Shown piece by piece: positions 1 through 64,000 of a DNA stretch of 64,000 bases (position 1 is its first letter; each line of letters starts with the position of its first letter). The notes under the pieces are model-generated. The model was not told where the DNA came from. It did not search any database and saw only the letters and a list, made by a program, of their open reading frames with translations. A program made the position numbers and the translations under genes. The stretch comes from Elusimicrobia bacterium GWA2_56_46. Its GTDB lineage: Bacteria > Elusimicrobiota > Elusimicrobia > Elusimicrobiales > UBA9959. The stretch is from the NCBI GenBank assembly GCA_001799575.1, contig MGTT01000022.1, positions 1-64,000 on the forward strand, written 5' to 3'.

Positions 1-93
1 CCAGGTATGTGGGATTGGCCCACCCTTAAGTGGGTCCGGTTATGTGGGATTTACTACGCCAAAACTGGGGCTAAGTACGTGGGACGGAACATA
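1..93. repeat. Subterminal-repeat-like sequence, possible insertion-sequence end
   Basis: The decamer tatgtgggat occurs at 6-15 and 41-50, with a degenerate third copy (tacgtgggac) at 76-85. A small hairpin (cccac 19-23 with gtggg 30-34) sits between the first two copies. Repeated short motifs around a hairpin resemble the multiple terminal repeats of IS21- or IS481-type elements, but no transposase is visible and the window edge cuts the region. The third copy overlaps the 3' end of the helicase gene and encodes its last residues (VPRT), so the gene tail may have been replaced by insertion. The IS assignment is an inference. Confidence 0.4.
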
Positions 94-2272
94 GGGGATC
101 CCAGTCAAACCCAATCTCTGTTAGCCGGTCTGCCCGCTCCTTTGAGATTCGCCCTTTAATCTTAGTTCGTCGTTGCACAAGAACCCATTGACCTAAACCC
201 GGATTTTTAGGCCACCTCTTTTGCACATTGCAGTCGCCATGTGTGGTTTTGTAAGCGAGCAGTTCTCCGAAGCGCTCATCCCAGTTGTCGGCGAGGTTAT
301 CGATGCAAGAAACTGCGATTGATTTTTTTAAGTCTTGCAGTAAAATACTTGGGCCGAGGATTTCTATTTGTTCTCGGAAACGGGCGTCGCTGTAGCCTTT
401 GGCTTGGCCTCTTTCCTGGCGCATTTGGCGAATTATGTCGGCGAGGAGATCGTCCTGCTCCTGCAGGGCGGCTAGGACGTCCCAGACTTCCTCAAACTTG
501 CCCCGGAGAACGGCTTCTACTATGGTTTCATTCTTTTTGATTTCCAGGTAGAGCGGGACCAAGATATAGCCGAATTCTTTATTGGGGGCTTTGCGCATGG
601 CGCGGCCGGTGGCCTGGACTATGTCTACAGTGCTGCGTTTGGGGCTTAGGAAGGCCACCATGTCCACCGCCGGGACATCCACACCCTCGGTCAGGCATTT
701 GGCGTTTGAGACCAGGGCGCGGGCGGAGGTTTTAAATTCGCCCATCAGTTTTTCTCGCTCGGCGGAGGGCATTGAGCCGTTTACATGGAAGATTGAAAAA
801 TCTTTAAGGTGGCTGGCTATGCCTTCCGGGCCAGTAGCGGTGAAGGACTGGGCGGATTTGATGTTTTTATGGAAGGTGATTATTTTGCCGACTCCGTGCT
901 TCTCCACGGCGGCGGCGAGGGCCAGTTGGTTCGCCACCTGCTGTGCGTGTATTTCATCACCAGCCACAAGCACTTTGCCGCGCCTTAAAAGTTCCTGCCC
1001 GACCATCTCGGAGGTTACTACTGAAATCACTACTTTGTAACGGCTTATTATCCCGGCTCGGGCGGCTTCGGCAAAGGGGAGTTTATGGACTACTGCGCCG
1101 TAAGATTCCGGCACGTCCATAGAATAGACCAGTTTTGCGTCGCCTTCTTTGTCCCGCTTTAAAATATTGTAATGCCTTGGGGTGGCGGTCATGAAAACGC
1201 GCTTTTTCAGCGGAAGATTTTCATTAGAGAGGGCGAACGCATAGGTTTTCCCCTCGCGTCCTGCGGTTTTATGCGCCTCGTCGAATATTCCCAGGTCAAA
1301 AATATCCCGTCCCTTAAGCGCCTCACCGACCACACTGGCAGACATATAGGTTGAGAAAACCACTTTAACCCCGTCAACTTCGCTGTCAAGAAAGCGTTTA
1401 ACCTCGGCAGGGGCAGTTGTTACCTCAAAATCAAGGTCGGACTTTTTAACGACCAGTTCGTCCGCACCGCCCGTTATTGTTGGGTCGGAGCAGACGCAGA
1501 GATAAGCCAGGTTGTCCCAACCCGTGGCGGCCAGCCAGCCGTGCAGGGTCTGCTGTATAAGCGCGAGCGACGGCACCAACACCAGAACATTTTTAGCCGC
1601 CAGCCGCTCAGCTGCCCAGAGGGATAAAAGAGTTTTGCCGGTACCGCAGGCCATTATTACAGTAGCCCTGTCCGAGGATTTCAAGGCTGGCAGGAGGTCA
1701 TTTAACGCCTTTTCCTGGTGCGGGCGCGGCTTTGGGATTACCCTGGCTACCAGTGCGCCTTTTAACCACTTTTCAATGGCCGAAAAATTAGCGGTGGTAA
1801 GGCGGTCCAAATCGACACCGCGGATGGCAACAAAGTTTTGCCGCTGCTCTATGGTGGAGGCAAGGGTGTCTGAATTTGTAAAGATTATGGTGTGTGAAAC
1901 CCGGTCGGAGATGGCGAAGAAGGTAGACAGCAAACCCCAGTTAAGGCTTGGGCGGCCTGTATAGAATTTAGCCTGGTATGAGGCTATGCGCCCATCTTTC
2001 AGCTCTACAAGCCCATCCGTCCCCATGTCGCGGGAAACCGGCAGGCAAAGGCGTTTTAGCAGGGCGCTGGGCGCGCTGGTCTGCGGCCAGATTTCCTTTG
2101 CCTGGCATATGGGTTGCGTGGCAAGGTAAGCTTCAGCAAAAACCTCAAAAGCGTCGCCGCGCTCTTTTTCAAAAGACAAAGCGGAAATCCTGGCCTCAAG
2201 TTCGCCGAAACTATTCAGCCCGGTAAAAATCCCTGTCGCTGTAAATTTTGCGGACTGTGAATGTTTTGCCAT
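71..2272 (-). CDS. SF2 helicase with N-terminal PD-(D/E)xK-like nuclease domain
   Basis: Predicted DNA translocase fused to a restriction-like nuclease, probably acting on foreign DNA in the cytoplasm. Residues ~30-150 look like an Mrr-type fold: GTDG with Asp86, Glu90, then QAK at 100-102. The motor follows with Walker A (ACGTGKT, ~208), a DEAH box (~331), motif III MTATP (~361) and motif VI (QATGRAMR). The last ~65 residues (GLGQWVLVQRR, GFDWDP) match the helicase-associated HA domain. At 733 residues it is complete, with ATG at 2272 and stop at 71. It stands alone: no methyltransferase or specificity subunit is adjacent, so it is not a classical type I or III system. The domain reading is confident; the defence role is inferred from family and neighbourhood. 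Confidence 0.85.
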   Translation of the reverse strand: MAKHSQSAKFTATGIFTGLNSFGELEARISALSFEKERGDAFEVFAEAYLATQPICQAKEIWPQTSAPSALLKRLCLPVSRDMGTDGLVELKDGRIASYQAKFYTGRPSLNWGLLSTFFAISDRVSHTIIFTNSDTLASTIEQRQNFVAIRGVDLDRLTTANFSAIEKWLKGALVARVIPKPRPHQEKALNDLLPALKSSDRATVIMACGTGKTLLSLWAAERLAAKNVLVLVPSLALIQQTLHGWLAATGWDNLAYLCVCSDPTITGGADELVVKKSDLDFEVTTAPAEVKRFLDSEVDGVKVVFSTYMSASVVGEALKGRDIFDLGIFDEAHKTAGREGKTYAFALSNENLPLKKRVFMTATPRHYNILKRDKEGDAKLVYSMDVPESYGAVVHKLPFAEAARAGIISRYKVVISVVTSEMVGQELLRRGKVLVAGDEIHAQQVANQLALAAAVEKHGVGKIITFHKNIKSAQSFTATGPEGIASHLKDFSIFHVNGSMPSAEREKLMGEFKTSARALVSNAKCLTEGVDVPAVDMVAFLSPKRSTVDIVQATGRAMRKAPNKEFGYILVPLYLEIKKNETIVEAVLRGKFEEVWDVLAALQEQDDLLADIIRQMRQERGQAKGYSDARFREQIEILGPSILLQDLKKSIAVSCIDNLADNWDERFGELLAYKTTHGDCNVQKRWPKNPGLGQWVLVQRRTKIKGRISKERADRLTEIGFDWDPLCSVPRT

Positions 2273-2300
2273 GGTTATCCAAACAGAAATCCCTATTTAA

Positions 2301-2309
2301 ATTATAACA
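2301..2309 (-). promoter_or_regulatory. Extended -10 promoter for the helicase gene
   Basis: Read on the minus strand this is TGTTATAAT, a perfect -10 hexamer with the TGn extension, about 30 bases upstream of the ATG at 2272. No good -35 hexamer is present at 17-base spacing, which extended -10 promoters can tolerate. Confidence 0.45.
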
Positions 2310-2786
2310 CTTTGACTAACTCCATCCTTTAGCAGAAGGCGATTTTACGTTTTATCCTTTTTGCCTATTAAAAGTATAGCAGACCAACGCGACAACCGTG
2401 TGTCGGGTTGGAAAAGGCTGTTTTCGGGTTTTTTTAGCCTAATTTGGGGCGGGTCATTACGCTATACCATAAATGGGCGGGAACACATAAGCCGGGCCAG
2501 GCCGGGTGCGGCGGCCCCCACGAGGCCAGAGCACCCGGCCTGGTCCTACCTTATGGCTGTTCTCGGCCTCCGCTTCCCCGCCCGGTGGCGACAAATCAAT
2601 AACAGAAAAGACCACCGCGGCGGCCGTAGCAGCGGACGCCGGGGTGGTGTTTTATAAATACGGTGGCCACCGGCATAAATGCCGTTCAACATTATCAGTA
2701 ACAAGCCCGCGCCGCGAGTGGTTTGCGGCAAGCCGCTGGCGGGCGCGGGCAGAATCTGTATATAATAAATTCAGTTCTTTGCAGTG

Positions 2787-2846
2787 CGCGCGGGAAATAA
2801 TTTTCTGCGTTGTACGGACGCCGAAGGCGGACGGGAGCGGCCAGCA
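2787..2846 (+). repeat. AT/GC module, direct copy
   Basis: Sits in the insertion of structured copy 1. It contains gcgcgggaaataattttctg and, further on, tacggacgccgaaggcgg. The same two blocks occur in reverse orientation at about 3340-3427, and a related reverse copy lies near 12370-12480. Confidence 0.6.
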
Positions 2847-2872
2847 AGGCCGCGCATAAGGAGGTGATGAGT

Positions 2873-2989
2873 ATGATAAACACCTCTTTTCTGTTGGAGC
2901 AGAGCGAAGGCGCAATGGGCCGAGCCTGCGAACCCTTTTTCCTGCGGCAAGCATGGGCGGCCGCGCGGCGTGGCCGACCGTGCGGCTAA
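2873..2989 (+). CDS. Possible 38-residue microprotein
   Basis: A 38-codon plus-strand frame inside the insertion of structured copy 1. Its support is a near-perfect Shine-Dalgarno (aaggaggtgat, 2858-2868) ending 4 bases before the ATG. The product begins MINTSFLLEQ, has two Cys and an Arg-rich tail, and matches no family I know. GAGGTG (2861-2866) can pair with CACCTC (2881-2886), followed by TTTT, so the same sequence could be a small terminator or a ribosome-site-hiding hairpin. Low confidence that it is translated. Confidence 0.25.
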   Translation: MINTSFLLEQSEGAMGRACEPFFLRQAWAAARRGRPCG

Positions 2990-3161
2990 CGTGCGGCAAG
3001 GAGCGGAGCGGGGCCGCGCATCGTGGCCACGCCCGCGACGGCTTCACGAGGTAATCGCCTGGAGAATTAGATCAGAAAGCGGAATTTATAATGTCTCCGC
3101 AGGATGTTCGGCAAAGTAGTGTCGAACTTTAAACCTGAAGCTCCGTTGTTTTCCCTGGTCC

Positions 3162-3239
3162 ATACCGGACACATCGGTAACATGTTATACCGGATACATA
3201 GGTAACACTTTGAGCCCAAAGGGATTCCCGATGGGCTCA
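3162..3239. repeat. Tandem 21-base repeats plus hairpin, possible IS end
   Basis: Two near-identical 21-mers (ataccggacacatcggtaac at 3162-3181, and its variant at 3187-3207) are spaced 25 bases apart. A hairpin follows, TGAGCCC 3211-3217 with GGGCTCA 3233-3239, enclosing a GGGA/TCCC stem. The ccgga-cacataggtaaca pattern resembles terminal repeats of IS481/IS21-like elements. No transposase gene is present, so this would be a solo end or remnant. Confidence 0.4.
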
Positions 3240-3339
3240 AATCTTATCCGCGAAATGTCGTCGCAGGGCTCCGGCACTATGCGCCCCAACTGGGCCTTAC
3301 CGGTCCGCACTGCGGTGTCGCTGCGCTCCACCCCCGATC

Positions 3340-3427
3340 CGCCTTCGGTGTCCGTACTGGGCTATGCCCGTGCCGCAACAAGCGCTATGCGCATCAGGCG
3401 GCCAATGCAGAAAATTATTTCCCGCGC
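3340..3427 (-). repeat. AT/GC module, inverted copy
   Basis: Reverse-complement counterpart of 2787-2846: ccgccttcggtgtccgtac and cagaaaattatttcccgcgc are both recognisable. Between them, gctatgcgcatcaggcggcc recurs as a close variant downstream of structured copy 2 (about 12463-12485). The flanks of both copies therefore share ancestry beyond the core. No gene is visible from 3240 to 3488. Confidence 0.5.
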
Positions 3428-3488
3428 CCTTCAACTCTTTGCTGTTGTAAGGCGCAGAACACATTCCTCTGCCTGTTTTTATTATAAC

Positions 3489-4604
3489 TTATTTTGGGGG
3501 ATTATTTCTGATGTATTTCTGATAAATTTCTGATAACTTATATGACCTGGAGCGCCTTGAGGGATTCGCCAGCACAATCCAGCCGTCTTTTACCCATGCG
3601 GCAAGCAGATAAAGGACCATCCTGTCGGAAAGCCCCAAAGCGGCGGACATCTCCTGCGTAAAGACCACGTCTTTGCCGGCAAAAAGGCCCAGGATCACCC
3701 GCGCCCGGCGGTCCAGCTTGCGCAAAGGCGCGGGCTCGACCGGCAAGCCTTCCTTGGAATATCTCAAAGCCTCGTCTTTTGCGCGGTTAAAAACATCGGC
3801 AAGCAGCACAACAAAATATTCTATCCATCCGGTAAGATCGGAATCGGCGCGGCCCTCGTAATAGTTATGGTGCTTGTGCACCGCGAGCGAGTTGTAATAC
3901 GCCTCTATATCGCGGGCATGGTGCTCTTCCATAGAGAAGAACCCGCGCATACCGTAGCCGTCCCTGTGCAGCAGGAAAGTAGCCAGCAGCCGGGCGGTCC
4001 TGCCATTGCCGTCGTAATACGGATGTATTGTAACGAACTGATAATGCGCCAGCGCCGCTATTATGGGGCCGGGGATGCCGTTGCGCTCGGACTGGCGCAC
4101 CCAGGCGGCCATTTCGGACATAAGCTTATGCACGTCTTTGGCTTCCGGGGGCATATAGACAATAGCGCCGGTGGCCGAATCTTTAATAACGTTCTGCCCG
4201 GTACGGTAGGGCGTGGCCTTTGAGCGTTTGCCCTTCTCCACAATGGCGTGCAACTTCTTTATCAAATCCTCGGAGAACTCCGCCCGCTTTGCGGCCCATT
4301 CTTCCACCTTCAGAATTGCGTTCCAGTAATTGCGAACCTCGCTGATGTCGCGCTCGCGGCCATGGAAAGAAGTCTTCTTGCGCTCTATTACGTCCTGGGC
4401 TTCCTTCAGGGTAAGCCGGTTGCCTTCGATACGGGTAGAGAAATGCGTGGATCGCACCATGGCCGCGCGCCGCAGTTCCGCCTCAACGGCAGGCGGCAAA
4501 GCCGTGCGCTCCACAATGGTCTTTGCGGACTCAATATCCATCAACGCCCGAGCTATCTTGGAACTGATTTTATAAGTAGGCTGCCAAGAGTTTGTCTTTT
4601 TCAT
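3489..4604 (-). CDS. Fic/DOC family protein (class II, likely AMPylator)
   Basis: Fic enzymes transfer AMP or another nucleotide moiety from a nucleotide to a hydroxyl side chain of a target protein. The active-site loop is HPYYDGNGRTAR (194-205), with Tyr where Phe is usual, and the catalytic His194 and both Gly/Arg anchors are kept. An N-terminal inhibitory helix motif, STRIEGNR (56-63), marks a class II self-inhibited enzyme. The last ~80 residues look like a winged-helix DNA-binding domain (RARVILGLF, MVLYLLAAWVKDGWI). At 371 residues the length is normal for this subfamily. It lies 40 bases downstream of the ATPase-TOPRIM gene and is probably co-transcribed. The gene 3' end carries three tttctgat repeats. 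The target is unknown; a regulatory or toxin-like role in the island is inferred. Confidence 0.88.
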   Translation of the reverse strand: MKKTNSWQPTYKISSKIARALMDIESAKTIVERTALPPAVEAELRRAAMVRSTHFSTRIEGNRLTLKEAQDVIERKKTSFHGRERDISEVRNYWNAILKVEEWAAKRAEFSEDLIKKLHAIVEKGKRSKATPYRTGQNVIKDSATGAIVYMPPEAKDVHKLMSEMAAWVRQSERNGIPGPIIAALAHYQFVTIHPYYDGNGRTARLLATFLLHRDGYGMRGFFSMEEHHARDIEAYYNSLAVHKHHNYYEGRADSDLTGWIEYFVVLLADVFNRAKDEALRYSKEGLPVEPAPLRKLDRRARVILGLFAGKDVVFTQEMSAALGLSDRMVLYLLAAWVKDGWIVLANPSRRSRSYKLSEIYQKYIRNNPPK

Positions 4605-4644
4605 TCTTTAGATTTTTCTTTGGACGTACAGAAACTAGCGTTTC

Positions 4645-6135
4645 TCAGTTGGTTATTTGTTTCAGAATCGTCTCGAATTCCGAGACAAACGAAGAATTAA
4701 TCCCCGCATTATCTTTTTTCCATTGTCGAAAAAGTTTTGAACACCCTTTTCCCCAGTGTGGACGCTGTTCATTAAACCATTTTTTCATTTCCACCGAATT
4801 ATCGCTCGGATTCAGTCGATCTTTAAAACAAAACTGTTTAGTATACCCGCCCACATTTCCCCAGAATGCATGGCCTGGAGCCAATTGCTTTAGATAGTCA
4901 TAAAAAAAACGCTCAGGGCTAGTATCTCCAGGGAGCAAAACTACCCGAGGGCACCTATTGTGCTTCAGCGCACGGCCTTTATCTCCGTCCAGAATAAAAA
5001 TTGTGTTTTTAAATACAGGTATTTTTTTATTTGCAATCGTGACTAGCTGTTCACCACCAAAACTATCTTGCACAAACTGCACATGTGGAGTAATTTTAGG
5101 GCCAAGAATGCTTGAAACCCATAACCTCGCTTCTTCATCCTCACAAAACGCCAGCACCTTTTCAGTCTTTGATTTAAGTGGTGACTGAACCTTTAAATCA
5201 TTTATTATCTGTTCTATCCCGACAGTGCCTTGAACATTTCTCACCGTGCCGGCATGGCTCGTTAGATATACTACTGTAGAATGATGCTTAAACTCCTCAG
5301 AAATTATTTGTTCCACAATTGCCGTTGAATGCGTAGTAAACAGAACCTGAAGATTTAAATCCGAACTAAGCCGCATCATTTTATCAAGCAGCTTGATTTG
5401 CGCACCATGATACAATGTGGCATCCAGCTCATCTATCAATAGAAGTCCGCCAGGATAGGCAGCCCCCATCACTTCCTTTAACTTCTCAAAAGATAAAAAA
5501 GCAGTAAATATCTGACCTATATTGTCTTGGCCAGCCGAGTTGCCATAACAATTGTATTTGAGAGTCTTTGCGGCATAAAAACTCTTGCTAAACGAATCAA
5601 TATATTCAGGAGAGACAGTTTCATTGAGAATTAGAACCTCGTTATGAAAGTTCTGATAACTTTGGATTTGAGCCGGACTAAGAGTGCCGACTGAACGAGA
5701 TATAGTTGCCTCCTGAGCCAATGGAAAAAGCCGCCGCAAACCCAGGTATACTACTGGGAGCTCAATTTTATTGGCTTTAAGCTTGCTTTTACCCACACGC
5801 AACCGCAAAGCCTTATTCCCGGCCCGCTCCTTTCTGTCGTAAGACAAAACTGAAATGCTCTTATTGCCATTCAGATGCACCGTATAATCATGCTCTTTTG
5901 GACGATCATAATCCGGGTAGGAAAATCTAAATATTTCAGAATACTCCGTAGTAAAAGGCTTATTAGTTAGTGTCTTATACGTATTCGGAAAAGTAAACAC
6001 ATGCCCCACAAGCCCTAAAACAGATGACTTCCCTGTTCCGTTTTGCCCAGCAATAGCCGTTAGCCGCTCTCCACATTTTAATTCTATATTTTCTAAATGC
6101 CGGAACTTGTTTATCTGAAGTTTTTCAATTTTCAT
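4645..6135 (-). CDS. OLD-like ATPase with C-terminal TOPRIM domain
   Basis: An ABC-class ATPase fused to a TOPRIM nuclease, the architecture of OLD-family and GajA-type anti-phage proteins. Walker A is GQNGTGKS (30-37) and Walker B is LLLIDELD (231-238), with the H-loop FTTHS at ~266. The TOPRIM part starts near residue 325: an acidic cluster (CEDEEA, ~331) supplies the metal-binding Glu and DGDKG (~383) supplies the DxD. The ATG at 6135 has a good ribosome site (AAGGGAT). There is no UvrD-like helicase, HNH or reverse transcriptase partner next to it, so it is not a recognisable Gabija, Septu or retron set. Fic is the downstream neighbour. Family confident; function inferred. Confidence 0.8.
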   Translation of the reverse strand: MKIEKLQINKFRHLENIELKCGERLTAIAGQNGTGKSSVLGLVGHVFTFPNTYKTLTNKPFTTEYSEIFRFSYPDYDRPKEHDYTVHLNGNKSISVLSYDRKERAGNKALRLRVGKSKLKANKIELPVVYLGLRRLFPLAQEATISRSVGTLSPAQIQSYQNFHNEVLILNETVSPEYIDSFSKSFYAAKTLKYNCYGNSAGQDNIGQIFTAFLSFEKLKEVMGAAYPGGLLLIDELDATLYHGAQIKLLDKMMRLSSDLNLQVLFTTHSTAIVEQIISEEFKHHSTVVYLTSHAGTVRNVQGTVGIEQIINDLKVQSPLKSKTEKVLAFCEDEEARLWVSSILGPKITPHVQFVQDSFGGEQLVTIANKKIPVFKNTIFILDGDKGRALKHNRCPRVVLLPGDTSPERFFYDYLKQLAPGHAFWGNVGGYTKQFCFKDRLNPSDNSVEMKKWFNEQRPHWGKGCSKLFRQWKKDNAGINSSFVSEFETILKQITN

Positions 6136-6222
6136 TTATCCCTTAGATTTAAGGCCTAAACATTGAGTTTGCTTACAAGCCTCTTCTAATTTTTCATAAA
6201 AATGACTATTAACTTAGCAATG

Positions 6223-6228
6223 ATTATA
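6223..6228 (-). promoter_or_regulatory. -10-like TATAAT upstream of the ATPase-TOPRIM gene
   Basis: On the minus strand the hexamer is exactly TATAAT, about 90 bases before the ATG at 6135, in the gap after the ABC-3C operon. No clear -35 is present. It suggests that ATPase-TOPRIM and fic are expressed separately from the ABC-3C genes. Confidence 0.3.
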
Positions 6229-6246
6229 CTCCCTACAACTTTGCCC

Positions 6247-8151
6247 TCACTGAATCTTAAGAGTTTTTTTCGCCTGAGTGTAAAACTTGCCCACACAATA
6301 CGCAGTATTATCCAATGTGGGGTCAATCATTGATGTCGTGAATATTATTTGGTGCTCGGATTTACACGCCACAGAGAGTTCCACAATGCAACGCTGAAAG
6401 TTTTGACTTCTCACTTCCTCCATGCCCTTATCCTCAATATTGTCACAAAGAATAAATCGAGGATACCTAAAGAAGTCAAGTTCAGCCGAAGCAAAGAACA
6501 TTGCAAAATGGATACAGTTCTTCAAATATATGATTGAACTGGCAGAAAACTGATTTCGATCATTAACCCTAAAAGAATTCCTTTCAAAATCCACAACTAC
6601 ATTTTTTGGGTTTGAAAATGTCTCTTCTCGATTCAGGTCTTTTTTTAATAATAGGCCAGCAATTGTATCAATAGCACTATAGGCCTTAGCCAGATGGGAA
6701 TCCCGTGCTTTTTTCTTTTGCGATATCACAGCGTTTAACCGCTCGATTTCATCCTTCAACTTTAATGACTTATCCCGGAAATTCTCAATAACCTGTATTG
6801 TTTTTGCCTGCACATACAAATGCTCAATATGCGCTTCTGTTGAACCCTTATCAACCAAGAGCACATCCAGGTCTTTATTCCGTTCCGTTTTAACAGTGCG
6901 AATCGCTTCATTTAGGCGTGACCGCAGCAGGGCACATTTGCGCTCTAAAACAGGAAGCTCGGCTTTTAATTGGACGAGTTTGCTTTCCTTCTCACCTAGC
7001 AACGCACGGGATTCTTTTATCTGAAAAACAAGTTCTTGCTGCATCTTAAGATATTGCGTCTTTTCGGTGCCTTTTGAAGTTTTTTGATTACACAAGCAAC
7101 AGGCATCTTTATCTTTTGGCGCTGGCAAAGGCAGTAAACACTTAGGGCAGAATGTAAGGTTGATTTCCCCAAGAGTTTCCGCAGTAACCATAGAATTCGC
7201 AAGTGCTTCTCGACGACTTTCCAAGCTTGCCAAGAATTCTTTGGAATCCTCAAAATCAAACTCACCACGGTGAATGGAGTTCCTTAATGTTTCCAAATCC
7301 TGCTTTGTCGTTACATATTCAGCCTGGAATCGCTTGGCCTCAGATTCATCCCCAACGCCAGCCCCAAAACCCGCATCCGCAACAATTTCATCTATTTTAG
7401 CCTGCAACTCTTTACGCTTTGCCTCAGCCTCTTTTATCTTTTTATTAATTGTGTCCAGGTCCAGTTCAATTTTAGATTTCCTAAATGTATCAGAGATATT
7501 TTTATACTGGCCAGACAGCTCCTCGGCTAGTCGCTTTTTTTCGCGCAGTGTAAGTTCATTTGTGTATATGGAGTCATCATATACCCCCAAAAGAAGATCG
7601 CCGATAGACTTTCTGGTGGACGGATAGTCATACTGCTCATTTCTCATTATGGATTCGGGCGGGGTTAATTGATCCACATAGAGCATGCGAAGTATCTGAT
7701 GCATTGTCAGCATGCTCTCAAGCTCGGTCTTAATTTCAGGAAACTTGAGCAAATCGAATAAATAGTGTGAAAAATTATCCTTCTCCGCACTGCGCTTATA
7801 TGGGTATACAAGCCAACCCTCTGAAGAGGATGCACTTGCTTTGGCGTAGGTATCAGGAAATATCGCCATCGGTTGCAGGCCATGTTTTGTTATCTCGCGC
7901 CGTATCGTAATAGGAATCCCATTGATCTCTACTTCCGCCAATACGACATCACACTGCGCGGCTTCTGGCTTCCAGTTTTTGAAATCACCGCCAAGAACGT
8001 AGAAGATGAAGTCCGCAATGGTTGATTTTCCGGAACTGTTTTCGCCACGGATTATGTTTACACCGGAATGGAACTTCTCATCATACGCGGGACTGCCCTT
8101 GCAGAAAACCACCAAGCGATTAAGAGATAGCCTTGATTTAATTGGGGTCAT
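6247..8151 (-). CDS. ABC-3C system ATPase (Rad50-like, zinc-hook coiled coil)
   Basis: The motor/sensor of an ABC three-component conflict system. Walker A is GENSSGKST (~36-44), after the typical N-terminus LNRLVVFCKG. A long charged coiled coil fills about 200-530, interrupted by a zinc-knuckle-like CPKC...CCLC near 340-365, as in a Rad50-type hook. The C-terminal lobe has the signature region FSASSIIYLKN and a Walker B-like FILCDNIED. I place the start at ATG 8151; an in-frame TTG at 8163 would add four residues. It overlaps the middle-component gene by 14 bases and is last in the operon. In related systems the ATPase senses an invader and triggers the effector; that role is inferred here. 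Confidence 0.85.
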   Translation of the reverse strand: MTPIKSRLSLNRLVVFCKGSPAYDEKFHSGVNIIRGENSSGKSTIADFIFYVLGGDFKNWKPEAAQCDVVLAEVEINGIPITIRREITKHGLQPMAIFPDTYAKASASSSEGWLVYPYKRSAEKDNFSHYLFDLLKFPEIKTELESMLTMHQILRMLYVDQLTPPESIMRNEQYDYPSTRKSIGDLLLGVYDDSIYTNELTLREKKRLAEELSGQYKNISDTFRKSKIELDLDTINKKIKEAEAKRKELQAKIDEIVADAGFGAGVGDESEAKRFQAEYVTTKQDLETLRNSIHRGEFDFEDSKEFLASLESRREALANSMVTAETLGEINLTFCPKCLLPLPAPKDKDACCLCNQKTSKGTEKTQYLKMQQELVFQIKESRALLGEKESKLVQLKAELPVLERKCALLRSRLNEAIRTVKTERNKDLDVLLVDKGSTEAHIEHLYVQAKTIQVIENFRDKSLKLKDEIERLNAVISQKKKARDSHLAKAYSAIDTIAGLLLKKDLNREETFSNPKNVVVDFERNSFRVNDRNQFSASSIIYLKNCIHFAMFFASAELDFFRYPRFILCDNIEDKGMEEVRSQNFQRCIVELSVACKSEHQIIFTTSMIDPTLDNTAYCVGKFYTQAKKTLKIQ

Positions 8152-8644
8152 AGCGATATTCAAACAATCCCGTCTTGGATTTCAGCCCATTCTTGCCCTG
8201 CAGCGCAATTTTGTTAAAATGCTCACACAGGAAATCAACGATTACCTGGTCTTTATGGTAGGCCTCACGCACCTGCCCAGACAGTTTGCTGGGGAGTGGT
8301 TTGTTGGTTTTTAAAACGATATTTGACTTGAGCTTTTCCGAATCAATCAAGCCATAGGAAGCCAATGTCTGCAACGCAACGTGCTGATATTTTGACAGGC
8401 GGGTGAAAATCTTGAGTGGGTCATAAATTTCATTGTAGGCATTTCTTTTTCCCGTTAGCATCTGTTTGTAACCAGAAAGACTCCTGTCGAATCTCATCTC
8501 GGAAAGCAGACCGGGGAATAAGAGATAAAAATCCAGAAGCTGTACCCGCTCCAAGGGGTGCGGTTCCGACGGTAAGTGCTCGAGAATCAATAAGAGCCGG
8601 AAAATACCGTTGTATAAATCAAATACGGGGTGATATATCAGCAT
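8138..8644 (-). CDS. ABC-3C system middle component (MC5-like)
   Basis: A 168-residue all-alpha/wHTH-like protein whose start (LIYHPVFDLYNGIFRLL) matches what I recall of ABC-3C middle-component family 5. In these systems the middle component bridges the ATPase and the effector/C-terminal component. Its ATG overlaps the stop of the upstream gene by one base (TAATG) and its 3' end overlaps the ATPase gene, so all three are translationally coupled. The central part (YNEIYDPLKIFTRLS) and the basic helix near 110-130 would fit a winged helix. Family number from memory; role from operon context. Confidence 0.75.
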   Translation of the reverse strand: MLIYHPVFDLYNGIFRLLLILEHLPSEPHPLERVQLLDFYLLFPGLLSEMRFDRSLSGYKQMLTGKRNAYNEIYDPLKIFTRLSKYQHVALQTLASYGLIDSEKLKSNIVLKTNKPLPSKLSGQVREAYHKDQVIVDFLCEHFNKIALQGKNGLKSKTGLFEYRYDPN

Positions 8645-9204
8645 TACTTAGTCCATTTAATATGACAGTTGCCTGTAAGGAAATAGAGAATCCCATTAAT
8701 TTCATCTGAACACATGTCGAGCATATTCTGCCCAAGCATCTTTTCGATGGGGTCTATGATCTGGCCTTGTATTGCTTGAGTCACTGCGGCTGGTGGCTGA
8801 TTTGACTGGATCAACGGATACACAGTGTTGCGATAACGTGTATATACTTCAGCAAGAAGAAAGAGGTAGATTTTCTGGGCGGATTCAAAGAACTGATACT
8901 TTAAAAGCTTTTTTGAAAACCGTTCTTTTGTTCTGGCAGCGAAATCTAAGAGGTCTGTTCTTTGTCCATTGGTTAACTTTGCCTCTAAGCCAATAACGTC
9001 ACCTGGAATGCGGCTGGCATAATGCTCCAAGTCCTCAATTAATTCTCTGACTTGCGCATTCCCCTCAATCTCCGCCTGCAACCTTTTATACAACTCTGCC
9101 AAATATTTGCTATCCGTGGGGACAACAATGGTTTTATTGATGTCACCACCAGCCATGTCTCCGCCGACAAAATTGCCCTGCTGATTTACTTTCGGATCAG
9201 ACAT
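8644..9204 (-). CDS. ABC-3C system C-terminal component with GN-GGD motif
   Basis: A 186-residue protein that begins with a polar, Gly-rich motif (NQQGNFVGGDMAGGDINK, residues 7-24) and continues as an alpha-helical domain of the ABC-3C C-terminal-component type (IYLFLLAEVYTRYRNTVYPL; DMCSDEINGILYFLTGNCH). In other systems this C-terminal domain is fused to a toxic effector such as a protease, nuclease or membrane domain. No such fusion exists here. The same motif recurs in the 51-residue membrane protein encoded 2 bases upstream, which suggests the effector is supplied in trans. No catalytic motif or membrane segment is visible. Confidence 0.72.
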   Translation of the reverse strand: MSDPKVNQQGNFVGGDMAGGDINKTIVVPTDSKYLAELYKRLQAEIEGNAQVRELIEDLEHYASRIPGDVIGLEAKLTNGQRTDLLDFAARTKERFSKKLLKYQFFESAQKIYLFLLAEVYTRYRNTVYPLIQSNQPPAAVTQAIQGQIIDPIEKMLGQNMLDMCSDEINGILYFLTGNCHIKWTK

Positions 9205-9206
9205 AG

Positions 9207-9362
9207 CTATTTATTAATGTCGCGGCCCGCCTGGTCGCCAAAAACCACATTACCCTTTTGATTAACAACGGATTTGCGGCTTTTGAATACGAACTTAAGC
9301 GCAATACCTCCAGCGATAATCCCGCCAATGATTTCCAGTATTGTTTTCAACGTATCCGACAT
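9207..9362 (-). CDS. 51-residue single-pass membrane protein of the ABC-3C operon
   Basis: A small gene too short for routine ORF calling. Residues ~5-26 form one hydrophobic helix rich in Ile and Gly (ILEIIGGIIAGGIALKF), followed by a basic stretch (KSRK). The C-terminal tail NQKGNVVFGDQAGRDINK is clearly related to the N-terminal motif of the next protein (NQQGNFVGGDMAGGDINK). The ATG at 9362 has a plausible ribosome site (AAGGGGG) and the stop lies 2 bases before the next start, so it is first in the operon. Glycine-rich single helices of this kind are common in membrane-disrupting defence effectors. I infer that it is the effector or membrane anchor, joined to its neighbour through the shared motif. 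Confidence 0.8.
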   Translation of the reverse strand: MSDTLKTILEIIGGIIAGGIALKFVFKSRKSVVNQKGNVVFGDQAGRDINK

Positions 9363-9458
9363 GGAACCCCCTTGTCCACCTTATGGGCCAATAAACTAGT
9401 TTTTCTACATACTTCAGGAGCAATTACCTATAAATATCCAATCGCGAAACACACCGCC

Positions 9459-10628
9459 TTAACGATTCCCTTTTGCTCGGTTGTGAGTCTTGCAAAGCAT
9501 CTGGCAGTTCTTTGCCGCTGTCGCGCCACCTTTGCTCCAAGCTGCTACATGGTCGGCATCCATTTCATTGAGCTTCCAAACCTTGCTCTTATTTGCATCA
9601 TGTCCAATAGCGCAATGCGGGCAATTTGATTCGTTTTTTTTCTCAGCTTTAGCGGTTTGTGTTGCATAAACTGCTTTTTTGGTTGCCTCATCAAAAACAC
9701 GGACTTCAAGCAATTTTGTGTCAACGGATCCGCCGAGAATATACTCAAATATTCCTTTGTGGTCTTGTATATACGGATCAGCATAGAGCTTTCGCAGATC
9801 AGCTGACACTTTCCCGGGGTCATATGCTTTCTTGTGATACTTTTCGTAAAGTCGCCCCCACTCAAGCCCACACATCTCGTTTTCCACATCGGCAAACACA
9901 GTAGAAACCCAATCAATCACACTATTGAAATAATTTTTTAATTCATTAATGTTTTTTTCAAAGCGATGACTACACATATAATCGCCAATATTACCTTTGC
10001 TTACCCAATCCAGCGCGCATTCCATAAATTCCTGCCGGTTGGCACTACCTTTTACATATGCGCTCCATTTTTGGATATTGGCGTTTTGGCTATTACTGAA
10101 CTCTTCTTTGCAAAGCGTCACATACGGGCCAGAATACACGGCGTTGAGCAGTTCTTGATTATTGAGCGGAACGCCGGCTATGTTGATTGTTTTGAACCAC
10201 TCTTTTATCTCGCTTTCAGTCCCTTCACATTCGTAAACAAGAAGTTTAGTTTCCAATATCTTCTCTTTTTTGTCTTTTGCCATTCCAGCAAAATACTGTT
10301 CCATCTTGTTTTCGTCTTTTATGGCAAATTTGTCAGTCACAAAACGTCCGGCACTTGTGATACGCTGTTGCCCATCCAGAACTTCGAGCCTGTCTCCAGA
10401 AACCTTATTAAAATAAATCAGACCTATTGGGTAACCTTTAAGCATTGATTCAATAACCGCAACCTCTTTTTTCCCGCCGTCAGAGGCATAAATATAGTTA
10501 CGTTGATACTCCGGCTGAATAGTTAGCTTGCCAGACAAACCAAACAGTCCCTTGCCCTCAAGTTCGTTATAGATAAACCCTTCGCAAATATCTTTGACGG
10601 TGATGCTAGTTTTTAAAGTTGTTTTCAT
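9459..10628 (-). CDS. DUF262 and HNH domain protein (GmrSD-like, restriction-associated)
   Basis: A 389-residue protein with an N-terminal DUF262/ParB-like domain, its DGQQR motif at ~97-101, preceded by [11 protein letters not shown]. The C-terminus is an HNH nuclease: a Cys pair in NCPHC (~338), then [12 protein letters not shown] and [13 protein letters not shown]262 domains in the GmrS family bind or hydrolyse nucleotides, and the HNH part cleaves DNA. Its start lies one base after the stop of the methyltransferase gene, so the two are coupled and probably form a modification/restriction pair. It carries both domains that are split or fused in type IV systems. The cleavage target is unknown. 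Confidence 0.85.
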
Positions 10629-10629
10629 A

Positions 10630-11814
10630 TTATTTTTTCTTATGCCTTATAAAAATTCTTTTATACGCCATCTTTGCAACGTTGCCTTCATAATAACCAG
10701 CTGTTGGATTACCTTCCTGGTACGCTCCTGTGCCGCCAGCTTTGTAATAATCATCAACAAACTTTCTTGTTAAGCCTGGTGTTTTCTTGAATTTATCATC
10801 AATAAGACCATTATCGCTTGTGCCTAAAATCTCAAACTGGGCAGGATTATATTTATCCAAGAAACTAACGGGCACACCCATTACGCCGTCATAATCGCTG
10901 GGAATATTTTTGACAAAAGGAACATCTATTGCATTGTAATTGTCGTATTTTTTAAACGGTTTTTTTGCACTAAACTTTATAACATCTGCTTCTCTCATCA
11001 GCGGTAATGGCTTATGACGTCTGCCATGATCAAGATTTGTAAACCAGCAAGAATTCCCGAGCCTTGTGTAATCGCCAATGTAGCCGAGCCGAGCTGCCTT
11101 CTGCCTGTCACTCTCGGCAATCTCCGCACCATTTGGCACGGCAAAAACCATATCGCTCCCGTTTCCAGTCGCTCCGAGCCATAGCCTATTTGCTTTTATC
11201 AGCGGAAAGATTTCCTTGTATGTAATCGCATTCATGTTGCCGATAATTACAAACTGTTTGCTGTAGTCAAATAGCTGCATGGCATATTTTCGAAACAAAC
11301 TGAACGGCGGATTTGTCACCACAATATCGGATTGTTTGAGTAGTGTTATGCATTCATCACTGCGAAAGTCTCCGTCACCTTTAAGCGGTGTCCATTCGTT
11401 ATGTTTGTTTGCTTTTAACTGCTTGGCAACATCCTTCAGATTGAACTCGCCGTCGCCATCCATATCATGCACTTTATTGATAATAAACTTATTGGCGGTT
11501 GCCTTTGGACGACCTTTTGATTCTGTGGGAGCGTTGACGTCACCAAACAATTCCAATTGTGTGTTGGCAACGGGCGAGGGCTTGTAGCTGGTAGTGATAA
11601 GCTGTTTCAAACCAAGTTTGTTGAAATTGAGCACAAAATAACGAAAGAAATTACTCTCGAACGGATCATCGCAGTTGCAATACACCACCTTGCCGCGGAA
11701 CACATTGGGGTTGTACTCCAGATGCGCTTCAATTTCTTTCTGAATATCGCCGAACTGGGTATAAAACTCGTCGTTTTTTGCCCTTTTTGCGTTTGTAAGA
11801 TTACTATTTGCCAT
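10630..11814 (-). CDS. EcoRI-type adenine-specific DNA methyltransferase
   Basis: A 394-residue N6-adenine methyltransferase of the EcoRI methylase family. The family N-terminus is clear ([18 protein letters not shown]) and the catalytic motif IV is TNPPF (~176), with flanking IVV and SLFRKYA. It has a normal ATG at 11814 with ribosome site AGGGG. It is the first gene of a two-gene unit with the DUF262-HNH protein. Such methylases with DUF262 partners are recurrent in defence islands; methylation would protect host sites. Alternatively it is a solitary regulator with a nuclease guarding another process. Confidence 0.88.
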
Positions 11815-11833
11815 AGAATTAGCCCCTAAAATT

Positions 11834-11839
11834 ATTATA
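11834..11839 (-). promoter_or_regulatory. -10 TATAAT for the methyltransferase unit
   Basis: On the minus strand this reads TATAAT inside GCAATATAATAATT, 20 bases before the ATG at 11814. No convincing -35 is seen. The short leader fits the immediate ribosome site. Confidence 0.35.
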
Positions 11840-11918
11840 TTGCTTTGCGCGATTAATTGCTATTAAATTTCTGTTCTTTTGCTGTTAAACTGGGCAACCA
11901 TAAAAACAGTATACGATA

Positions 11919-12354
11919 TCAACCAGACAACGGTCTGTTGCGTTGGGAATGGGTGTTTTTGCTGCCTTTCGGTGTCCTGGGGGGGTAAATAGGCCGTATC
12001 ATAAATGGGCGGGAGCATTCTAAGGCGGGCCAGGCCGGGGGCGGCGGCGCCTCCCGAGCGCAAGACGCTCCCGGCCTGGCCCTCTTTCCCCGCAGCTCTC
12101 TCCCCGGTGGCTGCAAAACAGTAACAGAAAAGACCAGCGCGGTGGCCGCAGCAGCGGACGCCGAGCTGGTGTTTTATAATTACGGCTGCCACCTGTTCAG
12201 CCTAAGATAGAAATCAAAAACAGGCCCGCGCCGCGAGCGGTGCGGGGCCGCGCCGCGTGGCCACGCCCGCGACGGCTTCTCGCGGATAAGGAATTTATAA
12301 AGTTTCCTCGGGATGTTGCACGAAGTAGTTTCGAGCTTTATCCTGAAAACTCCG
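11919..12354 (+). ncRNA. Structured intergenic element, copy 2 (candidate RNA)
   Basis: Fills most of the 870-base gap upstream of the methyltransferase gene; no protein gene is credible here. It matches 2384-3145 block by block: a 5' hairpin (11919-11945); a 16-bp stem 12027-12042 with 12067-12082; an outer stem GGTGGC 12106-12111 with GCCACC 12188-12193; an inner hairpin closed by accagc 12133-12138 with gctggt 12165-12170 and capped by ccgc-agca-gcgg; and aggaa/ttcct 12289-12308. It lacks the ~280-base insertion of copy 1. Stem positions change in compensating or wobble-compatible ways while the strand aacagaaaag is unchanged. A degenerate AT/GC module follows at about 12370-12480. Transcription and strand are assumed. 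Confidence 0.55.
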
Positions 12355-12632
12355 AAAATTTTTGCCTTTAAAAAAATCGGGGGAAAAATAATTATTTTCC
12401 GCGCGCGCAGAATTAAAATTAAATATAAATTCCCAAGACCTGCGTCGGTGCCGTATCAGGAGCTATGCTCATCAGACGGCCAAGGTTTTTGAACTCCACG
12501 GAAAGCCGCCGCCTGCCTATACGGAAGTTCGAACCGATCTTTTTCAACTTTTCCCGGTTTTCCTCCGCTTTTCCGCCCTCCGCCAGTTCTCCGGCGTGAA
12601 GAACGCCGACAACGACAATGGCGGTAATGTAT

Positions 12633-12670
12633 GCAAAAAGAGCTGACTAAGATTAGTCAGCTCTTTTTGC
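12633..12670. terminator. Bidirectional rho-independent terminator
   Basis: A perfect 18-bp inverted repeat (gcaaaaagagctgactaa and its complement) with a 2-base centre. The arm itself carries an A5 or T5 run, so it works on either strand. It lies 16 bases past the stop of the secreted-protein gene on the minus strand and marks the right border of the defence island. Confidence 0.85.
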
Positions 12671-12685
12671 GTCCTTATAATTCGT

Positions 12686-13279
12686 TTACTTCGAGGCGAA
12701 AGGCTTTAATATTCCAAAACAGTTATTTTTTTCTTCTTCATTTTCATATCCTGTGGAATAGAAAGATTTCAGAAATACGCTTTCCCTAGTTTTCCTTATC
12801 ACAATAAGTTCCGCGGAATTCAATCCGGTTTCACTATAAAACACAGTTTCACCTTTGTCATCCACCATTGAGGGGATAGAAGACCAGCTTTCACCTCTAA
12901 CAGCACCAAACACAAGTTTGTTGTTTTCAATAAAAACTCTGCCTCTTTTATAGCTCTTTTCATACCGGCTTCCCATTTGGGCTGTAGTGTTAAGACAGTA
13001 TGTCTCAAAATAAAGATCCTGGGACATAGCCAGAAATTCTTCTTTTGTCAAAGGCTTTGCGGTATAGAACGCTTTCGCCAAAGCCGCTCTTGCCGTTTGC
13101 ATGGCGGTGTCGGCATTTTTATCATCGACGGCTTTCGACTCGGGAACGGAAAGTCCTGCTTCGCCTTTCCTGATCTGACCTTTCAGCTGACCCATGGTCG
13201 GAAAGTCCAAAGCGAATACGGGCGTGATAAACCCCGCGGCCACGGATAGAACCGCGACTTTTTTTATTGCTTTAATCAT
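12686..13279 (-). CDS. Secreted protein of unknown function
   Basis: A 197-residue protein with a clear signal peptide (basic KAIKK, hydrophobic core, cleavage near TPVFA-LD). The mature part is hydrophilic, has two Cys (C114 region and NNCFG near the end) that could form a disulfide, and no motif I recognise. The start at 13279 is supported by a strong ribosome site (AAGGAGAG). It is a single gene followed by a perfect terminator. It is likely periplasmic; function unknown. Confidence 0.75.
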   Translation of the reverse strand: MIKAIKKVAVLSVAAGFITPVFALDFPTMGQLKGQIRKGEAGLSVPESKAVDDKNADTAMQTARAALAKAFYTAKPLTKEEFLAMSQDLYFETYCLNTTAQMGSRYEKSYKRGRVFIENNKLVFGAVRGESWSSIPSMVDDKGETVFYSETGLNSAELIVIRKTRESVFLKSFYSTGYENEEEKNNCFGILKPFASK

Positions 13280-13366
13280 GGTATTCTCTCCTTAAAACTT
13301 GATTAATCGCTAAGAAATTGTAGCAGTTCCCGCAAAAGTCGGCATGGGCCATAAGACCCACTATAA

Positions 13367-13507
13367 TAGCGGAAAATAGAAAGCCACAAATCTATGGTGC
13401 CGTCAATGCCCGCGTCCTGTTTGCCGGTCGCCAGGCCCGAGATCTCGGCGACACCGGGCTTTCCCCCCACCGTCACTTTGCCCACGGAGATAATTATCCC
13501 CTGAGTC
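13367..13507 (-). pseudogene. Fragment of the 18738-19148 gene
   Basis: About 140 bases match 18926-19066 with roughly five substitutions. They encode the central block KVTVGGKPGVAEISG to LWLSIFRY, without the start or the C-terminal third. A short open frame continues by chance into unrelated sequence. This is a recent partial duplication, not a functional gene. Confidence 0.75.
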
Positions 13508-13605
13508 CGAATTCAATCAGCTACGATGTTACCGAAGGATTCCCCGACAGGCGTTCCGGCACAGTTGATGCCTGGATTCGTCACCCTTGAGACGGAGGCA
13601 GGAAG

Positions 13606-14880
13606 TCAAAAATAAAAGCGGAGCCAGAGATCCAGTTTGGCTGAAGCCTGACGGCCGCCGTATTCCGTGCCGCGGTCTCCGCCGGTGAGGACGGGCCAGG
13701 CGATAGCCTCGAAATCGGTGACGGGCTTGTAGCTTAAAGGCAGGCCGGCCAGCCAGCTGCCGTCGGCGGCGTTGAGCATAACGTAGGCGGACGGGGTGAA
13801 GTACACCCAGTTGAAGGGCTCCGGCCAGGACAGCTTAAGGTAAATATAGTCCCGCATTAAATTAGCGGACCCAAAATAGCTCCGGCTGACGGCCAGCGCC
13901 GAGGCCGCGGTTACGGAACTGCCGGAAACGGCGGCGTTGGCCAGGAAATCGTTATAAGCGCCGAACTCGCTTCGGGTAAGGCCCGCTCCGTTGCGGTAGT
14001 ATTCCAGCGTGGAGGTCAGGTTCCAGGAGTTCAGCCAGCGCAGGCCCAGCAGCCAATCCTCGCCGTCGGCGCGGCCCGCGGCGGCGGCGCCTGCGACCAT
14101 GGTATAGCGCGGCTTATTGGAGAACCGGCTGAACTCCCCGTGCGCTTCAAGGCTGGGGCCGAGGTTGCGGGAAGCGGCCGCGCCGTATTTCTCCGGGTTG
14201 ACGCGGCTGGCGTAGCCCATAAAATCTATGTCGGTATCCCAGGCCAGCAGGGAGAGTTTGGCGGCCAGATCGGTGGCGCGCGCCTCCGCGGTCTGGGCGT
14301 TAAGAGTTTCCGCCGCGGGCACAGCCGCCAGGTTTAAAGCGGCATTGGCCACCGGGGCGCCCGAGAAACTTTTTATATATTCATAGCCGAAGCTCATCAG
14401 CCCGGCCTGCGACAGCTCCGGGTTCTCCGGGTCTTTTTGCGGGTTCACATAACCGACGGGGTTAAAGGCATAGCCTTTGCCCCAGCTGTACATCCGCTTG
14501 CCGGCCGCCAGCACGGCGCTGTCGCCCAGGGCCAGGGTGCCGTAGAGTTCATGCAGGGAAAGGTCGTTGGAGGCCTCGCTGTAATACTGGGCGTAGGTTT
14601 TTGCGTGGAAGCCGGTCTGCCCGGCGCGGTAATCCCCGTTCAGATAAAGATCGGCGCGGTACTGCGACAGCGTGCCCGCCGGGGACTGGCCGTAATACTG
14701 CAGTTTATACAGCGGCGAGGAAGTCCTGGAGGATAACAGCGCATAGCGGGCGTCCAGGTTGCCGCTCAGCTCCAGCTTTTTCGGCGCCTCCTCCCGCGCC
14801 GGAATATCAAAGGAATAGTCCTCACCGCTGGCGGCGGGCGCCAGGGCCAGGGACAGCAGGAGCGCCGGGATCAATTTCAC
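13606..14880 (-). CDS. Outer-membrane beta-barrel (porin-like) protein
   Basis: A 424-residue protein with a signal peptide (ALLLSLALAPAASG) and a body of alternating polar/aromatic strands ending in a C-terminal Phe (LDLWLRFYF), the usual signal for the Bam machinery. Start is GTG at 14880, overlapping the stop of the upstream LolA-like gene (GTGA), so translation is coupled. It is the last gene of an operon with an ABC exporter and a LolA-like carrier. That suggests the barrel is the outer-membrane exit or acceptor for whatever the ABC unit moves. No specific family recognised. Confidence 0.75.
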   Translation of the reverse strand: MKLIPALLLSLALAPAASGEDYSFDIPAREEAPKKLELSGNLDARYALLSSRTSSPLYKLQYYGQSPAGTLSQYRADLYLNGDYRAGQTGFHAKTYAQYYSEASNDLSLHELYGTLALGDSAVLAAGKRMYSWGKGYAFNPVGYVNPQKDPENPELSQAGLMSFGYEYIKSFSGAPVANAALNLAAVPAAETLNAQTAEARATDLAAKLSLLAWDTDIDFMGYASRVNPEKYGAAASRNLGPSLEAHGEFSRFSNKPRYTMVAGAAAAGRADGEDWLLGLRWLNSWNLTSTLEYYRNGAGLTRSEFGAYNDFLANAAVSGSSVTAASALAVSRSYFGSANLMRDYIYLKLSWPEPFNWVYFTPSAYVMLNAADGSWLAGLPLSYKPVTDFEAIAWPVLTGGDRGTEYGGRQASAKLDLWLRFYF

Positions 14881-15611
14881 TTGCGCAGCCCTTCCAGCCG
14901 GGACATATAGCCGGTGGTGAACACCTCATCCTTGAATTCCCGCGCTTTCACCTGCGAATAGATCATCAGCGAGCGGTAGCCCTTATAGAGCGGGCTATAG
15001 GTCTCTATCACCGAGGGCCGGCTGAAGCCGCCGCCGAAATCCTTGAGCTCCTTGAATTCCAGCGTCTTTATCAGCATGCCGCTGGCTGAATAGCACTCGA
15101 TCTTTTCCAGAACCTCGTCTTTGGAGGCCCACATTTTCAATTTATCATAGGCCACGGTCTTGTTCCTGGCCTTCAGTTCCAGCAGATAGCCGACGGCGGA
15201 GGCGGAAGTATTTGCCACGCTGTATTCGGCGGCGTAGTCCACCTGCATGATGTCGGCGTTGTTGAAGACGCCGCCGGTGACGGACTGCAGGCTGGTAATG
15301 CGCATGGGCCGGCCCACGTTGGGGATATACAGCCACATATTCTCGCCCACGCGCAGGGTGCTGCGGCCTTTCTCGCTGGACGGGGCCAGATACAGCATGG
15401 CTATGGAATCGCGGCCCTTCTTGGCCGTGTAGAAAACGAACTCCTTTTTTTTGCCGTCGGGCTCTATGTTTACCAGCTTGCGGTACGCTTCGTAGCTGGG
15501 CGGCATCAGATTGGCGTCTATGCGCTTAAGCAGGGCGTCGCCGTCCAGGGCCAGAGCTGCGGCGGCGGGGCTCAACAGCGCCAGGGCTATAAACAATTTC
15601 ATGGCTTTCAT
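14877..15611 (-). CDS. LolA-like outer-membrane lipoprotein-sorting protein
   Basis: A 244-residue periplasmic protein with a signal peptide and the fold family of LolA/COG2834 (DGDALLKRID, NMWLYIPNVGRPMRI, LKMWASKDEVLEKIE, YSPLYKGYRSLMIYSQVK). These proteins shuttle lipoproteins or lipids from an inner-membrane ABC transporter to the outer membrane. The start has a strong ribosome site (TAAGGAG). Placement between an FtsX-type permease and a barrel protein supports a dedicated trans-envelope route, separate from the housekeeping Lol system. Confidence 0.82.
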   Translation of the reverse strand: MKAMKLFIALALLSPAAAALALDGDALLKRIDANLMPPSYEAYRKLVNIEPDGKKKEFVFYTAKKGRDSIAMLYLAPSSEKGRSTLRVGENMWLYIPNVGRPMRITSLQSVTGGVFNNADIMQVDYAAEYSVANTSASAVGYLLELKARNKTVAYDKLKMWASKDEVLEKIECYSASGMLIKTLEFKELKDFGGGFSRPSVIETYSPLYKGYRSLMIYSQVKAREFKDEVFTTGYMSRLEGLRK

Positions 15612-15622
15612 CGGGGGTCTCC

Positions 15623-16897
15623 TTATACGTGCCGCAGGGCTTCAACCGGCTCCATTCTGGACGCCTTCAACGCCGGCTGCAGGCTCGCCAGCGTGGAAAT
15701 GATCACCACCACGGTCAGGGACAACAGCATTTCGGCCAGCGGCACGGCCGGGGCCAGCATCAGGTCCATAGCGCCGAAAGTGAACTTCAGCTTTACGGCC
15801 TGCAGGAGCAGCAGTATGCCCGCCCCTGCCAGGCAGCCCAGCAGCCCGCTGAACAGCCCCAGGGAAAGCCCCTCCACCAGGAACAGCGCCAGTATTTTAG
15901 AAGGCGGCGTGCCTATGGAGGCGATGGTGCCTATCTCGCCTATCCGCTCGTAAACCGACATCATCATAACATTGAGGATGCTGACCAGCACTATAAAGAC
16001 CAGCACCAGGCGCACCACCAGAATGAGCAGCGCGACTATCCTGGCTATGCTGGAAAAAGGCGACAACTCCTCCCAGGAATGGGTCTCGAAACCGCCTTTC
16101 CCCGGTTTAACTTCGGAGCCGGCTTCGCCTTTCGCTCCAGGCAGGGCAGCGATGGTTTTTTTCAGCGCGGGATAAACTTTGCCCAGGCGCTTGAAATCCC
16201 TGAGCTTTACCGCTATCTCGGTTATCTCGCCGTCCTCTATGCGCAGCAGGGAGCGGGCATCGTCCAGATGGATATAGCCGTCCTTGCCCTGCGGGCCCAT
16301 GATATTCTCGGATACGCCCGAGAGCTTAAAGGTAATGCCGTTCACCGAGCCCTCTTTATTGGTGGCCACCAGCACCACGTCGTCGCCTACTTTCAAGTTA
16401 AGCCCCGCCGCGATAGTGAGCGGCAGCACCACGGAACCCGGTTTAACGAAAGCGGCCGGATCGGCGTCGCCCTGCTTTATCCTGCCCGGAAGGGCCGGGC
16501 AGACGCGGCTTTCCTTCTCAGGCGCCACGGCGGTCAGCCTTATCCCCGTGGTCTGGGCGAAGTTGCTGACCATGGCCCCGAAGCGGATGCGCTCGGAATA
16601 GGCCAGCACGTCGGGGTTGGCGTCCAGGATCCCCCGTATGGCGGCCAGGCCCTTTTCCGGGATCGCCAGGTCCAGCGGCAGATTGTCCATGGAACCGAGA
16701 TAGCCCTTTTTATGGATCTGCAGGTCGCCCAGATTGGAATTGGTAAGGATGCCGGTGACCTCGCTCCTGAAGGAATTGCCCACGCCGCCGAAAACTATCA
16801 CCAGCGCCACGCCCAGCGCGATGAGCGAGGACGTGAGCAGGGTGCGGCGGGTGTAGCGCAGCAGATTGCGCCAGGCTATTTTTATTATATTCTTCAT
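15623..16897 (-). CDS. MacB/LolC-type ABC transporter permease
   Basis: A 424-residue permease with the MacB/FtsX topology: one N-terminal membrane helix (~20-42), a large periplasmic domain (~43-280), then three helices at ~285-410. The N-terminus IAWRNLLRYTRRTLLTSSL is typical. It overlaps the ATPase stop by one base. With the upstream ATPase it forms a mechanotransmission-type exporter that extracts lipoproteins or lipids from the inner membrane or drives a periplasmic partner. Confidence 0.88.
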   Translation of the reverse strand: MKNIIKIAWRNLLRYTRRTLLTSSLIALGVALVIVFGGVGNSFRSEVTGILTNSNLGDLQIHKKGYLGSMDNLPLDLAIPEKGLAAIRGILDANPDVLAYSERIRFGAMVSNFAQTTGIRLTAVAPEKESRVCPALPGRIKQGDADPAAFVKPGSVVLPLTIAAGLNLKVGDDVVLVATNKEGSVNGITFKLSGVSENIMGPQGKDGYIHLDDARSLLRIEDGEITEIAVKLRDFKRLGKVYPALKKTIAALPGAKGEAGSEVKPGKGGFETHSWEELSPFSSIARIVALLILVVRLVLVFIVLVSILNVMMMSVYERIGEIGTIASIGTPPSKILALFLVEGLSLGLFSGLLGCLAGAGILLLLQAVKLKFTFGAMDLMLAPAVPLAEMLLSLTVVVIISTLASLQPALKASRMEPVEALRHV

Positions 16898-17604
16898 TAT
16901 TTCTTACCCCCGGCCGCCGCATTCTCGCGTGTTTCGGTTATCAGGCCGTCCTCTATAGTGTAGATCAGTTCAGCCTCGCCCACAATTTTCTGGTCGTGTG
17001 TGGCGAAGATAAAAGTCGTATCGAATTCTTTTTTCATCGCGTGCATCAGGCCTATCACCTTGTAGGCGGTGGCATGGTCCAGGTTGGCCGTTGGCTCGTC
17101 GGCCAGCACCAACCTGGGCCGCGGGGCCAGCGCACGCGCCACGGCCACGCGCTGCTTCTGCCCTCCGGAGAGCTGCGCCGGGTACTTATGCGCCTGCTCG
17201 GCCATGCCCACCTTATCGAGCATCTCGGTCACGCGGCGGCGGCGCTCCTCCGGCTGCACATTCTGCACCATGATGAGCGGATACTCCACGTTCTCGTACA
17301 CGGTGAGCACGGGGATAAGGTTGAAGTTCTGAAAGATGAAGCCGATATTTTCGCCGCGGAATTTGGCGGAAGTTTTCCTGTCCATGGCGCTGACCTCGGC
17401 GCCGGCCACGAACACCCTGCCCGAAGTGGGTCTGTCCAGGCAGCCTATCAGATTAAGCAGGGTGGTTTTGCCGCTGCCGGAGGGGCCTACGAAGGAAATG
17501 AATTTCCCCGCTTCTATGGAGAGATTTATCTCCTTAAGGGCGGGAGTGGAGATTTCCCCGGTGATATAATTTTTCCCGGCGTTTTCAAGTTTTACAAGTG
17601 GCAT
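16897..17604 (-). CDS. LolD/MacB-type ABC transporter ATPase
   Basis: A 235-residue ATPase with Walker A GPSGSGKTT, signature LSGGQKQR, Walker B LVLADEPTANLD and H-loop ATHD. The frame stays open further upstream to 17817, but a ribosome site (AAGGAT) sits just before the ATG at 17604, and the family N-terminus (PLVKLENAGKNY) begins there. A TATGAT hexamer about 30 bases upstream may be its own -10. It pairs with the downstream permease. Confidence 0.88.
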   Translation of the reverse strand: MPLVKLENAGKNYITGEISTPALKEINLSIEAGKFISFVGPSGSGKTTLLNLIGCLDRPTSGRVFVAGAEVSAMDRKTSAKFRGENIGFIFQNFNLIPVLTVYENVEYPLIMVQNVQPEERRRRVTEMLDKVGMAEQAHKYPAQLSGGQKQRVAVARALAPRPRLVLADEPTANLDHATAYKVIGLMHAMKKEFDTTFIFATHDQKIVGEAELIYTIEDGLITETRENAAAGGKK

Positions 17605-17668
17605 ATTTATCCTTGTTACCGAGTCTTTTAATTCTATCATAACCGTACTGTAACATATTCCTGGATAT

Positions 17669-18541
17669 TTATTCAGGTGACTTCCACGCCGCGGACTGAA
17701 CTTGCGCCCGCGGGCCTGATCCCGCGCCCGGCAACACGGATAATTGGATCTCCATAGGAGAAGGGAACTCCGGCTGTGCCCCGGAGCCGCCGCGTCCGCC
17801 TCCTCCGCCCTTACCACCCCCGCGCATACCGCCGCCCATCTTACCGCCGCCGCGGCCGGACATCCCGCTCTGCGGCTTCATCCCCGCCGACGGGCCGCTC
17901 TGTGCGCCGGAGCGCCGCTCGGCGGCTTTCTGGAATCTCTCTTTCATCTGCCGCTCCAGTTCCGGTGAGGCGTAGGCGGTGGTGAAGTCCAAGGCTATTT
18001 TCCCACCGACGGTTTTCAGCAGGGCCAGCGGGATCTTTAATTCGTAAATGGGCACACGGCCCGGGATTTCCCCGCCGAATTCTATATTTCCCGGGAGCGG
18101 GGCGGTGGAGACGGCTGTTCCCTCCGTCGTGAGCAGCTCCGGTTCTATGGAACCGGCCGACGGCCCGTTTTCCCAGGGAAGACCGAGATTGCCGAAAGGC
18201 AGGCGCAGGCCCAGGGCGCGGGTCTTTCCGTCCAAAAACCAGAGCGTGACATCCTGCCTGATTTCTCCGGTCAGCACGGATCTAGCGCCGGCCTCATGCG
18301 CGGAAACTGTTATATAAAGACTTTCTCCATCATTGAGCGCCCTGAACCGCAGCCCGGACGCGTCATAGGTTTCGCCGGGCGGCCAGTCGGAAATTTTCCC
18401 GTCCACGGCTATAGCGGCGTTGCTCCAGGGCGCCGGCACCTTGCCGCGCCCCCAGATAGCCGCCCGCGCCGGACCGGCGCAGACAGCCGCCAGCAGCGCC
18501 GGCAACAGTATAACCACCTTTTTAAAAATAACTTTCATCAT
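17669..18541 (-). CDS. Secreted protein with CBM9/DOMON-like domain and Gly-rich tail
   Basis: After a signal peptide (MMKVIFKKVV...GPARA) the first ~180 residues resemble a family-9 carbohydrate-binding/DOMON-like sandwich (VDGKISDWPPG, GESLYITVSAHE, PIYELKIPLALL). The next ~60 residues are a low-complexity Gly/Met/Arg/Lys stretch (GGGKMGGGMRGGG), then a short ordered end. I chose the ATG at 18541 because the signal peptide starts there, although the frame extends to 18622. It is the first gene upstream of the ABC-LolA-porin operon, with 64 bases to the ATPase. Function unknown. Confidence 0.7.
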   Translation of the reverse strand: MMKVIFKKVVILLPALLAAVCAGPARAAIWGRGKVPAPWSNAAIAVDGKISDWPPGETYDASGLRFRALNDGESLYITVSAHEAGARSVLTGEIRQDVTLWFLDGKTRALGLRLPFGNLGLPWENGPSAGSIEPELLTTEGTAVSTAPLPGNIEFGGEIPGRVPIYELKIPLALLKTVGGKIALDFTTAYASPELERQMKERFQKAAERRSGAQSGPSAGMKPQSGMSGRGGGKMGGGMRGGGKGGGGGRGGSGAQPEFPSPMEIQLSVLPGAGSGPRAQVQSAAWKSPE

Positions 18542-18673
18542 AATGTATAACGCTCCAGGGGCCCGGCTTATTGCGTATATCAGCACATGAAAACGAGGAA
18601 CTGGCAACGAAGCAGCCGGCAAAGGATGAGCCTCCCCCAGGGGGACAAAGAGGAACCTTTGACCATAGCGGAC

Positions 18674-18699
18674 GACCCCGACAGCCTATTGTCGGGGTC
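18674..18699. terminator. Hairpin, possible terminator
   Basis: A perfect 10-bp stem (gaccccgaca with tgtcggggtc) and a 6-base loop, about 40 bases past the stop of the 18738-19148 gene. No strong T-run follows on either strand, so termination is likely but not certain. Confidence 0.5.
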
Positions 18700-18737
18700 A
18701 AAATGTTTATTTGTCGGATTTACGCGGCCTGAATTGC

Positions 18738-19148
18738 CTACCCTGTGTAGGTGATAGCCAGAGCGGCTCGGTCTTTGAGGGCGTCGGCTTTGGCTTTGTA
18801 GGGCCTGGTGCCGGCGTTGATATAGGCGGCGAAGGCCGCGGCGGTTTCTATGGGCGTTTGTCCGGGTTTCAGGGACAGCGGAATATTCCAGCCGGCGACA
18901 TGGTTGGTCGTGCCGTCAGGACGCTTATAGCGGAAAATAGAAAGCCACAAATTTATGGTGCCGTCAATACCCGCGGCCTGTTTGCCGGTCGCCAGGCCCG
19001 AGATCTCGGCGACACCGGGCTTTCCCCCCACCGTCACTTTGCCTACGGAGATAATTATCCCCTGGGTCTTATCGTAAGAAGCCGCCGTCAGTTCCGCCCC
19101 TTTGGCCAGTTCCACCGCCGGATCGTAGCCGGAGTATTTTTTTGTCAC
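18738..19148 (-). CDS. Hypothetical protein with duplicated fragment nearby
   Basis: A 136-residue soluble protein without signal peptide. It has a Gly/Val-rich beta block (GKVTVGGKPGVAEISG) and a helical end (PIETAAAFAAYINAG, ADALKDRAALAITYTG). The end faintly recalls the small domains of phage tail-sheath or decoration proteins, but I cannot assign it. A ~96% identical internal fragment lies at 13367-13507, so part of the gene has recently been copied about 5.5 kb away. Confidence 0.6.
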   Translation of the reverse strand: MTKKYSGYDPAVELAKGAELTAASYDKTQGIIISVGKVTVGGKPGVAEISGLATGKQAAGIDGTINLWLSIFRYKRPDGTTNHVAGWNIPLSLKPGQTPIETAAAFAAYINAGTRPYKAKADALKDRAALAITYTG

Positions 19149-19181
19149 AAATCCCCCTCCCGGTTAAAAAAGTTACCGGTT

Positions 19182-19985
19182 TTATTTCCTTAAACTTTTA
19201 ACCGCGAGGGCCGAGCCGAAAAGCCCCGCGTTGCACATAATTATCGCCGCGCCGGCGGGCAGGTCCAGGAAGAACGAGACGGTTATCCCGATGAGCACCG
19301 AAAGTACCGCCGTCAGAACGGACAGGAGCATCGCGGCCTTGAAACCTTTCGCCAGCTGGAGGGCGGTGACAGCCGGCAGGATGAGCAGGGCCGAAACCAG
19401 CATGATGCCGGTTATTTTTATGGCCAGCACTACCGTCACGGCGGTAAGGGAAGTCAGCAGCAGATCGATGCGGTCCGTCCTGACGCCGGTAAGTTTCGCG
19501 TACTCGCGGTCGAAAGTCGCCGAGAACAGGTCGTTGTAAAACAAAACTATGACCAGCAGCACCGCCAGCGACAGGCCGATGGACAGGTAAACCTCCCGGC
19601 CGCTTATCGCCAGTATATTGCCGAACAGGTAGCTGAAAAGATCCACATTGAACCCTCTGGACAGGCTGGCCAGGATGACGCCGCCGGCTATGCCTACCGA
19701 CGACACGATACCGATGGCGGCGTCGCCGTACATCTTCGCCTTTTCGGTGAGTTTCAGAATAACGTAGGAGCCCGCCAGCGCGACCGGTATGGCGGCGTAG
19801 AAAGGATAAAGACCGAGAAAAAGCCCCAGGGCTATGCCGCCGAAGCTGATGTGTGACAGGCCGTCGCCTATCAGGGACAATTTTCTCAGAACCAGGAACA
19901 ATCCCAGCATGGCGCAGAGCGCGGCAACAAAAGAGCCGGCCAGATAAGCCCGCTGGATAAACCCGTATTCAAGAAAATGAAACAT
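19182..19985 (-). CDS. znuB: Zinc/manganese ABC transporter permease
   Basis: A 267-residue polytopic membrane protein of the ZnuB/ABC-3 family with about eight hydrophobic helices. Family hallmarks are the first helices (YLAGSFVAALCAMLGLFLVLRK), LIGDGLSHISFGGIALG and ITGIMLVSALLILPA. It carries metal ions across the inner membrane, powered by ZnuC with ZnuA as binding protein. It is third in znuA-znuC-znuB order and separated from znuC by a heptad repeat array. Metal preference (Zn or Mn) is not decided by sequence; no Zur box was recognised. Confidence 0.9.
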   Translation of the reverse strand: MFHFLEYGFIQRAYLAGSFVAALCAMLGLFLVLRKLSLIGDGLSHISFGGIALGLFLGLYPFYAAIPVALAGSYVILKLTEKAKMYGDAAIGIVSSVGIAGGVILASLSRGFNVDLFSYLFGNILAISGREVYLSIGLSLAVLLVIVLFYNDLFSATFDREYAKLTGVRTDRIDLLLTSLTAVTVVLAIKITGIMLVSALLILPAVTALQLAKGFKAAMLLSVLTAVLSVLIGITVSFFLDLPAGAAIIMCNAGLFGSALAVKSLRK

Positions 19986-20008
19986 CGTTAAAGTCTTCCT
20001 ATGTCCGC

Positions 20009-20049
20009 ACCCTCATCCCTCATCCCTCATCCCTCATCCTTTATCCTCA
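20009..20049 (-). repeat. Heptad array after znuC
   Basis: Five to six units of a 7-base repeat (GAGGGAT on the coding strand, degenerating to AAAGGAT), filling most of the znuC-znuB gap. The stop codon of znuC (TGA) is the first triplet of the array, and each perfect unit contains TGA. Confidence 0.85.
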
Positions 20050-20793
20050 GTGCTGGTGACATATTAAATGCTGCGAATGCCTGCCGAAATAACCGGTCAT
20101 TTCAGGGGACTGGCAAAAGTCCGTGAATTCCCCGTAGAAAACGACTTTCTTGTCCAGATACAGGAGCTTGTTGGCGTAACGCCCTATCTGCGCCGTGTCG
20201 TGCGTGATAAGAATACTGGTTATCCCTTTCTCCGTGTTCAGTTTTTTTATGACGTCATAAAAACTTTCGCGGGAAACCGGATCGAGGGCGGTGCTGGGCT
20301 CGTCGAGAATAAGCAGTTCCGGATCCGGCGCCAGGGCCCTGGCCAGAAAGACGCGCTGCTGCTGGCCGCCGGAAAGCTCCCCCACCAGCCTGTCGCCCAG
20401 ATCCGCTATCCCCATGAGTTCCAGTGTTTGCAGGATCTTGATCTCGTCGGCGCCGGTAAAGTTCTTGGGGAAGCTTTTCTTTGAAAGCAGACCGAGGCCG
20501 ACCACTTCTTTGACCGTGGCCGGGAACAGCGGATTGAAAGCGTTCACCCGCTGCGGCAGATAGCCGACGCGGTTCCAGGCGTCGAAACTCCTCATCTCGC
20601 GGCCGAACAGCTCCGCCGAGCCGGTGTAACCGCCGAGGAGGCCGAGGAGCACCTTTATAAGGGTCGTTTTACCCGCGCCGTTGGGGCCGGCCAGGCCTAT
20701 ATAATCGCCTTTCAGCACGTCGAAACTGACCCCGCTCAGCGCTTCCGCGGCGCCGTAGCTGAAAGAAATATTTTTAACGGATAAAACAGGCAT
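20047..20793 (-). CDS. znuC: Zinc/manganese ABC transporter ATPase
   Basis: The ATPase of the metal importer: Walker A GPNGAGKTT, signature LSGGQQQR, Walker B LLILDEPSTALD, H-loop ITHD. It ends in a His-rich tail (HSQHLICHQH) that is common in ZnuC and may bind zinc. The frame is open to 20859, overlapping znuA, but the family N-terminus (PVLSVKNISFSY) starts at the ATG at 20793. No good ribosome site precedes it, so coupling to znuA translation is likely. Confidence 0.88.
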   Translation of the reverse strand: MPVLSVKNISFSYGAAEALSGVSFDVLKGDYIGLAGPNGAGKTTLIKVLLGLLGGYTGSAELFGREMRSFDAWNRVGYLPQRVNAFNPLFPATVKEVVGLGLLSKKSFPKNFTGADEIKILQTLELMGIADLGDRLVGELSGGQQQRVFLARALAPDPELLILDEPSTALDPVSRESFYDVIKKLNTEKGITSILITHDTAQIGRYANKLLYLDKKVVFYGEFTDFCQSPEMTGYFGRHSQHLICHQH

Positions 20794-20840
20794 ATATTCA
20801 GAATTATTTTTTTGTCTTTGCCCCGCCGCTTCCCGTTTCT

Positions 20841-21794
20841 TTACTTCTTCCCTTCGCACTCAAGACCTGTCTTAAGTGTGTCCAGGTTCTTTTGAAGTAT
20901 ATCAAAGAAAGAAACCCCGCGCTCCACCTGATCCCTTCCGATATTGTGCGCGGCGTTAAGGAGCAGCATTCTGGCGCCGGTCTCGCCGGCAATGGTCTCG
21001 GCTATCTTCGGAGACGCCAATTCCTCGTAAAATATGAATTTTACCCCGTCTTTTCTTACCCGCCCGATCAGGGCGGCCAGATCCCGGGCGGTCGGCTCCG
21101 AATCGGGGGACAGGCCCTGGGCCGCCAGATATTTCAGGCCGTAGCGGCGGGCCGGGTAGCCGAAAGCGTAGTGCCCGCCGTAGATTATCTCTTTCGTCCG
21201 GCAGGACGAAAGCCCCGTCCTGTAAGCGGAATCCAGCGAGTCAAGTTTCGCGTTATAGGCGGCGGCCGCGCGCCGGTAAAACCCGCCGCCGGCCGGATCC
21301 CTGCTCTCCAACGCCCCGGCGATATTTCCCGCCATCACTTTCGCGTTATCAAAATCCAGCCAGATATGTGGATCCGGCGCTCCGGGCGCCCCGCCGCGGC
21401 CGTGCCCCGCGCTCTCCATCATTTTAACGCCCCGGCCGGCGTCCACCGCCAGAAGATCTTTATTGATGACGCTGCCGAGGATATCCCCGGCCCACGGTTC
21501 CATGAACTTGCCGGTGTAGACGAAGAGATCGGCCTCGTTTATCCTGGCCATGTCGCCGGGCTTAGGCTCGAAAGAATGCGCCTCTATGCCGGGCGGCAGC
21601 AGCAGGGTAACCTCGGTCCGGTCTCCTCCGATGGCGCGCGCCATGTCGTAAAGCGGGAAGATGGTAGTGACGACTTTAAGCCTGCGTACGCCTACGGCGG
21701 GAACGTCAGCGGAACGGCGGCAAGCCGAGGCCGTAAATATGGCGGCCAGACACAGAACCGCGGCGCCGACGGTGAAAAGCGTTTTATTCTTCAT
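20841..21794 (-). CDS. znuA: Zinc-binding periplasmic lipoprotein
   Basis: A 317-residue cluster A-I metal-binding protein. A lipobox (TASAC, Cys25) predicts a lipoprotein. Metal ligands: His73 region (GIEAHSFEPKP), a short His/Gly loop (SAGHGRGG) with PDPHIW, YGGHYAFGY and the C-terminal Glu/Asp region. The His loop is shorter than in many ZnuA proteins. The ATG lies within a heptad repeat, so an AAGG motif sits one unit (7 bases) upstream as its ribosome site. First gene of the operon. Confidence 0.9.
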   Translation of the reverse strand: MKNKTLFTVGAAVLCLAAIFTASACRRSADVPAVGVRRLKVVTTIFPLYDMARAIGGDRTEVTLLLPPGIEAHSFEPKPGDMARINEADLFVYTGKFMEPWAGDILGSVINKDLLAVDAGRGVKMMESAGHGRGGAPGAPDPHIWLDFDNAKVMAGNIAGALESRDPAGGGFYRRAAAAYNAKLDSLDSAYRTGLSSCRTKEIIYGGHYAFGYPARRYGLKYLAAQGLSPDSEPTARDLAALIGRVRKDGVKFIFYEELASPKIAETIAGETGARMLLLNAAHNIGRDQVERGVSFFDILQKNLDTLKTGLECEGKK

Positions 21795-21828
21795 CCTTAA
21801 GCCTTTATCCTTTAGCCTTAATCCTTTC
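21791..21828 (-). repeat. Heptad array between prfC and znuA
   Basis: Five units of a 7-base repeat on the coding strand (AAGGATT, AAGGCTA, AAGGATA and similar). The stop of prfC (TAA) is inside the first unit and the start codon of znuA is inside the last (AAGGATG). Confidence 0.85.
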
Positions 21829-23431
21829 GAAAGGCCTTTGCCTTGTCACGGTCGCGCGGGGCGAAATCGTTCAAGACCACATGCGGGTTATGCTGGCATA
21901 AATAGTTCGGCGCCCAGGCGTCCTGGAAAAATATGACGGGGTTGCCGGCGTCGTCGTGCCCCCAGCGCGAGCCGATGGGCAGGGAGACCGCGCGGATATC
22001 TTTGGCCGTGTCTTTGGATTCCGGCCACCGGACATGCGTCCACGGGAGCGTTTCAAGGCGGGACTCGGCGCCGTACTCCGCCTTAAGCCGGTACTGGGCA
22101 ACCTCGAACTGCAGCGGCCCCACTGCCGCCAGCAGCGGCGACTGGTTCGGATCGTCCGACAGCCAGAACCGCTGCACGATGCCTTCCGTCAGCACCTGAT
22201 CCAGACCCTTGCGGAAGGACTTGTACTGCGCCGGCGTAGGATTATGCAGCAGGGCGAAACATTCCGGCGGAAAGCGCGGGATCTCGTTATAAGTGATGCC
22301 GGCATCTTCGGAAAGAGTGTCGCCGATAAGAAAATCCGGATGGCCTATCAGCCCGATAATGTCCCCCGGCCAGGCTTCGTTGAGGATCTCGCGTTCCTGC
22401 CCGAAAACCTTGTGGGAGTTGGAGAGGCGCACCCGCTTTTTTGTCCGCTGATGGGTCACCGACATATCCCGGGTGAATTTCCCGGAACAGATCCGCAGAA
22501 AAGCGACATGGTCGCGGTGCTTGGGATCCATGTTGCCCTGGATCTTGAAAATGAAACCGGAAAAAGCCGGATTCTCCGGCCGCACCTCGCCGTTGGCTGA
22601 GCGGCGGGCCGCCGGCGGCGGCGCGAGGGACAGGAACTGGTCGAGCAGCAGCTGGACGCCGAAATTATTGCTGGCGCTGCCGAAAAACACCGGGGTGGCG
22701 GTTCCCGCCAGCACTTCGTCCCGGTCGAAGACGGCGCCGACCGAGTCCAGCATATCCACTTCCTCCAGAAATCTTTCCAGCAGGGTCGCGCTCAGGCGCT
22801 CGCGGATGGCCTCGTCCGACCGGTCGCCCACGGCCTCCGGGGCGCGGTAAGCCCCGCCCGGCGTATGCTCGAAAAGGTGCGCCTGGCGGGCGCGCCGGTC
22901 GTAAACGCCGCGGAAATCGGAACCGGTGCCGATCGGCCAGTTCATAGCGAAAGGCCGGAGGTTGAGCATTTCCTCCAGCTCGTCCATCAGCTCAAGCGGA
23001 TCCCTGGACGGCCTGTCGAGCTTGTTCATGAAAGTGAAGATCGGGATCCCCCGCTGGCGGCAGACCTCGAAAAGCTTCCGGGTCTGGCTCTCGATGCCCT
23101 TGCCCGCGTCAATGACCATGATGACGGAATCCACGGCCGTCAGAACCCTGTACGTGTCTTCGGAAAAATCGCGGTGGCCCGGCGTGTCCAGCAGATTGAC
23201 CCTGTAGCCTGCGCAGTCGAACTGCAGAACGGTGGAACTGATGGAAATGCCGCGCTTCTTTTCCATCTCAAGCCAGTCCGAAGCGGTGGAGCGCTGGTTT
23301 TTGCGCGCGGTGACGGATCCGGCCAGGTGCAGCGCCCCGCCGTAGAGGAGCATTTTCTCGGTAAGCGTCGTCTTTCCGGCGTCGGGATGCGAAATGATGG
23401 CGAAACTGCGCCTGCGGGTCCAGTCGGTCAT
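21818..23431 (-). CDS. prfC: Peptide chain release factor 3
   Basis: A GTPase that recycles release factors RF1/RF2 after peptide release. G1 is SHPDAGKTTL, G3 DTPGHRDF and G4 NKLD, with RF3-specific PSRDPLELMDE following. From the ATG at 23431 the product is 537 residues, close to the usual ~530; the frame stays open to 23536 but the family start MTDWTRRRSFAI fits 23431. The tail KAFRKD is encoded by the beginning of a heptad array. Confidence 0.93.
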   Translation of the reverse strand: MTDWTRRRSFAIISHPDAGKTTLTEKMLLYGGALHLAGSVTARKNQRSTASDWLEMEKKRGISISSTVLQFDCAGYRVNLLDTPGHRDFSEDTYRVLTAVDSVIMVIDAGKGIESQTRKLFEVCRQRGIPIFTFMNKLDRPSRDPLELMDELEEMLNLRPFAMNWPIGTGSDFRGVYDRRARQAHLFEHTPGGAYRAPEAVGDRSDEAIRERLSATLLERFLEEVDMLDSVGAVFDRDEVLAGTATPVFFGSASNNFGVQLLLDQFLSLAPPPAARRSANGEVRPENPAFSGFIFKIQGNMDPKHRDHVAFLRICSGKFTRDMSVTHQRTKKRVRLSNSHKVFGQEREILNEAWPGDIIGLIGHPDFLIGDTLSEDAGITYNEIPRFPPECFALLHNPTPAQYKSFRKGLDQVLTEGIVQRFWLSDDPNQSPLLAAVGPLQFEVAQYRLKAEYGAESRLETLPWTHVRWPESKDTAKDIRAVSLPIGSRWGHDDAGNPVIFFQDAWAPNYLCQHNPHVVLNDFAPRDRDKAKAFRKD

Positions 23432-23536
23432 GCGGTATATTTTATCTTTTATCCGGGAGCGTTGACACCGCAAATCCCGGAAAAGAGCTTTTCCGGTTTG
23501 CTCTCTCCCTATTTTATATAATATCGTAGTTTTCAC

Positions 23537-23623
23537 GGAGGGATGGCCGAGCGGTTGATGGCGCCAGTCTTGAAAACTGGTAAAGGCGTAAGTCTTTCGT
23601 GGGTTCGAATCCCACTCCCTCCG
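23537..23623 (+). tRNA. tRNA-Ser (anticodon TGA)
   Basis: An 87-base class II tRNA. The acceptor GGAGGGA pairs with TCCCTCC, discriminator G at 23623, no encoded CCA. It has a D-arm TGGCCGAGCGG, an anticodon loop CTTGAAA with TGA, a long variable arm (AAGGCGTAAGTCTTT) and T-arm GTGGGTTCGAATCCCAC. It reads UCA and related serine codons. An inverted fragment of the T-arm (gtgggattcgaa, 23646-23657) lies just downstream. Confidence 0.97.
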
Positions 23624-23718
23624 TTTGATTTACATCCCGCGGTAGTGGGATTCGAAGCCGACCCGCGCGCATCCGGTGGATGAAAAGCGAAGCGTCAGCG
23701 CGGGCGGCCGGCTCTGGA

Positions 23719-23846
23719 GGGGACATAATACCTATTTCCCTGCCAATGCTTTCCTTCCTGGCGGCTGGGGCTGCAACATCCGACCGGTCAGTATGGGCAA
23801 TAACCATTATTAAGCGATATCAGGGCGAAATAGGTATTATGTCCCC
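23719..23846. mobile_element. MITE-like element with 20-bp terminal inverted repeats
   Basis: A 128-base unit bounded by ggggacataatacctatttc and its exact complement. The interior (~80 bases) has no gene. Such short inverted-repeat units are typical of MITEs moved in trans, possibly by an IS200/RAYT-like Y1 transposase, but no transposase is in the window. It sits beside the tRNA. Confidence 0.65.
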
Positions 23847-23857
23847 GTATTAACCGA

Positions 23858-24448
23858 TCACGGGCCGGCGCGAACGCAACGGACGGAGTTGGAGTTAATC
23901 TTATTGACGCCGCTCACGGTACCGCCACCAAAGTTCACGTACAGGGCGATGGTAGGATCCGGCACATAGGTGGTGCTGACCCAGTAAGCTGAACTCACGG
24001 TACTTGGGAAAGCCGTCTGGTCTATAAATGGGGCTGTGCCTTCATATTTGATTATTGAAAATAATTCTTTCATGTTCGGCAGACGCCAGTCGCTGTAATC
24101 CGAGGCCTCAGTTTCACACTGGGCTAAAGCATCTGTCCAGGTATATGTTACGGCGGTTCCGGAGCAGGTTGCATCGTCGGTTTTCCCCTGGGAACATCTC
24201 CTCCACATCAGACCTGTTCTGTTGTCGGTTACGGTATTATCGGAGTTAACCGTGTAACTCAACTGGGCTCCAGCGGGGTTATAATCAGCGTCGTCTCCGA
24301 TATCATAGCTTGTGGTCTGCCCGGTGTCCACTACACCACATTTACCGAAACAATGGGTCGTTCCCGCATCGTTATCAACAGGAAGCCATAAAACAATAAG
24401 CGACACTGAAAATAAAACCAGACTGAGATATAGTTTTTTATTTTTCAT
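23858..24448 (-). CDS. Secreted DUF1566 (Lcl-like) protein
   Basis: A 196-residue exported protein: signal peptide, a linker (DTGQTTSYDIGDDADYN), then a DUF1566 domain with its standard pattern (TGLMWRRCS, DWRLPNMKELFSI, AYWVSTTY, SVRCVRAGP). These C-type-lectin-like domains are surface or adhesin modules. Two Cys pairs probably form disulfides. The next gene contains another DUF1566 copy ending in the same RCVRAGP, suggesting paralogous origin. Confidence 0.82.
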   Translation of the reverse strand: MKNKKLYLSLVLFSVSLIVLWLPVDNDAGTTHCFGKCGVVDTGQTTSYDIGDDADYNPAGAQLSYTVNSDNTVTDNRTGLMWRRCSQGKTDDATCSGTAVTYTWTDALAQCETEASDYSDWRLPNMKELFSIIKYEGTAPFIDQTAFPSTVSSAYWVSTTYVPDPTIALYVNFGGGTVSGVNKINSNSVRCVRAGP

Positions 24449-24507
24449 GATTTCATCCTGAACACAGTGACCAGCCTATAAAGATTTGACTCCATGCGGC
24501 ATTGGTT

Positions 24508-27500
24508 TTAGTTTGTCGTCCAACAGCCGTCCCCCCACATTATCACCCACTTTGTTGAAGTTACAAGCCTTAAGCTTATAGTCGCGTAGGTCTGGGAAGC
24601 AAGATTATTGTAAATGCTTCCTCCTGAAATAGAGTCCGCTATATACACCCCGGATGGCGCGGTTATTGTCACATTGCCCGCGCCGAGTTTGACCACGGTG
24701 AGAGTGGCGCCGATATCGGCATCGGTCACGGACGGCAAGGTGACGGTCTGCGCGGCGGGGTCATTTATAGTTATGGTTTTGCCGAAGTCGGCGGAAGTGA
24801 TGATTATACCCGAATCCGCCGCCTGTACGGTGAACTTGGGAATAGTGGCGGTTCCGGACGAGATATTGCCTCTATAAACGCCGCCGATATTTATTTCGTT
24901 ACTGGCGCCGGCGGCGGATGTGCCCTGATTGTAGCCGATTATAATATTACCCGTGCCGGTGGTGACTTCGTATCCCGCCTGATAGCCGAGGAATATATTA
25001 CCGCCGCTTCCGGTTGTCAATTTATATCCCGCCTGGTAACCCACAATCGTGGAACTTGAGAACGAGCCGGAACCGGCTCCGTATTTGTACCCGCCGGCCT
25101 GACTGCCGAATATGGCATTGGCGGAGCCGGTATGATTAAACATCCCCGCCCAACTGCCTAAATAAGAGTTGTTATCCCCGGTGGTATTTTCGGAACCCGA
25201 CCATTGGCCCGTAAAAGAGTTCTCCTGGCCCGTAAGATTCTGGTTGCCGGCGAAACTGCCTAAAAAAGTGTTACGCCCGCCCAAGGTGTTCTTACGGCCG
25301 GCCTGGGACCCCGCCATCAAGTTATAACTGCCGCTTGTGTTTAAGATGCCGGCTGCCGTACCCACAAAAACATTATAATCACCTGTATTAACCTTTCCAG
25401 CGTCACCGCCTATCCCCAAGCTCGCGACCCCCCCCAGTATAGCCAGCACGGTGCTGCCGTTTATCTGATACCGATCGACGGATAAAGTTCCTTTCACAGT
25501 TACGGAACTCACACCCATATCGCCCACGATGAGGCCGCCGATGTTAAGATAGTTATTGGTTCCGACGGCCGGTGTAAGTTTGTTGTAACCGATCACAATA
25601 TTGCCGGTGCCGGTAGTTACGTTATAGCCGGCTTTCCAACCCAGGAATACATTGTTTGAGCCGGTGCTGAGAACGTAGCCGGCCTGGTAACCCAGCAGTG
25701 AATTCCCGGCGTAAGAATTACCGGACTGTCCCCTGCCCGCATCTTTTCCCACTATGGTATTGGAACCGCCGGTTACGTTATACGTACCGGCCCCATAGCC
25801 TAACACGCTATTATCTGAAACGGTGGTGTTGCCGTAGCCTGCCCCAACCCCGACAAAAGTGTTGCGCGACCCGCTGGTATTGTCGTTCCCGGAAACCGTG
25901 CCTATAAAAGTGTTCTCATAGCCCGTGTTGTTATTGAGACCGGAACTATCGCCCACAAAAGAATTACCGGTGCCGGTAGTATTGGCATAGCCGGAACTAT
26001 AGCCGAAAAAAGAGTTGGAGGCCGAATTGTCATTTGAATAACCGGCGTAAGCTCCGACAAATGAGTTCTTCCAGCCCGTAGTGTTAAGATATCCCGCTTT
26101 TGCCCCGGCGAAGACGTTGTACTCGCCGCTAGTTGTGGTGTAGCCGGCCTGATAGCCCAGAAAAACGCTTTCATTGGCTCCGGTCATACTATACCCGGCC
26201 TCCGACCCGAGTATGGAATTACGGGCGCCGTATATTGAGGCGCCGGTGTTATATCCGACAAAAGCGTTGTCCGCGCTGGCATCCTCCAGCCGGCCGGCGC
26301 CGTCCCCGACAAAAATATTACGCGTCCCCTTGGCTCCGAGCACCGTGGAGCCGTAGATCTGATACCGCGCGGCAGTGACGCTGCTGGAAGTGTTCACCCC
26401 GTAAACACCCATTTGCAGCGTGGTGGTCGCCACATGATCGCCCAGGTTGTCGCCGACAGCCGTTCCCCATGCCGCCAGGCCCGCCCCGTCCGAGGTCAGA
26501 ACCTTGCCGGCGCCGGGCGCGCCGCCGGTTATTTTTATCTGGCCGGCCACTTCCAGTTTTGCCCCGGGATCCGCCGTCCCTATACCGACATCGCCGTTTG
26601 TTGAAACAAACAGACCGTAACCGGCTGTGGCATGACTGGCGATAAAGATCGCGGAATCTGTAGCTGAGGTGGAAACCACATGCAGTTTAGCCTGCGGCCC
26701 CGTAGTCCCTACGCCGACGACTCCGGCGAATGAGGATGTTCCGGTTCCTTTTACGGTCAGCCCGCCATTCACCGCGGTGTTCAACGACATCCTCTCATTG
26801 GTGCCGTTAACGTCCCTCCAGGAGTGGTTCTGGCCCGCGTAAAAAATGGTTCCGGAGTTAATACCCAGGCCATAGCCGGTCCATAATTTCAGTTTCAGAT
26901 TGTTGCTCGTATCCACGCTGGAAAAAACAATCTGCTGCCCCCCGTCAAGATTGATATTGCCGCCGCTTACATGCAGTTTCCCTGACGGCGTCGTCGTCCC
27001 GATGGCGACATAACCTGCGGTTGAGACATACAGATGGGGCGTGGTCGCGGATGTTGAAATCCAGAGCGATGAGTCGGCCGAATCCGGCGCGATTATAGTC
27101 AGCGAGGAGCCGCTGATCGTCAACTGCCCGGTCATGGTGTCGCCGGTTTTGGCCACCTTGGAATTATCAACGGCGGGAACGACGGGGTAAAGCTCTCCGG
27201 TGGACGTCATGGAGGAGACTATAGTGCCCGCGCTGTTGCGCCAGATCTGCGCGTAGACATTGGCGGCGGTGCCGGTGGAGACCACGTCCAGCGCGGCGCG
27301 CGGCGTATCGGTGGAAATACCCACCAGGCCGCCGCCGGTTATAAACACGCCGCGGTCAACCGTGCCGCTCATGTGAGAATTCGTGCTGCCGGTGACCAGG
27401 AAACCGCCGCGGGTCTTGAACCAGGCGCGGTCCTGAAGATTGTTAAAAACGCCGACGCCCTGGGAATCGGACCAGGTAAACGCGCCGGCCGCGGTAGAAG

Positions 27501-29274
27501 TGGAGGCGAAACCGGCGGAGAAAGAATAAGCCCCGGCCGCGCTGTTCTGGCGTCCGCCCGGAACGGTAGCGGTGTCGCCAGGGGCGCTATTCCCCACGCC
27601 CCCGCCGACGGAAGAGTACTGGTTGCCGGCGGTATTCTGCGAACCTCCGGCGACTACGGCATACAGTCCGGAACCGGTATTCTGCTGGCCGCCGCTTATA
27701 ACGGAATAGGCTCCGCTTGCGACTTCAGTGGCATTGCTGCGGTTTACCTGGAGATCCACAGCGCCCGCCCCACGCGCGTTGCCGGCCACACTCCCCCTGC
27801 CGACCCCGGCGGTCTGAACCTCGCCGTAGGTGCTTATATATACGCCGGAGGCGCTTATGCTCGAAACACTTACAACCGGAAAACCGGCCATGTTCAGGTT
27901 CTGTGTAGCGGTATGGTTCCCGAGGTTGTCGCCGGTTATCCCCGTAAGCCCGGAGCCGTCGCCGTAATACTTAACCGCCGAGCTGAAGCCCACTATGTAC
28001 ACATTGGTGGATACCCGCACCCCGCCGCCCAACGCGGCCGACGCTTCCGATGATACCATTACATTGCCGGCCAGTTTAACCTGCGCGCCGCTAAAGCCAA
28101 CGCCTGTAGCGGTGAAAGAAGACGCGGTTACGTCCCGCGTGAACGTATTGCCGCCCGTGAAGGTCTGCGTGCTGCTGCGGTAAGCGCCGTCGCGCACCGT
28201 CTCGGCGTCCCGCAAATGATCGAATGCCGAAACCGGGCCGGCACGGACGCAACGGACATAGCGGCTGGAAGTCTTGGCGATGGCGGTCACGCTACCGATA
28301 TTGAAGTCCACGCCCCACGCGCTAGTAGTGTCATATTCGGTAGAAGACCAATACCAATTGGCAGCGAACCCTCCCACCACCCCCCTCTGCACGTAGAGCA
28401 GCGCCAACTCGTCCTTGGAAGGCAGGTACCAGTCGTCGTAGTACACGCCGCTCACCGTTACCGCGTAATCCGCGCACAGCCGCGCCGGGGAGCTGCCCGG
28501 GCCCGTGGTGGTGGTTATCATCACAGTATTGGACCTGCCACCGCCTATGCCATCCACACCGGCGCCGGTAAACCCGTTAGTGGGCGTCCACAGCATACCC
28601 GCACTTTGGTCAGCCGTGGCGGAGATAAGCGCGCTGCGCCCCTTCGGGTCCACCCAGTATACTATGCCGCCCCCGTAGGCGTCGCCTATCTTCAGCGTGT
28701 CGGTTGATACCCCCGTAAGCCTAGATCCATCGCCGTAATACTGTGTAGCCGAGCTTATACCCGCCACAAAAAGATTGGTGCTGACATATACCCCGCCATG
28801 CTGCGCCGCCGTGGCGGAAGTGATGAACACATTGGATCGGAAATTAATGGACGACACCCCGACCATGTTCCAACTGGCCATATTCAGCGTGGTGGTAGCC
28901 ACATGATCGCCCAGGTTGTCGCCGACAGCCGTTCCCCATGCCGCAAGGCCCGCCCCGTCCGAGGTCAGCACCTTGCCCGCGCCGGGCGTGCCGCCGGTTA
29001 TCTTTACCTGGCCGGCGACTTCCAGCCTGGCCCCGGGAACGGATGTACCCAGGCCGACATTGCCGGCGGTGGAAACGAATAAATGGGGGGTTACAGCGGA
29101 AGTGGAGGCCCAGAGGCTGGCGGATTGCGTAACGGGAACCAAAATAGTGGCCGAACTGAAAAGCGTGGCCGCGCCGTTCACGGCCAGTTTATCGATCACT
29201 TCAAATTCGGCGGCGTACCCGGGCCGCACAACCAGTAAAAGGGCGACAACCAGGGTTTTAGTCATATGTCGCAT
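24508..29274 (-). CDS. Giant repeat surface protein with internal DUF1566 domain
   Basis: A 1588-residue secreted protein. From the ATG at 29274 (ribosome site AAAGGTG) a signal peptide precedes the mature start AAEFEVID; the frame extends to 29334 without better support. It has N-terminal repeats (TPHLFVSTAGNVGLGT, PGAGKVLTSDGAGLAAWG), a DUF1566 domain at ~185-345, YadA-head-like repeats (SVISGGQQNTGSG, AVVAGGSQNTAGN) near 530-610, and a long region of 15-20-residue Asn/Gly/Ser repeats (NSFVGYNTG, NVFLGWKAGYN) between ~1000 and 1450. The end is a small beta domain (TVTLPSVTDADIGATLT). No membrane anchor or S74 self-cleavage domain is visible. Probably an adhesin, sheath or fibre-like surface protein. 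Confidence 0.8.
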   Translation of the reverse strand: MRHMTKTLVVALLLVVRPGYAAEFEVIDKLAVNGAATLFSSATILVPVTQSASLWASTSAVTPHLFVSTAGNVGLGTSVPGARLEVAGQVKITGGTPGAGKVLTSDGAGLAAWGTAVGDNLGDHVATTTLNMASWNMVGVSSINFRSNVFITSATAAQHGGVYVSTNLFVAGISSATQYYGDGSRLTGVSTDTLKIGDAYGGGIVYWVDPKGRSALISATADQSAGMLWTPTNGFTGAGVDGIGGGRSNTVMITTTTGPGSSPARLCADYAVTVSGVYYDDWYLPSKDELALLYVQRGVVGGFAANWYWSSTEYDTTSAWGVDFNIGSVTAIAKTSSRYVRCVRAGPVSAFDHLRDAETVRDGAYRSSTQTFTGGNTFTRDVTASSFTATGVGFSGAQVKLAGNVMVSSEASAALGGGVRVSTNVYIVGFSSAVKYYGDGSGLTGITGDNLGNHTATQNLNMAGFPVVSVSSISASGVYISTYGEVQTAGVGRGSVAGNARGAGAVDLQVNRSNATEVASGAYSVISGGQQNTGSGLYAVVAGGSQNTAGNQYSSVGGGVGNSAPGDTATVPGGRQNSAAGAYSFSAGFASTSTAAGAFTWSDSQGVGVFNNLQDRAWFKTRGGFLVTGSTNSHMSGTVDRGVFITGGGLVGISTDTPRAALDVVSTGTAANVYAQIWRNSAGTIVSSMTSTGELYPVVPAVDNSKVAKTGDTMTGQLTISGSSLTIIAPDSADSSLWISTSATTPHLYVSTAGYVAIGTTTPSGKLHVSGGNINLDGGQQIVFSSVDTSNNLKLKLWTGYGLGINSGTIFYAGQNHSWRDVNGTNERMSLNTAVNGGLTVKGTGTSSFAGVVGVGTTGPQAKLHVVSTSATDSAIFIASHATAGYGLFVSTNGDVGIGTADPGAKLEVAGQIKITGGAPGAGKVLTSDGAGLAAWGTAVGDNLGDHVATTTLQMGVYGVNTSSSVTAARYQIYGSTVLGAKGTRNIFVGDGAGRLEDASADNAFVGYNTGASIYGARNSILGSEAGYSMTGANESVFLGYQAGYTTTSGEYNVFAGAKAGYLNTTGWKNSFVGAYAGYSNDNSASNSFFGYSSGYANTTGTGNSFVGDSSGLNNNTGYENTFIGTVSGNDNTSGSRNTFVGVGAGYGNTTVSDNSVLGYGAGTYNVTGGSNTIVGKDAGRGQSGNSYAGNSLLGYQAGYVLSTGSNNVFLGWKAGYNVTTGTGNIVIGYNKLTPAVGTNNYLNIGGLIVGDMGVSSVTVKGTLSVDRYQINGSTVLAILGGVASLGIGGDAGKVNTGDYNVFVGTAAGILNTSGSYNLMAGSQAGRKNTLGGRNTFLGSFAGNQNLTGQENSFTGQWSGSENTTGDNNSYLGSWAGMFNHTGSANAIFGSQAGGYKYGAGSGSFSSSTIVGYQAGYKLTTGSGGNIFLGYQAGYEVTTGTGNIIIGYNQGTSAAGASNEINIGGVYRGNISSGTATIPKFTVQAADSGIIITSADFGKTITINDPAAQTVTLPSVTDADIGATLTVVKLGAGNVTITAPSGVYIADSISGGSIYNNLASQTYATISLRLVTSTKWVIMWGDGCWTTN
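26416..26556 (-). repeat. 141-base internal repeat, copy A
   Basis: Nearly identical to 28885-29025 in the same gene and orientation, with only a handful of substitutions. It encodes the module around GKVLTSDGAGLAAWGTAVGD. The high nucleotide identity points to recent duplication or gene conversion inside the surface protein gene. Confidence 0.85.
28885..29025 (-). repeat. 141-base internal repeat, copy B
   Basis: Partner of 26416-26556. Recombination between the two copies would delete about 2.5 kb in frame and give a shorter surface protein, a possible phase- or size-variation route. Confidence 0.85.
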
Positions 29275-29416
29275 AAATTCACACCTTTTCCGAAAGATTC
29301 CCCCCAGTAGCCGGCACGCAAACCTCATAGCCAAACGTCCAGCATATTATATATGATGGACAATAGGAAATCCCGAAGAAATTACGAAGATTTAACGACC
29401 TGGGTAAGATAGTTTT

Positions 29417-30535
29417 TCACCGCCATTCTTCGTTTTGGATCTTCCAGCCGTCTTCCAGCTTCTCCACGTAGTAGGCGATCTTCCGGGTCGTCAGGTCTTT
29501 AAAACGGCGGGTGGCGCGGACCAGCGCCCTCCGGCCGTTCTTTACGCCGAGATCGTAGATCTCGTTCACCTGCGTTTCCAGAAGCTTTTCCATATAAAAC
29601 TTCAGGTTGCCATCGAAATATCTGATACGCTTCCTGCCGATGCGGTCATAGGTCAGGGAAAAGGCCTGAGCGTCGCTCTTTATCACCGCCGCGTCCTGGG
29701 ACGAGAACAGCTTCCGAACCTCCGCCTCGTCCGGCGCGGGAAGGCGCGGCAGATCCTTCGCCTGAAAAGGCGCCGCGGCCTTGTTCCAGCCGGCTTCGGC
29801 GTTCTCCAACGGCCTGCCGTAGATCTCTTTGAATTTTTCCCCGAAGCGCTCCAACCGTTCGTCCGGATGCAGCCGTCCCAGCTCACGGGTAGCCGCGTAT
29901 AATTCCATGAATTTTTTCCAGCCCGCGGCCTCCACCAGGAACTTCACGAATGAACCGGCTTTTGTGTAGGACAGGCTGGAAAGGTCGTTCCCATAGGCCA
30001 GGTCGGCGTTTTCGACGCTGAACCGGCTCTGATAACCGAGGATACGGGATTTGTAAGAAAGCCATTCATGCAGATCCCTGCCGGACTGATCGAGGTACTC
30101 CGCCATGCCTTCCGCCAGAAGCGGGACAGAGTGGCGCCCCCCCAGCAGCCGGAAAGAGAGCGCGTGCGCGAGTTCGTGCCCGTAGCTGATCTTTTCGTAG
30201 CAGGGCGAGAAATCAAAATAAACGGCGCTGATGGAATCCCCCGAGGTCGAGCCTTCCCCGAAACCCGAGGGGGTCGAGCCCCGATCCGGGTAAAAAGTGA
30301 TATCTATCCTGCCGCCCGGCGCCTCACCCAGGGCGGCGGAAATGGCCGCGTAAGCGCGCTCACGGTTGGCGGCGATGGCCGCCATCTCGCGGCCGGCGGC
30401 GCTGTCTTTGACGTAATGGAAAATAAAATGAGGGCTTTCCGAGGAAACAAAGACCGGCCCGGCCGCCGCGCCGGGGCTCGCCGCCACGGAGCCCATAAAC
30501 AGGATCGCCAGACGGATTAAAACCTGTTTTTTCAT
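29417..30535 (-). CDS. Secreted peptidase MA-family metalloprotease
   Basis: A gluzincin-type zinc protease in the cell envelope. A signal peptide (LIRLAILFMGSVAASPGAAA) precedes a catalytic domain with the zinc motif HELAH (~150) and the downstream glutamate helix LLAEGMAEYLDQ. The last ~130 residues look like a separate SnoaL/NTF2-like domain (TYDRIGRKRIRYF, KIQNEEWR). I use the ATG at 30535, where the signal peptide starts. It follows the ATP-grasp/MFS cluster by 57 bases and may share its transcript. Its substrate is unknown. Confidence 0.8.
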   Translation of the reverse strand: MKKQVLIRLAILFMGSVAASPGAAAGPVFVSSESPHFIFHYVKDSAAGREMAAIAANRERAYAAISAALGEAPGGRIDITFYPDRGSTPSGFGEGSTSGDSISAVYFDFSPCYEKISYGHELAHALSFRLLGGRHSVPLLAEGMAEYLDQSGRDLHEWLSYKSRILGYQSRFSVENADLAYGNDLSSLSYTKAGSFVKFLVEAAGWKKFMELYAATRELGRLHPDERLERFGEKFKEIYGRPLENAEAGWNKAAAPFQAKDLPRLPAPDEAEVRKLFSSQDAAVIKSDAQAFSLTYDRIGRKRIRYFDGNLKFYMEKLLETQVNEIYDLGVKNGRRALVRATRRFKDLTTRKIAYYVEKLEDGWKIQNEEWR

Positions 30536-30591
30536 AAGCCGACTTTTCGACGAAAATTTATTGACCCGCAAAAGCCCTAGTTTTGCGCAAG

Positions 30592-31830
30592 TTAGACAAT
30601 AGCACTATCAGAGTCGCTTGTTATCGCGCCGGCAGGGGTTATATGCGGATCCACCAGAAAGATGGCGTAAAACTCGGCGGTCAGGGCCAGAACGGCCCTG
30701 ACGATAAGCATAAAAGCGACCCCGTAAGTGGTCCAGAGAAATCCGCCGAGCATCGGCCCCAGCGTCTCGCCCAGATTTTCGCCGATGGTCATGGTGCCTA
30801 TGGTCTGGGCTCTCCGGGAGCGGTCGGCGCCGGAGATCCTGGCCATCAGCGCCCCCCAGGCGGGGCGGAAAGCGGCCTTGCCCATGTCATCCACCACTTT
30901 TCCGGCCGCCACGCCCGCCAGGGCGGGAAAGAAGAGGTAAAGCAGAGAGGAAAGCGTATTGGCGGCGCTCCTGATGAGAAGGACAAGTTTGCGGCTGACA
31001 TTGTCGGACAGCCAGCCGAAAACTGGGCCTGAAACCATCATGAGCGCGGTTGAAATCCCGAAAACAAGGCCGGTCTGTGCTTCTGTAAGACCCGCGTACT
31101 GGGTCGCCAGGAGCGGGAAGAGCGAGTTCAGCATCGAACTGGTGCTGGTGATCAGGAAACCGAAACCGGCGAAAGTTGCTATGGGAACCTTGGGAACAGC
31201 GGGCCGGACGGCGTCCGGCTCAGGGCCGGGAACCGGCTTTTCAGGAAGACGCTCATGGACTTGTTCCCTGGTATAGCGCAGCACGACATAAAGAGGCAGC
31301 ACCGACAACGCGAAAGCGCAGAGGAAAACGAACTTATAATTGGCGACGGTCCACGCAAGCAGGAGCCCCGCGGCCGTCTTACCGAGGGCGCCCGCCGTAT
31401 AGCGCGCGGTCCAGTACCACGAGAATGCGGAAGCCACCGATTTCTCTCCGCCGCGCTCAGCCAGCATGGAATTGATGGCCGGATCGCGCAGTGACTCTAT
31501 CATGCCGTGCAGAAGTCGTATAGCGTAAAGCTGCCAGGGCGCGTCCGAGAAAGCCAGCAGCAGCGCCATAAAGCTTCTGGAACCGATCGCCAGGCCCAGG
31601 CTGCGCTTGAAACCGAAGCGATCGGCGAACCGGCTCATGAACGGCTTCAGGGAAACTTCGGCGACGGCGTTAACGCCGAACAGCACGCCGATGGCGGTCA
31701 TGCTCATGCCGATATGATGGGCGTAGAGGGGCAGGGCGAAACTGACAAGCCCGAAGCTCAGGCGCGACAGGAACCCCTCTCCGATAAGCGCAAGGAGCTC
31801 GGGAGACGCGCGCGGCGCCGCAGGCTTCAT
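30592..31830 (-). CDS. MFS transporter
   Basis: A 412-residue major facilitator with 12 predicted helices and MFS loop motifs (SRFADRFGFKRSLG after helix 2; FGWLSDNVSRKLV after helix 8). Start overlaps the stop of the upstream ATP-grasp gene (ATGA). As the last biosynthetic-cluster gene it is a good candidate exporter for the cluster product, or self-resistance pump; substrate not predictable. Confidence 0.88.
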   Translation of the reverse strand: MKPAAPRASPELLALIGEGFLSRLSFGLVSFALPLYAHHIGMSMTAIGVLFGVNAVAEVSLKPFMSRFADRFGFKRSLGLAIGSRSFMALLLAFSDAPWQLYAIRLLHGMIESLRDPAINSMLAERGGEKSVASAFSWYWTARYTAGALGKTAAGLLLAWTVANYKFVFLCAFALSVLPLYVVLRYTREQVHERLPEKPVPGPEPDAVRPAVPKVPIATFAGFGFLITSTSSMLNSLFPLLATQYAGLTEAQTGLVFGISTALMMVSGPVFGWLSDNVSRKLVLLIRSAANTLSSLLYLFFPALAGVAAGKVVDDMGKAAFRPAWGALMARISGADRSRRAQTIGTMTIGENLGETLGPMLGGFLWTTYGVAFMLIVRAVLALTAEFYAIFLVDPHITPAGAITSDSDSAIV

Positions 31831-32657
31831 GCGGCGCTCCCGGGAGACGGGAGAGCCAGGGAAATTTTTCCGGCGGCGTAGTTCTCAATATAATCCGCCA
31901 CGGCCTCGGCCGCGTTAGGCGCGCCTTTATAGCCTGGAAAGCAATTAACGTCCACCACCGACGGCCCACGCGGCGTTTCAATGAGATCCAGGCCGAACAG
32001 GCCGAGACCGAAAGCCCGGCCGCAGCGCAGAGCCAGATCGCGTTCCTCCGAAGTGACCGGGCACGAACGTCCGGGAACAGAGTAGCTGGTGGCCGAGAAA
32101 GGTTTGCGTATCGCGAAAACCTGCTCTCCGGCTACATAAAGCCTGAGGTCTTCCCCCGTGCCTTCTAGGAACTCCTGGATAAGCATTGGGCCTTCCGGAA
32201 CCGGCAGCGCTTTTACGTCTTCCGGGGTTCTCACCACTTTAACGCCTATCCCCCGCCAGCCCATGCAGGGCTTGACGATGAGGGGAATCTGTTTGACGAG
32301 CGGGAGAAGGAGCCCCATGTCCCCGGTGACCCAGGAGCGGGGGGACGGGATGCCGCCGGCGCGCAGATATTGAACCGAGATGATCTTGTTGCGGGTGGCG
32401 GCGCTGGAAGGGTACGGATTCAGAAGCCTGGCCCCGCGCGCGTGAAGCACGCCGGCAAGGCTCAGGGAAAGATCCGTATAGGATTTCAGGAGATAGAGTG
32501 TGTTTTCCGTGTCCAGACCGTCCAGCCGCGTCAGCTGCTCTTCGGCGATCATGCTTTCCACCACGCGGCCGCGGCTGGAGAGGATCTCCGAAACATCCAG
32601 GACTATCTGGCTCGGCACCGGCGGATCCCGCCTCGCCGCCATAAAACAAAACTTCAT
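31827..32657 (-). CDS. ATP-grasp ligase C (RimK-like)
   Basis: A 276-residue ATP-grasp enzyme. It has a pre-grasp domain to ~95 (LNPYPSSAATRNKI marks the hinge), nucleotide-binding strands IPLIVKPCMGWRGIGV and PMLIQEFLEG, and metal ligands in FGLDLIE and VVDVNCFPGY (Asp, Asn). RimK-type enzymes activate a carboxylate as acyl phosphate and join it to an amine. It is separated from the dehydrogenase gene by a repeat-rich gap and coupled to the MFS gene. It shares a hinge and C-terminal pattern with ligase B, so the two are paralogues. Confidence 0.83.
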   Translation of the reverse strand: MKFCFMAARRDPPVPSQIVLDVSEILSSRGRVVESMIAEEQLTRLDGLDTENTLYLLKSYTDLSLSLAGVLHARGARLLNPYPSSAATRNKIISVQYLRAGGIPSPRSWVTGDMGLLLPLVKQIPLIVKPCMGWRGIGVKVVRTPEDVKALPVPEGPMLIQEFLEGTGEDLRLYVAGEQVFAIRKPFSATSYSVPGRSCPVTSEERDLALRCGRAFGLGLFGLDLIETPRGPSVVDVNCFPGYKGAPNAAEAVADYIENYAAGKISLALPSPGSAA

Positions 32658-32675
32658 AGTTTCTCCTTAACTTTA

Positions 32676-32748
32676 GCGGTTAGTGAACAGCGCCCAGTAA
32701 TCAGTAAAAATGCGCTGATCACTAATCACTAACCACTGGCCACTGTTT
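32676..32748 (-). repeat. Heptad array with inverted partner
   Basis: From the stop of the dehydrogenase gene, four units of a 7-base repeat (AGTGGTT, AGTGATT and variants) run to about 32716. An inverted version follows to 32676, so the RNA could fold into a long imperfect hairpin. Nearly every unit contains TAG or TGA. Confidence 0.75.
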
Positions 32749-33939
32749 TTAGTTCCAGGTCATACTGTCGAGACTCAGCAGTACTCTGCCGTGCTGCCAC
32801 CCCTCCGACAGACGGTGCCAGGAATCAGCGGCGAGCCGGCCGAAAGGGCTGGAGCCGTCCACTCCGCAGTATTTGTGAATGGTCTCCTCTCCGCCCCGGG
32901 TCGCGACATGGTGCCGCAACTCGAACGCCGAGGGATCCCTGTAATTGTTGAAGAACAGCGCCGCCGCGACGGCCAGCCCGAGATTTTTAGGCTCCACGCC
33001 TGCCGCTTCCGCCAGGAGCGCGGTTCCGACCAGTCTGTCCTCCGCTTTCAGCTTCCGGCCGGGTTCGCGGCCTACGCGGCTTATAGGGTCGCATAATTGC
33101 GGGTTGCAGATACGATCCAGAACTTCCCGGCAATCGCTCTCGTCGCCCGCGATCTCTTTGCCGTAGCGGGCCGCCAGGCCCTGCTGGCCTTCCTTTATGA
33201 CCGCAAGCACCGCGGCGCGGATCTGGGGATCCCTGATGGCCGTGTGGATGTATCTATAGCCTTTCAGACAGCCAAGGTAAGCGGTAGCGGCGTGCGCGGC
33301 GCTGAACATGCAGAATTTTTTCTGGACCCAGGCTTCGTATTTATCCGTTACCAGCATTCCCTCGATGTGAGGCAGCGTCCCGCGCAGCCCGGCGCTTTCC
33401 ACTATAAACCTGGAATAAGTATCCCCCACGAACACCAGAGGCTCTCCGGCTTCGGGATCTCCTATACGCTGCGTCACGGCCCTGGAGATCAGAACCCCGG
33501 CGAAACCGTGGCGATCCAGCGGGAAGCCGTCCGGCAGATGCCGGCTCACCCAATAGCGCAGCGAAGGCCCGGCGCTTCCGGAATTTTCAAAGGCCAGAAC
33601 GTTTATCGGCTCTACGCGCTTCGCTATGCCCGCGGCGATGAGGCCGGAAATATCTTCAAGGTTATCGCAGCCGACCGAGGTGATGATAACGCCCGCGTCC
33701 GCTATCTCCTCAGCCACGCGCCCGGTTTCACAGGCGGAGACGGCGCGGATCCCGTCCACCGTTATCTCCCTCGTTCCGCCCTGCCCCGCCAGGCGCACGA
33801 CGTAGCGTCCTACCCGGTTGAGATGTTCCGCCATCAAGGGGTTTCTGGCGACAAAAACCGCCTCATGTCCGGAATCGCGTAAAAGCTGGCCCGCCAGCCC
33901 GCAGCCTATCCGGCCGGCCCCGAAGATAACAGCTTTCAT
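32749..33939 (-). CDS. Mannitol-1-phosphate dehydrogenase-like oxidoreductase
   Basis: A 396-residue member of the MtlD/mannitol dehydrogenase family. The Rossmann motif is AVIFGAGRIGCGLAG (4-18) and the polyol-dehydrogenase core includes NVLAFENSGSAG, KKFCMFSAAHAATAYLG and FFNNYRDPSAF. These enzymes interconvert a ketose phosphate and polyol phosphate with NAD. Here it is translationally coupled (4-base overlap) to ligase B and surrounded by ATP-grasp ligases, with no PTS genes. It therefore probably makes or modifies a polyol(-phosphate) building block and not a catabolic substrate. Substrate inferred only. Confidence 0.78.
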   Translation of the reverse strand: MKAVIFGAGRIGCGLAGQLLRDSGHEAVFVARNPLMAEHLNRVGRYVVRLAGQGGTREITVDGIRAVSACETGRVAEEIADAGVIITSVGCDNLEDISGLIAAGIAKRVEPINVLAFENSGSAGPSLRYWVSRHLPDGFPLDRHGFAGVLISRAVTQRIGDPEAGEPLVFVGDTYSRFIVESAGLRGTLPHIEGMLVTDKYEAWVQKKFCMFSAAHAATAYLGCLKGYRYIHTAIRDPQIRAAVLAVIKEGQQGLAARYGKEIAGDESDCREVLDRICNPQLCDPISRVGREPGRKLKAEDRLVGTALLAEAAGVEPKNLGLAVAAALFFNNYRDPSAFELRHHVATRGGEETIHKYCGVDGSSPFGRLAADSWHRLSEGWQHGRVLLSLDSMTWN

Positions 33940-34757
33940 AGACGCCCTCCGTTTTTATTCAGAACCTGAAGTCCCGCGTGATAAATGTAATCCGCCAGCC
34001 GGAGCGCGGCATCCGGCACGCCTTTAAACCCCGGGAAACTTTGCACGTCCACGATATAGGGCTCGCCTTTGCTTACCACCACGTCCAGTCCGAAGACCTT
34101 GACGCCGAAAGCTTCCCCGCAGCGAAGGGCATAATTCCGCATGGACGGCGTGACCGTCAGCGGAGCGCCGAGCTTTTCCTCGTACGTCACGGCGGGCCAT
34201 TTACGCAGCACCCCGAACACCTGCCCGTCTATCACGTAAAGTTTATGATCCGGCCCGTCCGGCTTGCGGTAGCGCTGGGCGAAGACCGGACCGCGGCAGG
34301 CGGGAGACTGGACAAGTTCGCTCTCCTCATTCACTATCCTCACCCCTTCTCCGCCTTTCCCACGGTAAGGCTTGACGACCAGGGGCCCGTCCCTCAAAAG
34401 GGGGGCAAGCTGCCTGAGCTCCGCCGTCACATATGTTTCAGGCACGGGTAGCTGGGCGGCCTTAAGAACCCCGGTGGAGGCGATCTTATCCCGGAGGATA
34501 ACGGAGGCCGGGTAGGGGTTGAGGATCACGGCGCCCGCCGCGTGCAGAATGCCGGCAAGCCCTAAAGCCATCTCGCCGGTGTCCTTGAGCACATAAAGAT
34601 CGTGCGTGGGGCGGATCAGGCACAAATGGTTCAGCCGTTCTTCCGGGCAGATAATTTCCAGTTCTACGCCGTATTCCCCGAGCAGCCGCGCCACTTCCGG
34701 CATTACCAGGCTTTTGCGGTCCGCCGAGGCTCGCGGCATGATCATGCCTATTTTCAT
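33936..34757 (-). CDS. ATP-grasp ligase B (RimK-like)
   Basis: A 273-residue ATP-grasp enzyme with hinge LNPYPASVILRDKIAS, nucleotide-binding GPLVVKPYRGKGGEGVR and PVFAQRYRKPDG, and metal-site strands VFGLDVVV and IVDVQSFPGF. In this last motif the usual Asn metal ligand is Gln, which may alter activity. It overlaps ligase A upstream and the dehydrogenase downstream by 4 bases each. Closest in the window to ligase C. Confidence 0.83.
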   Translation of the reverse strand: MKIGMIMPRASADRKSLVMPEVARLLGEYGVELEIICPEERLNHLCLIRPTHDLYVLKDTGEMALGLAGILHAAGAVILNPYPASVILRDKIASTGVLKAAQLPVPETYVTAELRQLAPLLRDGPLVVKPYRGKGGEGVRIVNEESELVQSPACRGPVFAQRYRKPDGPDHKLYVIDGQVFGVLRKWPAVTYEEKLGAPLTVTPSMRNYALRCGEAFGVKVFGLDVVVSKGEPYIVDVQSFPGFKGVPDAALRLADYIYHAGLQVLNKNGGRL

Positions 34758-35611
34758 ATCTTCAAGCTTTTATCCCTTATCCTTAAACCCGTAAAATCCG
34801 TCTGAATTTTCCGGGTTACATATTCCGCCAGCCGCCGATCCGCTTCCGGTACTCCCGTATAATTGGGAAATTCGTTCACTTCTATGACGAATAGACCTTC
34901 CGGCGACTCTACGCAGTCCACGCCGTAGAGTTCCAGGCCGAACAGCCGCCCCAGGCGGCGGCCCAGTTCCTCCAGCTCTCTGGTCAACGGCACAAGTTCA
35001 ACTTTCGCCTCGCGGGCCATTCCGCCGTTGGCGGCAAGTCCGAACGGCGACGGCTTGCGCACCGCCCAAACCTCTTCCCCGATGCAATAAAGCTTAAGGT
35101 CACGGCCGTCATTGGCTATAAAACTCTGCGCCAGCGCGGCCGGCTCGGGCCACTCCGCCGACTTCATTTCCCCGGGGCTGTGAACAAGGAGAAGACCGCG
35201 GCTGTTGTCCCCGAAAACGGGTTTGAGGATCACCGGATAAAGCCGGAGCGGAATAATTTTAAAAAGTTCCGGGACGGGGCCCAGGAACGTCCGGGGCGTG
35301 GGCAGCCTGGCTTCGGCCAGGAGCACCGCCATATCGGCTTTATTGTGAACGGAGGCGATGGCGGAACGCGCGTTGATGGTACGCACTCCGCGCGCCTCCG
35401 CCCAGCCCAGCATAGAAAGAAGCTGGCAGCTCCGGCCGCGCGCCGCTATAAGATCAAGTTTTTCGGTCCACCGGCCGTCTTCCAGCGCGTACGCCGAGGC
35501 CTCCGGATCCAGGCAGACCGTTTCGTGGCCGGCTGCGCCCAGAGCCGAGATCAAACCGGCCGGCTGGGCCTGGGCAAGATACCGTTTTTCAACTAGAATT
35601 CCTATTCGCAT
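34754..35611 (-). CDS. ATP-grasp ligase A (RimK-like)
   Basis: First gene of the cluster, 285 residues. Features: YPVILKPVFGDNSRGL for nucleotide binding, ALAQSFIANDGRDLKLY, then LYGVDCVE and VIEVNEFPNY with intact acidic and Asn metal ligands. It is more divergent than B and C (hinge region NARSAIASVHNKAD). The final ~18 residues (RKIQTDFTGLRIRDKSLKI) are encoded by a palindrome and heptad repeat at 34767-34815, so the natural C-terminus has been replaced or extended by the repeat. Confidence 0.83.
   Translation of the reverse strand: MRIGILVEKRYLAQAQPAGLISALGAAGHETVCLDPEASAYALEDGRWTEKLDLIAARGRSCQLLSMLGWAEARGVRTINARSAIASVHNKADMAVLLAEARLPTPRTFLGPVPELFKIIPLRLYPVILKPVFGDNSRGLLLVHSPGEMKSAEWPEPAALAQSFIANDGRDLKLYCIGEEVWAVRKPSPFGLAANGGMAREAKVELVPLTRELEELGRRLGRLFGLELYGVDCVESPEGLFVIEVNEFPNYTGVPEADRRLAEYVTRKIQTDFTGLRIRDKSLKI
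34767..34815 (-). repeat. Palindrome plus heptad array inside a gene 3' end
   Basis: An imperfect 28-base palindrome (cccgtaaaatcc with gaattttccggg, 34788-34815), then about three AAGGATA-like heptads to 34767. It is translated in frame as the tail of ligase A and the start codon of ligase B follows directly. Confidence 0.75.
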
Positions 35612-35782
35612 AAAAATCAGAGTGCCGGATACGATCAGAAGATATAAGGAACCTCTTCCTTAAACCCTGAACCCCTATACACTATCTTCTATGTGGATTA
35701 TAGCCGGAAAGGACTTCCGGTGACTGAGGCTTTTGACCCTCTATCTCAAGGCAACAGGCCTAAGCGGCGTGGGCCTTTTGGA

Positions 35783-36487
35783 TCACAACCGTTTACAGTA
35801 TTTATTCAGCACGCGGGTTCGGACGCTTTCATAACTGATATTTTCGGTCATCAGCGCGGCATAGCCTATCCCGTCCTCGTACTTCAGCAGTTCCGCCATA
35901 AGCCGGTATTCCAGGTAGCGCTTGAGGAGATCGTTACGGTTCCATTCGCCGCAGATATCCGCCGAGTTCATATCACCGGTTTCCCGCGCGAGATGTTCCG
36001 CATAGCCGTCTTTCTTCCAATCCGCCGCGGCAAGATACTTCAACGCGCCCAGTTTATTCTTAACCTGGGCCTTTGCCAGTTCATGAACCATCACGCTTTC
36101 AAGGATACGCGGGGCGCCCCGCCCCGAGGGGTCGTAAGCGAGGTCTTTGCCGGGATCGGCCGAAGCGATGAACACTTTATTGCTGACGGGGTGCGCGCAG
36201 GAGTAACTTCTGCCGCAGAACGGCGCGAAGAACCTGTACTCCCCGTAACCGCCGGTCAGATAGATCTCCAGCTTCCGTCCCGGATCGAAAAATTCCTCCG
36301 CGGCGAGCGCGTCATAAACCCTCGCAAGAAGCTTATCCGTAAGCTCGTTCAGCGGTAACCTGGAATAAAGAGTGATGTTATTATAGCCGCGGCTGGCGCT
36401 GAAAAGAATCCCGGGATAAGAGGTTATCGCGCCATATGCCGCGAGGACAACCAGCGCAACATATAACAAAAGTCTTTTTACTGTCAT
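35783..36487 (-). CDS. Membrane-anchored degenerate zincin-like protein
   Basis: A 234-residue protein with an N-terminal membrane anchor or signal (LLLYVALVVLAAYGAI). Around residue ~135 it has MVHELAKAQVK and ~30 residues later KDGYAEHLARE. The spacing copies the gluzincin layout HExxH...E seen in the peptidase-MA protein at 29417-30535, but the second His is Lys. The zinc site is thus probably lost, suggesting a non-catalytic paralogue, or a different function. Two Cys (CGRSYSC) may pair. Function unknown. Confidence 0.65.
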   Translation of the reverse strand: MTVKRLLLYVALVVLAAYGAITSYPGILFSASRGYNNITLYSRLPLNELTDKLLARVYDALAAEEFFDPGRKLEIYLTGGYGEYRFFAPFCGRSYSCAHPVSNKVFIASADPGKDLAYDPSGRGAPRILESVMVHELAKAQVKNKLGALKYLAAADWKKDGYAEHLARETGDMNSADICGEWNRNDLLKRYLEYRLMAELLKYEDGIGYAALMTENISYESVRTRVLNKYCKRL

Positions 36488-36492
36488 AGTTC

Positions 36493-36534
36493 CCCCGCTC
36501 TACCCTAACCCCTCTACCCTATACCCTGCCTTCA
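36493..36534 (-). repeat. Heptad array after the CdaR-like stub gene
   Basis: About five 7-base units (AGGGTAG, AGGGTAT, AGGGGTT). The first unit holds the TGA stop of the stub gene; TAG recurs through the array. Confidence 0.8.
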
Positions 36535-36630
36535 GATGTTCCCCACCAGGAAATACCAGATGAGCAGGGCTATGATGAAGGCTATGAGTTTTATCTTCCA
36601 GTTTCTGGCGATAAGTTCGGGAATCTTCAT
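36532..36630 (-). CDS. 32-residue membrane stub resembling the CdaR N-terminus
   Basis: A tiny gene overlapping the stop of cdaA by 4 bases (ATGA). The product (PELIARNWKIKLIAFIIALL, then IWYFLVGNI) is one membrane helix preceded by a basic Asn-Trp-Lys segment. This is the pattern of the N-terminal anchor of CdaR/YbbR proteins, which sit downstream of cdaA and regulate it. The YbbR repeats are missing because the frame stops in a heptad array. It may be a functional mini-regulator of the cyclase or a remnant; the clean coupling favours a kept gene. Confidence 0.75.
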   Translation of the reverse strand: MKIPELIARNWKIKLIAFIIALLIWYFLVGNI

Positions 36631-37448
36631 ACGGGTTGGGCGGGCGGCTGGGTTTGGGCCGTCGGAGGGGACTGGGTCCGGGCGCCTTTTCTTAACAGCG
36701 TTTTCTCCGTTTTGGAGCGGTAGAGCTGGTAGAGCATGGTTTCAAGATCCTTAGGTTCCACGGCCTGCTGCAGTTTGCCGTTCCTGGAAACGGAGATCAG
36801 CCCGGTCTCCTCCGACACGGTCAGGATTATCGCGTCCGCGATCTCGCTCAGACCCAGCGCGGCGCGGTGGCGCATGCCGAGGATCTTGGACAGTTCCTGC
36901 TGTTCCGTAAGCGGCAGGATACACCCGGCGGCCACCAGACGGTTATTGGCGATGACAACGGCGCCGTCGTGCAGATGCGTGTTCGGATGGAAAACGGTCA
37001 AGAGCAGTTCTTTTGAGACCTCGCCGTTCACGCGGACGCCGGTCTCCACGATATCGCGCAGGCCCATGTCCTGCTCAAGCACTATCAGCATACCCGTTTT
37101 CTTTTCGGCGGCGTACCTTATGGCCTCCATAAGCTCGCCGATGAACCGGTACTCCTGCGAGATCAGGATGCGGCCCAGCGGGTTCGAACCGATATTTGCC
37201 AGCGCCACGCGGATCTCGGGCTGGAAAACCACTATCAGCAGAAAGATGCCGGCCAGCCAGAATTGCTGCAGCAGCCACACGGTGGCGGCCAGGCCGAAAA
37301 ACTTGGCCAGGGAGGTGATCACGGCAAGAACAAACACACCCCATACCACGTTCATGGCCCGGGTGTCCTTGATGAACAGGATGAGCCGGTACACGATGTA
37401 GTATACGGCGAGAATATCAAAAATATTTTTCAGGTAACTGAGATACAT
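36627..37448 (-). CDS. cdaA: Diadenylate cyclase
   Basis: A membrane-bound synthase of the second messenger cyclic di-AMP. Three N-terminal helices (~5-80) precede the DAC domain with its two catalytic motifs DGA (HDGAVVI) and RHR (RHRAALG). After ~240 a Pro/Gln/Thr-rich tail follows. I start at the ATG at 37448 (MYLSYLKNIFDILAVYYIVY, as in family members); a TTG at 37472 overlapping ftsH is possible. Neighbours: ftsH upstream, CdaR-like stub downstream. Confidence 0.92.
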   Translation of the reverse strand: MYLSYLKNIFDILAVYYIVYRLILFIKDTRAMNVVWGVFVLAVITSLAKFFGLAATVWLLQQFWLAGIFLLIVVFQPEIRVALANIGSNPLGRILISQEYRFIGELMEAIRYAAEKKTGMLIVLEQDMGLRDIVETGVRVNGEVSKELLLTVFHPNTHLHDGAVVIANNRLVAAGCILPLTEQQELSKILGMRHRAALGLSEIADAIILTVSEETGLISVSRNGKLQQAVEPKDLETMLYQLYRSKTEKTLLRKGARTQSPPTAQTQPPAQPV

Positions 37449-37461
37449 TTGAATCCAGCGG

Positions 37462-39285
37462 TCAATCACCAACCGCTTCTTTAGGCGTTTCGCCTTTCAT
37501 TATAGCGTCCATCTCGGACGCGTCGATCACTTCTTTCTCTATCAGCCTCGCCGCGATGGCGTCCAGCGATTTTTTATTGGCCGTAAGGATCTCTTTGGTT
37601 TTCACAAAGCATTCCTGCACTATCCGCTTGACCTCGTCGTCCACGTTCTTGGCGGTTTCGTTAGAGTAAGCCGGCTGGCGCATGATATCCCGGCCGAGGA
37701 ACACCTCGGATTCGTCTTTCTTCAGGGAAAGCGGGCCGATCTTCTCGCTCATGCCGAATTCCATGACCATCTTCTGGGCGTAGCTGCTGACCTTGGACAG
37801 GTCGTCGTGCGCGCCGGTGGTTATTTCGTTGAAAGTCAGCTCTTCGGCCGCACGGCCGCCCAGCAGGATGGAAAGCTTATTGAGAATCTCGGTTTTCGAG
37901 GTCAGATATTTATCCTCAAGCGGCAGCTGTAGGGTATACCCCAGGGCCGGGCCTCTGGGGATAATGGACACCCTGTGCACCGGGTCGGAGCCGGGCAGCA
38001 TTCTGGCGACCAGCGCGTGGCCGGCCTCGTGATAGGCCACGATCTTCTTTTCGCTCTCGGAGATGAGACGGGACTTGCGCTGGGGGCCGGCGATCATCTT
38101 TTCTATGGCTTCCTCTATATCTTTCTGCTCCACGGCTTTCCTGTCCTTCTTGGCGGCCATGATGGCGGCCTCATTGATGATATTGGCCAGATCCGCTCCC
38201 ACAAAACCGGGGGTGTGGCGGGCTATGATGTTCAGGTCGGTGTCCTTTCCCATCTTGACCTTAAGGGCGTGCACCTGGAGCACTTCCGTGCGCCCTTTGA
38301 TATCGGGAATGGGCACGTTGATGCGGCGGTCGAACCTGCCGGGCCTGAGAAGGGCCGGATCCAGGACGTCCGGACGGTTGGTGGCGCCGATGAGGATGAT
38401 GCCCTCATTAGCCTCGAAACCGTCGAGTTCCACCAGCATCTGGTTGAGCGTCTGCTCGCGCTCGTCGTGGCCGCCGCCTATGCCGGCGAAGCGGGCGCGC
38501 GCCACGGCATCCAGTTCGTCAACGAACACGATGGCGGGGGCGCTTTTCTTGGCGCGCTCGAAAAGGTCGCGCACGCGGGAAGCCCCGACACCCACGAACA
38601 TCTCCACGAATTCGGAGCCGGATGAAGTGAAGAACGGAACGTCGGCCTCGCCCGCTATGGCGCGGGCCAGCAGGGTCTTGCCGGTGCCGGGAGGGCCGTA
38701 CAGAAGCACGCCTTTCGGCAATTCTCCGCCCAGCAGCTTGTATTTTTTCGGATTTTTAAGATAGTCGACTATGTCTTTGAGCTCTTCCTTGGTCTCGTCG
38801 CAGCCGGCCACGTCCTTGAAAGTCACCTTCTGTTTCTTGAGATCCTGCTGCTTGGCGCGCGACTTCCCGAACGACATCGCCTGTTTGCCGCCCATCTGCG
38901 CCTGCCGGAAGAACAGGAACCACCACAGAAAAACAAAAACCGCTATCCAGCCCAGATTGATCACCAGGCTGGTGATCCAGCTTTTATCGGCCTCCCCGGA
39001 AAAACTTTTCACTCCGCTGGTTCCCATTTCCTCCACCAGTCTGTCGTCGTTCAGCGGAATGGTCCTGAAAGCGGCCGTTTTGTCTCCGTCCTTGTATTCG
39101 CCTTTTATGAGATCGGGGCGCACGGTAACCTTAAGCACCTCGCCGGCCTTGATCTTGGCCTTAAATTCGGAATAGGGGATCTCCTTTTCCTTGTCCAGGG
39201 TTTTGACATTCTGGTACACGGCTATGAAAAGCGTGAACGCCAGCGCCCAGAACAGCATTTGTTTTAAATTTTTCTTCAGGGGCAT
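37462..39285 (-). CDS. ftsH: ATP-dependent zinc metalloprotease FtsH
   Basis: A 607-residue inner-membrane AAA+ protease. Two N-terminal helices flank a periplasmic domain. Then come Walker A GPPGTGKT, the pore motif [10 protein letters not shown], second region of homology [19 protein letters not shown] and zinc motif HEAGH. It degrades membrane and regulatory proteins. Its start overlaps the end of hpt by 10 bases, the classic hpt-ftsH order. Confidence 0.97.
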
Positions 39286-39830
39286 GATTTTTTTCCTTTG
39301 GCTATGGCCGATTCTTTCAGCACGCCGATATAGGGCAGATTCCTGTAAAGCTCGTTATAATCCAGGCCGTAGCCCACCACGAACTTTTCCGGAATGCCGA
39401 AACCGACGTATTTTATCGGCACCTTGGTCTTGCGGCAGCTGGGCTTATCCAGCAAGGTACAGATCTCAAGCGAGCGGGGCTGCCTGGTGCTGAGGTTTTT
39501 CAGCAGATAGCTCATGGTAAGGCCGGAATCCACAATGTCCTCCACTATGAGGACGTCCCTGCCTTCGATGTTCTGCTTCAGGTCTAGGATGGTGCGCACC
39601 ACGCCGGTGGACTGGACGCCGGAATAGGAGGTGACCATCATGAAATCCACGTTGGTTTCGATCTCCATCCGCTTCAGGAGGTCGGAAAGAAAAAGCACGC
39701 AGCCTTTCAGGACCCCGACGAGCGTTACACAGCGGCCTTTATAGTCCAGCGAAACCTGGGCGGCCAGCGCCCTGACGCGCGCCTGCAGCGCTTCCTCGGT
39801 GATCAATATTTCCCGCAGATCCTGATGCAT
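39276..39830 (-). CDS. hpt: Hypoxanthine phosphoribosyltransferase
   Basis: A 184-residue purine-salvage enzyme that converts hypoxanthine or guanine and PRPP to IMP or GMP. The PRPP loop is VLIVEDIVDSGLT; the flexible-loop region (MMVTSYSG) and C-terminal YVGFGIPEKFVVGYGLDYNE are typical. Upstream and overlapping with ftsH. Confidence 0.95.
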   Translation of the reverse strand: MHQDLREILITEEALQARVRALAAQVSLDYKGRCVTLVGVLKGCVLFLSDLLKRMEIETNVDFMMVTSYSGVQSTGVVRTILDLKQNIEGRDVLIVEDIVDSGLTMSYLLKNLSTRQPRSLEICTLLDKPSCRKTKVPIKYVGFGIPEKFVVGYGLDYNELYRNLPYIGVLKESAIAKGKKSCP

Positions 39831-39886
39831 AAGCGTATATTTTAGGTTTTTTAGAGCGCAGTTTCCATAGCTAAAAAGGATGTTCC

Positions 39887-39948
39887 GCCCTTTAGCCTTT
39901 ATCCCTCATCCTTTGTCCTTCCCGGAAAATTTGGTTAAATTTTCCGGG
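39887..39948 (-). repeat. Palindrome plus heptad array after the 39949 gene
   Basis: A perfect 12-bp palindrome arm (cccggaaaattt and complement, 4-base loop, 39921-39948) starts right after the TAA stop. About five heptads follow (AAGGACA, AAGGATG, AGGGATA, AAGGCTA). It shares its core with the palindromes at 42623-42648 and 54309-54335. Confidence 0.85.
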
Positions 39949-40254
39949 TTAATCCAGATCCATCGGGTTTATGGGCCTTGAGGTGTCGCCGGAATCCTTG
40001 ATACGCTTTTTTTCCTTTTCAAAGCTGTCCAGGAGCTCTTTTTTCTTCCGCTCCATGTCGCCCTGCGCTTTGGAGAAATAGTCGTCCAGCCTGGCTTTAT
40101 CCCCTTTTATTTTTTTAAGCGCGTCCGCCATCTGGTCGGAACCTTCCTTCACCAGGGGTTTCTCCCAGTGCCGCAGGACCCGCCCGGTCTTTTTTTCCAC
40201 CTCAATGCGCGCCTTGCACATAGGGCAGTCTATCAGAAATGTTTCGTCGGACAT
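39949..40254 (-). CDS. Small coiled-coil protein with a single CxxC zinc-ribbon half
   Basis: A 101-residue cytoplasmic protein that begins with CPMC (residues 10-13) and continues as a highly charged helix (KGDKARLDDYFSKAQ, ERKKKELLDSFEKEKKRI). One Cys pair could form a shared zinc site in a dimer. Ribosome site GGAGA precedes the ATG. No family recognised. Confidence 0.7.
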   Translation of the reverse strand: MSDETFLIDCPMCKARIEVEKKTGRVLRHWEKPLVKEGSDQMADALKKIKGDKARLDDYFSKAQGDMERKKKELLDSFEKEKKRIKDSGDTSRPINPMDLD

Positions 40255-40261
40255 AGATTCT

Positions 40262-40370
40262 CCATTGTTGAGGGTTGGAAGGTTAGACGCTTAGAGGGTT
40301 AGAAGAAGGAATTCTTTGTCCGGCAAACCTTCCAACCCTCTAACCATCGTCGTTCCCCAAACCCTCTACC
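40262..40370 (-). repeat. Inverted heptad-like repeats between queE and the small coiled-coil gene
   Basis: Starting at the TAG stop of queE, the coding strand reads AGGGTTTGGGGAACGACGA, then GGTTAGAGGGTTGGAAGGTT. An inverted copy follows at about 40265-40310. The block GGGAACGACGA recurs after rpsN (63350-63366). No gene is present. Confidence 0.65.
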
Positions 40371-41084
40371 CTATTTTATTCCCCACAGTTTATGCATCTG
40401 CGGCAGTATCCTTACATTTTCGAGCCTCAGCGCCGCCAGTTTATAGAAAAAGTCTGTTTTTTTATCCGACGGGGGTCGCACGCCGCCTTTCGGCGTCGCC
40501 GGCTGAATAAAAAAAGGAATAGCCTTGCGGGCTTTTGCCGAAATATTCACGGCCTTTCTTAAGTCTACGACTGAAGTTTTCGAGGTAACCACGATCTTCA
40601 CGAAAGTTTTTTCCGGCGCCACGGCAAGGAATTTAGCGTGCTCGCCCCAGAACGCCTTTCCTCTAGTGGAGGAAGGCAGCTTTATATCCATAGCTATAAC
40701 ATCGGATATACCTTTAAGCCCCGCCAATTCGCGATAAAGCGTGCCGTTGGTTTCCAGGTGCACCGCCAGCCCCGCCTTTTTTAAGGCCGGGGCCAGGGCT
40801 TTGATAAATTCGCGGTTTAAAAGAGGTTCCCCCCCTGTCAGAGAGACCGCTCTGGCCCGGCTTCCCCGCGCAAGTTTAATTACTTCCGCAGCCACGGAAG
40901 AAACCGTCCTTTCGCAAAAAGGTGCCAGGCACCTTTTTGGGCGCCTTTTTGCGGCGGCGGGTTCGTCGCAATAGGCGCAGGCCAGATTGCAGCCGGCAAA
41001 CCGGACAAAGACCTGTTTCTGCCCGCAATAAAGGCCCTCGCCCTGGATGGAAACAAAGATTTCCGATATTTCAGCGGTAATCAT
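40371..41084 (-). CDS. queE: 7-carboxy-7-deazaguanine synthase (radical SAM)
   Basis: Catalyses ring contraction of carboxy-tetrahydropterin to 7-carboxy-7-deazaguanine in queuosine/PreQ0 synthesis. The radical-SAM cluster motif is CNLACAYC, with SIQGEGLYCGQKQVFVRFAG upstream, TGGEPLL and ETNGT downstream. Residues ~42-60 (KRRPKRCLAPFCER) come from an inserted palindromic repeat, in frame. It is 237 residues, slightly longer than many relatives. Together with queC it forms a deazaguanine unit; queD and queF are not here. Confidence 0.92.
   Translation of the reverse strand: MITAEISEIFVSIQGEGLYCGQKQVFVRFAGCNLACAYCDEPAAAKRRPKRCLAPFCERTVSSVAAEVIKLARGSRARAVSLTGGEPLLNREFIKALAPALKKAGLAVHLETNGTLYRELAGLKGISDVIAMDIKLPSSTRGKAFWGEHAKFLAVAPEKTFVKIVVTSKTSVVDLRKAVNISAKARKAIPFFIQPATPKGGVRPPSDKKTDFFYKLAALRLENVRILPQMHKLWGIK
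40914..40953. repeat. REP-like palindrome inserted in queE
   Basis: aaaaaggtgcc with ggcaccttttt around 40916-40938, flanked by a second arm ggcgcctttttgc. It is a compact palindromic unit in the coding region and keeps the reading frame. Palindromes with a GGTGCC/GGCACC core are a widespread REP type; this is from memory. Confidence 0.75.
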
Positions 41085-41098
41085 TTAAATCCTTGCCA

Positions 41099-41177
41099 TA
41101 CGCTTTAAGCCATAAGCCATAGGCAGAACAAGCACTGGGTTTTCTGCGTATGGCCTAAAGCTTACGGCCTATGGCGC
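41099..41177 (-). repeat. Heptad arrays at the end of queC and before queE
   Basis: Two opposing arrays. The last codons of queC (AIGRKL and TAG stop) are units GCCATAG, GCCGTAA, GCTTTAG. About 25 bases later come CTATGGC, TTATGGC, TTAAAGC, GTATGGC just before the queE ribosome site. The two can pair as a stem. Confidence 0.75.
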
Positions 41178-41865
41178 AGCTGGAACAGCCGCATATCGCC
41201 GGATCCGGGATCCCCGCGTCTTTAAAACCTTTTGCCCGCAGTTTACAGGAATCGCACCGCCCGCAGGGTACGGCGCCGCCGGCGTAGCAGGACCAGGAAT
41301 AGCGGAGCGGCGCGCCCAGCTTTACAGCCAGTTTTATGATCTCTTTTTTGCTCAGCCGTATAAGCGGCGTGAGCAGTTTTATCTTTTTACCGTAAACGCC
41401 GCGGCGCGTGCCGGCCCTGACCGCCTCTTCAAGCGCCCTGTAAAATCCGGGACGGCAATCCGGGTAACCGGAATAGTCCACAACATTGGGCCCCATGACC
41501 ACCGCCTGGGCGCCGATGGAATCGGCGAGCGAGACGCCTATGGAGGCGAACACCAGGTTCCTGCCCGGCACATAGGTGGAGGGAACCGCCCCTCCGGCGC
41601 CGATTTTTGAGATCCGGAGATCAGGCAGTTTTTTTTTGCGGTCCACCAGGGAACTCGCGGCCAGCCAGGGGAATTCCAGTTTTATCCCGTAGAGTTTCAC
41701 GCCCAAAGCCCGGGCGATCCGGCGGGCGCTGAGGTTCTCCTTTTTGTGGCGCTGGCCGTAATCGAAAGACACGGCCGAACAGGAATAGCCGCGATCCATA
41801 GCCCAGCAAAGGGCCGTGGTGGAATCGAGACCGCCGGAGAACAGAACTACCGCTTTCTTCTTCAT
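41155..41865 (-). CDS. queC: 7-cyano-7-deazaguanine synthase
   Basis: Converts 7-carboxy-7-deazaguanine to PreQ0 with ATP and ammonia. The PP-loop is FSGGLDSTT, with FDYGQRHKKE following. A zinc site near the end is CYAGGAVPCGRCDSC. At 236 residues the length is normal; the final AIGRKL is encoded by repeat units. Followed by queE. Confidence 0.95.
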   Translation of the reverse strand: MKKKAVVLFSGGLDSTTALCWAMDRGYSCSAVSFDYGQRHKKENLSARRIARALGVKLYGIKLEFPWLAASSLVDRKKKLPDLRISKIGAGGAVPSTYVPGRNLVFASIGVSLADSIGAQAVVMGPNVVDYSGYPDCRPGFYRALEEAVRAGTRRGVYGKKIKLLTPLIRLSKKEIIKLAVKLGAPLRYSWSCYAGGAVPCGRCDSCKLRAKGFKDAGIPDPAICGCSSCAIGRKL

Positions 41866-41866
41866 A

Positions 41867-42574
41867 TTACTGTTTTTTACGCGCGTCCTCTATCTTCCCG
41901 AACACTCCCAGCAGCGTGACGCGGGGAACTACGTCCATGGTTCCGTTTTTCAGGACGATTTCCATGTCCCGCCTGCCGGTTTCAGGCCTGAACGCCATGA
42001 AATCCAGCACCCTGGAGCTGCGGTGTATTTCCTCCAGAGCAGCCGCGAACGAGTCCCGCCCCTCTATGGCGTCGGCAAGGGCGCGGGCGCAAATAAAATC
42101 TTCGAGATGCGTCCTGTCGTAATACAGGCAGGCGGGCACGATCAGGGTGTCTTTCGGATTCGCCCGGCAGTATTCGGCCACAAAGGGCATATTTGCGAAA
42201 CAGCCTATAAGGATCTCTTCCGCCCTGACCAGCGACATGACCGCGGGCGAACCGGATCTGGTGACGATCAGCGCCGGCCGGGAAGCGTCCGAGGCGCGCA
42301 GCGCGGTGTGCGGCGAGTTGTCGTACTTGTCCACTTCCGGCGGAAAGTCTATTTCGGAAAAAAGATCCGAGCCTTTTTCAAGAGCCTTTACCGCTGCGGC
42401 GTGGGCGGGGCCGGAATAAACCCTGATATCGCTTCTTCCGCTTTTTAAAAGAGCGCAGACCGTGTTGGAAAACCTGAACAGATCTATAACTATGCCGCGG
42501 CCCCGCCAGGCGCGGGCTTCTGCCGGCTCGTAAGCGACTCTAGCCGGAAAATTGCCCCTAGAACCGTCTTTCAT
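41867..42574 (-). CDS. ComB-like 2-phosphosulfolactate phosphatase family protein
   Basis: A 235-residue member of the ComB family (VIDLFRFSNTVCALLKSG, TRSGSPAVMSL, ILIGCFANMPFVAEYC, CLYYDRTHLEDFICARALA). ComB hydrolyses 2-phosphosulfolactate in coenzyme M synthesis, but the family is widespread in bacteria without that pathway, so the substrate here is unknown. It ends one base before queC starts and may be co-transcribed. Confidence 0.78.
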   Translation of the reverse strand: MKDGSRGNFPARVAYEPAEARAWRGRGIVIDLFRFSNTVCALLKSGRSDIRVYSGPAHAAAVKALEKGSDLFSEIDFPPEVDKYDNSPHTALRASDASRPALIVTRSGSPAVMSLVRAEEILIGCFANMPFVAEYCRANPKDTLIVPACLYYDRTHLEDFICARALADAIEGRDSFAAALEEIHRSSRVLDFMAFRPETGRRDMEIVLKNGTMDVVPRVTLLGVFGKIEDARKKQ

Positions 42575-42590
42575 AGGGATTTTTTTCGCC

Positions 42591-42648
42591 CTTTAGCCTT
42601 TATCCTTAAGCCTTAATCCTTCCCGAAAAATTCGACTGAATTTTTCGG
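42591..42648 (-). repeat. Palindrome plus heptad array overlapping a gene 3' end
   Basis: A perfect 11-bp palindrome (ccgaaaaattc and complement, 4-base loop, 42623-42648), then heptads AAGGATT, AAGGCTT, AAGGATA, AAGGCTA. The palindrome is translated as PKNSVEFFG in the upstream lipoprotein and the first heptad gives KD and the TAA stop. Confidence 0.85.
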
Positions 42649-43077
42649 ATTACCTGCGGCATATTTGAAAGCCAGGGCGCTGATAAAAACTTCCGGCTCC
42701 TGGTAAACGCCCAGCCGGGACTCAACCCTGGGCCTTTCCTCGCTGATAATTATGCCGTCGGCGCCGATCTCCGCGGCCATTTTCCTGGCCAGCTTTTTCT
42801 GACGCTCCAGGGCGGAACCGGCATCCGCCGGAAATTTCGCGCTGTGAATGATGGCTATGGCTCCCCAGGGTTTGAGGGTCTGTTCCCTGGAGAAGAATAC
42901 CGGGACTTCGGAAACCGATCTGGCCGGGAACCAGGGCCCTACCTGGATAATATCTGGTCTGGACGCGGAACAGGCGGTTCCGAACAGGATGAGGGCCGCA
43001 AGGCCCCCCGGACCGGCCCAAAAGCGCCTTTTGCGGGCAATCCCTATCTGGGCGGCTCCAAACCCAGTTCCTTGCAT
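42613..43077 (-). CDS. Small lipoprotein of unknown function
   Basis: A lipoprotein of 154 residues from the ATG at 43077: basic start, hydrophobic stretch and lipobox FGTAC. The frame is open to 43239, but that part is antisense-free overlap with the HicA-like gene in another frame. The domain (ALERQKKLARKMAAEIGADGIIISE) resembles small heavy-metal-binding/YbjQ-like or DUF4156-type lipoprotein folds, only loosely. The C-terminal NPKNSVEFFGKD is repeat-encoded. Confidence 0.6.
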   Translation of the reverse strand: MQGTGFGAAQIGIARKRRFWAGPGGLAALILFGTACSASRPDIIQVGPWFPARSVSEVPVFFSREQTLKPWGAIAIIHSAKFPADAGSALERQKKLARKMAAEIGADGIIISEERPRVESRLGVYQEPEVFISALAFKYAAGNPKNSVEFFGKD

Positions 43078-43232
43078 ATTTTCCTCACGGTAAAGTCCGC
43101 GATCTCGGTATGCCTGGTGACAGGAATTTCCTTGCCGGTGGCGGGGTTGGAAAAAACCGAATATTTGCCGCCTTCCCTTGAAAGCGTGCAGCCGCTCTGC
43201 ATAAGGTATCTGACAAGTTCTTTTCTCTTCAT
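43044..43232 (-). CDS. HicA-like protein lacking the catalytic histidine
   Basis: A 62-residue protein with the HicA double-stranded-RNA-binding-like fold (KRKELVRYLMQSGCTLSREG, then TGKEIPVTRH and TVRKICKELGL). In active toxins of this subfamily the motif is GG(K/R)HS; here it is GGKYS, so the catalytic His is Tyr. No HicB antitoxin gene is adjacent. It probably no longer cleaves RNA, but may bind it. It overlaps the lipoprotein start by 34 bases. Confidence 0.7.
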   Translation of the reverse strand: MKRKELVRYLMQSGCTLSREGGKYSVFSNPATGKEIPVTRHTEIADFTVRKICKELGLEPPR

Positions 43233-43323
43233 AAACCACCTCTAAAGTATTCTATCAATTTAAGCGGCAGGGATTAAGGCGCGACAAGCGTAAATTGCTT
43301 CCTTGCCTCTATAGCTGACTTAA

Positions 43324-43373
43324 TCCCTCATCCCTCATCCCTCATCCCTCATCCCTCATCCCTCATCCCTCAT
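43324..43373 (-). repeat. Perfect heptad array (seven TGAGGGA units)
   Basis: Seven exact copies of tccctca on the plus strand, with a degenerate end. The first coding-strand unit carries the TGA stop of the upstream secreted-protein gene. This is the most regular array in the window and should be length-polymorphic between strains. The rest of the gap to 43232 shows nothing. Confidence 0.95.
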
Positions 43374-43837
43374 CTCTCCGAATTCCGGTGGAGCCTGGAA
43401 ATCAGCTTCCACGTTACGGAGTTCCCTCCGACCGAGATCTGCACAAAAGAGATCACGCCTTCTTCATTCTCTAAAACCAGCAGACTTCTCCCACCGTCGT
43501 TCAGCGTGCCCTTAAGCTGGCCGTACGAAGCCGGCAGACCGCCTGGGGCGGCGGATCTTTCGGTTTCATCCGGGGAAGACTCCTCATTTTCAGCTAAGCG
43601 GGCCGGATCATTATCCTCGACGCTGGCGTCTATCATCACTCCGCCGTCGTCTTCGGACTCGGCCGGGGCTGAGTTTTTTTTGACGGCAACCGACGGCGCG
43701 CGCGGCTGTTTTGCGGCGGCCGTCTTGGGCGCTGCTTCTGCGTTTCTCCCGGCCGGCGCGTAATTATTTTTTCCCTGCTGGGCGCCCGCAGCGGCGGCCA
43801 GCGCCATGAACACCGCAAGAACCCGGATGATCCTCAT
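43370..43837 (-). CDS. Secreted Ala/Pro-rich protein of unknown function
   Basis: A 155-residue protein with a signal peptide (VLAVFMALAAAAGA), a disordered Ala/Pro/Lys then acidic middle (~20-100), and a short C-terminal beta segment (LPASYGQLKGTLNDGGRSLLV, ISFVQISVGGNSVTWKLI). It lies 10 bases after murI and is probably co-transcribed. Its stop is inside the heptad array. No family assigned. Confidence 0.65.
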   Translation of the reverse strand: MRIIRVLAVFMALAAAAGAQQGKNNYAPAGRNAEAAPKTAAAKQPRAPSVAVKKNSAPAESEDDGGVMIDASVEDNDPARLAENEESSPDETERSAAPGGLPASYGQLKGTLNDGGRSLLVLENEEGVISFVQISVGGNSVTWKLISRLHRNSER

Positions 43838-43846
43838 ACTTCCTCC

Positions 43847-44647
43847 TTAAAACCTTTTGACTTCAACGCGGCCGGTCTTTATGCCTAAAAGCCGCCGGGC
43901 CAGGATCCTGAACTTTTCGGGCGCGTCGCTGGCTATAAAGCGGATCTTGCCGCCATAACCCGGATTCAGAAGATCCCTGGAAACCAGCGCGGCCCTGGCC
44001 TCAAAGGCGGCGGCCTCGGCGGAATCCACCAGCCGAACCCCCCGGCCAAGAACCCGTCCGATAACTTTTTTCAGCAGCGGATAATGGGTGCAGCCCAGAA
44101 TCATGGTATCGAAACGTTGTTTTTTAAAAGGAGCGAGATATTCGGCGGCCACAAGTTCCGTGATCTTTTTTCCGCACCACCCTTCCTCCACCAGCGGAAC
44201 GAACAGCGGACACGCTTTCTCCCTCACCAGAAGACCGGGATCCAGTTTCTTCAGGGCCCGGCCGTAGGCGCCGCTCAACACCGTCGCGGTCGTACCCGCC
44301 ACCAGGATGCGTTTATTTACGGTAGCGGCGGCCGCCGCGCGCGCGCCGGGCTCAATAACCCCTATGACGGGGGCTTTCGAAACTTTGCGCACCTCTTCCA
44401 GCGCCAGCGAGGACGCCGTATTGCAGGCCACGATGAGGAGTTTCACCCCGCGGGCCGACAACAGCGCCGCTATTTCTTTTGAGAACGAGATGACCGCGTT
44501 TTTCGATTTGGTTCCGTAAGGCACCCGCGCGGTGTCGCCGAAATAGATGATATTTTCCGAAGGCATCAGACGGCGCACGGCCTTAAATACCGTAAGCCCC
44601 CCCAGCCCCGAATCAAAAATTCCAATAGGCCTTTCGCTGTCCTTCAT
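43847..44647 (-). CDS. murI: Glutamate racemase
   Basis: Makes D-glutamate for peptidoglycan. The N-terminal motif is PIGIFDSGLGGLTV, the first catalytic Cys lies in LIVACNTASS and the second in ILGCTHYPLL. From the ATG at 44647 it is 266 residues, normal for the family; the frame runs on through the upstream array to 44716. Confidence 0.95.
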   Translation of the reverse strand: MKDSERPIGIFDSGLGGLTVFKAVRRLMPSENIIYFGDTARVPYGTKSKNAVISFSKEIAALLSARGVKLLIVACNTASSLALEEVRKVSKAPVIGVIEPGARAAAAATVNKRILVAGTTATVLSGAYGRALKKLDPGLLVREKACPLFVPLVEEGWCGKKITELVAAEYLAPFKKQRFDTMILGCTHYPLLKKVIGRVLGRGVRLVDSAEAAAFEARAALVSRDLLNPGYGGKIRFIASDAPEKFRILARRLLGIKTGRVEVKRF

Positions 44648-44651
44648 AAAA

Positions 44652-44706
44652 CTTGTGACCTGTGTCTTGTATCTTGTGACAACAGATCCCGCTCCACCGG
44701 ATCTGT
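44652..44706 (-). repeat. Palindrome plus heptad array between amidase gene and murI
   Basis: Right after the amidase stop an 8-bp stem (acagatcc with ggatctgt, 44682-44706) is followed by four heptads (GTCACAA, GATACAA, GACACAG). Unlike the others these units lack a stop triplet. The palindrome could act as a weak terminator. Confidence 0.8.
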
Positions 44707-46365
44707 TTATTTCCACCTCTTCATCTGCGCGTATTTCATAACGCCTTTATAGATGGAGTTCGCTATCTTCGTCCGGCCCTTTTTATCGTTCATGGCCTGC
44801 TGATCCCTGGTGTTGGTCATAAACCCCAGCTCCACCAGGATCCCGGGGGAGTAGGTGCCGCGCAGGACGTAAAACGCGGCCTGCTTCACTCCACGGTTGA
44901 CGAACGGGGTGCTTTTTTCCAGTTCTTTTGAAACGAGGCCGGCCAGTTGGCTGCCCTCGTTCAGATATTCGTTCCTGGCCAGGGAATGAAGCAGCAGCGC
45001 CGAAGGGTCTACGGCGCTCTCCCCCTCTTCAAGCCCGATCACGGAGTTTTCGAAATCGGCGACTTCGGCGGCCCAGGGATCGGAAGCGTTCTCCGACATG
45101 AAATAGACCTCAAAACCCTTTTCGCGCCGGTCGCGCGAGGCGTTGGCGTGAATGGAAATAAAGAGATCGGCCTTGTAATCGTTGGCGATCCTGGAACGCT
45201 CGTTAAGCGGAATAAAAACGTCGGAGGTGCGGGTCATCAGCACGTCGAAGATCTCCTCGTCTTTCAGCATATTGTAAAGTTCCTTCGCCGTCAGCAGATT
45301 GATCTCCTTTTCCCTGAGACCGAAAGCCTTCCGGCCGCCGGCGTCCTTGCCGCCGTGGCCGGCGTCTATTACTACGCGCTTGCGCCCCCCTTTTTCCAGA
45401 ACGAACTTATCGGGGATATTAAAGCCCGCGATGGAAACTGATTCTCCGGGCGGCGCGCCGGCGGGGCCGTCCACCCGGCCGAGATCCGGCGCGGCGGCCT
45501 CCGCGGTTTTTTTCCCGGCGCCGCCGGAAGACGGCAGCTCCGGCAGGATCCCGCCCGGAGCTATGACCTTAACGCCGGCCTCAGCCGCGGCCGCGGGGCT
45601 GCCGTTGATGCTCTGTGAAACGGGTTTCGCCAGTTTCTCCACGTCAAAGACCAGGCGGTCGGGACCGGACAGTTTGAAAGAAACCACTTTCCCGAAGTTG
45701 TCGCCCGGAGTCAGCACGATGCGCGCCATCTTGTTTTCCTGGAAGACATCCACGCTGGTGACTACGCCGTCGGCGATACCCAGTTTATCCTCGGACTCCA
45801 CCACGCCGTTCGGCACGGTGATCGAAAACACGTTATTGTCTTTCTGTGAAGTCTGATAGTCGAGCGGCTCGCTCAGGTAAACCACCACCCTGGTCTTGTC
45901 CTTATACGAAAAGTAATTTATGGAGCTGATGTTTATCTTCCGCCGGGAGGACAGCACCCCCGTGGAAGGCTCGTAATCCAGTTTGAACCCGAAAGCCCGG
46001 GCGAAATGCCTGGAGATGAAGAAATCCATGGCCAGGAACGCGCGGCCGCCGCGCACTATCAGCGGATCGGAAAAGGCGATCCTGGTGTCGTTGAGCGTCA
46101 CCTCGTCCGACTTCATGAAGAATACTATCTTATTCCCCTTGTTCTGAAGCAGCAGTTTGCCGCTGACCGGATACCAGTAGATCTTTCCCCCCATTAACTT
46201 GCCGGCCCTGTTAGCGTCCAGGTAGAGCGTATCGTTCAGCGTATAAGTGCCTATCTTGCCCATGTAAACGCCGTTTTTCATATAGACGACTTCGTCCACT
46301 CTGGCCTGCGCCGGCGCGCAAAACGCGGCCGCAATAAACGAACACAATAATATTTTTTTAAGCAT
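44707..46365 (-). CDS. N-acetylmuramoyl-L-alanine amidase with AMIN domain
   Basis: A 552-residue periplasmic amidase that cuts the stem peptide from muramic acid during cell separation. In order: signal peptide; a copper-amine-oxidase-N-like domain (~25-130); an AMIN domain (~150-245, ISSINYFSYKDKTRVVVYLS); a Gly/Ala linker; and an amidase_3 catalytic domain (~325-545) with zinc-binding motifs VIDAGHGGKDAGG, EKEINL and SIHANAS, and the Glu in GILVELGFMTN. AmiC-type architecture. Confidence 0.92.
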   Translation of the reverse strand: MLKKILLCSFIAAAFCAPAQARVDEVVYMKNGVYMGKIGTYTLNDTLYLDANRAGKLMGGKIYWYPVSGKLLLQNKGNKIVFFMKSDEVTLNDTRIAFSDPLIVRGGRAFLAMDFFISRHFARAFGFKLDYEPSTGVLSSRRKINISSINYFSYKDKTRVVVYLSEPLDYQTSQKDNNVFSITVPNGVVESEDKLGIADGVVTSVDVFQENKMARIVLTPGDNFGKVVSFKLSGPDRLVFDVEKLAKPVSQSINGSPAAAAEAGVKVIAPGGILPELPSSGGAGKKTAEAAAPDLGRVDGPAGAPPGESVSIAGFNIPDKFVLEKGGRKRVVIDAGHGGKDAGGRKAFGLREKEINLLTAKELYNMLKDEEIFDVLMTRTSDVFIPLNERSRIANDYKADLFISIHANASRDRREKGFEVYFMSENASDPWAAEVADFENSVIGLEEGESAVDPSALLLHSLARNEYLNEGSQLAGLVSKELEKSTPFVNRGVKQAAFYVLRGTYSPGILVELGFMTNTRDQQAMNDKKGRTKIANSIYKGVMKYAQMKRWK

Positions 46366-46383
46366 AAAGTTCCTCGGTGTGCG

Positions 46384-46417
46384 GCCTTTAGCCTTTAGCC
46401 TTCAGCCTTTCCCCTTA
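46384..46417 (-). repeat. Heptad array after the RNase G gene
   Basis: Starts at the TAA stop of the ribonuclease gene: about five units (AAAGGCT, GAAGGCT). It fills the gap to the amidase gene. Confidence 0.85.
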
Positions 46418-47866
46418 CTCCAGTATTATCCTGTAGTCTTCCCACGTCAGCAGGGGATCCGACAGCACGCGGACGCTCCGGTGCACGTTCTTTTCGATCA
46501 GCTCCTGTTTCTTTTTGATAACTTCCATAAGCATCGGATTTACGATCACCCTCAGGTTCCCGCCGGGGCGGCCGGAGGTGAGGTTGTGGATCTCCCGCTG
46601 GATCTTGATCCTGATGCTTTCGCTGGAAAGCACGCGGCCGGAGCCGTGGCACTCCGGGCACTCCTCCGTGAGGAGACTGAAAGTGCTCTCGCGCTTGCGC
46701 TCCCGCGTCATCTCGACAAGACCCAGGCGCGTGATGGGCAGGATCCGTATCTTGGCCCGGTCGCGCCGCACCGCGCGCTCCATCGCGTCCACCACCTTGT
46801 GGCGGTTGGAGGCTTTTTTCATGTCGATAAAATCGATCACGATGATGCCGCCGATATTGCGCAGGCGCAGCTGGCGGGCCACTTCCTGGGCGGCCTCGAT
46901 ATTGGTCATGGTCACCGTTTCTTCCTGGGAACGGTTGCCGGTGAAGCGGCCGGTGTTTACGTCTATGGCGCAAAGCGACTCGGCCTCCTGAATGATGATG
47001 CTGCCGCCGTTGGGGAGCTCCACTTTTATTTTGCGCAGTTCTTCGATGCTCTTGTCGATGTTAAAAGCTTTGAAGACGGGGGTCTTGCCGTCATAATGCT
47101 TCACCCGTTCTTTCAGATCCGGGGAGATCTTGGCGACGAATTCCTGCGTGGCCTCATAATCGTCCTTGTTGTCCAGCATATAGATGGCTACGTCGTCCGA
47201 GAGGATGTCCCGGGCGACCTGCAGCGTCATGTCCATGTCCTTGTGGAGAAGAAAAGGCGGCCGGACGGTCTCGAAACGCTTCTGAACGGAATCCCAGAGC
47301 CGCATCAGGAATTTCAGTTCGCGCTCAAGCTCTTCCTCGGAGGCCCCTTCCGATTCGGTGCGCACGATGCAGCCTTTCTTGCCCAGTTCGTTGGCGACCG
47401 TGATCTTCCTGAGGATCTCCGAAAGTCGCTTCCTTTCCTCCGGGGTCTCTATATTTTTAGACACGCCAACGAACTCCTGGAACGGCGTCAGCACCAGGTA
47501 TCTCCCGGGGAGCGAGATATCCATGGTGACTTTCATCCCCTTGGTGCCTATGGCGTCCTTGGTCACCTGCACCATGACCTCCTGGTCTTTTTTCAGCAGC
47601 TTTTCGATCGGTTCGCGCTGGCCGCCCAGGACGTCCGAAATATAGATATAAGCGTTCTTATCGAGGCCGATATTCATGAACGCGCTGGAAATACCGGGCA
47701 GGACATTTTCCACCACGGCCTTGTAAATGTTACCGACGATATTATTATTGCTTCTGCGTTCCCAGAAAAGTTCGGCCAGACGGCCGTCCTCCAGGATCGC
47801 TATCCGCGTCTCTTCGAACGAAGTGTTCGCGAAGATCTCTTTTTTGACCGCATTCTGATTGTTCAT
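46415..47866 (-). CDS. rng: Ribonuclease E/G
   Basis: A 483-residue endoribonuclease for rRNA and mRNA processing. An S1 RNA-binding domain (~40-125) is followed by the RNase E/G catalytic core with metal ligands in IDVNTGRF and IVIDFIDM. The zinc-link pair of the family is CPEC (ECPECHGSGR). It lacks the long degradosome scaffold of RNase E, so RNase G is the better name. In many bacteria rng adjoins the cell-shape operon, as here. Confidence 0.93.
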   Translation of the reverse strand: MNNQNAVKKEIFANTSFEETRIAILEDGRLAELFWERRSNNNIVGNIYKAVVENVLPGISSAFMNIGLDKNAYIYISDVLGGQREPIEKLLKKDQEVMVQVTKDAIGTKGMKVTMDISLPGRYLVLTPFQEFVGVSKNIETPEERKRLSEILRKITVANELGKKGCIVRTESEGASEEELERELKFLMRLWDSVQKRFETVRPPFLLHKDMDMTLQVARDILSDDVAIYMLDNKDDYEATQEFVAKISPDLKERVKHYDGKTPVFKAFNIDKSIEELRKIKVELPNGGSIIIQEAESLCAIDVNTGRFTGNRSQEETVTMTNIEAAQEVARQLRLRNIGGIIVIDFIDMKKASNRHKVVDAMERAVRRDRAKIRILPITRLGLVEMTRERKRESTFSLLTEECPECHGSGRVLSSESIRIKIQREIHNLTSGRPGGNLRVIVNPMLMEVIKKKQELIEKNVHRSVRVLSDPLLTWEDYRIILE

Positions 47867-47883
47867 AGTAGTAAAACTCTCCT

Positions 47884-48558
47884 TTAAATCACTTCCAGCC
47901 CGCCTTTTGAGTCAAGCCAGTACAGTTCTTCCCTTATTATCCTTTTGATTTCAACTTCCTTTCCCGCGATAACGCCCAGCGCGGCTTCCGGTTTGATGTT
48001 TTTCCCGGGCAGAACCCTCAGCGTCAGGGCCAGAGAGCCCGTAGCCGCGTCCAATTCCGCGCTCAGAACCAGGGGACGCGCGTCGATCGTCCCGGAAACG
48101 CCCGCCGGCCCGGTTTTTTCATAAGGCGCGCTTTCCCGCGCGAGAAAAGCGTCCAACGACTCCCTGGAAATCTCTCCGTCAAGCTTCGTTTCTATAAGAT
48201 ACCGCGCCGCGCCGACACTGGCCTCTATGGAAGGGAAGTGCACCGGCACCCGCCTGGCGGAAAGCAGGGAAAAAGATCCCGGCAGCACCGCCGATAGTTT
48301 GGCCCTGACCACCTCCTCTTTGCAGGACTGCGCCAGATAGAGGTCGGCATACTCGCAGCGGCTTCCGTACCCCCCGGGCAGCGCGGGCCCGAAAGCCATT
48401 TTAGGAACCGCGCTCCCGGCCTTGGCGGGCCAGCAATCCAGACCGGAAGCCGCCGCTATCCCTCTGAACGCCTTGATCTGTTCCAAATGCGACATCCGCT
48501 CCGCGCCTTCCAGCCGCGCGAATCTGAGCCGCATCCGGGATTTGGGGCCTTCGTTCAT
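47884..48558 (-). CDS. DUF2344 protein (radical SAM-linked)
   Basis: A 224-residue member of the TIGR03936/DUF2344 family (KSRMRLRFARLEGAERMSHLEQI, PKMAFGPALPGGYGSRCEYADL). The family usually accompanies or is fused to a radical-SAM protein (TIGR03960) near rng. No radical-SAM gene is adjacent here. I use the ATG at 48558, 4 bases after the rodA stop. Function not known; a link to RNA modification or RNase G is suggested by synteny. Confidence 0.8.
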   Translation of the reverse strand: MNEGPKSRMRLRFARLEGAERMSHLEQIKAFRGIAAASGLDCWPAKAGSAVPKMAFGPALPGGYGSRCEYADLYLAQSCKEEVVRAKLSAVLPGSFSLLSARRVPVHFPSIEASVGAARYLIETKLDGEISRESLDAFLARESAPYEKTGPAGVSGTIDARPLVLSAELDAATGSLALTLRVLPGKNIKPEAALGVIAGKEVEIKRIIREELYWLDSKGGLEVI

Positions 48559-48562
48559 AAGA

Positions 48563-49903
48563 TCAGACCAAAGCGTATCTCCTCGCGTAGATCGACTGCA
48601 CCAGGCCAAGAGAGAGCAGGGTGGCCACGAGATTCGACCCGCCGTAAGAAAGCAGCGGCAGCGGCACGCCGGCCACCGGACTTAAACCCAGGAGCATGCC
48701 GAAATTGATGAAAAAATAGATCATGAACATCCCGAAAATTCCGCAATTGACCAGGTAGCCGAAACGGTCGCGGGCCAGCCGGGCGGTAGAGCGTATCCTG
48801 CTGAGGATCATGACATAAAGGCCCATGACCAGCATGGTGCCCCAGAAACCCATTTCTTCCCCGACGACGGCCAGGATAAAATCGGTATGCCGCTCGGGCA
48901 CGAACCCCAGACGGGACTGGGTCCCGGAAAATATACCCTTGCCGAGAAGCCCCCCAGAACCTATGGCGATACGAGCCTGGAGGAGATTGTAACCGGCTCC
49001 CTTGGGATCGGCCTCCGGGGACAGGAAAACCTGAAGCCGCTTCTCCTGATAATCTTTCATCTGGTGTTTCACCATTACGCCCGAGAAGAAGCCCAGCACC
49101 ACCACCAGCGCCGCCCCCCCGAAGAAAACGCCGGAGATATTGGAGTAAAGCTTTACCGAAAGCACCCACAAAAGATAGGCCGCGCCCCCCACCGCCAGCA
49201 CAAATGACAGAGCGCTCCAGCCGAAGTCGGAAAGATGAAAAAAATAATTCACCAGCGGACTGTCTAACAGCTCCGGATTCAGATGAATGACGGTCCAGAG
49301 AATCGGAAAAAGCGCCGCGATAAAACTGTAGCCCAGGATAATGGCCAGATGAAAAAGATTGGCGCCCGCGGCGAACAGCATGATCAGAACCACCGGCAGG
49401 GTAAGGAGTATGGCGGAAAAATCAGGCTGTTTGATAAGCAGGAAAAACACCGGGAGACTCAGCAGCAGCGCCCCCAGCACCACCGAAAATTCCCGTATGC
49501 TGGTTATCTTTTTGTCCAGATAGTTGGCCAGAACCAGGATCAGCCCGATACGCGCGAATTCGGAAGGCTGAACGGAGAACAAGGCCAGGCGGTACCACGA
49601 CCGGGAACCTTTATCCACCACTCCGAATATAAGCACGCCTATCAGCGCCAGGAGCACCGCTCCGTAGACGAATTTCCACTGATCCTGGAAGATCTGGTAA
49701 TTAAGGCTCCATACCGCGGCGAAAACGGCCATTCCAAGCGGCACGGCTATCAGATGCGTCCTGATTATACGGAACTGATGCGGCAGAACGGAAACCGAGG
49801 AAAAGATCGCCAGCGTACCGACGGCGATGAGCGTCAGAACCGAAAAAAACAGCACCCAGTCCATGCGGCCCTTTTTAAGTCCGGCGGAAGCGGTGGAGAT
49901 CAT
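48563..49903 (-). CDS. rodA: Rod shape-determining peptidoglycan polymerase
   Basis: A SEDS glycosyltransferase that polymerises peptidoglycan during elongation with PBP2. It has ten or more membrane helices and the SEDS signatures (RSWYRLALFSVQPSEFARIG, and the C-terminal SYGGSNLVATLLSLGLVQSI). At 446 residues it is ~70 longer than usual: an extra hydrophobic segment (~215-285, SALSFVLAVGGAAYLLWVL) extends the large central loop. It overlaps mrdA by 4 bases. Confidence 0.93.
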   Translation of the reverse strand: MISTASAGLKKGRMDWVLFFSVLTLIAVGTLAIFSSVSVLPHQFRIIRTHLIAVPLGMAVFAAVWSLNYQIFQDQWKFVYGAVLLALIGVLIFGVVDKGSRSWYRLALFSVQPSEFARIGLILVLANYLDKKITSIREFSVVLGALLLSLPVFFLLIKQPDFSAILLTLPVVLIMLFAAGANLFHLAIILGYSFIAALFPILWTVIHLNPELLDSPLVNYFFHLSDFGWSALSFVLAVGGAAYLLWVLSVKLYSNISGVFFGGAALVVVLGFFSGVMVKHQMKDYQEKRLQVFLSPEADPKGAGYNLLQARIAIGSGGLLGKGIFSGTQSRLGFVPERHTDFILAVVGEEMGFWGTMLVMGLYVMILSRIRSTARLARDRFGYLVNCGIFGMFMIYFFINFGMLLGLSPVAGVPLPLLSYGGSNLVATLLSLGLVQSIYARRYALV

Positions 49904-51750
49904 CTCCCGCCTCCCGCCGGCGCGGTGGAGCCGGACACGGCCCCGGATCCGGCGGACGCCAAAGTATTGACCAGCGCCCGCGAACCGGGCAATCTGCCGC
50001 GGAAAGCGGCCTGTATGACTTCCTTGGCTATGGGCACCGCCGCGGAAGCCCCGTGCTCTCCGTGTTCCACCAGCACGGAGACCGCCACCTCTGGCTGCTC
50101 GCCGGGCAGCTGGGCGTAGGCCACGAACCAGGCGTGATCCTTGCCGTGCGGGTTCTGAGCCGTGCCCGTTTTGCCGAAGATCTCCACCCCGTCTATTTTG
50201 ACCGTCTGCCCCGTGCCTTCAAGCACCACTTCCTTCAGGCCCTCCCGTATCAGCTCCCAGGTGCGGTCTTTAAGTTCCGCCTGGGATAGTTTTTCCGGCT
50301 TGCTTTTAAAAGTTATCTGTCCTTCGAAGTCCACTACGTGATCCACATAATACGGCCGCCAGAAAGCCCCCCGGCTGGCGATAGCCGAGATGAGCTGCGC
50401 CATCTGGATCGGGGTCACCAGCGTCTCGCCCTGGCCGATACTGAGGTTCAGGGTATCGCCTATGAACCAGTAGCTTTTTTTCTCCGCCCGCCTGCTGGGC
50501 CCGAAGATATTGCCGCTTTTCTCGTCGGGCAGCGGGATGCCGGTAGGCCTGCCCAGCCTGAACATCCGCGCGTATTTTTCTATGTTCAGGGGGCCGGTCT
50601 TGATGCCGAGGTTGTAAAAATAAACGTCGCAGGATTTGGCCATGCCTCTGATAAAATCCGCTTTTCCATGTCCCTTCTTCTCCCAGCATTTGAAAACACG
50701 GCTGCCCGCGTCGAAATAACCGGGACACAAAAAAGTCTCGGCCGGATCCATCCTGCCGGAATCCAGGCCGGCTATCGAACTGATGATCTTGAACGGGGAA
50801 GCGGGCGGATAAGTGCCCTGCACGGCCACGTTAAATTCCGGCAGCTCTTTCATATTGTCGTACTTCTTTTCATCGGAGTAGGAAACAAAGCGGTTCGGGT
50901 CGTAATCCGGCATGGAAGCCATGGCCAGGATAGCGCCCGACCTGGGATCCACGGCCACCACGGCCCCTTTCCCCGTGTTGGAGGCCTTCAACCCCGCTTC
51001 CGCCGCCGCCTGCATTTTGGAGTCTATGGTCAGATAAATATCGGAGCCGGGCTCCCATTTGCGGCTTTCAAGAATCCGGCTGAGCTTGCCCCTGGAATCC
51101 ACCTCCAGATAAATGCCGCCGTCCCTGCCTTTCAGATCCCGCTCGTACATCTTCTCAAGTCCGGCCTTGCCTACGCGCGAATCCATGCCGTAATTCTTAT
51201 CTTTCCCGTAGACGGCCCAGTCTTTGGCGTCCATCTTGCTGATGTAACCGGTCAGGTGGCTGAGATAATTTCCAAAAGGATAAAAGCGGCGGGCCTCCAC
51301 CACGATATCTATGCCGGAATACATAGTTTTAAGCTCGGAGATGGAAAACATTGCCTTCGAGGACAGATTTTCGGCCAGGCGCACCGGAGCGCCTTTTTTT
51401 ACCGCCCTGTAAAGGCCGGCGCGAAGCTCGTCGAAAGGCATACCGAGGCGGCGGGAAAGGCTGTCGGCCATTTTATCCATTGCCTCCACGGAATTAATCC
51501 GCCCTGGGAAATAGATAAGGCTGAAAGAAGGCTTGTTGGCCGCTACCGCGGCCAGATCCCTGGTATAAATGCGTCCGCGCGGGGCGGCCTGAGGCAGAAT
51601 CTGGGTTCTGTTCCTTTCCGCGATCTCCTGGTAATGGGAATGCATCAGGATCTGAAGGTTGACCAGACGCAGCGCGAAAACCAGGCTGACGGCCGCGGCC
51701 AGCCCCCATAAGAAATTCATCCTGTCCTGGGAGATCCCGCGCTCGATCAT
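49900..51750 (-). CDS. mrdA: Penicillin-binding protein 2
   Basis: The elongation transpeptidase partner of RodA: an N-terminal membrane helix, a dimerisation/pedestal region, then the transpeptidase domain with SxxK (ASPFKI), SxN-type SCD (KSCDVYFYN) and KTG (FGKTGTAQ). At 616 residues it is standard. The C-terminal Ala/Gly/Ser-rich tail is disordered. Overlaps mreD and rodA. Confidence 0.95.
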   Translation of the reverse strand: MIERGISQDRMNFLWGLAAAVSLVFALRLVNLQILMHSHYQEIAERNRTQILPQAAPRGRIYTRDLAAVAANKPSFSLIYFPGRINSVEAMDKMADSLSRRLGMPFDELRAGLYRAVKKGAPVRLAENLSSKAMFSISELKTMYSGIDIVVEARRFYPFGNYLSHLTGYISKMDAKDWAVYGKDKNYGMDSRVGKAGLEKMYERDLKGRDGGIYLEVDSRGKLSRILESRKWEPGSDIYLTIDSKMQAAAEAGLKASNTGKGAVVAVDPRSGAILAMASMPDYDPNRFVSYSDEKKYDNMKELPEFNVAVQGTYPPASPFKIISSIAGLDSGRMDPAETFLCPGYFDAGSRVFKCWEKKGHGKADFIRGMAKSCDVYFYNLGIKTGPLNIEKYARMFRLGRPTGIPLPDEKSGNIFGPSRRAEKKSYWFIGDTLNLSIGQGETLVTPIQMAQLISAIASRGAFWRPYYVDHVVDFEGQITFKSKPEKLSQAELKDRTWELIREGLKEVVLEGTGQTVKIDGVEIFGKTGTAQNPHGKDHAWFVAYAQLPGEQPEVAVSVLVEHGEHGASAAVPIAKEVIQAAFRGRLPGSRALVNTLASAGSGAVSGSTAPAGGGR

Positions 51751-52226
51751 AAGATGCCGGACCTTTTTTTGAGCTGCGCGAAAAAATGGAACATCAGCGG
51801 CGCCAGCAGGGCGTTAAGAAAAGGCTCTATCAGCAGCCCTTTAAGCTGCAGCGGATTGATCCTGCCCAGCGTCAGCGACAGGCCCTGATAGAAGAACATA
51901 ATGACCGGCGTAAGGATCAGCGCCGCGACTACCTGGGAAAAAGAACCGACCAGATCCAGATGGCGCTTCATCATATAGATGCCGTACGCCATGAGCGTGT
52001 AAATGAGCGCGTAAGCGCCGAAAAGACTCGCCCCCAGGAAATCGAGATAGAGCCCGAAGAAAAAGCAGTAGGCCAGGGCCTTGGCGGGGCGGGCTATGAT
52101 GGCGGCCGACAGGGCGGCGATAAAAATGAGATTGGGCGCCACTCCGAAAACGGAAAGATTGGCGGTCCACCACCAGTAGACAATCCCGGTCAGCGCGTAA
52201 AGAAGAATGTCGCCCATGATGATCAT
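51747..52226 (-). CDS. mreD: Rod shape-determining protein MreD
   Basis: A 159-residue protein with five to six membrane helices (ILLYALTGIVYWWWTANLS, FFFGLYLDFLGASLFGAYAL), typical of MreD. It bridges MreC to the RodA-PBP2 pair in the inner membrane. Start overlaps mreC by 4 bases. Confidence 0.88.
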   Translation of the reverse strand: MIIMGDILLYALTGIVYWWWTANLSVFGVAPNLIFIAALSAAIIARPAKALAYCFFFGLYLDFLGASLFGAYALIYTLMAYGIYMMKRHLDLVGSFSQVVAALILTPVIMFFYQGLSLTLGRINPLQLKGLLIEPFLNALLAPLMFHFFAQLKKRSGIL

Positions 52227-53083
52227 TTTTTTAAAGTCTCCGAAAGCGCTGAAAGATCCGGCGGCAGCTCCCTTTTCACGATATAGACCTCTTTAAGCGC
52301 GCCGATATTTATCGCCGGGGCCACATCGGCGGTAATAAAATTCATGAAAGATTCCCTGGGGTACACCGTTTTAACGCGGCCCACGGAAAGCCCCTGGGGG
52401 AACAGCAGTCCCCCCGGGGAAGTGCGGAGTTCCATGCCTTCGGAGATCTCGGAGCCCTCCGGAATATAATTGATCTTCAGAAGCCAGGTACCCCTGCCCT
52501 CGGCCAGGCCCTCGAAACTGGCGCCGGGCAGGGAACAGATGACGGAGGAAACGCTGTTGGTTATGAGCAGCACCTTGGAAAAATCCTGATAAACCTCAAA
52601 AATCCGGCCCGCCAGGCCCACGCGGCCGTTCTCAACGCCGATCACGGTGGAGCCGGGCGTAATACCCTCCCGGGAACCTTTATTGACGAAAAAAGCGCCG
52701 TACCACTCCTGCGGATTCTTGTTTACGACCCGGGCCCACACGCCTTTAAGGGGAAGCTCGCGGGACAGCCCCATCTCGGCGGCCAGCCGCCGGTTCTCCT
52801 CCCGGTCGGATTCGGCCGTTTTAATGGAGATTTCCAGTTCCCTTATCCGGTCTTTCAGCGCGCGGTTTTCCTGATCCGTCTTCAGAAGGTTGAGGAAATT
52901 TTCCGGGATATTACGGACATAATAATCGTATTTTTCACCGTAATGGAGCGAGGGCACCAGACTGTAACTAACCAGCACCCTGGCGGTGTGGGCTATTTGC
53001 GAGGAGGGGAGAAGAAGGAGCAGGACCGATATAAAAACAAAAAAGACAGCAGCATAATTTGCCATGTCTTTTTCCCTGTTCAT
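52223..53083 (-). CDS. mreC: Rod shape-determining protein MreC
   Basis: A 286-residue bitopic protein: one N-terminal helix (AAVFFVFISVLLLLLPSS), a coiled coil (~60-110), and a periplasmic double beta-barrel domain (WARVVNKNPQEWYGAFFVNKG, GLAGRIFEVYQDFSKVLLITN). It activates PBP2 and links it to MreB filaments. Confidence 0.93.
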   Translation of the reverse strand: MNREKDMANYAAVFFVFISVLLLLLPSSQIAHTARVLVSYSLVPSLHYGEKYDYYVRNIPENFLNLLKTDQENRALKDRIRELEISIKTAESDREENRRLAAEMGLSRELPLKGVWARVVNKNPQEWYGAFFVNKGSREGITPGSTVIGVENGRVGLAGRIFEVYQDFSKVLLITNSVSSVICSLPGASFEGLAEGRGTWLLKINYIPEGSEISEGMELRTSPGGLLFPQGLSVGRVKTVYPRESFMNFITADVAPAINIGALKEVYIVKRELPPDLSALSETLKK

Positions 53084-53189
53084 AGTCCTCCCTGCGATAA
53101 GCGGAAGACCCGGTTTTTAATGAAATCCAAAAGCGCGAGCCGCCGGCGCGGCCGGTGAAGCGAGACCATATAAAAAAGCCCGTGCGCCT

Positions 53190-54233
53190 TTAATCATTGC
53201 GATATGACTTCAAAAAATCGGGTCTCTGCTGTATCTTATCCAGTTCTTCAAGATACTTGCCGCAGCCTAAAGCGACGCAGCTGAGCGGATCGGCCGCCCT
53301 GTGGACCGGCAGCTCGGTCTCCTGCCTGATAAGTTCGGGAAAGCCCCTCAGCAGGGAGCCTCCGCCGGCAAGCACCATGCCCCTGTCCACGAGATCTGAC
53401 GAGAGTTCGGGCGGGGTTTCCTCTAAAACCTGCTTGATAACGTCGACTATAAGCTGTACGGGTTCCATCAGGGCCTGCCGGATCTCCTCCGACGTGACGA
53501 GGAGCGTTTTGGGCAGGCCTTTCGCCTGATCCCGGCCCTTGACCTCTATGGTCTTTTCTTCTTTCAACGGAAAAACCGAGCCTATCTGTATTTTCACCTC
53601 TTCCGCGGTGGTCTCGCCGATAACCAGATTATGCTTTCTCCTGAAATACTGCACTATGCAGTCGTCCATCTCGTCGCCGGCGACATCAAGCGACTTGGCC
53701 ACCACCATGCCGCCCAATGAAATTACCGCCACTTCCGTCGTGCCGCCGCCGATATCGCAGATCATGCTGGCATGGGGCTCCGAGACCGGCAGCTCGGAGC
53801 CTATGGCCGCGGCCATGGGCTCTTCGATCAGGTAGACCTCACGGGCGCCGGCCTGCTCGGCCGATTCCTGCACCGCGCGTTTCTCCACTTCGGTGATCCC
53901 CGAAGGGATGCCGATGACTATCCGGGGATGCAAAAGACTGCGTCTGTTGTGGACTTTCCTGATAAAATACTTTATCATCTCCTGCGTAACTTCGAAATCC
54001 GCGATGACGCCGTTGCGCAGGGGGCGCACGGCCGCTATATTGGAGGGCGTGCGGCCCAGCATCAGCTTTGCCTCCGCTCCCACAGCCAGCACTTTTCTCC
54101 GGTTTTTGTCTATGGCGACCACGGAAGGCTCGCGCAGGACTATGCCTTTACCCTTGACATAAACCAGCGTATTGGCGGTTCCCAGGTCTATGCCGATATC
54201 GTTGGAAAAAAGACTGAAAAAATAATCGAACAT
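53190..54233 (-). CDS. mreB: Rod shape-determining actin homologue MreB
   Basis: A 347-residue actin-like ATPase: phosphate 1 [13 protein letters not shown], phosphate 2 [14 protein letters not shown], adenosine motif [11 protein letters not shown]. The N-terminal amphipathic helix (FDYFFSLFS) would bind the membrane. First gene of the mreBCD-mrdA-rodA operon, followed by a 106-base gap to mreC. Confidence 0.97.
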
Positions 54234-54280
54234 TTTAATTCCTAAAAAATGAACAAAGATAAAGAACCAATTTCTTCCCT

Positions 54281-54335
54281 TATCCTTTAGCCTTTATCCC
54301 TAAGCCTTTCCGAAAAACTTACCAAGTTTTTCGGA
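54281..54335 (-). repeat. Palindrome plus heptad array after rplQ
   Basis: A perfect 12-bp palindrome (tccgaaaaactt and complement, 3-base loop, 54309-54335) begins directly after the rplQ TAA, then AAGGCTT, AGGGATA, AAGGCTA, AAGGATA. It could end the ribosomal transcript, although the T-run lies inside the stem. Confidence 0.85.
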
Positions 54336-54680
54336 TTAATCCACCAGCTTTATCAAGGCGACTTCGGCGGCGTCGCCTTTTCTCACCCCAAGCCTGAGGA
54401 TCCTGGTGCAGCCGCCGTTCCTGTCCTTATACCGCGGGGCGAGAACGTCAAAAACCTTGCGATATACGTCCTTGGTCTTTATGATCCTTCTGACTTCAAG
54501 CCTGCGGCCGAGTTTGGCGTCGTTAACCACGCCTTCCACCACGCGGCGGAGTTCCTTGGCCTTAGGCACGGTGGTTTTTACCTTTTCGTGCAGGAGCAGG
54601 CTGGCCGCCATGTTCGAGAACATGGCGCGCCTGTGCGAGCCCGTCTTGGAAAGCTTTCTGTGTCCGAGATTTTTTATCAT
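54336..54680 (-). CDS. rplQ: 50S ribosomal protein L17
   Basis: 114 residues, the normal bacterial size, with the family core (RKLSKTGSHRRAMFSNMAASLL, VVEGVVNDAKLGRRLEVRRI). Last gene of the alpha operon, 4 bases after rpoA. L17 sits near the exit tunnel of the large subunit. Confidence 0.97.
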   Translation of the reverse strand: MIKNLGHRKLSKTGSHRRAMFSNMAASLLLHEKVKTTVPKAKELRRVVEGVVNDAKLGRRLEVRRIIKTKDVYRKVFDVLAPRYKDRNGGCTRILRLGVRKGDAAEVALIKLVD

Positions 54681-54684
54681 AACT

Positions 54685-55665
54685 TTATTCCACTTTCATA
54701 CCGAGTTCAAGGCCCATTTCTTTCAGCTTGTCCTTTATCTCATCCAGGGATTTCTTGCCGAAATTTTTCACCGCCAGCAGATCATCCTCGGTCTTGCCGA
54801 CAAGTTCGCCGATGGTGCGGATACCGGCGACTTTCAGGCAATTGGAAGCCCTTGAGGAGAGTTCGATCATCTCCACGCCCTGATCCAGGGTGCCCTTAAG
54901 CTCAACGCCTTTTTCCCCTGAATCCGCGGCGCCTGAAACTTTAGCCGGCTCGGCCGAGGCTTCGGCCTCGGGGAGGAACGGCAGAATGGAGCGGCGCAGC
55001 AGGGAAGCGGTCTTGTTCACGGCGTCCGAGGGACTGATGCTGCCGTCCGTCCAGATCTCAAGGACAAGCCTGTCGTAGTCGGTCCGCTGGCCCACGCGGG
55101 CGTTCTCCACGTTATAGTGCACTTTCTGTATCGGGGAGAAAAGCGCGTCCATCGGAATGAAATCGGCGGGAAGGTTCATCCGGGCTCTGATCTCTTCGGA
55201 GGTCAGATAACCCGCGCCCCTGGCGACCTCAAGTTCGGCCTCAAAAGCCGCGCCCGATTCCACATGCGAAATGACCAGCTCCTTGTTGATGATCTCGACG
55301 TTGGCGTTTTCCCTGATATCCGAAGCCCTGACTTCCTTTTTGCCGCGCACGGAAAGCAGGAGAGTCTCGGGGCCGTCGCCCGTGAGACGCACACGGAGCT
55401 TTTTAAGATTCAGCAGCACGTTGATGACGTCTTCCTGCACGCCGTTGACCGTGGAATATTCGTGCCTGGCGCCCTTGATCCTGACCGCCACGACGGCCGC
55501 GCCGTCGAGGCTTGAGAGAAGGATGCGGCGAAGGGAGTTGCCTATGGTATGGCCATAACCTCTTTCATAGGGCTCGGCGGTGAACTTGGAATAGTTCCCG
55601 GTCTTTGTTTTTTCCTCGACATTTATCGCTTCGGGGATAATAAGCTGTTTTGAAAAGCTGGACAT
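54685..55665 (-). CDS. rpoA: RNA polymerase alpha subunit
   Basis: 326 residues. The N-terminal assembly domain (YGHTIGNSLRRILLSSLDGAAV, GYGHTIGNSLRR) is followed by a linker and the C-terminal domain (IELSSRASNCLKVAGIRTIGE, LLAVKNFGKKSLDEI) that contacts UP elements and activators. Confidence 0.98.
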   Translation of the reverse strand: MSSFSKQLIIPEAINVEEKTKTGNYSKFTAEPYERGYGHTIGNSLRRILLSSLDGAAVVAVRIKGARHEYSTVNGVQEDVINVLLNLKKLRVRLTGDGPETLLLSVRGKKEVRASDIRENANVEIINKELVISHVESGAAFEAELEVARGAGYLTSEEIRARMNLPADFIPMDALFSPIQKVHYNVENARVGQRTDYDRLVLEIWTDGSISPSDAVNKTASLLRRSILPFLPEAEASAEPAKVSGAADSGEKGVELKGTLDQGVEMIELSSRASNCLKVAGIRTIGELVGKTEDDLLAVKNFGKKSLDEIKDKLKEMGLELGMKVE

Positions 55666-55683
55666 TTATTGGCTGCCTCCTGG

Positions 55684-56325
55684 TTATTTGGAATAGAATT
55701 CCACTATAAGCTGCTCATCGACGCTGATGGACACTTCCCCGCGGTCGGGCCAGCGGACCATTTTCCCCGTCATGGTAGCGGGGTCATAGGACAGGAAACT
55801 GGGCCTGGGCGCGGACTTTTCCGCGTGCTCAAGCCCCTGCTTCACGGCGAGGGTCTGGGCGGTCTTCGGTTCGATATTCACCGTATCTCCGGGTTTAACC
55901 AGGAAAGACGGTATATCCACCTGGCGGCCGTTCACGCGGATATGCCCGTGGTTCACCAGCTGCCTGGAAGCTTTCATGGAAACCGCGAAACCGAGGCGCC
56001 GCACTATGTTGTCAAGCCTGACCTCAAGAAAACGCAGGAGCGCCTCTCCGGTCTTCCCCTTGTCCTTGGAGGCTTTGTCGAAAAAGCGCCTGAACTGGGT
56101 TTCGGTGATCTGCGCCATAAGGCGGGCTATCTGCTTCTCGCGCAGATGTCTGCCATAGTCGGACATTTTTTTCATGCCGCCCGGCCCGGACGAGAACTTC
56201 TTGTCGCGGCTGGCCTTTTGTTTCTTATCCACAATGCAATTGGTGGAACACTTGCCGCCCTTGAGAAAGAGCTTCTGGCTTACTTTTCTGCATTTTTTGC
56301 AGCTGGGTCCTGTGTATCTAGACAT
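55684..56325 (-). CDS. rpsD: 30S ribosomal protein S4
   Basis: 213 residues. The N-terminal zinc-site Cys residues (GPSCKKCRKV, CSTNC) are present, so this is the zinc-binding form; then the S4 RNA-binding domain (VRRLGFAVSMKASRQLVNHG). It nucleates assembly of the small subunit. Confidence 0.97.
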   Translation of the reverse strand: MSRYTGPSCKKCRKVSQKLFLKGGKCSTNCIVDKKQKASRDKKFSSGPGGMKKMSDYGRHLREKQIARLMAQITETQFRRFFDKASKDKGKTGEALLRFLEVRLDNIVRRLGFAVSMKASRQLVNHGHIRVNGRQVDIPSFLVKPGDTVNIEPKTAQTLAVKQGLEHAEKSAPRPSFLSYDPATMTGKMVRWPDRGEVSISVDEQLIVEFYSK

Positions 56326-56353
56326 AATCCTCCGTAAAATCGCGGTATCCGGT

Positions 56354-56399
56354 ATTCAGTAACCGGTTACCGGTTACTGGTTACTGGTTACTGCCGTTA
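56354..56399 (-). repeat. Heptad array after rpsK
   Basis: Begins at the TAA stop of rpsK with about five units (AGTAACC, GGTAACC), each containing TAA, then a short mirrored end (GGTTACTGAATACC). Confidence 0.85.
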
Positions 56400-56834
56400 T
56401 ACTCTGCGCGGCTTGGGCGGTCTGCAGCCGTTATGCGGGATCGGCGTGGTGTCCTTGATGGAAAGCACGTGGATGCCGCTGGCGGCGATCGCCCTGATCG
56501 CGGTCTCGCGGCCGTTGCCCGGGCCGGTGACGAAAACTATGGCCTGCTTAACGCCGTATTCCATCGCCCGTGAAGCCGCCTTGGACGAGGTGATCTGCGC
56601 GGCGAAAGGCGTGCCTTTCTTGGTGCCCCTGAAGCCGTTGGCCCCCGAGGTTGACCAGGACAGCACGTTTCCTTTCTCGTCGGTAATGGTGACGATAGTG
56701 TTGTTGAACGAGCAGTTGATGTACACTTTGGCGAAAGTCACGGAGCCGTGATGCCTTCTCTTCGCCTGGGGCTTATGCTCCGTCTTCTTGTACGGATCCG
56801 CTCCGGTCTGCTGGGTTTTCTTTTCTTCCGCCAT
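56397..56834 (-). CDS. rpsK: 30S ribosomal protein S11
   Basis: 145 residues. A basic Lys/Gln-rich extension (~1-30) precedes the conserved S11 body ([41 protein letters not shown]). The N-terminal extension is longer than in E. coli. Confidence 0.97.
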
Positions 56835-56870
56835 ATTAAATCCTCCGTTGTGAGAGCTGAAGTTTGGCCG

Positions 56871-56904
56871 CTTCAGATCTTCAGAGCTTCAGCTCTTCAG
56901 ATCT
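56871..56904 (-). repeat. Octamer array after rpsM
   Basis: About four 8-base units (GAAGAGCT, GAAGCTCT, GAAGATCT) start at the rpsM TAG stop. Each junction contains CTGAAG, so TGA recurs every 8 bases. It is the only 8-base array found. Confidence 0.8.
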
Positions 56905-57301
56905 ACTTGGCTACGGGCTTGGCCGGAGCTTTTGAAGCCGAACCGACGGTCTTCCTTCTGCCGCGCCGGGTACGGGCGTTGGTCTTGGTTCTCTGACCGC
57001 GGGCGGGAAGCATTCTTCTGTGGCGCATTCCCCTGTAGCTGCCTATCTCCAGGTGCCTTTTCATGTGGGCGGTGATCTCCCTTCGAAGCTCGCCCTCCAC
57101 TTTGTATTCCTTTGAAATGACTGAATTAAGAAGACCGATCTGGTCCTCGGTCAGATCCTTGACCCTGACGGCCGGATCGATCTGGCTTTTCAGACCGCCC
57201 AGAATTTTCAGAGCCAGCGGCCGGCCTATGCCGAAGACATAAGCGAGCGCCACATCGATCCGTTTCTCCCTGGGTAAATCCACTCCCGATATTCTTGCCA
57301 T
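56903..57301 (-). CDS. rpsM: 30S ribosomal protein S13
   Basis: 132 residues with the S13 signature ([40 protein letters not shown]). A basic Ala/Lys C-terminal tail reaches toward the decoding site. Confidence 0.97.
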
Positions 57302-57304
57302 AAT

Positions 57305-57445
57305 GAAAAGTGGTCAGTGGTCAGTGGTCAGTGATCAATGCGGAAACCGCATTTTCAGTGACCACGCCGTAACTAAGCACTTCCTCCTCTTTGTCTTTAT
57401 TTTAAAAATTCCGGCCAATGTTTACTGAACACTGGCCACCGCTTT
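57305..57445 (-). repeat. Opposed heptad arrays between rpmJ and rpsM
   Basis: After rpmJ comes an AGTGGCC/AGTGTTC-like run (57415-57445). Just before rpsM there are four TGACCAC-type units (57309-57336). The two runs are complementary and could fold together, with a small hairpin (gcggaaaccgc, 57341-57351) between. No gene here. Confidence 0.75.
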
Positions 57446-57559
57446 TTATCCCTGCCTCTGCTTGTGCCTGGGATCTTCGCAAATCACTCTGACCACGCCT
57501 TTGCGTTTCACGATCTTGCATTTAATGCAAATTTTTTTTACGCTGGCCCTTACTTTCAT
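57446..57559 (-). CDS. rpmJ: 50S ribosomal protein L36
   Basis: 37 residues: [20 protein letters not shown], then [16 protein letters not shown]. Zinc ligands are C11, C14, C27 and H32, so this is the zinc-binding C+ form. ATG at 57559 with ribosome site AAGGAG. Too short for routine ORF calling. Confidence 0.96.
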
Positions 57560-57589
57560 TTGGGAACTCCTTACGAATGCGCAACCCGG

Positions 57590-57811
57590 TTATTTTTCCC
57601 TGTAAACTATCCTGCCTTTGGACAAGTCATACGGAGAAAGCTCCATTTTAACTTTATCGCCGGGCAGGATCTTTATATGATTGATGCGCATTTTGCCGGA
57701 AATAATTCCGAGAATTATTTTCCCGGGCGCTATCTCAACTCTGAAAGTCGCGTTGGGAAGAGCTTCTTTTACGATCCCTTCCACCTCTATTTTTTCGCTG
57801 TTTTCTGACAT
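57590..57811 (-). CDS. infA: Translation initiation factor IF-1
   Basis: 73 residues, an S1/OB-fold protein ([41 protein letters not shown]). It binds the ribosomal A site during initiation. Follows map by 27 bases. Confidence 0.97.
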
Positions 57812-57838
57812 ATTTATATATTATACAAAAATATCGGC

Positions 57839-58597
57839 TCAGCCGTGACTAATCACACTAAGTATCTCGCAGCCGGCTTCGGTAACCGCCACCGTATGTT
57901 CGAAGTGCGCCGTGCAGCTCCCGTCCGCGGATACCGCCGTCCAGCCATCGCTCTTTACCACTACCCCGGGGTTTCCCAGACACACCATGGGTTCGATGGC
58001 CAGCGTCATCCCGGGCCTGAGCGTAACCCCGGTTCCCGGCTTGCCGTAATTGGGGATGGAAGGCTCTTCGTGAAGATGGCGGCCGATACCGTGCCCGGTA
58101 AATTCCCTGACAACCGACATCCCGTTTTTAGTTACCAGTTTTTCCACCGCGTGGCACACGTCTCCGAGTCTGGCCCCGCTCCTCACTTCGGACAGGGCCG
58201 CGGAAAGCGAGGCCTCCGTCACTTCCATCAGGCGGGAGCGCTCCGGTCCCACGGTTCCGACGGCTACGGTTATAGCGGCATCGCCGTAAAAACCCCGGTA
58301 AACCGCGCCCAGATCCAGGCTGACCAGATCTCCGTCGCGCACGATCCGTTTCGCGTCGGGGATTCCGTGAACCACCTCTTCGTTGATCGAAACGCACAGC
58401 GCGGCCGGATAGCCCCGGTAGCCGAGAAAGGCCGGGAGCGCTTCGCGCGCGCGGATCCCGCGCTCCGCCAGGCTGTTAAGTTCCGCCGTTGAGATGCCGG
58501 GCCGGACTTCCATTTTCAACAGGGCCAGCACCTCGGCCACTATCCCGGAAGCCCGCCTCATCAGAGCCAGCTCGGCCGCGGTCTTTATTTCGACCAT
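57839..58597 (-). CDS. map: Methionine aminopeptidase type I
   Basis: 252 residues, removes initiator Met. The metal-site residues of the pita-bread fold are visible: SLDLGAVYRGFYGDAAIT (two Asp), GHGIGRHLHEEPSIPNYG (His), LAIEPMV (Glu) and HFEHTVAVTEAG (Glu). Its start overlaps the adk stop by 13 bases. Confidence 0.97.
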   Translation of the reverse strand: MVEIKTAAELALMRRASGIVAEVLALLKMEVRPGISTAELNSLAERGIRAREALPAFLGYRGYPAALCVSINEEVVHGIPDAKRIVRDGDLVSLDLGAVYRGFYGDAAITVAVGTVGPERSRLMEVTEASLSAALSEVRSGARLGDVCHAVEKLVTKNGMSVVREFTGHGIGRHLHEEPSIPNYGKPGTGVTLRPGMTLAIEPMVCLGNPGVVVKSDGWTAVSADGSCTAHFEHTVAVTEAGCEILSVISHG

Positions 58598-59232
58598 GTT
58601 TTCAGAACGGCCAGCGCGTTCTCGGTAATAGCGTCCGGAGAACTGTCGCCCTTAATCTCATGAAAGATCCCGTTGCCCCTGTAGTAGGCGAGCAAAGGTT
58701 CCGTCAGATCCTTATAAACCATGAGGCGCTGTTTGATCACTTCCGGCATATCGTCATTCCTCAGGATCAGACCGCCCTGACAGACGTCGCAGACATTTTC
58801 CCTGGCCGGGGGAGCGGTGATGGTGTTATAGATCTTCCCGCATTTGGCGCAGCTTCTTCTGGCGGCAAGGCGTTTTACCACTTCATTTTCCTCGACGTGC
58901 AGGAACAAAACCGCGTCAACCCGCTGCTCGCGGGTGGCAAAAAAATCGTCCAGCCCCTGCGCCTGCTCCACGGTTCTGGGGAACCCGTCAAAAAGCAGAC
59001 CCTTGGTTTCAGTCGCGATCCTGGACCGCACCAGTTTAAGCACCACCAGGTCGGGAACCAGCTTCCCGGAGGAAATATAGCCCGACACTTCCAGCCCGAG
59101 CGGACTCTTCCTGGAGATCTCTTCCCGGAAGATGTCCCCGGTTGAAATATGAACGAGTCCCAGCCGGCCGGAAATCGCCTTTGCCTGAGTGCCCTTTCCG
59201 GAACCGGGAAAACCTAACAGTATAAGATTCAT
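58585..59232 (-). CDS. adk: Adenylate kinase
   Basis: 215 residues. P-loop GFPGSGKGT; LID domain with a four-Cys zinc site (CAKCGKIYN and CDVCQGG), the Gram-positive-like zinc form; LFDGFPRTVEQA. Interconverts AMP, ADP and ATP. Five bases after secY. Confidence 0.97.
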   Translation of the reverse strand: MNLILLGFPGSGKGTQAKAISGRLGLVHISTGDIFREEISRKSPLGLEVSGYISSGKLVPDLVVLKLVRSRIATETKGLLFDGFPRTVEQAQGLDDFFATREQRVDAVLFLHVEENEVVKRLAARRSCAKCGKIYNTITAPPARENVCDVCQGGLILRNDDMPEVIKQRLMVYKDLTEPLLAYYRGNGIFHEIKGDSSPDAITENALAVLKTWSK

Positions 59233-59237
59233 GATAT

Positions 59238-60566
59238 TTACTGTCCGACGTTGAACCAGCGCCCTTTGATCTTTGAATTTTTATAGAACCCTTCGTAGTT
59301 GCGCATTATCAGATGGGCTTCCGTCTGCGCTATGGTATCCAGCGCCACGCCGACCACGATCAGCAGGGACGTGCCGCCGAAATAGAACGGCACGTTCAGC
59401 CTGGCCCTCATATAATCCGGGAGAACCGCCAGCATAGCGACAAAAAGCGCGCCGCCGAGCGTGATCCTGTTCATGACCCATTCTATGTAGTGCGCCGTGG
59501 GATCTCCCGGCCTGATACCGGGGACAAAACCGCCCCACTTCTTCATGTTCTCCGCCAGGTCTTTGGGATTAATACTGACGGAATTATAAAAGTAGCAGAA
59601 GAAGACGATAAGAGCCACGTACATCAGCTGGTAGGCGATATTCCCGTGGTTCATGAACGCCATGACTTTCTGGGCCCAGGCCGAGTTGGGATTGAACTGG
59701 GTTATAGTGTAAGGCACGCTCAAAAGAGAAACGGCGAAAATAACGGCTATGACGCCGGACTGATCAACCTTGAGCGGAAGGAAAGTGCTGACGCCGCCGT
59801 ACATCTTGCGGCCGACCTGGCGCTGCGCGTACTGTATGGGGATCTTGCGCTGCGCGGTCTCTATCCAGATGACAAGACCGACTACGAGGAACACAATAGC
59901 CACGATCAATATGCCGGTCAGGAGGCTTATCTCCTCTATCTGTACGAGTTTGATCATGCTCATGACGGCGCTGGGCAGGCGATCCACGATGCCCGCGAAA
60001 ATGATCAGCGAAATGCCGTTTCCGATCCCGCGTTCGGTTATCTGCTCTCCCAGCCACATGACGAAAATCGTCCCGGTGGTGAGAGTGAGCACGGTGACGA
60101 AATAAAAGGCGAGATCGGCGTTCGGCGCTATGGGCGCCCCGCCCGCGGGGGACATCTTGGTCAGGGCTATGGTCAGGCCCAGGGACTGGAAAGCGGCCAG
60201 GAACAGCGTAAAGATCCTGGTAAACTGCGTGATCTTCCTGCGGCCGGTCTCGCCCTCTTTCTGGAGGCGGTCCAGCACCGGGAAGATGTGCGCTCCCTGC
60301 ACAAGGCTCATGATGATGGAAGCGTTGATATACGGCATCACGCCCATCGAGAAAATGGAGAACTTGCCGAGGGCGCCGCCGGAAAAGATATCCAGAAATC
60401 CAAGCAGGCTGCCCTGGTTGGCCGCGAACAGAGCTTTGAGGGCCGCGGTATTGATACCGGGGATCGGGATGGAGGCGCCCAGCCGGTAGACGGCCAGCGC
60501 GCCTATGACGAACAACACTCTCCTTTTAAGGTCCTGAATCTTGAATAAGTCCGTTATCTGTTGCAT
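59238..60566 (-). CDS. secY: Protein translocase subunit SecY
   Basis: 442 residues, ten membrane helices. Plug and signature regions include YRLGASIPIPGINTAALKA, GIGNGISLIIFAGIVDRLP and PGIRPGDPTAHYIEWVMNRI. Forms the protein-conducting channel with SecE and SecG. Between rplO and adk as in most bacteria. Confidence 0.97.
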   Translation of the reverse strand: MQQITDLFKIQDLKRRVLFVIGALAVYRLGASIPIPGINTAALKALFAANQGSLLGFLDIFSGGALGKFSIFSMGVMPYINASIIMSLVQGAHIFPVLDRLQKEGETGRRKITQFTRIFTLFLAAFQSLGLTIALTKMSPAGGAPIAPNADLAFYFVTVLTLTTGTIFVMWLGEQITERGIGNGISLIIFAGIVDRLPSAVMSMIKLVQIEEISLLTGILIVAIVFLVVGLVIWIETAQRKIPIQYAQRQVGRKMYGGVSTFLPLKVDQSGVIAVIFAVSLLSVPYTITQFNPNSAWAQKVMAFMNHGNIAYQLMYVALIVFFCYFYNSVSINPKDLAENMKKWGGFVPGIRPGDPTAHYIEWVMNRITLGGALFVAMLAVLPDYMRARLNVPFYFGGTSLLIVVGVALDTIAQTEAHLIMRNYEGFYKNSKIKGRWFNVGQ

Positions 60567-60645
60567 TATTCGCCCCGTTACGGACGGGCCCCGCGTGAAC
60601 CAAAGCCTAACCCCCGGGCCTTGCGCGCTCCCGCCGTATTATGGA

Positions 60646-61125
60646 TTATTTGTTGGTTTTATTTTCACGCTTCACTTCAGCCAGGAGTTCGGCCTTGCCG
60701 CCGGCTTTTTCTATCTTTTCCCTGGCTGACCCTGAAAAAGCGTGCGCCCTGACGGTCAGCTTCTTTTTAATATCCCCGTCCCCAAGGACTTTCACCAGAT
60801 CCCCTTTCTTTATCAGCTTTCTTCCCACAAGGGCCGCCGGGGTGACTTCGGCGCCGTTCTCAAAATGTTTATCCAAAATAGAGACGTTGGTCCACTCGTA
60901 GACGACGCGGAAGCGCCTGTTGCTGAACCCGCTCTTGGGAATGCGCCGCAGCAGCGGCATCTGGCCGCCTTCAAAACCATCGCGCTTGGAACCGCCGGCG
61001 GTGGCGTTCTGGCCTTTCTGGCCTTTCGTGGAGGTCTGGCCGTGGCCGGAACCCTGCCCTGTTCCAAGCCTTTTCTTTCTGTGGACGGAGCCCGGCTTGG
61101 GGGCTAAATTGTGAAGACTTATCAT
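60646..61125 (-). CDS. rplO: 50S ribosomal protein L15
   Basis: 159 residues from the ATG at 61125 (ribosome site GGAGAAAT). Signature: SLHNLAPKPGSVHRKKRLG, GFEGGQMPLLRRIPKSGF. The expected rpmD gene is missing between this gene and rpsE. Confidence 0.97.
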   Translation of the reverse strand: MISLHNLAPKPGSVHRKKRLGTGQGSGHGQTSTKGQKGQNATAGGSKRDGFEGGQMPLLRRIPKSGFSNRRFRVVYEWTNVSILDKHFENGAEVTPAALVGRKLIKKGDLVKVLGDGDIKKKLTVRAHAFSGSAREKIEKAGGKAELLAEVKRENKTNK

Positions 61126-61164
61126 GACATTTCTCCTATGCTGCCGCAAAATGAACCCTATACC

Positions 61165-61722
61165 CTAACCTCTCGCTTTTAATACCTCTTCCCTGCTCCT
61201 CAATTGCCGCAGGGCATCGATCGTCGCGTAAACGGTGTTGAAAGAATTCCTGCTGCCCAGATTCTTGGTAAGGATATTTTTTACGCCGCCGGCTTCAAGC
61301 ACGGCGCGCACGCCGCCGCCGGCTATAAGGCCGGTGCCGCCCACCGCGGGCTTCATCCACACATGACCGGCGCCGAAATACCCCTCCGTTTCGTGGGGAA
61401 TAGTGGAACCTTTCAGCGGGAACGTCATCATTTCCTTGCGGGCCGCGGAAGAGGCTTTCTGGATCGCCACCTGAACCTCGTTGGATTTGCCTAAAGCCAC
61501 TCCCACGGAACCGGCGCTGTTGCCTACGACCACAAGCGCGTTGAAAGAAAATCTTTTGCCGCCCTTAACGACCTTGGTGACCCTGTTGATGGCCACGACC
61601 ACGGTCTTTTCTTCCGTGGCCGGAACGGCCTCCAGGTCCAGCATCTCTACCGCCGCGGCCTTGGGCGAACCGTCGGCGTTCAGCTCTTTTTCAGTCCTTA
61701 ATTGTTTCTGGTTTCTAAGCAT
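61165..61722 (-). CDS. rpsE: 30S ribosomal protein S5
   Basis: 185 residues from the ATG at 61722 (ribosome site AGGAGA). S5 core: [47 protein letters not shown]. The gene ends in a short repeat-like TTAGGGTATAGGGT. Confidence 0.96.
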
Positions 61723-61810
61723 TATTGATTCTCCTGTAAAACTTCCGAAGTAAGGCAGCCGCGCCATCCTTACTTCCCGGCTTCTCTACTTCTTTGCTTC
61801 GACTTGCACC

Positions 61811-62173
61811 TCAAAACTTAAGCCCGGCTTCCCTGGCCGCGTCGGCCAGCGCCTTGATCCGGCCGTGGAAGATCCTGCCGCCCCGGTCGAAACAGACTTC
61901 CGTGACGCCTTTACCCATGGCTCTTTTGGCGACAAGCGTGCCTACGACCTTGGCGGTCTCCAGGCACTTGCCCGACTTCAGCTTGCCTTTCAGCTCTTTA
62001 TCCAGGCTGGAGGCGGCGGCAAGCGTCAGACCTTTTGAATCATCCACTACCTGGGCGTATAAATACCTGGCGCTGCGGTACACGCTCAGACGGGGCCTGG
62101 TGAAAGCGTTGGCCTGGAGATTTTTCCTGGTGCGCTCTTTCCTGAACTGATATCTTTCCTGTTTGCTTATCAT
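61811..62173 (-). CDS. rplR: 50S ribosomal protein L18
   Basis: 120 residues with the 5S rRNA-binding fold ([40 protein letters not shown]). Normal length. The 88-base gap to rpsE carries a weak cttc-rich repeat only. Confidence 0.97.
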
Positions 62174-62191
62174 AATTGTGTTCGTTCCTTC

Positions 62192-62770
62192 CTATTTCTT
62201 GGCCGCTCCGCCGCCCGCGCCGGCGGACGCTCCGGCCGCGGTCTTGCCGGCCTTGCGGATTATGTGTTCTCCCTGATATTTGATCCCGGTTCCTTTATAC
62301 GGTTCGGGCGGTTTCACCCGCTTTATCTGGGCGGCCAGATTGCCCACCAGATCCTTGTCTATGCCGCTTATGGTCAGGATGGTCGCTTTAGGATCGAAAG
62401 TCATCTTGATGCCCTGGGGGATATCCATGACCACCGGATGCGAAAACCCGAGCTGCATGGTAAGTTTGGAAGCGTCAGCCGCGCCCTTGAAACCGACGCC
62501 GTTGATCTCCAGCACTTTATTAAAGCCGCTGGTAACGCCATTGACCATGTTATTGACCCGGGCCCTGATGGTGCCGTAAAGGGCCGATTTGCCGACCGCC
62601 CCGCCGGCCACGCTTAAATTGATCTTACTGTCCTTGACCTCGGCGAGTATGCCGTCGGGAAGCGAACAGGAAAGCTTCCCAAGCGGGCCCTCCACGAATA
62701 CCGCGCCGCGCTCCACTTTCACTTTCACCTTTTCTGGCACCGCCACCGGTTTTTTTCCGACTCTGCTCAT
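62192..62770 (-). CDS. rplF: 50S ribosomal protein L6
   Basis: 192 residues from the ATG at 62770. Core: SRVGKKPVAVPEKVKVKVE, IKRVKPPEPYKGTGIKYQGE. The C-terminus has an added Ala/Gly-rich tail (GKTAAGASAGAGGGAAKK). Confidence 0.97.
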   Translation of the reverse strand: MSRVGKKPVAVPEKVKVKVERGAVFVEGPLGKLSCSLPDGILAEVKDSKINLSVAGGAVGKSALYGTIRARVNNMVNGVTSGFNKVLEINGVGFKGAADASKLTMQLGFSHPVVMDIPQGIKMTFDPKATILTISGIDKDLVGNLAAQIKRVKPPEPYKGTGIKYQGEHIIRKAGKTAAGASAGAGGGAAKK

Positions 62771-62796
62771 AATTTTTCCTCTCAAATTAACTTTGC

Positions 62797-62832
62797 CGCT
62801 ATACCTTCTCTAACCCCTATGCCCTGCCGTTA
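62797..62832 (-). repeat. Heptad array after rpsH
   Basis: Starts at the rpsH TAA stop: about five degenerate 7-base units (AGGGCAT, AGGGGTT, AGAGAAG, GTATAGC). Confidence 0.65.
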
Positions 62833-63237
62833 CCATACCTGGCAGAGCACTTCTCCGCCGACTTTCTGCTTCTTGGCTTCGGAGTCCGTCATAAGGCCCT
62901 TTGATGTGGAAAGGATGCTCACGCCGAACGCGGCCCGGACGCGGGGAATATCGGTGTGCGGCCTGTAGATCCGCAGTCCCGGTTTGGACACCCTTCTTAT
63001 GCCGGTTATAACCGGGCGCTTGCCCTGGGTATACTTCAGCGTTATCCTGATGACGCCGCGCCTGTCCACGCTTTTGTCGGTCTTGGGGTCTATGATCTTA
63101 TACGTCGAGACAAACCCCTCGTCTTTGAGCAGTCTGGCGACCGACGCTTTTATATTGGAAAAAGGCACATCCACTCTTTCCTTATTCTTCACCGACGCAT
63201 TCCGTATAGTGGTCAGCATGTTGGATATCGGATCCAT
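62830..63237 (-). CDS. rpsH: 30S ribosomal protein S8
   Basis: 135 residues. Start DPISNMLTTIRNASVKNKER is typical; the C-terminal part (GISILSTSKGLMTDSEAKKQ) is the conserved rRNA-binding end. In other bacteria S8 represses the spc operon. Confidence 0.97.
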   Translation of the reverse strand: MDPISNMLTTIRNASVKNKERVDVPFSNIKASVARLLKDEGFVSTYKIIDPKTDKSVDRRGVIRITLKYTQGKRPVITGIRRVSKPGLRIYRPHTDIPRVRAAFGVSILSTSKGLMTDSEAKKQKVGGEVLCQVW

Positions 63238-63249
63238 GTGTATTCTCCT

Positions 63250-63363
63250 TGTAAATTAACCAAATTTGGAGGGTTAGAAAGCCATTTAACCTTAAACCGT
63301 GTTCAAACCTTTTTACGACAAAGTTCCGCTCTACCTCTCCAATCTTCAAACCCTCGTCGTTCC
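63250..63363 (-). repeat. Repeat-rich gap between rpsN and rpsH
   Basis: Just after the rpsN stop the coding strand reads GGGAACGACGAGGGTTTGAA, sharing GGGAACGACGA with the queE downstream repeat, then TTGGAGAGGTAGAGCGG. A complementary CTAACCCTCC run lies before rpsH. No gene. Confidence 0.55.
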
Positions 63364-63549
63364 CTACCAGCTGGACTTCTTCAAACCCGGAATGAGGCCT
63401 TCATGGGCCATTTTCCTTAAACAAATCCTGCAGAGTCCGAAATCCCTGTAATAGCCCCTTGGTCTCCCGCATATCTGACACCTGTTCCGGAAGCGCGTGG
63501 AGAACTTCTGGGGTTTGCGCATCTTCGCCATCCAAGCGTATGTAGCCAT
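63364..63549 (-). CDS. rpsN: 30S ribosomal protein S14, zinc type
   Basis: 61 residues, the short form with two CxxC pairs ([10 protein letters not shown] and CRICLRKM), hence zinc-binding. Start ATG at 63549 with ribosome site AAGGAGCAG. Confidence 0.97.
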
Positions 63550-63626
63550 ATCTGCTCCTTCACTATTCAACGCTGTTCGCGTTATTGTGTCCGAGGTGTA
63601 CGCAAAACTGCAGCAAAGTCCACCCC

Positions 63627-64000
63627 TTATTTCGCCTTTTTAAAAGGCATACCGAAGTGCTCCAACAGGGCCTTTGCCGTGTCGTTGCTGCCGGCGGTGG
63701 TCACGAATGTTATGTTCATACCCCGGGCCTTGGGCGATTTTTCCTGGTTCACTTCGGGGAAAATATGATGTTCCTGGAGCCCCATGTTCAAATTTCCCCG
63801 TCCGTCGAAGAACCTCGGATCCACGCCCTGAAAGTCGCGGATCCTGGGCACGGAAAGGGAAATAAACCGGTCCAGGAATTCGTACATGACCGCGCCGCGG
63901 AGCGTCACGCGCACCGCGATCGGCATTCCCTGCCTCAGCTTGAAGTTGGAAATCGATTTCTTGGCGCGCCTGACCTGGGGCATCTGGCCCGCGATCTGGG
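63627..64000 (-). CDS. rplE: 50S ribosomal protein L5 (N-terminus beyond window)
   Basis: The C-terminal ~124 residues of L5 ([41 protein letters not shown]). The frame stays open to the right edge with the expected upstream residues (QIAGQMPQV), so about 55 residues lie outside the window. The internal Met at 63983 is not the start. Confidence 0.96.

Follow-up and report, generated by a model that had tools for sequence, protein, structure and literature searches.

A conserved five-gene bacterial operon encoding three ATP-grasp enzymes, an MtlD-like dehydrogenase and an MFS transporter

Background

ATP-grasp ligases of the RimK type have an RxNxxxGG acceptor loop after the ATP-grasp lysine strand, as in RimK_Pa and ArgX; LysX has a TNTARGG form. 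The amidoligase/ATP-grasp metabolite operons and the CDC123-type R2K clade (PMC4431377) resemble the locus described here in being bacterial ATP-grasp operons of undefined product, and a search of that paper gave no match for MFS, mannitol or FHA. In the S. aureus mannitol-1-phosphate 5-dehydrogenase, the phosphate pocket consists of Arg283/Arg287/Arg294 and the catalytic residues are Asn119/Lys200/Asn205 (PMC6623548). A preliminary description of the present locus knew of no described pathway with its gene set, in agreement with our text search of open-licence papers, which gave no characterised match to the cluster.

Results

A run of five genes

The window (the whole stretch of 64,000 nucleotides that was analysed) carries on its minus strand three RimK-like ligases (A, B and C), an MtlD-family enzyme and an MFS transporter, each backed by Pfam and placed as the preliminary description had it:

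30592-31830, minus strand: MFS transporter, 412 aa, probable exporter (MFS_1 Pfam match; orthologs elsewhere)
31827-32657, minus strand: ligase C, ATP-grasp, 276 aa (DVNCFPGYKG; Lys in 'LLKS'; ortholog group C)
32658-32748, no strand: intergenic gap of 91 bases between the MtlD and C genes (inverted-repeat-like DNA)
32749-33939, minus strand: predicted MtlD-family polyol-phosphate dehydrogenase, 396 aa (Pfam and mapped residues)
33936-34757, minus strand: ligase B, ATP-grasp, 273 aa (DVQSFPGFKG, with Gln for the metal-binding Asn; Lys in 'VLKD')
34754-35611, minus strand: ligase A, ATP-grasp, 285 aa (RimK-like 'RGRS' in the N-terminal half; metal motif EVNEFPNYTG)

The genes are mostly joined by 4-base overlaps, as had been noted: three of the four junctions (A/B, B/MtlD and C/MFS) are ATGA overlaps and the fourth, MtlD to C, is the gap. 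The Pfam RimK E-values of the three ligases are 8e-16, 5e-11 and 1e-11, and they are the only PF08443 matches genome-wide. A promoter scan gave matches at chance level.

Conservation across phyla

Searching other genomes for the neighbourhood, a check proposed with the preliminary description, recovered the complete set. All five genes were found at 11 further loci in a genome-wide scan (Acidobacteriota, Chloroflexota, Pseudomonadota, Rokubacteria, Eisenbacteria and Actinomycetota), in the order A-B-MtlD-C-MFS in nine of them, and linkage of the set extends over at least seven phyla. The sampled members are almost all metagenome-assembled genomes of uncultured bacteria. The three ligases belong to separate ortholog groups (group A with 18+ loci, group C with support of 100/98). 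The five genes form one conserved operon that has spread over phyla as a unit, which bears out their earlier treatment as a single pathway. In two genomes the run is cut short: the G026 contig breaks off inside ligase B, and in G013 at least 49 kb beyond ligase B consist of N. Both encode a glycerate kinase beside ligase A, which is lineage-specific and was rejected as a cluster member.

The MtlD-like dehydrogenase

The MtlD-like protein matches Mannitol_dh (1e-18) and Mannitol_dh_C (2e-22). Mapping of its residues, based on PMC6623548, showed that the three phosphate-binding Arg and the catalytic Lys and His are invariant in all 16 MtlD-like proteins; the window protein keeps K208, H216, N119 and R291/R295/R302. 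The proposed polyol-phosphate step is therefore likely, judging from these conserved residues. The triad Asn119/Lys200/Asn205 is incomplete, the first Asn and the Lys being kept and the second, oxyanion-hole Asn replaced by Ser (S213 in the window). All 13 MtlDs whose genes lie inside the run have this Ser; Asn occupies the position in three acidobacterial MtlDs encoded just outside it and in those non-cluster homologs for which the motif was read. The best NCBIfam equivalog model gives 218 bits, below its cut-off of 368. Plain mannitol metabolism was rejected on this score and on the lack of the corresponding transport genes in the cluster.

The three ligases

The ligases had been described as two paralogs and a divergent member. 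Ligases B and C are indeed 39% identical and, in a maximum-likelihood tree, group with a fourth paralog, D (99/97), to the exclusion of A. The reported Gln in the metal site of B was likewise confirmed; among relatives of B this position is Ser, Gln, His or Asn, with five changes on the B tree. The metal site D...DxN is kept in C and occurs as ExN in nearly all A sequences.

The best profile matches of the ligases are RimK, LysX and ArgX (1e-18 to 1e-24) and the best fold matches ArgX/LysX (Foldseek, TM up to 0.82, E down to 2.5e-19; pLDDT of the ligase C AlphaFold model, 90.6). Against TIGR00768 (RimK alpha-L-glutamate ligase), A scores 98.7, C 80.6 and B 52.9 bits, all below the curated cut-off of 143.4, and the RxNxxxGG loop is absent or deleted in A, B and C.

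The ligases also match Ins134_P3_kin (PF05770), the profile of inositol 1,3,4-trisphosphate 5/6-kinase (ITPK), with 39.3 bits for A, 34.7 for C and, barely over the cut-off of 23, 23.3 for B. These matches span mainly the C-terminal part and leave the N-terminal half unmatched, and ITPK fold similarity (0.69-0.71) is lower than that of peptide ligases. FPG(Y/F)KG in B and C parallels ITPK FPGYEG. B, C and D have, in 'LKS', a Lys at the ITPK1 'HKLTD' position, where RimK has Arg, and the ligases carry a basic residue at the ITPK1 'QRPS' position. Ligase A has 'RKPSP' (compare ITPK 'QRPSL') and keeps the RimK-type Arg/Ser ('RGRS'). In the tree, ITPK falls only weakly with B-C-D (77/57), and the AU test of a clade made up solely of A-D gives p 0.145.

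Transporter and neighbouring genes

The transporter matches MFS_1 over the cut-off (136.5 bits, 1e-39). Its G026 ortholog is 82% identical and those accompanying the cluster elsewhere 40-56%. Every cluster includes a transporter, in line with its being part of the unit as had been proposed, and at two other loci (L071 and L075) ligases B and C adjoin an ABC exporter instead. These are of the PF00664 type, whose members export peptides and lipids, and the pairing suggests that transport is outward. We know of no MFS exporter of polyol polyphosphates.

Among 11 genomes of one acidobacterial order, a phytase (PF02333) is encoded in seven of the seven cluster carriers and in none of the four others (Fisher p 0.003), within 3-5 kb of the cluster in six of the seven. 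A Chloracidobacterium-related MAG likewise has a phytase gene adjoining its cluster, and in a betaproteobacterium one follows the MFS gene immediately; the N-termini of the acidobacterial and betaproteobacterial proteins are signal-peptide-like. Most cluster-bearing genomes, that of the window included, lack a phytase. In acidobacteria, a Ser/Thr kinase-FHA-MFS fusion protein is also encoded alongside the cluster.

Discussion

The operon is kept over a large evolutionary distance, and its product must therefore be useful. This product is probably a small molecule built on a polyol phosphate, with MtlD predicted to interconvert ketose and polyol phosphate and the MFS protein to move the product, most likely outward. 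As to the ligases, we lean, with rather less than even confidence in the model as a whole, towards B, C and perhaps A being ITPK-type kinases that yield an exported phosphorylated polyol, and the linked phytase points to polyol phosphorylation. The MtlD-like enzyme would convert a ketose phosphate into a polyol phosphate or the reverse; B and C, perhaps also A, would use conserved Lys/Arg to hold the phosphorylated polyol, whose hydroxyls would receive, one after another, the gamma-phosphate of ATP. The exported product would be a phytate-like acyclic polyol carrying multiple phosphates, which in acidobacteria the signal-peptide-bearing phytase and the kinase-FHA-MFS fusion may turn over or sense. 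Against kinases stand the higher overall profile and fold similarity to RimK, LysX and ArgX, the tree values (77/57, AU p 0.145), the mainly C-terminal ITPK matches, the phytase missing from most cluster genomes, and, unexpectedly for an active kinase, the loss of the metal-binding Asn from B in most lineages.

The preliminary description had instead proposed that amino acids are conjugated to a polyol-phosphate unit. A, B and C would then be peptide or ester ligases that activate a carboxylate (amino or hydroxy acid) as an acyl phosphate and pass it to a polyol-phosphate amine or hydroxyl, the MFS protein exporting the conjugate. The top profile and fold matches, the 'RGRS' of ligase A and the ligase pairs beside ABC exporters agree with this, and one of the fold matches, PsnB, is an example of an ester-forming ATP-grasp enzyme. 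However, the acceptor loop is missing in all three groups, all score below the RimK-family cut-off, a polyol phosphate alone has no carboxylate or amine, and the phytase link, which points to phosphorylation, is left unexplained. We therefore consider conjugation possible but doubtful, and favour a phosphorylated polyol as the product, itself a tentative choice.

A mixed pathway, in which A is a RimK-like ligase, B and C are kinases and the product bears an acyl group as well as phosphates, is unlikely. It would suit the position of A apart from B-C-D and the RimK-type Arg/Ser of A beside the ITPK-type Lys of B, C and D, but A also lacks the RimK acceptor loop, its 'RKPSP' resembles an ITPK motif, and the tree split is weak (77/57). 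More improbable still is salvage, with the MFS protein importing partly dephosphorylated inositol or polyol phosphates freed from phytate by extracellular phytase and the cluster processing them. MFS membership alone does not set transport direction, and the phytase that adjoins the cluster in acidobacteria and the betaproteobacterium has a signal-peptide-like N-terminus; yet three ATP-consuming ATP-grasp enzymes would be unusual for a catabolic route, phytase is lacking from most cluster genomes, and the ABC exporter pairs suggest export. Chance adjacency of functionally unrelated genes, with which the absence of MtlD and the ligases from the other same-genus genomes searched would agree, is rejected with near certainty because the same set, with translational overlaps, is linked in the other phyla.

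Several further readings were discarded. For protein glutamylation (RimK) the acceptor loop is missing and the cluster has neither an S6 nor a carrier-protein gene, and for lysine/arginine biosynthesis (LysX/ArgX) no LysW gene was seen beside the ligases. A RiPP/graspetide locus lacks a precursor gene in the window cluster, where MtlD and C are separated only by the 91-base gap; a small ORF that lies between them at two other loci (L052 and L056) is absent from the window. A phage origin found no relatives in IMG/VR (tblastn), and plasmid matches were only at RimK/LysX level (~24-34%) or to ordinary mtlD (32-36%). Near a Nocardia plasmid ATP-grasp gene that was considered as a lead, no MtlD or MFS gene is annotated.

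To return to the phosphorylated polyol, a wider reading, speculative in both its parts, is of a horizontally spread pathway in at least seven phyla in which three ITPK-like kinases act on a hexitol phosphate and the product is exported, acidobacteria adding a dedicated phytase and the kinase-FHA-transporter fusion; its product might be a prokaryotic counterpart of the inositol polyphosphates. If B and C are kinases, inositol-phosphate-like chemistry would extend to bacteria and the acidobacterial phytase genes would gain a native substrate. Should they be ligases, the product would represent a new class of polyol-phosphate conjugates.

Comparison with known systems

In the open-licence papers searched we found no earlier description of this type of five-gene operon, the parts of which belong to known superfamilies. 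With RimK/LysX/ArgX (PF08443, TIGR00768) the ligases share the fold, the ATP-binding residues and, in A and C, the DxN/ExN metal motif, but they are only ~20-25% identical, lack the RxNxxxGG loop, fall below the family cut-off and occur as three paralogs with MtlD and MFS genes and no LysW or S6 substrate gene. The window MtlD matches mannitol-1-phosphate 5-dehydrogenase (S. aureus, Shigella 3h2z) over its whole length (2e-53) and has in common with it the catalytic Lys and His, the oxyanion Asn119 and the three phosphate-binding Arg; it differs in being ~35% identical, in the change of the second oxyanion Asn to Ser and in a cluster without mannitol transport genes. Compared with ITPK, the N-terminal half of the ligases is unmatched, fold similarity is 0.69-0.71, and inositol is no more than a possible substrate; shared with it are the Pfam match, the FPGY motif, the Lys of HKLTD and counterparts of its Arg/Lys-Pro-Ser.

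A five-gene operon in an elusimicrobial genome

The five open reading frames of the preliminary description were confirmed, all on the minus strand:

34754-35611, minus strand, ligase A, Pfam RimK-type ATP-grasp domain
33936-34757, minus strand, ligase B, Pfam RimK-type ATP-grasp domain
32749-33939, minus strand, MtlD-like polyol-phosphate dehydrogenase family gene, Pfam Mannitol_dh and Mannitol_dh_C
31827-32657, minus strand, ligase C, Pfam RimK-type ATP-grasp domain
30592-31830, minus strand, MFS transporter, Pfam MFS_1

The genes run in the order A, B, MtlD-like, C, MFS, with ATGA overlaps at three of the four junctions and a 91-base gap at the remaining one. This gap, between the MtlD-like gene and C (window 32658-32748), holds inverted-repeat-like DNA (AGTGATTAGTGATCAGCGC ... 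GCGCTGTTCACTAACCGC). Apart from A, B and C, the 2.66-Mb genome has no PF08443 match. By appearance, secreted zinc-peptidase-like proteins flank the cluster on both sides; one (window 29417-30571) has a weak Pfam match to Peptidase_MA_2 and the other (window 35783-36487) has no match in Pfam. A 1608-aa protein (window 24508-29334) carries many 'GYQAGYxTTSGSNNVFLG'-type repeats plus a DUF1566-like region and has the look of a large surface protein.

The cluster has a sporadic distribution in its own lineage. A search of 150 relatives turned up no other genome with the MtlD-like gene, and the 341 genomes of the phylum yielded five weak matches (29-40% identity), none with an adjoining ligase. Ligases closely similar to the window's were confined to two genomes from another genus of the same family (G013 and G026). 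One contig of G026 carries A and then the start of B; another has the last part of C, one more B-like ligase and an MFS gene 82% identical to that of the window.

Conservation across phyla

A scan across 84,980 species genomes, with aligned B and C ligases as the query, returned 33 loci, including four interrupted by contig ends (L053, L062, L074 and L077). The neighbourhood singled out in the preliminary description recurs: all five genes are present at 11 of these loci, nine of them in the same order. Among the scan loci, L052, L053, L054 and L074 are close relatives and not independent. Identity to the window genes is mostly 38-64%. The cluster is a conserved operon that encodes three different ATP-grasp enzymes together with a transporter and a dehydrogenase of the polyol-phosphate type.

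Table. Scan loci with all five genes
L050, Acidobacteria gp2, A-B-MtlD-C-MFS, MFS cut by contig end
L052, L054, L056, Anaerolineae, A-B-MtlD-C-MFS
L058, Betaproteobacteria, A-B-MtlD-C-MFS
L063, Gammaproteobacteria, A-B-MtlD-C-MFS
L065, Eisenbacteria, A-B-MtlD-C-MFS
L076, L079, Actinobacteria, A-B-MtlD-C-MFS
L061, Rokubacteria, permuted order
L068, Dermatophilaceae, permuted order

In the ligase tree, C forms a single clade (100/98), the A sequences form one weak group (85/80) and most B sequences are separate from both, so the three paralogs are older than the spread of the cluster. No copy was found in the plasmid and virus collections searched, and the open-licence literature yielded no described cluster pairing ATP-grasp enzymes with mannitol-1-phosphate, MtlD, phytase, FHA or MFS.

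Locus variants and phytase linkage

At Blastocatellia-type acidobacterial loci (L055, L059, L066, L122 and L123) the MtlD-like gene is separated from the others by a few kb and sits on the opposite strand beside an FHA-TPR protein. Behind A-B-C-MFS come a fourth ligase paralog (D), a phytase and a fusion protein made up of Ser/Thr kinase, FHA and MFS parts, with the order rearranged in L059. The fusion adjoins D and the phytase in L055, L066 and, rearranged, L059; its MFS half shares ~32% identity with the transporter of the cluster itself.

The beta-propeller phytase (PF02333) stands beside the cluster at four of these five loci, and in the betaproteobacterium (L058) it immediately follows the MFS gene; both N-termini read are signal-peptide-like. 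In the order of the acidobacterial genome G355, cluster and phytase occur in exactly the same seven of 11 genomes (Fisher p 0.003, which overstates independence as the 11 are related), lying within ~5 kb on the same strand in six, the contig of the seventh being too short to show the distance. Since most other cluster-bearing genomes are missing the phytase, it is an accessory part.

A DUF5916 outer-membrane-type protein is the immediate neighbour of the cluster at L061, L062, L063, L065 and L069, which come from Rokubacteria, Eisenbacteria and a gammaproteobacterium. L061 and L065 have a second C-like ligase, L063 has a sulfotransferase between MtlD and C, L060 holds only part of the cluster, and the L124 stretch showed no MtlD-like gene. 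B and C occur alone in L071 and L075, preceded by an ABC exporter that carries a cyclic-nucleotide-binding domain. Fused reading frames were also seen: in L057 (9906-13097) a ligase C homolog (61% identical) heads a 1063-aa frame, followed by a methyltransferase domain and a C-terminal region without domain assignment, and in Gemmatimonadetes (L078, 4726-7134, and L080) ligase-B-like and GT28-type glycosyltransferase domains share one frame.

The MtlD-like dehydrogenase

Staphylococcus aureus M1PDH has the catalytic triad Asn119/Lys200/Asn205 and the phosphate pocket Arg283/Arg287/Arg294 (PMC6623548). Mapped onto it, the window enzyme retains Asn119, Lys208, His216, R291, R295 and R302, invariant in 16 of 16 aligned cluster enzymes; a polyol-phosphate substrate is therefore likely on sequence grounds. 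At the second oxyanion position the window enzyme has Ser (S213) rather than the Asn of M1PDH. The 13 enzymes whose genes lie within the run all have Ser here; Asn is found in three acidobacterial enzymes encoded just outside it and in the non-cluster homologs whose motif was read. Judged from these alignments, the Ser is a distinctive change of the in-run enzymes.

ATP-grasp enzymes and proposed function

The preliminary description had noted Gln at the metal-binding Asn position of B. Of 18 B sequences, nine have Ser at this position, six Asn, two (both Elusimicrobia) Gln and one His, and the tree requires a minimum of five changes. Both metal-site Asp are invariant, so Mg binding by B is probably retained.

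We propose that a ketose phosphate would be converted to a polyol phosphate, which A, B and C would then decorate at the expense of ATP before its export. Phosphorylation of the polyol is our leading, still tentative, reading of the decoration. Aminoacylation by A, B and C is possible at somewhat lower probability: profile searches with the three ligases rank RimK, LysX and ArgX (1e-18 to 1e-24) ahead of inositol 1,3,4-trisphosphate 5/6-kinases (ITPKs; ~1e-10 to 1e-15), and the AlphaFold models of C (pLDDT 90.6) and B (pLDDT 91.3) are closest in fold to LysX/ArgX (TM up to 0.82), with maize ITPK1 at TM 0.69-0.71. A mixed route seems unlikely, and salvage import more doubtful still.

Phosphorylation is rated above aminoacylation on the missing RimK acceptor loop, the ITPK-type residues and the phytase linkage. 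The loop RxNxxxGG of RimK/ArgX (TNTARGG in LysX) is missing from groups A, B and C alike. B, C and D group together (99/97) in a tree with reference sequences, in which the ITPK placement was not fixed. The Lys of the ITPK1 'HKLTD' motif has a counterpart in the 'LKS' of B, C and D, where A has a RimK-like 'RGRS', and the ITPK motif FPGYEG is resembled by FPG(Y/F)KG in B, C and D, whereas A has FPNYTG.
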